Source: a virus. Taken from it: DNA of 21,346 nucleotides. Positions 1-21,346 of the stretch are shown one piece after another. The stretch covers positions 1 through 21,346 of the IMG/VR virus record IMGVR_UViG_3300032217_000375; one strand, given 5' to 3'. The position numbers were made by a program, and so were the translations under genes. The notes under the pieces are model-generated. The model saw only the letters and a program-made list of their open reading frames with translations. It searched no databases and was not told the DNA's origin. Every line of letters starts with the position of its first letter. The stretch's first letter is position 1.

Positions 1-475
1 ATTCCTCTGCGCCATCTAGTGCTACGTCCATTAAGTTATCTACTACTATCAAGGTAGGTGATCTACCCCAGATAGTTTCGAATGCAGATACTTCTTCGTC
101 TAAGTCTTTAAGTGTAGGTGAAGATTCAAATGACCAAAACAAATGATTGTTCTCTGACAAGATAGCCTCTGCTGTGTCAGGACTATTCTTCATAAGGTTC
201 TCGGCTGCTTGCTGTGTCATCTTACCTGTCATAGAGATAAGTCTCATAGCCATGGTATGTGCATTGGTATCAGCAGAGAAGTAAAGTGTTGGTTGCTTTA
301 GTCGGGCTGCAATATGTAATGCAACTGACGATTTACCAGCACCAGGTGTACCTGCAATGACTGTTACCTCAGCACGACGCAACACAATACCAGCCCTAGC
401 AAATGCTTGAAAGGGAGCCGGTAATGGCTCCCCTCCTACATCAGTCTTGCGAACTGAGCGTCGTAATGTTTTCAT
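1..475 (-). CDS. DnaB/RecA-like helicase ATPase (3' end cut off)
   Basis: Likely a replicative helicase-type ATPase that uses ATP to act on DNA at the phage fork. The gene starts at 475 and runs off the left edge, so about 158 residues are visible. Walker A is GTPGAGKSS at about residues 42-50. A Walker B-like LIVVDN lies near residue 145, a normal RecA-fold spacing. The ATPase fold begins only about 40 residues in, so the helical N-terminal domain of cellular DnaB is absent, as in many phage versions. The ATG overlaps the upstream stop as TAATG and I see no strong ribosome site, so translational coupling is likely. A RecA- or RadA-like recombinase is the alternative; the missing C-terminus would decide. 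Confidence 0.75.
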   Translation of the reverse strand, partial: MKTLRRSVRKTDVGGEPLPAPFQAFARAGIVLRRAEVTVIAGTPGAGKSSVALHIAARLKQPTLYFSADTNAHTMAMRLISMTGKMTQQAAENLMKNSPDTAEAILSENNHLFWSFESSPTLKDLDEEVSAFETIWGRSPTLIVVDNLMDVALDGAEE

Positions 476-912
476 TACTTGATGCGATCAGGTACGAATG
501 TATTCCAATCAGGCTCATGCTTCTGTACATAAGTGGTCTTACACTTAGACGGATCACCTTGTGCTGATGGGCAGAAGTATCCTTTGTAGATACCACCTTG
601 CTTTGATTGCCCTTGGATAGCAGTCATCTTTCCATGTGGACAGTTACGTCCGCCCCCAATAGAAGGGGCTCCGCTAAAAGGTGGTGTGTCTTGCTGGATT
701 ACTTGAGCGTTAGGAAACGCTTGAGTTACTGTTGCTAATGCTGCAGTGTTACCACGTACTGCACTCTCTAGTTCTGTTACTGCAGCCTTGATGGACTCTA
801 GCCCAAGTGCAATCACTTGATCTAATCCTGCTCCATCTTCTGCTCTTACTGTTACAAGACTACCTGCTGCAGTCTTGACTGTGATTGAGATGGGTGCTTC
901 TGTGCTACTCAT
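475..912 (-). CDS. 145-residue protein with C-terminal zinc-ribbon-like motif
   Basis: No family recognised with certainty. Residues 1-30 look beta-rich, 30-65 form a predicted helix, 70-90 are Pro/Gly-rich linker, and 91-124 carry a CPHG...FC...C set (C91, H93, C114, C124) that could bind one zinc. I chose ATG at 912 because AGGAG lies just upstream and because the start overlaps the nuclease stop by 8 bases; a longer in-frame reading up to 1023 lies inside the nuclease gene and has no comparable ribosome site. Its position between a nuclease and a helicase-type ATPase suggests a DNA-binding or recombination-accessory role. That role is inferred from context only. Confidence 0.7.
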   Translation of the reverse strand: MSSTEAPISITVKTAAGSLVTVRAEDGAGLDQVIALGLESIKAAVTELESAVRGNTAALATVTQAFPNAQVIQQDTPPFSGAPSIGGGRNCPHGKMTAIQGQSKQGGIYKGYFCPSAQGDPSKCKTTYVQKHEPDWNTFVPDRIK

Positions 913-1543
913 CGTCACTCTCCTGTTCTTGTTTAGTTGTCCATTCACATGCGGACGATAGCCCGCACATGTTACAGTGATCGAAGTTAGGTAGATAGAT
1001 GTTGTCCTTACGGGCGCGATCAAACATACTAACCAGCGCTTCGATCTTGTCGTCGGTCATGTCGGCAAGGTCGAACGCTTGCGACAATTCTCCCTTACGC
1101 GCCATCCAATAGTATCCTGTTGTTGCATGGATACCATAGATCTTGCGTAGACCGTAGGAGTAGAACGCTAGTTGTAGTGAACTACCAGGCACACGTTTGC
1201 CTGTCTTTAAGTCCACGATAATGTATTCACCTGTAGTAGTGTCAATGAATACGCGATCAAGAAACATCTTGACCATGATGCCATCAATGACTGGGTTCAT
1301 CTCAAGTTCAATACCTAAGTAACCTTGTTCAGTCACAGCAATCTTTAGATGTGGGTTGGCTTGACGCCACTCAATCCAGTTCTTGTAGAACCTAAAGCCA
1401 TTTGTGTACCACCAATCACCATCTTCTGGTGAGCGGGTACGTGCAGCAGCAACACGCCACTTGCTACGGTCGCCCCTATACTCAGGGCGTTCATCTGCAG
1501 TGGCATTCCACCACAGGTTCCATTGTTCTAATAGATCTTTCAT
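905..1543 (-). CDS. Cas4/RecB-like PD-(D/E)XK nuclease, C-terminal part
   Basis: This 212-residue frame carries most of a RecB/Cas4-family exonuclease: FLDRV with D96, VDLKTGK with D111 and K113, QLAFYSY with Q124 and Y128, and a C-terminal cysteine trio (C190, C193, C199) typical of the iron-sulfur cluster in Cas4/AddB-like nucleases. It lacks the N-terminal histidine motif and the first cysteine, which are found in the adjoining frame (1540-1731). Its ATG overlaps that frame's stop as ATGA, and I see no good ribosome site before it. Expression therefore probably depends on a -1 frameshift or on reinitiation. The expected role is end-resection or recombination of phage DNA. Nothing suggests CRISPR: no cas1, cas2 or array is visible. 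Confidence 0.8.
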   Translation of the reverse strand: MKDLLEQWNLWWNATADERPEYRGDRSKWRVAAARTRSPEDGDWWYTNGFRFYKNWIEWRQANPHLKIAVTEQGYLGIELEMNPVIDGIMVKMFLDRVFIDTTTGEYIIVDLKTGKRVPGSSLQLAFYSYGLRKIYGIHATTGYYWMARKGELSQAFDLADMTDDKIEALVSMFDRARKDNIYLPNFDHCNMCGLSSACEWTTKQEQESDDE

Positions 1544-1731
1544 GGGTTTAACTTATCGTATTCTTCAGAGGCACGGTGCACAGCACTGCCACCATAAAAC
1601 CACCATGAGGATTCTTCTTGTAGTTTAAGAACTCTGGACAAGTAGTACAGCCAGCCACATGATAGCCATGTGGTTAGGCTTGAGTAACTAATGTGTTCAG
1701 GTAATTGTTCGTTGTTAATTTCAATTGCCAT
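1540..1731 (-). CDS. Cas4/RecB-like nuclease, N-terminal part (split frame)
   Basis: This 63-residue frame matches the start of RecB/Cas4-type nucleases: ISYSSLTTWLSCGWLYYL, in which C25 would be the first iron-sulfur ligand, then GGSAVHRASEEYD with active-site H52. It starts after a strong AAGGAGAG ribosome site. It stops at TGA immediately after the heptamer AAACCCA. A -1 slip there reads straight on into the 212-residue frame and gives a protein of about 275 residues, a plausible full length. On its own this fragment has neither the catalytic Asp/Lys nor the cysteine trio. It is either half of a programmed-frameshift gene, half of a genuinely split enzyme, or a one-base deletion (mutation or assembly error). 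Confidence 0.75.
   Translation of the reverse strand: MAIEINNEQLPEHISYSSLTTWLSCGWLYYLSRVLKLQEESSWWFYGGSAVHRASEEYDKLNP
1543..1549 (-). promoter_or_regulatory. Candidate -1 ribosomal slippery heptamer A_AAC_CCA before UGA
   Basis: In the frame of the 63-residue ORF the codons are TTA AAC CCA TGA, so the last seven sense bases fit X_XXY_YYZ (AAA CCC A). A tandem slip by one base places AAA and CCC in the two decoding sites, and the next codon is the ATG of the downstream ORF. The adjacent stop would help by slowing the ribosome. Downstream I see only a weak stem (GTGG/CCAC), so a classical stimulator is not obvious. Confidence 0.4.
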
Positions 1732-1748
1732 GTCTCTCCTTAGATAAT

Positions 1749-1800
1749 GTAAGGCAGGATAGAGTGACGGAGAGAAACATCTACCTGCCTTACGGTAGGC
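1749..1800 (-). promoter_or_regulatory. Competing hairpins upstream of the nuclease gene
   Basis: GTAAGGCAGG (1749-1758) and CCTGCCTTAC (1784-1793) are perfect 10-bp inverted arms around a 25-base loop. The second arm can also pair with AGGCAG at 1794-1799, giving a smaller hairpin that excludes the first. On the minus-strand transcript this lies between the 62-residue gene and the nuclease ribosome site. It has no U-tract, so a simple terminator is unlikely; an attenuator, processing site or operator is possible. Confidence 0.4.
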
Positions 1801-1808
1801 AGTATACC

Positions 1809-1997
1809 CTAGTCTGCAGCCAACTCTGCATTAGACACGACAGGCATACCTGTTTCCCCTAGCCTAGCCCAGGCACAAGGGTAACAAAAGTTCTTGGAGT
1901 AGCCCTTCTCATCAAGATGGAAGTCTGTAATGGGCACCCAAATGGGTGCAGTACAGGTGTGGCATACTGTTAATTCACATACTCGTTTAGTCGGCAT
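1809..1997 (-). CDS. 62-residue CxxC protein
   Basis: Unrecognised small protein with two zinc-knuckle pairs, CHTC near residue 12 and CYPC near residue 38, likely folding around one zinc ion as a treble-clef or zinc ribbon. GGAG lies about 11 bases before the ATG, and the start overlaps the end of the 50-residue gene by 11 bases, so the two are probably translated together. It ends before the hairpin region that precedes the nuclease. It could bind nucleic acid or a protein partner. The neighbourhood (amidotransferase and amidoligase upstream, nuclease downstream) does not settle which module it belongs to. Confidence 0.6.
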   Translation of the reverse strand: MPTKRVCELTVCHTCTAPIWVPITDFHLDEKGYSKNFCYPCAWARLGETGMPVVSNAELAAD

Positions 1998-2139
1998 TGT
2001 GTTTAGGCTCCACTAATCTATGCACTACTGTCTCAGGATGGGTGACCACCTTTGACCATGCATGTGCTTCGTATGCTTCATTGAACGGTCCATAAATGTT
2101 GGCTATCTTGCCAAGGTTATATGCTATTAGGATAAACAT
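1987..2139 (-). CDS. 50-residue unknown protein in the amidotransferase operon
   Basis: The start at 2139 is preferred over a longer frame (to 2181) because it sits in a TAATG overlap with the amidotransferase stop and has TGGAG five bases upstream. The product begins MFILIAYNLG, a beta strand that looks internal rather than membrane-spanning, then a helix (FNEAYEAHAWSK), then an HPETVVHRLVEP strand. This beta-alpha-beta pattern could be a tiny one-domain protein. I recognise no family. Tight coupling to the amidotransferase suggests a shared process, but this is inference. Confidence 0.6.
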   Translation of the reverse strand: MFILIAYNLGKIANIYGPFNEAYEAHAWSKVVTHPETVVHRLVEPKHNAD

Positions 2140-3008
2140 TAGTACTCCATTACTAGTTGGTTGTTGCGTGGACGATAACAATCACATTCTAAATAGCCAA
2201 GATCGCAGTCAAAGCAGAAGCCACATTGGTAACATGTCTGTTCAGATAACTCAAGTTCTGCTGAGTCCATAACATACTGACAGTTTGCACACTCAACAAC
2301 TTCTTCTGCTGCTTCATCTAAGTCCATAGCCATGCCCGGCTTGGCATACTCTCTGCCCTTGGTGTCATATCCCATGTCGTAGTAGCCATCGTAGTAACCA
2401 ATGGTCTTTGTCTTGGCACGGTAAGCGGTAGCCCAAGACTCGAGAAAGCAAGTCTGGTTAGACCACCACACCCCATCAGTATCTTCCCAACCTGCATGTT
2501 GATTGAGTATATACAATGGATGCTTAGCAGCAGGATCAACGGTAAGCACCGCAAGTTTAGAACCACCAGTGTATTCTTCTAACATCTCCCACACATAGTC
2601 ATTGTCTAGTGCAGTGACACCACCAATGCCAGGTAAGATCTCGTCTGCAAAAATACGAGTGTCTGACCGGTCATCATTCTTTGGTGCTTCACAACTGAGA
2701 ATGCCGTTGTGTGCTAGGTATGTACGTTGGTCACCACCAACAGGGAATGGGTGACAGTTCTCTACTGTCTTACTACCGTGGGTAGCATAACGGGCATGCC
2801 AAATAGCATAACCTTCTGAGTACTGCATACGTAACTGTAAGAATCTATTGATAGATTCATCAGCATTCATCGTACGTTCTACGATGATGCGTTGTTCAGA
2901 TGGCACAGCAATAGCAAAGCCAAAGCCATGAGGATTGTTAAGCGCAGAGTTCTCTAACTTATCTAGGCTAGGAACTACATGCGGTGGTATTACACATAGC
3001 ATACACAT
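2139..3008 (-). CDS. Class II glutamine amidotransferase with C-terminal cysteine cluster
   Basis: An Ntn-hydrolase glutaminase that should release ammonia from glutamine for a partner enzyme. The start MCMLCV places Cys2 as nucleophile once Met1 is removed. Family motifs follow in order: NPHGFGF (25-31), WHARYATHG (70-78), NCHPF (84-88), AHNGIL (99-104) and SDTRIFADEIL (115-125). Residues 240-277 hold eight cysteines (240, 243, 259, 262, 265, 268, 275, 277), probably binding zinc; this tail is not part of the standard glutaminase domain. No synthetase domain is fused, so a partner is needed. The amidoligase immediately upstream (TAATG overlap) is the obvious candidate. GGAG lies seven bases before the start. 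The substrate of the pair is unknown. Confidence 0.85.
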   Translation of the reverse strand: MCMLCVIPPHVVPSLDKLENSALNNPHGFGFAIAVPSEQRIIVERTMNADESINRFLQLRMQYSEGYAIWHARYATHGSKTVENCHPFPVGGDQRTYLAHNGILSCEAPKNDDRSDTRIFADEILPGIGGVTALDNDYVWEMLEEYTGGSKLAVLTVDPAAKHPLYILNQHAGWEDTDGVWWSNQTCFLESWATAYRAKTKTIGYYDGYYDMGYDTKGREYAKPGMAMDLDEAAEEVVECANCQYVMDSAELELSEQTCYQCGFCFDCDLGYLECDCYRPRNNQLVMEY

Positions 3009-4672
3009 TAGTTGTCTCCGTTCGGGTCGTTGTCTTTTTCGAATGTCTCGTTCATGATGATGAACAAGTTAGGATATGTATCTGAGTTGGCAGTTACATA
3101 ATGTACAAATCTACCCCATGCAAATGGAGCAGACTTGTGTTGTATCTTTAGCGTGCGTGTGTACTCAACAGCAGCAGCAACAAACTCAATGCCACTAAGT
3201 ACTCGCTCCTTGCGAAGCGAACCTTTGAACACACGAATTTCAACGGTGTTTTCAGGCTCCATGTTTACTGCAGAGTAACGTCCAGATGATTGGTTACCAA
3301 ACTTTACCTTTGGTATGATCTTACCTTTGTCAGTGAACGATGCATACTGGTTGTTCTTACGACCAGCAAGACGCTCGACTTGACGTTGGTTGTCATAGAT
3401 TAACTTATTGAAACGCACAAGATGTGCTTCTCTAGAAGCATGCGTAGACCAGCCAAATGCAGTACGACTAACGTGTACATGCAAGCCACAACTACTACGG
3501 TTCCATGAACGAACACCCATCTTGCTGAGTTGCTTAAGGAAATTCCAATCAATGTCATTCTGATATGCAAACAAAGTATGAGGATGAGTAACAATCTCAA
3601 AGCCATTGGATAATGAACCATCTTCTTTAAGATAGACATGATCACTAAGTTCATTGATTACTATCTCAGCACAATCATTACGTGACTCATCACCACATAC
3701 TTCTACTTCTAGTTCTATACCTAGATAGTAAGGCTCGAAACTAGTTGGATAGAAAACGGGACGTGGTCGGTAACTGTAGTTATGAATGTACTCAGAGTAA
3801 GAAGATGTCTCTTCGTCATCTTCACATGTGTGACCATTGTCCTCATGGTATTCATAACCACAATCATCGCACTCAACATAGCCATCATAACAAGATTGGC
3901 ACATGTCTTCATCACGAATGCTAGAGTAAGTTAAGTTCCCATCAAAGGTATGATGACCACCGTACAAACACTCAATGATTTCTTCGTCAGCCTCATACTT
4001 ATCAAAGCATAGTTGACAATAATTGTCGTGACCAATTTGATTTGATGCTACGCCATACATCCAGTATTCATTACAACCTGGACATTTATAAGAACAGCGT
4101 TGGTGCACTGATACTTTAACATTATCAGCATCAAATGCTTGAATAGTTTTGTACCATGATTGTACTGTTACACCTTCGGGTGCAAGGAATCCATTACATT
4201 TGGCACAATCTTCATGCTCCCCTGTAGCAGGGGGGAAGATAGATTTAATAGATACAAGATCTTGCAAACCATAAGAAGATACGTTTCTTATATCTAATTC
4301 TCTGAGCGAACTAAATATAGTACGATAAAGAAAAGCATCAATACATGGACCACATAATTCATGGCCTAGTTCAGGTATTGGATCATTGATGCCAGTAGCG
4401 TGTTGATAAAGATGACTGATAGAACTACAACCCATCCACCCTGAACATATACCAACACCTACATACTCAATGGTGTCGTTAGTACCAAGAAAGAAGTTTC
4501 GTTCATCATCAGTGAGTGCATCCCATACGGATATGCTTGCATCCAACATAAAGCCATCATCATCTGCTGTGGTTTCAGTGAAATCATTTGCAGTTCTGAT
4601 ATGCAAATCTTGTTCCATAAGTAAAGCAATATGTGCTTCACGCTCAGGCGTTAGCACAAGTGTAGTTGTCAT
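3008..4672 (-). CDS. Amidoligase (glutamine-synthetase fold) with N-terminal zinc-knuckle array
   Basis: The C-terminal part (about 310-525) fits the COOH-NH2 ligase family with a glutamine-synthetase-like fold, which joins a carboxylate to an amine using ATP. Motifs are YLGIELEVE (316-324, glutamates for metal), KEDGSLSNGFEIVTHP (349-364), CGLHVHVSR (395-403) and TVEIRVFKGSL (476-486). The first 300 residues are unlike a minimal family member: CxxC or similar groups recur at 107/110, 156/159, 193/197/200, 219/222, 258/261 and 268/271/283, suggesting several zinc knuckles for binding a substrate or partner. GGAG precedes the ATG. It overlaps the downstream amidotransferase, which could feed it ammonia, and follows a secreted lysozyme-like gene by 21 bases. 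Possible targets are cell-wall peptides or a protein tail; this is inference. Confidence 0.8.
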   Translation of the reverse strand: MTTTLVLTPEREAHIALLMEQDLHIRTANDFTETTADDDGFMLDASISVWDALTDDERNFFLGTNDTIEYVGVGICSGWMGCSSISHLYQHATGINDPIPELGHELCGPCIDAFLYRTIFSSLRELDIRNVSSYGLQDLVSIKSIFPPATGEHEDCAKCNGFLAPEGVTVQSWYKTIQAFDADNVKVSVHQRCSYKCPGCNEYWMYGVASNQIGHDNYCQLCFDKYEADEEIIECLYGGHHTFDGNLTYSSIRDEDMCQSCYDGYVECDDCGYEYHEDNGHTCEDDEETSSYSEYIHNYSYRPRPVFYPTSFEPYYLGIELEVEVCGDESRNDCAEIVINELSDHVYLKEDGSLSNGFEIVTHPHTLFAYQNDIDWNFLKQLSKMGVRSWNRSSCGLHVHVSRTAFGWSTHASREAHLVRFNKLIYDNQRQVERLAGRKNNQYASFTDKGKIIPKVKFGNQSSGRYSAVNMEPENTVEIRVFKGSLRKERVLSGIEFVAAAVEYTRTLKIQHKSAPFAWGRFVHYVTANSDTYPNLFIIMNETFEKDNDPNGDN

Positions 4673-4693
4673 AGGATTCTCCGTCCGTTGTTG

Positions 4694-5119
4694 TTAGTAC
4701 CAGCCGTGAGTACGGTGGTGTGCCCAAGCAATGCTTGGCTTGCCATATCTATGTTCGATATACGCCAGCCCCCGCTCAATCTGATGCGGGGCTGGTGTTC
4801 GTGGATCAAGTGCAAGGATCTGAGGTATACCCCCAGCATGTTTTCCATTAAGGTCACCAGGCTCATGATTGTACGCACTAGGATTCCAATGAGACTCTGC
4901 GTTCCATAGTTTATCTAGTGCTTTGAATTCGCTACGCCCCCAGCCATACTTCTGTAGCATGACACCGCGGGCAAAGCCCTTGGATATGGACGCAGTCCAG
5001 AACTTATTAGGTAGTTCTTCGCAATGGAACTTGACCATTGCAGCATGAGCGTTGTCTGGAAAGAACACTGACCATAACGCCATGTAACTAACACTTAGAT
5101 AAGTAAGGATGCGTTTCAT
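4694..5119 (-). CDS. Secreted lysozyme-like / lytic transglycosylase-like protein
   Basis: Residues 1-26 form a signal peptide: MKR, a hydrophobic stretch, then DNAHA/A as a likely cleavage site. The mature part (about 60-141) resembles the small lysozyme-fold domains of actinobacterial transglycosylase-like proteins: LWNAESHWNPSAYN with E75 as the likely catalytic acid, HAGGIPQIL (95-102), then HQIERGLAYIEHRYGKPSIAWAHH and a terminal GWY. It should act on peptidoglycan outside the membrane. AGGAG sits six bases before the ATG. At 141 residues with a signal peptide and no separate cell-wall-binding domain it is smaller than many endolysins. A role in lysis, or in wall remodelling together with the amidoligase pair, is possible. 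Confidence 0.75.
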   Translation of the reverse strand: MKRILTYLSVSYMALWSVFFPDNAHAAMVKFHCEELPNKFWTASISKGFARGVMLQKYGWGRSEFKALDKLWNAESHWNPSAYNHEPGDLNGKHAGGIPQILALDPRTPAPHQIERGLAYIEHRYGKPSIAWAHHRTHGWY

Positions 5120-5121
5120 AT

Positions 5122-5298
5122 TTACTCCTGTTCTCGTTGCTGATTCAGTGCTTGCTCTTCCTGCTTCTGCAGTCCGATGATAAAGTCTTCAGTACCGGCA
5201 CCATACCCCTGCCACCATGCCTCCTTGTAAACAATGAAGGCAGTGCCAAGCATGATAAGTACATCTAACAATAGATTGAATCCGTTATAGTAAATCAA
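5122..5298 (-). CDS. 58-residue single-membrane-segment protein, TTG start
   Basis: This frame has no ATG near its beginning. TTG at 5298, preceded by AGTAGGA, opens a 58-residue product that follows an in-frame TAG. Residues 5-24 (NGFNLLLDVLIMLGTAFIVY) form one membrane segment; the tail is KEAWWQGYGAG followed by a Gln/Glu-rich helix. It ends two bases before the lysozyme-like ATG and overlaps the preceding gene by 14 bases. A small membrane protein beside a wall hydrolase makes a holin or an enzyme anchor plausible, but one membrane segment and no family match make this weak. An internal ATG would give 43 residues and cut the membrane segment. Confidence 0.5.
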   Translation of the reverse strand: MIYYNGFNLLLDVLIMLGTAFIVYKEAWWQGYGAGTEDFIIGLQKQEEQALNQQREQE

Positions 5299-5527
5299 CT
5301 GGTCCTACTTTCTCTAGGTCTAGTCGTGCGAGTGTGCTGTTCTTATTGAGTTGGTCAAGCATGGGTCCAAGTAACGCAGGGATGCTGTCATCAAAATGCT
5401 TTTGAAGTTCAGCATGATCTCTGTTAATGATACTCGGATGGTTGGTTGTGTCAAGGGTATGCTTGAACACTACGTCAGTAAAGAAATATAGAACTGCTTT
5501 AGGACACCACTTTACGAGGACGGCCAC
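5285..5527 (-). CDS. 80-residue unknown protein, GTG start uncertain
   Basis: Unrecognised. The longest reading starts at GTG 5527 inside the end of the HTH/AT-hook gene (29-base overlap) and gives a mixed helix/strand protein without cysteine clusters or a clear membrane segment. The body (about residues 25-80) reads as helical: HAELQKHFDDSIPALLGPMLDQLNKN. No good ribosome site is visible before GTG 5527; another GTG at 5470 would give 61 residues, also without a clear site. It lies in a tight run of minus-strand genes with matching overlaps, which supports a real gene despite the unclear start. Confidence 0.5.
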   Translation of the reverse strand: MAVLVKWCPKAVLYFFTDVVFKHTLDTTNHPSIINRDHAELQKHFDDSIPALLGPMLDQLNKNSTLARLDLEKVGPVDLL

Positions 5528-5870
5528 GCTTAGCAGTAGCAGGGCGCAGACTTACAACTGACTGGTCAGCACGCAGTTCAGCCAGCAATTTATCTACTGC
5601 ATTGATAGCAGCAGCAAGGGTATCTGCCTTGACTTGTGGACGAGTATCAACCTGTACTACAGGCTTAGTCTTCGGCACATAATTTCTGATGTTTAATACT
5701 GTAGGATTCTTGGCAAGCCATGCGTCTACTTCGCTTAACTTGTATTTGCGTACTGATCCTATCGTTGTATACGGAATCAGTTGGTCAATGCCTTTCTTGT
5801 ACATAGTTGATTTACTGATATCTAGATGTGCCATTACTTTTGCTATTCCTACCCATTGTTCTTTAGCCAT
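5499..5870 (-). CDS. Excisionase/MerR-like helix-turn-helix protein with C-terminal AT-hook
   Basis: DNA-binding protein, 123 residues. The N-terminal half (about 5-55) is a winged-helix layout: WVGIAKVMAHLDISKSTMYKK as the helix-turn-helix, IGSVRKYKLSEVDAWLAKN as wing and closing helix. This pattern is usual in excisionases and small MerR-like regulators, where it usually reads TxxEVA. Residues 114-120 (KRGRPRK) are a clear AT-hook, a minor-groove binder of AT-rich DNA. AAAGGA lies just before the ATG. It is the first gene after the strong terminator at 5942-5983, so it probably has its own promoter in 5871-5941, although I cannot pick one. Either a lysogeny/excision role or transcription control of the early arm would fit. 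Confidence 0.75.
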   Translation of the reverse strand: MAKEQWVGIAKVMAHLDISKSTMYKKGIDQLIPYTTIGSVRKYKLSEVDAWLAKNPTVLNIRNYVPKTKPVVQVDTRPQVKADTLAAAINAVDKLLAELRADQSVVSLRPATAKRGRPRKVVS

Positions 5871-5941
5871 GATGTTCCTTTCGGTTGATGTGATTGTTAT
5901 GACATGTAGACCAGACTGATACGTTGCCGGGCCCGAGCAAA

Positions 5942-5983
5942 GAAAAAAGGAGAGATGACTGACCGAAGCCAGCCACCTCTCCT
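5942..5983 (-). terminator. Strong intrinsic terminator (minus strand)
   Basis: Read on the minus strand, 5983-5948 folds into a 16-bp stem with only three G-T wobbles and a TTCG tetraloop, followed by TTTTTTC. It begins nine bases after the SSB-like stop, so it ends the two-gene unit (zinc ribbon plus SSB-like) and separates it from the HTH gene onwards. Confidence 0.9.
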
Positions 5984-5991
5984 GATATTAC

Positions 5992-6282
5992 TTAGAGTAC
6001 TGCTAACTCAGCGACCTTGATTTGAGTGTATGGCTTGTAGCGTTGTGCATTCTCGATACCAGGACGGCGATCGAAACGAGTGCTGAGTTCACCCTTGATC
6101 TGCACTAAAGTACCTGCTTCTAAACCTAGCGCTGAATCGCCATTGCCTAGGAATACCAAGGGCATTGTGGTTACACACTTACCGTCATCACCATATAGAC
6201 TGATGTTGCCAGTAACGAGATTGCCTTGAGTACCCTTGCTTACAACGTTTTTGATATTACCAGTTAGTGTTACTGTGTTCAT
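5992..6282 (-). CDS. Small OB-fold, SSB-like protein
   Basis: At 96 residues this looks like a compact single-strand DNA-binding protein. The start MNTVTLTGNIKNV is the typical first strand of SSB/PriB-type OB folds. FLGNGDSALGL (44-54), LVQIKGELSTRF (59-70) and a closing YTQIKVAEL strand (85-93) follow. It lacks the acidic C-terminal tail used by bacterial SSB to recruit partners. An AAGGAGAG ribosome site precedes the ATG. It is followed after nine bases by a strong terminator and preceded by a large hairpin at 6311-6347. Its expected role is coating single strands during replication or recombination with the nuclease and helicase of the same arm. PriB-like or another OB-fold role cannot be excluded. 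Confidence 0.7.
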   Translation of the reverse strand: MNTVTLTGNIKNVVSKGTQGNLVTGNISLYGDDGKCVTTMPLVFLGNGDSALGLEAGTLVQIKGELSTRFDRRPGIENAQRYKPYTQIKVAELAVL

Positions 6283-6310
6283 TTTCTCTCCTTAGTTAGT
6301 TGGTTTGTGT

Positions 6311-6347
6311 GATACCGCCCGAGGGCATGTCCCGACCGGGCGGTATC
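6311..6347. repeat. 11-bp inverted repeat between two early genes
   Basis: GATACCGCCCG (6311-6321) and CGGGCGGTATC (6337-6347) pair perfectly, and the loop contains a further GGG/CCC pairing. No T-tract follows on either strand. It lies between the zinc-ribbon gene and the SSB-like gene, so it may be a leaky terminator, a processing site or an operator. Confidence 0.6.
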
Positions 6348-6356
6348 TGTAGATGA

Positions 6357-6767
6357 TTAGATACTTGCGTCAGCCATTTCGCACGCAGTGCATGTCTTGG
6401 CATAGATACTGAACGTCATGTTGCACCAGTTACAGATACGTTCAACTGGAAGCAACTCCAGGTCACGATCATCGTAACGATCTTCCATGAACACGACTGG
6501 CTCGACGAACTCACGACGGACTACGATATTACCTTCGTCATCTCTGCGACCACTAGGGTCGCGGGTCTCTGACGAGATCCAGTCATGACCGCTTGGTTGG
6601 ATGAGGTCACACTGGTAGATATGGGACAACTTACCTGCCACGACCTCGTCGTGGTCGCGGTTGTAGGCCGCGGCTTGTTCTTGTTCAGCGGGCTCAAGGT
6701 CGAGGATGTCTATGATGAATGCTTCGTACTGCGACCATGAGTACTCGTTGATTCCGTTGCTTGCCAT
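6357..6767 (-). CDS. 136-residue protein with C-terminal CxxC/CxxC zinc ribbon
   Basis: Unrecognised first gene of the left arm. Residues 1-45 are helical and acidic, the middle is charged (DPSGRRDDEGN near 70-80), and the C-terminus has CNWC (112-115) and CTAC (126-129), a short zinc ribbon. The ribosome site is weak (GAGAATAG before ATG). As the gene next to the divergent hub it would be transcribed first, which suits a regulatory or host-takeover role, but no motif says so. Its G+C and codon use look slightly higher than those of the downstream amidoligase by eye. Confidence 0.65.
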   Translation of the reverse strand: MASNGINEYSWSQYEAFIIDILDLEPAEQEQAAAYNRDHDEVVAGKLSHIYQCDLIQPSGHDWISSETRDPSGRRDDEGNIVVRREFVEPVVFMEDRYDDRDLELLPVERICNWCNMTFSIYAKTCTACEMADASI

Positions 6768-6841
6768 GCTATTCTCATTTCTGTTTGTATGTCCACCGAC
6801 TTGGTAAACGCCAATATCGATACTCCTAAGTCATACCCCGA

Positions 6842-6948
6842 GGCCGAAGGCCGTCTGAGCGAAGCGAGGGAGGGGGCAGGCATGGCGCGAAGCGACAGGC
6901 AAGGACGCGGGGTTTACCCTGCGGACACTGGAGTTTGCGAAGCAAACT
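6842..6948. repeat. Cluster of GAA-triloop mini-hairpins, three with GCGAAGC
   Basis: GGCCGAAGGCC is at 6842-6852. GCGAAGC, a heptamer known to form an exceptionally stable single-strand DNA mini-hairpin, is at 6859-6865, 6887-6893 (inside CGCGAAGCG) and 6937-6943. The last is extended to AGTTTGC/GCAAACT at 6932-6948. All four have the same GAA loop. Confidence 0.7.
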
Positions 6949-6983
6949 TGACGACGGAGTACGATGAAGGCGCCGTAGGAGGA

Positions 6984-7037
6984 CAGACAGATACGGAACG
7001 TCTACCACGCTTTAGCGTGCAGACGGCCATCTGTCTG
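6984..7037. repeat. Three-tier cruciform-like hairpin
   Basis: CAGACAGAT (6984-6992) pairs with ATCTGTCTG (7029-7037). Inside, CGTCT (6999-7003) pairs with AGACG (7021-7025), and CACGC/GCGTG (7006-7019) closes on a TTTA loop. The nested perfect stems suggest selected structure in RNA or single-stranded DNA. Confidence 0.6.
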
Positions 7038-7106
7038 AACAGGAGGGGCGTGGCGTATCGGAGCGAGGAGGCCTTTAGAGCCGAACGAGCCCCCATACGA
7101 CAGCGA

Positions 7107-7361
7107 GCCTAACAGGCGAGCCGTGCGCCAGACGCTGGGTACAGCGACAGCGACGTGATCCGACCATTGGTGCGATCTGCACTGACCACCGCTCAGCCCC
7201 TGAGCACAGACTTCCCCTGAAAGGGGAAAGAGATTTTAATTCTTTGCTTTAGCAAAGGAAGATATTTATGTAGTCAGCGCCCCGGAGCCAGTGTGCTGGC
7301 GGAGAGGCGACCGTAACAGTGACGCAGACATATAGTACAGACAGAGCAGTCAGGCTCTGAC
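7107..7361. repeat. Run of seven further perfect stem-loops
   Basis: GCCTAACAGGC (7107-7117), GTGCGATCTGCAC (7170-7182), GCTCAGCCCCTGAGC (7191-7205), TTCCCCTGAAAGGGGAA with a GAA loop (7212-7228), CTTTGCTTTAGCAAAG with a TTTA loop (7242-7257), GCCAGTGTGCTGGC (7287-7300) and GTCAGGCTCTGAC (7349-7361). Stems are 4-7 bp with short loops. Confidence 0.6.
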
Positions 7362-7444
7362 CCGGTGGTTATTAAACTAGCCGTTGTTAGTATGTTGTAT
7401 CTCCCATATTATATTTCCCTGGGTATACAGGTTCCCTTGCCCTA

Positions 7445-7464
7445 GTATGTCCTGGTATGTCCTG
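7445..7464 (+). repeat. Tandem 10-bp direct repeat GTATGTCCTG x2
   Basis: Two perfect head-to-tail copies, 7445-7454 and 7455-7464, about one helical turn apart, lie 47 bases upstream of the promoter-like -35. This suits two adjacent protein-binding sites (activator, repressor or iteron). Confidence 0.5.
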
Positions 7465-7473
7465 ATTTCTGAA

Positions 7474-7493
7474 GAACTATTAAAAAATAGTTC
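7474..7493. repeat. 8-bp palindromic hairpin GAACTATT/AATAGTTC
   Basis: Perfect arms at 7474-7481 and 7486-7493 surround AAAA. It lies between the tandem repeat and the -35 box. An AT-rich operator-like inverted repeat is the simplest reading; no U-tract follows, so a terminator is unlikely. Confidence 0.45.
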
Positions 7494-7510
7494 GGAAGAA
7501 AGTGTTCGTT

Positions 7511-7540
7511 TTGACTGTTTGAACGGATTAATACTATATA
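7511..7540 (+). promoter_or_regulatory. Sigma70-like promoter for the late operon
   Basis: TTGACT (7511-7516) and TATATA (7535-7540) with an 18-base spacer lie about 125 bases upstream of TerL. The match is 5/6 and 4/6. It is the best promoter-like pair I can find in the hub and points toward the virion genes. Confidence 0.45.
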
Positions 7541-7618
7541 GAGCAGTAAACGGAATACGCAGTATTCGCAGGCTTTTATATAGCCTGCTCATACTGCTAC
7601 AGACTGCAGTTCAAACAG
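7515..7618 (+). promoter_or_regulatory. Nested inverted repeats around the late promoter and leader
   Basis: CTGTTTGAAC (7515-7524, overlapping the -35) is perfectly inverted as GTTCAAACAG at 7609-7618. Between them 7559-7597 forms a 7-bp plus 7-bp stem (GCAGTAT, then GCAGGCT, with their complements) interrupted by a TC/TC mismatch. The structure would lie in the 5' leader of the late transcript. Confidence 0.5.
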
Positions 7619-7666
7619 ACTGAGAAGGACGGTAAAAGTCTGCCTAAGAGACGATAGGTAGGTTCA

Positions 7667-9577
7667 ATGGCATCCCAAGGTAGAGGTCCCGGCTTCGGCA
7701 AAGGGGAGGCGCACTTCAAGGTTAAGGCGCTCAACGAGGCAAAGGCTAAGGTTCTCGACCTAGTTGCCAACGGAGCAACCACCCACCAAGCGGCAGCCGC
7801 AGTGGGAAAGAAGCCAGATACTATCCGTCAGTGGTTACTGCGTGACTCGGACTTTGCTACAGCGTTAGCGGAGGCAAAGGATCGAGGTGAGGCAACTTCG
7901 TTGTCGAGCATCGGTAAAGATAAACACGATCTCGAGTTCTCAGAGTTTTCTAAAATTTTTCTTAACCAGACAGTCTTCCCTCACCATCAAGACTGGATCG
8001 ACCTTCTCGAGGGTAGAGAGCCTTCCTATCTCCACCCCTCTATCATCTACGAGCCAGCCGAACGACACAGGCTCCTAGTTAACGTTCCGCCGGAACATGC
8101 GAAGTCTACGGTTGTAACCGTAAACTATTCGACGTACCGTATCGCTCTTGACCCCAACGTTCGGATCATCGTGGTCTCGAAGACCCTAGTCAAAGCACGC
8201 GAGTTCGTGTATTCAATCAAGCAGCGTCTTTCCCACCCCCGTTGGCTCAAACTGCAGAACGCCTACGGACCAGAAGGTGGATGGAAAGAAGACGCGGACA
8301 CTTGGAAAACTGACACGGTTTATCTCGGGGGCGATGCGCGTAACTCCAGCGAAAAAGACCCAACCATTCAGGCTCTCGGCATGGGTGGTCAGATCTACGG
8401 CGCACGTGCAGATCTGATCATCCTTGACGACTGTATTACCACTGCCAATGCCCATGAGTGGGAAAAGCAGATGAACTGGCTTCAGAAGGAAGTTATTACC
8501 CGTCTAGGTAAGAACGGTAAGTTACTCGTAGTAGGAACTCGAATCGCAGCCAATGATCTCTATAAAGAAATTCGTAATCCAAAACATTGGTCTGGCGGTC
8601 GTAGCCCTTTCACTTACATGGGTATGCCGGCTGTATTGGAATTTGCTGAAGATCCCAAAGATTGGAAAACGCTCTGGCCAAAGTCAGACGTTGCATGGGA
8701 CGGCGACGATGACATCCTCCCAGACGAAGACGGCTTCTTCCCCAAGTGGGACGGGTCAACCCTCTTCAAGCGTCGTAGCGAGGTTACTCCTAGCACGTGG
8801 GCTCTTGTCTACCAACAAGAAGACATCCAAGAAGATTCAACCTTCCCGCCAGTCTTGGTACAGGGATCAACAAACGGGATGCGAAGAGTCGGACCTCTAA
8901 AGCCTGGCGCTCTCGGTCATCCTAATCAAGTTGAGCCTTACACCATTCTTGGTGTGGACCCTGCGACTGCAGGTAAAGCAGCATTCGTTATGACTTCGTA
9001 CAATCGAGCAGATGGCAAGATCTATGTTCTTGACTGCTTGAATATGACTGAGCCTAACTATCAGAAGATCATTAACGCCATTAAAGAGTTTGTCGAGAAG
9101 TATCGACCTCAAGAAGTGCGCGTAGAAATCAACGCATTCCAGAAAGCATTTGAATTAGATGACGACTTACGAAACTGGCTTGCTGGACGCGGCGTACGGT
9201 TTAGTGCAAACTTTACAGGCAAAAACAAGTGGGACTCTAACCTCGGAGTTGCCTCCATGTCTAGCCTCTTTGGAACTCTTCGAGACGACAAGCACCAAAA
9301 GAACAACCTGATCGAGATTCCAAGCAGTGAAGGCAGTGAAGGTATCAAGGCTCTAGTGCAGCAATTGCTGACGTGGAGACCTGACACCAAAGGTGCTACC
9401 GACTGCGTTATGGCTTTATGGTTCACAGTCATTCGTGCACGTGAACTGATTCAAAAAAATACGAACGTTACTCCATATCTCAACAACCGCTGGGCTACTA
9501 GAGCACAGATGGAGTCGCGTTACTCAATTAATCTCGACGATGCTTTCGCGGAGCAGTGGACCGAGACCTACGGATAG
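7667..9577 (+). CDS. terL: Terminase large subunit with N-terminal helix-turn-helix
   Basis: Packaging motor of 636 residues: it cuts concatemeric DNA and pumps it through the portal using ATP. Residues about 24-60 (KAKVLDLVANGATTHQAAAAVG, then KPDTIRQWLLRD) form a helix-turn-helix of the kind usually found in small terminases. The ATPase has a Walker A variant VPPEHAKST (140-148), Walker B IILDD (251-255) and coupling motif VVGTR (288-292). The RNase H-like nuclease has D431 (GVDPATAG), E488 (RVEINAF) and D579 (ATDCVMALWF). No separate small terminase is visible nearby, so DNA recognition may be partly built in. The ribosome site is only modest (TAGGTAGG). It opens the rightward operon directly after the hairpin hub. 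Confidence 0.95.
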   Translation: MASQGRGPGFGKGEAHFKVKALNEAKAKVLDLVANGATTHQAAAAVGKKPDTIRQWLLRDSDFATALAEAKDRGEATSLSSIGKDKHDLEFSEFSKIFLNQTVFPHHQDWIDLLEGREPSYLHPSIIYEPAERHRLLVNVPPEHAKSTVVTVNYSTYRIALDPNVRIIVVSKTLVKAREFVYSIKQRLSHPRWLKLQNAYGPEGGWKEDADTWKTDTVYLGGDARNSSEKDPTIQALGMGGQIYGARADLIILDDCITTANAHEWEKQMNWLQKEVITRLGKNGKLLVVGTRIAANDLYKEIRNPKHWSGGRSPFTYMGMPAVLEFAEDPKDWKTLWPKSDVAWDGDDDILPDEDGFFPKWDGSTLFKRRSEVTPSTWALVYQQEDIQEDSTFPPVLVQGSTNGMRRVGPLKPGALGHPNQVEPYTILGVDPATAGKAAFVMTSYNRADGKIYVLDCLNMTEPNYQKIINAIKEFVEKYRPQEVRVEINAFQKAFELDDDLRNWLAGRGVRFSANFTGKNKWDSNLGVASMSSLFGTLRDDKHQKNNLIEIPSSEGSEGIKALVQQLLTWRPDTKGATDCVMALWFTVIRARELIQKNTNVTPYLNNRWATRAQMESRYSINLDDAFAEQWTETYG

Positions 9578-9585
9578 GGAAACAA

Positions 9586-9834
9586 ATGCCTTGGAGAAAT
9601 GACGCTACACCTCGCAACACTGTAAAAGCAGGCAACCCACGCACTAGCGAACTTGCTGGTAAGGCTGGCGTATTGCACGGTGACCACATGGGTGGACACT
9701 CAGATGTTTCTAACCCACAAACAAAATTAACTCCTAATGATATAACTAATCGTACAAATGCAGCCAAAAAAATTATTGCTGCTCAGGACCCAAAAGTCAT
9801 TGCTACGATACGCAAAACATATAATATCAAGTAA
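9586..9834 (+). CDS. 82-residue unknown protein between terminase and portal
   Basis: The start at ATG 9586 has AGGGA seven bases upstream; a longer frame from 9556 overlaps TerL and has no such site. The product is basic and polar: MPWRNDATPRNTVKAGN, a His/Gly stretch (VLHGDHMGGHSD), then a helical C-terminus (ITNRTNAAKKIIAAQDPKVIATIRKTYNIK). It contains no cysteine. I recognise no family. Its place between TerL and portal suggests a packaging or head-completion accessory, by position only. Confidence 0.65.
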   Translation: MPWRNDATPRNTVKAGNPRTSELAGKAGVLHGDHMGGHSDVSNPQTKLTPNDITNRTNAAKKIIAAQDPKVIATIRKTYNIK

Positions 9835-9859
9835 TTTAACTTTTAACTAAAGGATTCCT

Positions 9860-11683
9860 ATGCTAAATATGCAGCAGATAGCCGCACGTGTTGCCACGTT
9901 GCGCTACCGCGCTACCTCTAGAGACATGCGTAATGGCGATGTCCAGATGGTACGTCAGGGCAAGATTAGTCAGGTCTACCCTAACTTCTTCCCTGATGGA
10001 ATTGATCAGAACGTAGTAGCAAACTTCATTGACATTGTCGCACGCGACCTTGCTGAGATGATTGCACCACTACCTGCGATCAATTGCTCTGCTGTAAATC
10101 AAACTTCAGACCGCGCTCGTACATTTGCTGACAAGCGCACACGTATTGCTGCCAACTATTTCCGTCATTCGGAACTAGAAGTTAACATGTTTAACGGTGC
10201 AGACATGTACGTAACCTATGGTTTCCTCCCGTTCATTATTGAATTGGATGAAGAAGCAAAGTTGCCGCGCATCAGATTAGAAAATCCTGTGGGAGCCTAT
10301 CCCGAGTTTGACCGCTATGGACGATGCACTGCCTTTGTTAAGCGTTACTCAATGACGCTAGGTGAACTGGTAGCCCAGTTCCCCGACTACGATCGTCAGA
10401 TCCTTGGCCCTGATGGGTACAAGCAAGACATGAATGGCATGATCGAAATGATCCGCTATTATGACAAGGATCAAAGCGTTCTTTACTTGCCATCTCGCAA
10501 CAACCTATTGTTGTCGCAGGCTAATAACCCACTCGGTAAGATGATGGTTGTTATTGCTAGACGTCCTGGTCCAGATGGTGAACTTCGTGGTCAGTTCGAC
10601 GACGTGCTCGGTATTCAGTTACTACGTAACCGATTTGCTTTGCTTGCTATGGAAGCAGCAGAGAAGTCCGTTCAAGCACCAATCGTTCTACCTAACGACG
10701 TTCAAGAGTTGCAACTTGGTGGAGATGCGGTTATCCGTACTGCAAACCCACAAGGTGTACGTCGCGTTGAACTAACACTACCGCAAGGCGCATTCACTGA
10801 GCAGCAATTGCTCAATGAAGAACTGCGCACAGGATCTCGTTATCCTGAAGCGCGTAGCGGAAACATGAAGGCATCCATTGTTACTGGTGCCGGTGTCGAA
10901 GCACTTATGGGTGCATTCGATTCACAGATCAAATCAGCACAAGCAATCTTCACCACTGCCCTCCGTGATGTTATCTCTCTTTGCTTCGAAGCAGATGAGA
11001 AGATCTTTAACGTTGAGAAGACAATCCGTGGTGTAGACGCTGGTTCTCCTTATGCTCTTTCATACACTCCAAGCAAGGACATCAAGGGTGACTACTCTGC
11101 TGATGTTCGCTATGGAATGCTTGCTGGTCTTAACCCAGCACAAGGTCTTATCTTTATGTTGCAGGCACTTGGTGGAAAGTTAATCTCCAAGGATCTTGCT
11201 ATGCGTGAACTTCCATTTAACGTCAACGTTACTATGGAACAAGAAAAGATTGAAACAGAAGACTTGCGCTCGTCGCTACTTGGAGCAATCCAAGCATCAG
11301 CACAAGCAATTCCGCAGATGGTTGTTCAGGGACAGGACCCATCTAAACTTGTATCGCAGATTGCCGAAGTTATTAAGCAACGGCAAAAAGGAAGAACACT
11401 CGAAGACATCATTGAAGAAGTGTTCACACCCGAGAATCCTCCTGCTGGTGCAGCACAAACGGTTGAGTCGCCCGTCTCGCAGATTCCCGGCTCTCCAGCA
11501 GGAGGCACTCCTGAAGGAGCAGCCCCTGGTCCAGTAGGACAAGGAGAACCTGTAGGTCCACCATTGCGTGGTCCAGGTGAAGTAACACAACGCCCAGAAC
11601 TACAAAGCATTCTTTCTAGCCTTAATGCGTCAGGCAAAGCAGGCGGAAGCGCTAGAACAGTAACTCGTCGAACAGTCGGATAG
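9860..11683 (+). CDS. Portal protein
   Basis: A 607-residue protein that would form the dodecameric ring at one capsid vertex through which DNA enters and leaves. The assignment rests on its position just after TerL, its length, and a portal-like N-terminal layout: helical start, PNFFPDGIDQNVVANFIDIVARDLAEMIAP (about 42-71), then a beta-rich middle with RLENPVGAYPEFDRYGR and RYYDKDQS near residue 195. Helices with EELRTGSRYPEARSG and GAGVEALMGAFDSQIKSAQ (about 320-365) look like the stem/crown region. The last about 70 residues are Pro/Gly-rich and low-complexity, as in some portal tails. It has three cysteines. AAAGGA precedes the ATG. A SPP1-type or podovirus-type portal would both fit. Confidence 0.8.
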   Translation: MLNMQQIAARVATLRYRATSRDMRNGDVQMVRQGKISQVYPNFFPDGIDQNVVANFIDIVARDLAEMIAPLPAINCSAVNQTSDRARTFADKRTRIAANYFRHSELEVNMFNGADMYVTYGFLPFIIELDEEAKLPRIRLENPVGAYPEFDRYGRCTAFVKRYSMTLGELVAQFPDYDRQILGPDGYKQDMNGMIEMIRYYDKDQSVLYLPSRNNLLLSQANNPLGKMMVVIARRPGPDGELRGQFDDVLGIQLLRNRFALLAMEAAEKSVQAPIVLPNDVQELQLGGDAVIRTANPQGVRRVELTLPQGAFTEQQLLNEELRTGSRYPEARSGNMKASIVTGAGVEALMGAFDSQIKSAQAIFTTALRDVISLCFEADEKIFNVEKTIRGVDAGSPYALSYTPSKDIKGDYSADVRYGMLAGLNPAQGLIFMLQALGGKLISKDLAMRELPFNVNVTMEQEKIETEDLRSSLLGAIQASAQAIPQMVVQGQDPSKLVSQIAEVIKQRQKGRTLEDIIEEVFTPENPPAGAAQTVESPVSQIPGSPAGGTPEGAAPGPVGQGEPVGPPLRGPGEVTQRPELQSILSSLNASGKAGGSARTVTRRTVG

Positions 11684-11691
11684 GAATCATC

Positions 11692-11937
11692 ATGGCAACT
11701 CCTCGCAAAAAGCCAGTGCGTAAGGTAGCAACTGTCAAAGATGATTCATATTCAGAACTAGAGATGTACTGCATTTGGTTACATGAGTACTACAACGCTT
11801 TGCTTAGAGCAGGTTTTAAAAGCGATTTAGCACTTACATTTACAATTGATAAAGGTTCTTACCCAGCATGGGTTCAGTACCGCACACCATCACTTGGTGA
11901 GATCGTTGACTTTATGGAAGATGAGGATGAGGACTAA
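11692..11937 (+). CDS. 81-residue unknown acidic protein
   Basis: Short protein with a basic N-terminus (RKKPVRKV), a helical aromatic middle (YSELEMYCIWLHEYYNALLRAGF), a beta hairpin and a very acidic end (DFMEDEDED). It follows the portal by eight bases with AGGA upstream and overlaps the next gene as TAATG. The small size, charge split and neighbours suggest a head-assembly accessory, but I recognise no family. Confidence 0.65.
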   Translation: MATPRKKPVRKVATVKDDSYSELEMYCIWLHEYYNALLRAGFKSDLALTFTIDKGSYPAWVQYRTPSLGEIVDFMEDEDED

Positions 11938-12374
11938 TGGCAAATCAAGTAGGCGGATACCGCCAGCCAAATAACCCTGCACCTGTCTCAGGTCCTGGTG
12001 CAATGTCACAACGCACCGATGGTGGAGCAACAGAAGGTATGTCTGCTCCTATGCAAACACAGGCTCCTAAGTACATGCCCGGTCTTGGGTATGGAAAGGG
12101 TGGAGAGAACATGGCTAACCAAGAGGCAGAGCCTCTAGCGGGTAACCCTGTTGCACCAATGACTCCTCCTGCAGTGCCTCTATCTGCCCCTACACAGCGT
12201 CCTGAAGAGCCTATTACTGCTGGCGTGGACTTTGGTCCTGGCCCAGGATCAGAGGCCGTACAGATTCCTAACATGGCTGTCTCTGCTTCACACACTATTC
12301 GTACTATTGCGCAAAATGACCCGACTGGACAGGCTGATCTACTCTACCGAGTATTACAAGACCGAGGTTTCTAG
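11937..12374 (+). CDS. 145-residue Pro/Gly-rich unknown protein
   Basis: The first about 105 residues are low-complexity (Pro, Gly, Ala, Gln, with QRTDGG, PGLGYGKGG, PMTPPAVPL) and probably disordered. The last 35 (VQIPNMAVSASHTIRTIAQNDPTGQADLLYRVLQDRGF) look folded and helical. This resembles a flexible linker with one docking helix, for example a minor virion or assembly protein. Start and stop overlap both neighbours by one base (TAATG, TAGTG), so it is translated with the giant gene. It has no cysteine. Function unknown. Confidence 0.65.
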   Translation: MANQVGGYRQPNNPAPVSGPGAMSQRTDGGATEGMSAPMQTQAPKYMPGLGYGKGGENMANQEAEPLAGNPVAPMTPPAVPLSAPTQRPEEPITAGVDFGPGPGSEAVQIPNMAVSASHTIRTIAQNDPTGQADLLYRVLQDRGF

Positions 12375-15300
12375 TGCCATTAAACCTTCCAACTCCTGGT
12401 CCTATTGGTGGTCTTGATCCCAACGTAGCGCTACATACACCAGCCCTTTACGCTGCTGCAGCAAATATGAACTTGCAGACACCACAGAAGAACCAACTTA
12501 ATCAGATTTCTTCAACCATTGGGTTGAACAAGCAATTGAGTGGTCTATCTACTGAGGCTGCACAAGCACAGTTCCATGCACTAGATCCAAACGTGCAGAC
12601 ACAACTTAAGGCTTTGTATGGCGATGCTCCATACATGAAGGCACAACAGAAGAACATTGTTTACCGTGCTATTGGTGACGTTACTGGTGCAGTACTAGGA
12701 CCATTCAAATGGGCCTTCAAGACTGTAGTCAATGACTATAACCGTATCTTGCCTGTTAATGCACCGTATCTTTATGCGCGTGAAGTGCAACAGGGCGCTA
12801 ATCCTTTTGCTTTCAGCACCATTCGTAACGCTTGGAACGGTAAGAACGTCTACGATATGGGTTCACTTGCTTCTCTTCGTAAGCAATACGGTGATACCGA
12901 TACCTATGTAGCAATGAAGTTGCTAGAAGGACAGAAGCCAGGTCAGATTGTTGACTCATACGGCGGGGTCAATAGCGAAATTATTGCTTCTATCACCAAG
13001 ATGTTTAACGACCCTAAGAACTTCCAGAACATGTTGGATCAATTCAAGGGTGCTCAAGTATCTGTTGGTCGTGATGCTGGTCGTATGCTTTTCAATCACC
13101 AGCCAGCAGACAACAAAGTTTACTCAAGCACAGGCTGGCACTTTGTTACAGGTGCTATTGATGCTGTAGCGCAGATTGTTTCTGACCCATTAACGTGGAT
13201 CACCGGCGGTACATCTAAGGCTGTAACCCGTGCTGATCGTCTGGGTGAGTTGCTTGCTAAAGATCCAAGTGCTGCTAACGTACAGAAGGTCTTCATGGAC
13301 AAGGGCCGCTTTGGTGGCATGAGTCCTTACGAAACTTGGGACAAAGTTGCTGGTCCTATCATTGAGCGTCTTGATACTGCTACTAAGGCTGGCGACAGAG
13401 CAGGCATCATTAGTGCTAAGAATGAGATTTCAAAAGTTATGCCTTCGTTGCGTAACGATGCAATGATTGAGATGCTCCGTAAGGAGAAAGTCTTTAACGG
13501 TGATGCAGCAATCAAGTTGTTCAGCGATGCTGAACCAATGCTTGAACTTATGGCTGGCCGCGTAGACGGCGCTACATTCTTCCGTTCTGGTATCCCCATT
13601 GCTACTCGCAGCCGTGGTCTTAACTCAAGAGTTAATGATCTTGTAGGCAGAGCGCTTAACGGAACTGCTACTGAAGAAGAAATGACTACTGGCTTTAGCA
13701 AACTTATGAGCGACATTGCTCACTCTAACGTAGCAAAGTCACCAGAGGCAGTCGTACAAAGCGAAGCACTTGCTGCTGAGACAGCAAAACTTTATTCTTT
13801 AAGTAAGAAAATTGGTCGTTTAACTGCACGATTCCCTGGCACTGAGGCAATTGGCGTTATGGATGGCAACGTAGACCAGAGTCTAAACGCTGTTCGCAAT
13901 CTTGCTCGCACTATCTACTCTAAATCTTTTGCTGACTACTTTGCTGAAGGTTTCAAGGCCTCTAACCCTGCAGACCGTGTGGTACTTCTTCGTGGTCTTT
14001 ACGTTCAGATCATGCACAACATGGGTCTTCACGGAACTGAAGAAGGCATCAAGTTGATGAATGAAATCCTTACTTCTAAATTTGGTGACAAGATTGGTTT
14101 TGCCAACAAGAAAGAAATCTACGTACCAGATCAGCACTTCACTGACATCCGTACTAAAGGTCCTGCATTTGAGAAGTCAACCAAAGAAGAAAATGGTTTG
14201 TTTAAGTACAACCATGAAGGCACTATTCATAACTTCAATGCTAAACCAGTAATTGGTAATTTGCCTTGGGGTCAACTGACAGACTATGCCTTTGCGATGA
14301 CACGCAAGCAAGGTCTGCGTGATGCTATCCATTCTACACAAGGCATTACCGCTCGTAAGTTTGCACGTGGCATGACTAACCAATGGTCTACAGCAACGCT
14401 TTTCCCACGCTTGGGTATCCGTTCTGCCATTGATGAAGCGTTCTTTTATAGCATGATGGCTCCAGGCGAAGACATGATGCGCTACTTCCTTGGACGCAAA
14501 CTCAACAAAGCCTCTATGGTTTTGCGCGGAACTGATACACAGATCCCACCAATTAAGCGTGCGATCCTTAATTGGCTAGACAAGAACCCTGCAAAGGCTC
14601 TCCAAGATTCAGATCGCATTAAAGACGTTACTCTTCCTAATGGTGAAGAAGTCAAGATGTGGGAAGACAAGGTTAATGTTGCTGAAAACGCCAACAACTT
14701 CCTAGAAGCAATCCTTCCTAAAGGCCGTGCAGTTGTTGATGAGGCTGGTAAAAAGACCTACCCACGTCAAGAGCGACTCATGGATTATATGAAGCAATTC
14801 TTTGTGCACACAGACGGCGTTGGTAACAACGCTATTGTAAATTCTGCCATTGGTAAGAGCACACTTGATGAAGGCAAAAGCGGCGGAGATCTTGCTGCGG
14901 AAATCTTTAACAAGTCTCACCTTACGCAGGCGTTTAAAGAAGAGAAGTTCTACCCTACTGGCGATTACGCCATTAAAGATGTAGAAGATATGAGCCCAGC
15001 AATGGTTGCTATGGCTCACTACAAGAACTGGTTCATGCGTTTTACACGCAATGCCAAGAACTTTGGCACAAAGTTTGATACATACTTCAACCCTGCTGAA
15101 ATTTTTATGAAGCATGGTGCTCTTATTGAGCATGGTTCCTTTGGTAAGGCTGTTGACGAAGCCCTTTCAAAAGTGGGTGTAAAAGCCACTGGCGAAGATT
15201 TAAAGGTTGTTGATGAAAAAGTTCTTAACAACTTCTTAACTGATTCACAACAAAGCGTTAAAGACATTGAGAACAACCTCAGCCCGGCACAATCTGCTCT

Positions 15301-17536
15301 TAACCGTATTGAAGCCATGTTCCTTGATATGCATGACACCTTCCATGGTGCAGCAAATAAAACCAACACTGGTCTTTATAGCCATATTATGAATACAGCC
15401 TCATCATTGCTGGATGCCTCTGTACAAGAAGGCGTTCCAACAATAACAAGAGGCAAAGCCGTGCGTAACGCGCTTGAAAGTATTGACTTTAAAACATTTA
15501 AGAATCTTACTGAAGGCTTCCGTCCTGAAACGACCATCAATACAGACCTTAACACTGCAAAAGATTTAACCAACGAAGGTTTTGTACAGAAGATGTTGCG
15601 TTGGACACAAGAAGCACCAGAGCAAGCCATGGAATGGATGGATGCGCAGAACAATCACTTGTTCCGCCAGCCTGTATTGATGCTAACCTATGTTAAGTAC
15701 CGCGAAAGGTACTCTGCATTAGAAGAAAAGTTCTACAACCAACTGGTTGAAGGCGGAGAAGACAAACTTGTAGCCCGTGAACTTGCTGAAAAGAAGTTTA
15801 CCGAGACTGCGTTGAGCCATGCATCCAATCTTGTGCTCAAGTCTGTAGATAATCCAGCAATCAAGTCTAATCTTGCATGGACACTACGTACTTCAGGTCG
15901 ATTCTACCGTGCTACCGAGGACTTCTACCGCCGTGTATGGCGCTTGAAGGACGTAACACCACAGGTTCTGTACCGCCTTCGTGCGGCTAGCCTAGGGTTA
16001 CAGTCAAATGGATTCATTCACCCAGATAACAATGGTGATCCATACCTAGTAATGCCAGCAGATAACATCATCTTCCATCTTGTTAACGGATCGACAGCAA
16101 TGTTCGGTGCCAATATAAAGCAACCTATGTTTGATGAGTTTGCTGTTAAGTTGGCTATGGGTAACCCATCATTCCAGCAAGATGCCGGTCAGCCTAGCCT
16201 TTCAGGGCCGTTTATGGCACTGCCTATCCTAGGTATTAAGACAATGCTTAAGGGTTGGGGTGGGGACCTAGGCGCTCAGGCGTCTACTGCTATTGATAAA
16301 GCGGTACTTGGTAACGTTAATCAGAATCTTACATTTACTAAAGCAATCGTTCCTTCAAGCATCCAGCGTATCTGGAACATGCTTGGTGTTGACGATCAAA
16401 GCCAGCAAGAAGTATCTGCAGGTATGCAGGCTATTGCCTATAACGCTGCACATGGCTTGTTCTTAACCCCTGAAAAGGTTAATGCTTTGCCAGCAGATCA
16501 ACGTCAAACTGTCATCAATAACTACCTACATGGCATCAGAATTACTGCGCATAACATTAACTTTATGCGTGGATTCCTTGGACTCATGTCCCCTATCGGG
16601 CCATCAGCACAGGAAAGCAAAGACGTTCCTACTTACCTTAAGAACGTAGGCATCAACGGTCTACGCCCTGAGTTCTCTGACATCTTGCAAAGCGTCATGC
16701 GTAACTCAAAGGGCATGATTCAAGACCCATACGGCGCAGCACTCATGGCATACACAGGTAAATACCCTGGCAAGTTGGTATATACCGTAGCCCGTGACCA
16801 ACGTTCTACCGCTTTAGCCTTGAGTTATACCAAGGAAATGCAGACTTATGTGGCGCAAAACTCAGGTCTTATCAATGACTATGGTGATGCTGCATTGATC
16901 TTTGCACCAAAGATTGGGCAGTACGACTCTAATGTATTTGCTTGGATGCAAGCATCAGGCATGATTAAGTCTCGTAAGTTGCAGGATTACTTTGATGAGG
17001 TAGCCGTTGCACAGGATCGTCAGAAGTATTACGACTATCGTGAGCAGGCTGTTGCAGCACAGGCAGATCCTGCCCTTGATGCTCAAACTAAAGCAAATAT
17101 TATTGCTGATTCAAACGCAATGATGAAGGCTATGAAGGCTTCCAACCCTTGGTTAGAGCAATCTTTGAACAACAAATCTTACGGTGTGGGTAAGCAGGAA
17201 CAGATGCTTACTAACCTACAAGACATGTTTAGAAACAACAAAGTACCTGTTAGCGCTGATCTTGCCAAGAAACTCAAGTGGGCTATGGATCTAACAACTA
17301 ATGCCCTATCTCAGATCAGGGAAATTAATAACCAGTCTGAGGTTTCTTATGTTGCTGGTGCTTCACAATTAAAACTCAAGTTTAAGACTGATGCAGTTAA
17401 CGCAATCCGCGAATTAGGTGGAGCACAGGGCAGCAATGCCCCTTCCAATCCACTCATTGCAGAGGCTCTTAAATCTATCTTCTTACCAGTGCTTGACTAC
17501 TATGCACGTAACCCGAATGGATTGGTGACTAAGTAA
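12374..17536 (+). CDS. 1720-residue giant virion-associated protein
   Basis: It starts at GTG in a TAGTG overlap, with GAGGT just upstream, and stays open for 5.16 kb. It has no long tandem repeats and no cysteine that I can find. Sequence is mostly helical; hydrophobic or amphipathic patches include YRAIGDVTGAVLGPFKWAF (about 96-114) and TGAIDAVAQIVSDPLTWITGG (about 256-276), and a longer one near 690. I see no Walker motif, protease triad, glycosidase motif or polymerase signature. It is inside the structural operon between portal and capsid, so an internal (ejection) protein or a large virion protein is most likely; a polyvalent, multi-domain ejected protein is another option. A tape measure is less likely here because tail genes are not adjacent and no coiled-coil repeats are evident. 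Confidence 0.6.
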   Translation: MPLNLPTPGPIGGLDPNVALHTPALYAAAANMNLQTPQKNQLNQISSTIGLNKQLSGLSTEAAQAQFHALDPNVQTQLKALYGDAPYMKAQQKNIVYRAIGDVTGAVLGPFKWAFKTVVNDYNRILPVNAPYLYAREVQQGANPFAFSTIRNAWNGKNVYDMGSLASLRKQYGDTDTYVAMKLLEGQKPGQIVDSYGGVNSEIIASITKMFNDPKNFQNMLDQFKGAQVSVGRDAGRMLFNHQPADNKVYSSTGWHFVTGAIDAVAQIVSDPLTWITGGTSKAVTRADRLGELLAKDPSAANVQKVFMDKGRFGGMSPYETWDKVAGPIIERLDTATKAGDRAGIISAKNEISKVMPSLRNDAMIEMLRKEKVFNGDAAIKLFSDAEPMLELMAGRVDGATFFRSGIPIATRSRGLNSRVNDLVGRALNGTATEEEMTTGFSKLMSDIAHSNVAKSPEAVVQSEALAAETAKLYSLSKKIGRLTARFPGTEAIGVMDGNVDQSLNAVRNLARTIYSKSFADYFAEGFKASNPADRVVLLRGLYVQIMHNMGLHGTEEGIKLMNEILTSKFGDKIGFANKKEIYVPDQHFTDIRTKGPAFEKSTKEENGLFKYNHEGTIHNFNAKPVIGNLPWGQLTDYAFAMTRKQGLRDAIHSTQGITARKFARGMTNQWSTATLFPRLGIRSAIDEAFFYSMMAPGEDMMRYFLGRKLNKASMVLRGTDTQIPPIKRAILNWLDKNPAKALQDSDRIKDVTLPNGEEVKMWEDKVNVAENANNFLEAILPKGRAVVDEAGKKTYPRQERLMDYMKQFFVHTDGVGNNAIVNSAIGKSTLDEGKSGGDLAAEIFNKSHLTQAFKEEKFYPTGDYAIKDVEDMSPAMVAMAHYKNWFMRFTRNAKNFGTKFDTYFNPAEIFMKHGALIEHGSFGKAVDEALSKVGVKATGEDLKVVDEKVLNNFLTDSQQSVKDIENNLSPAQSALNRIEAMFLDMHDTFHGAANKTNTGLYSHIMNTASSLLDASVQEGVPTITRGKAVRNALESIDFKTFKNLTEGFRPETTINTDLNTAKDLTNEGFVQKMLRWTQEAPEQAMEWMDAQNNHLFRQPVLMLTYVKYRERYSALEEKFYNQLVEGGEDKLVARELAEKKFTETALSHASNLVLKSVDNPAIKSNLAWTLRTSGRFYRATEDFYRRVWRLKDVTPQVLYRLRAASLGLQSNGFIHPDNNGDPYLVMPADNIIFHLVNGSTAMFGANIKQPMFDEFAVKLAMGNPSFQQDAGQPSLSGPFMALPILGIKTMLKGWGGDLGAQASTAIDKAVLGNVNQNLTFTKAIVPSSIQRIWNMLGVDDQSQQEVSAGMQAIAYNAAHGLFLTPEKVNALPADQRQTVINNYLHGIRITAHNINFMRGFLGLMSPIGPSAQESKDVPTYLKNVGINGLRPEFSDILQSVMRNSKGMIQDPYGAALMAYTGKYPGKLVYTVARDQRSTALALSYTKEMQTYVAQNSGLINDYGDAALIFAPKIGQYDSNVFAWMQASGMIKSRKLQDYFDEVAVAQDRQKYYDYREQAVAAQADPALDAQTKANIIADSNAMMKAMKASNPWLEQSLNNKSYGVGKQEQMLTNLQDMFRNNKVPVSADLAKKLKWAMDLTTNALSQIREINNQSEVSYVAGASQLKLKFKTDAVNAIRELGGAQGSNAPSNPLIAEALKSIFLPVLDYYARNPNGLVTK

Positions 17537-19020
17537 TGGCAACGCCACCGACAACTCGCTTCTCTAATTCTGGTCTTGCCCAGCAACAAGCCCGTGAAAC
17601 CAGTACAAAAAAGAAGGCTGCTGCAGTTGCTGCTGCCAAGGTTCCTAAAGTATCTACTGCAGATGATATCTATAAAAGCATTACAAGCAGAGCGGGTTCC
17701 GCTGATCCCACTAAAGTAGGAGCACTTGGTCCTGTAGGTAATTTGCCTGGCAATAAGCCTACTGTTGCAGGTGCTGCTGGTACATATCAGTTCAGTTCTA
17801 ATCTTGGTTATGACTTTGGTGGCTCTAATATACAGGGCAGTCTTTACACCTATACCGATCCTAAGACTGGCAAAACTGGTATCTTCCGCAATGATGCTGC
17901 TGGTGTTCCTACCCAGCAAGTTATCTTTGCTAACCCTAGTGATACAACTGGCCAGACTTATGTTGTTGCACCTTGGAATAGCGGGTCAACAGCGGTAGAG
18001 ATTCTAAACCAGTTCTATAAAACCCCTGGTCAAATCTCTACTCTTAAGCAATCTCTAGCCCAACGTGGTTTGCTCGGATCTAAAAGCCAAGCAGCAGCAT
18101 CCGTTGCATCAAAGGATTCTCTTGATGAGACATTCCTTAAGGCTTTTGGCAAGACCCTTCTTACTACTACAGAGAACAACTACCGTGCAGGTAGCAATGG
18201 TGGTACTCAGTTTGTTAACCCAACCACTTATCTCCAAGGTGTAACAGGCTATGCCGGTACCCGTGTATCCAATAACTTTGTTTATACCCCTGAAGTATCT
18301 GCGATTAACGATGTTAATGGCTTTGTTCAAGAGCAACTTGGTCGTCAGGCTACCAAGTCTGAAGTAGATCAGTACACTGCAATACTTAAGAAGTATGAAA
18401 AAGATCATCCAGACAAGGTAACTACAACCACAGACGCTATTGGTTACGAGAAGAACCGTGTCACCATCCAAGGTGCTTCTGCTGATGATAAGAAGATGCT
18501 TCTTGTTGGTATGCTATGGAAAGAACTACAGCAGGCTGGTGTGGATCCTAACAAGATTTCACAGACCGGTGGCAAGATTGCACAGAGCATGCAGAAGATT
18601 ATAGAAAATGCATCCGCTTATGGCTTGCCTCATATCGATAATACCGCTGCTCTCAACTCTGTTATTAAAACATTACAGCCAGGTGGAGACATCAACGCAG
18701 AGATAGCCAAGCAAAAAGAACAGGCTAAGTTGCTATACAAGCCATTGGCTTCTTATCTTGACACAGGCGGAACAGTTAAAGATATTGCTGATTACTACAA
18801 TCGACTTAATCAGAAGTATCTTGAAACTAATACCCCTACAGATGTATTCAATTCTGATGTCCAGGGTGCTCTCAAGGGTGATGGAAAGAGCATCATGAGT
18901 GAGAACGACTACGTTAGCATGCTTAAGAAGAAGCCTGAATGGGCAAAGACTATGAATGCCCGTGAGCAAGCATCTGAATTTGCAACCACTATCCTCAAGC
19001 AGTTTGGACTATTGGCATAA
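17536..19020 (+). CDS. 494-residue putative virion protein
   Basis: Unrecognised. Residues 1-40 are Ala/Lys-rich (STKKKAAAVAAAKVPK), about 75-155 are beta-rich (TYQFSSNLGYDFGG, SLYTYTDPKTGKTGIFR), and about 160-494 are helical with PEVSAINDVNGFVQEQLGRQATKSEVDQYTAIL and several conserved-looking Asp/Lys stretches. No cysteine and no enzyme motif. It overlaps the giant gene as TAATG and the next gene likewise, so the three form one translational unit. The organisation matches other internal virion proteins, but only by context. Confidence 0.55.
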   Translation: MATPPTTRFSNSGLAQQQARETSTKKKAAAVAAAKVPKVSTADDIYKSITSRAGSADPTKVGALGPVGNLPGNKPTVAGAAGTYQFSSNLGYDFGGSNIQGSLYTYTDPKTGKTGIFRNDAAGVPTQQVIFANPSDTTGQTYVVAPWNSGSTAVEILNQFYKTPGQISTLKQSLAQRGLLGSKSQAAASVASKDSLDETFLKAFGKTLLTTTENNYRAGSNGGTQFVNPTTYLQGVTGYAGTRVSNNFVYTPEVSAINDVNGFVQEQLGRQATKSEVDQYTAILKKYEKDHPDKVTTTTDAIGYEKNRVTIQGASADDKKMLLVGMLWKELQQAGVDPNKISQTGGKIAQSMQKIIENASAYGLPHIDNTAALNSVIKTLQPGGDINAEIAKQKEQAKLLYKPLASYLDTGGTVKDIADYYNRLNQKYLETNTPTDVFNSDVQGALKGDGKSIMSENDYVSMLKKKPEWAKTMNAREQASEFATTILKQFGLLA

Positions 19021-20240
19021 TGGCTATGTTTAATTTTGCAGGACGCGCAATGGTTGATGGTGGCAATGAACTTGAACCTATTCCAGGGTTAGTAAATACT
19101 GTACCAACACCAGATAAAGCAGAAGCAAGCAGCGCTTCCAACTTTATACCGCCACTGATTGATACTACAGATACGTTTGATCAAGCAGGGTTTGATGCTA
19201 ATACTCTTGCTGGAAGCAATGCTGAATATGAAGCAGATCAAGCCGTTATAGCGGCTAAAGGAGATCCTACCCTTGGGGGTACAGTCCCTGCTTATACTTC
19301 TCCAACAACATATTTTACCCCTGCATCAGGCAATCCAATAGCAGATCTTGCTGCACAGCAAGCAGCAGCAGCCCGCGTAGATGCGTTCAAACTTCTTGAA
19401 GATGTCTTTACAGGTTATGGGCTAGCAGAGTTGGTGCCTAGCATCAGAGAACTTATGCAAGGTGTAACAGATCCAACTACAGGCAAGACTGTGCAGGTTG
19501 GACCTAGCGAAGCAGCGCTTCTTCTTAAGACTGACAAGCGTTATAACGCTCCATACCTTGCACGTTTTGCTGGTAACACAGCCCGTGTTGCTGCCGGTCT
19601 TAATGCGCTTCCTGAATCTACTTACCTTGAGATGGAAAAGAATTACGGCGAGATACTTAATCAGTATGGGCAAAAGAGTCTTGCCAATAAAGCAGAATTT
19701 GCTAACCTCATTGGTGGAGATATATCTAACACCGAACTTAACTCACGTCTTGATCTAGCAGTTGCACAAGTACAGAACGCTGATCCACAGGTCAAGCAAA
19801 CACTGCAGCAATTCTACCCTGGCATCAGTGATTCAGATCTAGTTACATACTTCCTTAAGCCAGATGAAACTCTACCTAAACTACAGCAGAAGGTCACCGC
19901 TGCACAGATTGGCACCGCTGCTACTGAACAGGGTCTTAAGACATCTGTTGCTGCAGCAGAAGATCTTGCTAAGTACGGTGTTACACAACAGCAAGCACAG
20001 GCAGGATACGCAAAAGTTGGTGAGATCCTTCCTGCTGCTAGCAAGTTAAGCAACATCTATGGTGAGGCACAGGTTGGTTACGACCAGGCCACTGCAGAGT
20101 CTGAAGTATTTAAGGGGCTAGCGAGCGCACAGCGCAAGCGTCAACAACTACAGCAACTTGAACAGGCTGCATTCAGTGGTCGTTCAGGCATCAGCCAGCA
20201 AGTTAACCCACTAGGTAAGGGCCTACAAGGTTCCTTCTAA
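19020..20240 (+). CDS. 406-residue putative virion protein
   Basis: Unrecognised. The N-terminal about 100 residues are low-complexity, Pro/Thr/Ala-rich (PTPDKAEASSASNFIPP). Residues 110-310 are helical with a possible repeat of short helices (FKLLEDVFTGYGLAELVPSI, YLEMEKNYGEILNQYG, LNSRLDLAVAQVQNADPQV). The C-terminus has an Arg/Gln-rich coil (AQRKRQQLQQLEQAAF) and a Gly-rich end (GLQGSF). It has no cysteine. It is coupled to the 494-residue gene by TAATG and ends 127 bases before the scaffold start. An internal-core or connector role is plausible by position. Confidence 0.55.
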   Translation: MAMFNFAGRAMVDGGNELEPIPGLVNTVPTPDKAEASSASNFIPPLIDTTDTFDQAGFDANTLAGSNAEYEADQAVIAAKGDPTLGGTVPAYTSPTTYFTPASGNPIADLAAQQAAAARVDAFKLLEDVFTGYGLAELVPSIRELMQGVTDPTTGKTVQVGPSEAALLLKTDKRYNAPYLARFAGNTARVAAGLNALPESTYLEMEKNYGEILNQYGQKSLANKAEFANLIGGDISNTELNSRLDLAVAQVQNADPQVKQTLQQFYPGISDSDLVTYFLKPDETLPKLQQKVTAAQIGTAATEQGLKTSVAAAEDLAKYGVTQQQAQAGYAKVGEILPAASKLSNIYGEAQVGYDQATAESEVFKGLASAQRKRQQLQQLEQAAFSGRSGISQQVNPLGKGLQGSF

Positions 20241-20367
20241 CTAAGTTCCCGCTGCGGATCGATCGGCCCCGCACGGCGTATTAGACCGATAGCAAGAGCC
20301 AGACGACTTTCCCCGAGGTCGACCTGTGGCTTGCGATACAACTACCAAGAATGGGAGAACGGTTGCT
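20241..20367 (+). other. Gap before the scaffold-capsid pair
   Basis: This is the only sizeable gap inside the late operon. It holds a loose stem (TGCGG at 20253, CCGCA at 20269) without a T-tract, and no convincing promoter. A longer in-frame reading of the scaffold gene (GTG at 20326) enters it but lacks a ribosome site. It may separate expression of the capsid genes from the upstream block. Confidence 0.35.
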
Positions 20368-20850
20368 ATGGCAACAAACCAATGGACAGACGATGACGAC
20401 GATTTCGACATCGAAGATGCACCTACACCTACCAACGATAACGATCTCGTTAAGCAGTTGCGTAAGGCTATGAGGGCTAAAGAAAAAGAAAATAAGGAAC
20501 TCGCTGAAAAGTTTGAAGCGCTTAACAAAGTTCAGCGTGAACGAGTCGTCAAAGAAGTCCTTGAATCGAAGGGTGTTAATGCTAAGGCTGCACGTCTTAT
20601 CATGAAAGATCTAGATGACGTTAACGAGGAGACAGTCTCGCACTGGCTCGATGATAACGGCGATCTTTTTGGATATAACAAGCAGGCTCAAGCAGACCCT
20701 CAGCAACAAGTTGATCTTGCAGCACTACGCCAGCAAGACATTGTTTCACAGCAGGGTATGACACCCGACAAGCAGATGGATGCAATGGAACGTATCAACA
20801 ACGCTTCGCAAGAAGAGTTGATTGACATGATCCGCTCCGGAAACTTTTAA
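20368..20850 (+). CDS. Scaffold-like protein
   Basis: 160 residues with a very acidic start (QWTDDDDDFDIED), a charged helical middle (LRKAMRAKEKENKELAEKFEAL, about 30-50, likely coiled coil), and a Gln-rich, helical C-terminal part ending MDAMERINNASQEELIDMIRSGNF. Composition, size and position 38 bases before the capsid gene fit an assembly scaffold that shapes the procapsid. The ATG at 20368 has GGGAG ten bases upstream and is preferred to GTG 20326. No cysteine and no protease motif. Confidence 0.7.
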   Translation: MATNQWTDDDDDFDIEDAPTPTNDNDLVKQLRKAMRAKEKENKELAEKFEALNKVQRERVVKEVLESKGVNAKAARLIMKDLDDVNEETVSHWLDDNGDLFGYNKQAQADPQQQVDLAALRQQDIVSQQGMTPDKQMDAMERINNASQEELIDMIRSGNF

Positions 20851-20873
20851 ACCAACCGAACTAACATCCTCAG

Positions 20874-20881
20874 AAGGAGGT
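20874..20881 (+). promoter_or_regulatory. Perfect Shine-Dalgarno of the capsid gene
   Basis: AAGGAGGT lies seven bases before the capsid ATG. It is the strongest ribosome site in the window and fits the need for the most abundant virion protein; several neighbours rely on start-stop overlap instead. Confidence 0.8.
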
Positions 20882-20888
20882 GCAATAA

Positions 20889-21346
20889 ATGGCTAACGCA
20901 TATACCACCACCGGGTCCTCGTCACTCGGAGGTACCGTAGGCGGTGCAGGTCTCGTACAAAAGGCGTATGATCGTCTTATCGAGTTCGCACTCCGTGCTC
21001 AGCCTCTTATCCGCCAAGTTGCAGATAAGACCCCTGCTCGTCAGAGCATCCCGGGGTCCTCAGTTGTATTGCAGCGTTACGTCGATCTCACACAGGCTAC
21101 AACAAGCCTTACTGAGCAGACTGATCCAGATGCAGTAGCACTAGCGACCCCAACATACACAACCATTACTCTTGCTGAGTATGGTAACGCAGTACTCGTT
21201 ACACGCGCTCTCGAACTCTTCAGCCTTGCTGATGTAGATCCAGCCGTTGCTAACATCATTGCGTACAACCTTGCAGATTCGATCGATACGATCGCACAGA
21301 ACGTTCTTAAGACAGGTGCTAACGCACTCTACGGCGGAACACGTAC
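20889..21346 (+). CDS. Major capsid protein, N4-gp56-like (3' end cut off)
   Basis: About 152 residues are visible before the right edge. The pattern matches N4-gp56-type HK97-fold capsids: an N-terminal tail (MANAYTTTGSSSLGG), a helix (YDRLIEFALRAQPLIRQVADK), an extended loop with QSIPGSSVVLQRYVDL, TTSLTEQTDPDAVAL, then the strand TYTTITLAEYGNAVLVTRALELFSL and the helix DPAVANIIAYNLADSIDTIAQNVLKTGAN. The start has a perfect Shine-Dalgarno and follows a scaffold-like gene, which is the standard arrangement. No cysteine in the visible part. The family call is from recognition of the order and phrasing of these elements, not from a search. Confidence 0.75.
   Translation, partial: MANAYTTTGSSSLGGTVGGAGLVQKAYDRLIEFALRAQPLIRQVADKTPARQSIPGSSVVLQRYVDLTQATTSLTEQTDPDAVALATPTYTTITLAEYGNAVLVTRALELFSLADVDPAVANIIAYNLADSIDTIAQNVLKTGANALYGGTR

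Follow-up and report, generated by a model that had tools for sequence, protein, structure and literature searches.

What a phage amidoligase and an adjoining class II glutaminase act on, and whether the large cysteine-rich regions carried by both proteins mark them as unusual, are the questions raised by the locus examined in this study. It lies on a viral contig of 21,346 bases, which was analysed in full and is referred to here as the window. Terminase and virion genes occupy the plus strand, a block of small genes lies on the minus strand, and no tRNA genes were found across the 21,346 bases. The actinobacterial regulator WhiB is absent from this 21-kb fragment and is encoded by all nine relatives of 38-42 kb; because the relatives encode it, and because the annotated matches of the window are mostly mycobacteriophages, the host of the virus is probably a freshwater actinobacterium.

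The larger gene of the pair (3008-4672, minus strand; 554 amino acids) encodes a poorly ordered N-terminus, a LIM-like zinc array and a ligase domain at residues 312-530 (3083-3739, minus strand), which a first sequence-only reading had assigned to the GS-fold amidoligases. The assignment is borne out by profile, invariant columns and predicted structure. Amidoligase_2 (PF12224) matches residues 349-500, inside the region (310-525) where the domain had been placed, with an E-value of 2.3e-5 and 24.8 bits against a curated cut-off of 22 bits, and it matches all 79 aligned ligase relatives (E up to 0.05). Structural analyses drew on the window and IMG/VR loci only. The AlphaFold model has a mean pLDDT of 83, mostly above 90 in the ligase domain, and its residues 311-554 superimpose best on YbdK (1r8g; Z 12.6, 222 residues, 4.2 Å), with many glutamine synthetases at Z 11-12. 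Thirteen positions are invariant among the 79 aligned ligases (G318, E320, E322, D351, S353, G357, E359, P364, H398, H400, N470, E478 and R480), leaving the acidic, histidine and arginine residues of a GS-fold active site intact (E320, E322, E359, H398, H400, E478 and R480). A sequence search of solved structures returned no amidoligase, no NCBIfam equivalog scored above its cut-off and the PADLOC defence search gave no match.

The second gene (2139-3008, minus strand; 289 amino acids) encodes a class II (Ntn) glutamine amidotransferase, as had been read from its N-terminal cysteine. Its glutaminase domain (2439-3008, minus strand) matches PF13230 (E 1.7e-7, 30.9 bits; curated cut-off 23 bits), and the best Foldseek match of its AlphaFold model is the glutaminase domain of GlmS (1xff). 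The N-terminal Cys2, R73, G78, H86, P87, H100-N101-G102 and D116 are invariant in 47 aligned glutaminases, so that the catalytic Cys, Arg, HNG and Asp elements are all retained. Both open reading frames lie on the minus strand and do overlap by a single base (TAATG). Pairwise distances among the ligases correlate with those among their glutaminases (r 0.64; permutation maximum 0.11), and this correlated sequence divergence shows joint inheritance, not proof of contact.

Seventeen cysteines precede the ligase domain and eight form the glutaminase tail. The array before the ligase is thus present as first described, at a shorter length: it spans residues 76-283, approximately 210 residues rather than 300, and residues 1-75 contain no cysteine and are mostly poorly modelled. 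Conservation was assessed in the window clade (27 ligases, relatives at approximately 35-69% identity). Predicted zinc site 1 (C76, C82, C107 and C110; 4343-4447, minus strand) is kept in 24 of the 24 members that have the region. Predicted sites 2 and 3 form a LIM-like double module (4007-4207, minus strand) with the pattern C156-x2-C159-x30-H190-x2-C193-x3-C197-x2-C200-x18-C219-x2-C222, kept in 26-27 of 27 members. A second LIM-like module (3824-3970, minus strand) holds predicted site 4 (C235, C258, C261 and the C238 position) and predicted site 5 (C268, C271, H281 and C283). The C238 position, the second ligand of site 4 in order, is cysteine in 25 of 27 members and glycine in the window and in L008, its closest relative, both of which carry H240 near the lost ligand. 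Apart from this position and from Cys197 and His281 (26/27 each), array ligands are conserved in 24/24 to 27/27 members, a level that, judged from the alignment, far exceeds chance and suggests about five zinc sites.

The eight-cysteine tail had also been read correctly (2178-2291, minus strand). Its pattern, C240-x2-C243-x15-C259-x2-C262-x2-C265-x2-C268-x6-C275-x-C277, fits two predicted zinc sites, and all eight cysteines are conserved in 20 of 20 clade glutaminases. Zinc binding by both regions is inferred from these ligand patterns; AlphaFold models place no metals, and the sites are predicted ones. The description of these regions as zinc knuckles was not upheld, since the knuckle spacing CX2CX4HX4C occurs in neither protein and the conserved ligands are spaced CX2C / HX2C / CX2C / CX2C. 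By spacing they are LIM/treble-clef-like modules. A profile of the ligase family weakly matches the LIM domains of PINCH (E 9e-4), and Pfam LIM is matched by 7 of 79 ligase relatives (best 7e-6). Residues 156-222 follow the ligand order of the LIM reference (PF00412; CX2C-X16-23-HX2C-X2-CX2C-X16-21-CX2C/D), but their loop is 30 residues long and their link three residues, and the window protein itself gives no Pfam LIM match.

Hundreds of phages and mobile elements besides the window carry the same pair with similar zinc-binding regions. In a first viral scan of 80 close loci, a glutaminase match lies directly downstream of the ligase in 79, the contig of the remaining locus stops 30 bases past the ligase, and the glutaminase tails hold 7-9 cysteines where they are not cut off. 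The 79 include L073, whose positions 2443-4023 were considered as a natural ligase-glutaminase fusion and rejected; the junction deletes the glutaminase start and catalytic cysteine, the N-terminal array is not in frame, and the copy is therefore broken or misassembled. With three further scans, the survey covered 251 distinct ligase domains, which group into 87 clusters at 60% identity; 79 clusters could be assessed: 69 have both a CxxC array and a glutaminase, three the array only (among them L114 and L219), three the glutaminase only (among them L123 and L224) and four neither. A same-strand glutaminase neighbour is therefore present in 72 of 79 clusters, and an array likewise in 72 of 79. 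A bacterial survey of 80 loci with 88 ligases (Nocardia, Actinokineospora, Ruminococcus, Ignavibacteriae and others) gave a glutaminase within 1.5 kb for 87 ligases and an array for all 88. These pairs come from Actinobacteria, Firmicutes and Ignavibacteriae MAGs, and the gene surroundings of several resemble conjugative or integrated elements; mycobacterial plasmids also encode the ligase, one of them with an annotated glutaminase-like neighbour. The coupling of the two genes proposed from the window thus holds across both surveys, where they are rarely apart. The proposal that the cysteine regions are unusual does not: a ligase array is standard among these phages and mobile elements, and the regions are therefore ordinary for the family, the eight-cysteine tail being common to the whole window clade and to gp106 of mycobacteriophage Marvin.

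The exceptions are of use in their own right. Neither a cysteine array nor a detected glutaminase accompanies the ligases of L005, L091, L092, L094, L098, L099 and L100; ligases of this kind include those of a C. difficile phage group and its kin, and they offer a natural comparison for the contribution of the array and the partner. Several viral (L103, L105, L107, L125, L128 and L225) and bacterial loci (L324, L325, L328, L330, L333, L372, L382 and L384) have two amidoligases close to a single glutaminase or to two, and here CxxC counts often differ between the copies, a difference that could reflect different targets. Ten long members were examined for fusion to a telling extra domain and none had one. 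Across 106 diverse loci, no third gene was found family-wide and the glutaminase was the only neighbour found in most; therefore, two genes seem to be enough.

A locally conserved companion was found downstream of the pair, a 62-residue CxxC protein (1809-1997, minus strand) with homologues approximately 180 nt downstream in 54 of the 81 loci of the clade survey; it is conserved beside the pair in the window clade and not family-wide. In many loci of this clade, the pair is followed by this small protein and WhiB. Other features of the region were observed separately. A PD-(D/E)XK exonuclease (phrog_1870; 905-1731, minus strand) is split into two open reading frames, 1540-1731 and 905-1543, which overlap at ATGA. 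The split is kept in 27 of 27 related loci compared, at about the same place and in a different frame, with approximately 145 nt between the parts in some loci and none in close relatives; in L028 this insert can be read as a small CxxC open reading frame. The split may reflect a nuclease conserved in two pieces or a site of frameshifting. Adjoining the virion genes is a 1720-residue protein (12374-17536, plus strand) with a best PHROG match of E 0.058. A 136-residue protein (6357-6767, minus strand) carrying CNWC and CTAC motifs close to its C-terminus gave no family matches of note and is likely, from its motifs, another small zinc-ribbon protein.

Among known systems, the closest counterpart is Marvin (cluster S) gp105/gp106, which shares with the window the two genes, their order, the cysteine-rich ligase N-terminus and the tail, at approximately 31-34% identity. 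It differs in having a shorter ligase array (seven cysteines before the domain), extra C-terminal Cys and a 79-base gap in place of the overlap. The phiEco32 and LUZ24 phages also place a PF12224-type ligase beside a class II glutaminase, but their ligases have no CxxC or zinc array; CxxC motifs are confined to the C-terminal part of a much longer glutaminase (two and four motifs in LUZ24 and phiEco32), which shows that either partner can carry CxxC elements. Their cassette also contains a COOH-NH2 ligase, a RimK-like ATP-grasp protein and a gamma-glutamyl cyclotransferase (GGCT), genes not found in the window clade. The best structural match, the YbdK/GCS2 carboxylate-amine ligases, has the same fold as the window ligase; these enzymes are not known to have a zinc array or a glutaminase subunit of their own. 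MurT has a Mur-ligase fold and GatD is a class I glutaminase, whereas the window pair combines a GS-fold ligase with a class II glutaminase. The MurT/GatD pair amidates peptidoglycan in S. aureus, and the likeness to the window lies in ATP-dependent carboxylate amidation with a separate glutaminase subunit (PMC3267633). In OM43 phages MEP401 and MEP402, an amidoligase with an N-terminal CxxC region adjoins a GATase, as in the window, but the ligase has only two CxxC motifs and the glutaminase has no CxxC tail (PMC10580990).

Combined, the two folds, the intact catalytic residues, the near-obligate pairing and the conserved zinc ligands point, with somewhat more confidence than doubt, to a two-subunit glutamine-dependent amidating enzyme whose zinc modules recruit the substrate and/or hold the partners together. 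After removal of Met1, Cys2 of the glutaminase would free ammonia from glutamine, and the ammonia would move to the GS-fold ligase. There, a substrate carboxylate would be activated with ATP, presumably by way of an acyl phosphate like that of glutamine synthetase, and converted to a primary amide. The LIM-like modules may act as a protein-binding scaffold, recruiting a macromolecule (in all likelihood a protein or peptide) as substrate and/or keeping ligase and glutaminase together. Precedent among GS-fold ligases and class II glutaminases gives the chemistry a good grounding; we infer the amine source and its transfer, the carboxamide product, the macromolecular substrate and the role of the zinc modules. 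Searches of literature and structures found neither a solved structure nor an assay for any Amidoligase_2 pair, and the literature found reports no substrate for an amidoligase-glutaminase pair.

The sequence-only reading had further proposed that the two cysteine regions dock to each other or grip a shared substrate. Gripping is possible; docking is not favoured. Among 67 paired glutaminases, a CxxC tail is present in 25, each of which adjoins a ligase with four or more CxxC motifs; 42 have no tail, and 19 of these likewise adjoin ligases with four or more. Because most glutaminases do without the tail, docking through it cannot be general to the family. Co-occurrence of array with glutaminase and of array with tail was also tested on a tree built from 86 ligase domains, and neither test was significant because independent changes were too few (five each for glutaminase, array and tail).

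The principal competing explanation, which deserves consideration as a minority view, is that the pair amidates stem-peptide carboxylates (iso-Glu or diaminopimelate), altering the wall during infection to block superinfecting phages or protect the wall. Actinobacterial walls are often amidated, and the WhiB genes of the window relatives make such hosts probable. Wall modification against superinfection was proposed for phages with an amidoligase and a glutaminase in the papers on the phiEco32/LUZ24 cassette, the available passages of which contain no experimental test of it (PMC5498523, PMC11945000, PMC10580990), and MurT/GatD provides a ligase-glutaminase precedent. However, no GGCT, COOH-NH2 ligase or RimK was found in the 21-kb fragment or in the nine relatives of 38-42 kb, which may themselves be incomplete; the GGCT and COOH-NH2 ligase probes did find members in other records searched, and the RimK probe did so in control genomes. 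Given these undetected enzymes and the array-less LUZ24 and phiEco32 ligases, the phiEco32/LUZ24 explanation fits the window poorly. In addition, a wall precursor needs no large protein-binding arrays, and the pair is present in hosts with different walls.

It is less probable still that the ligase attaches an amino acid, polyamine or peptide and that the glutaminase-fold protein is a hydrolase trimming or reversing the product rather than an ammonia donor. The ligase model does resemble PafA/Dop, the enzymes that attach and detach the small protein Pup, as well as gamma-glutamyl-methylamide synthetase, and the partner fold also matches the Ntn hydrolase EgtC; but the partner keeps the classical glutaminase set (Cys, R-x2-T-x-G, HNG and Asp), and near-obligate pairing with a one-base overlap is easier to reconcile with a synthase than with two enzymes working against each other. 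Amidation of a carboxylated base in DNA or tRNA was also weighed, since zinc arrays are able to bind nucleic acid and phages make many modified bases; it appears very improbable, as no gene for making a carboxylated base was recognised next to the pair, the family shares no third gene and the profile similarity is to protein-binding LIM domains.

The amidating enzyme remains the preferred reading, and the window pair is an ordinary, Marvin-like two-gene form of a known but biochemically untested kind, an assignment that follows from GGCT, COOH-NH2 ligase and RimK going undetected in the 21-kb fragment and the nine relatives. The survey sets this two-gene form with LIM-like arrays apart from the phiEco32/LUZ24 cassette, which is better known, and thereby weakens the case for transferring the wall-modification label by habit. 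It finds that the two genes hardly ever part in the phages, plasmids and mobile elements of several bacterial phyla. It also indicates a tractable test case, Marvin in M. smegmatis. Tentatively, the family may be a widespread two-gene system of mobile elements that amidates side chains or C-termini on particular proteins of host or phage, the target being selected by interchangeable LIM-like zinc modules. If so, the pair would carry out a protein modification of a kind new to bacteria.
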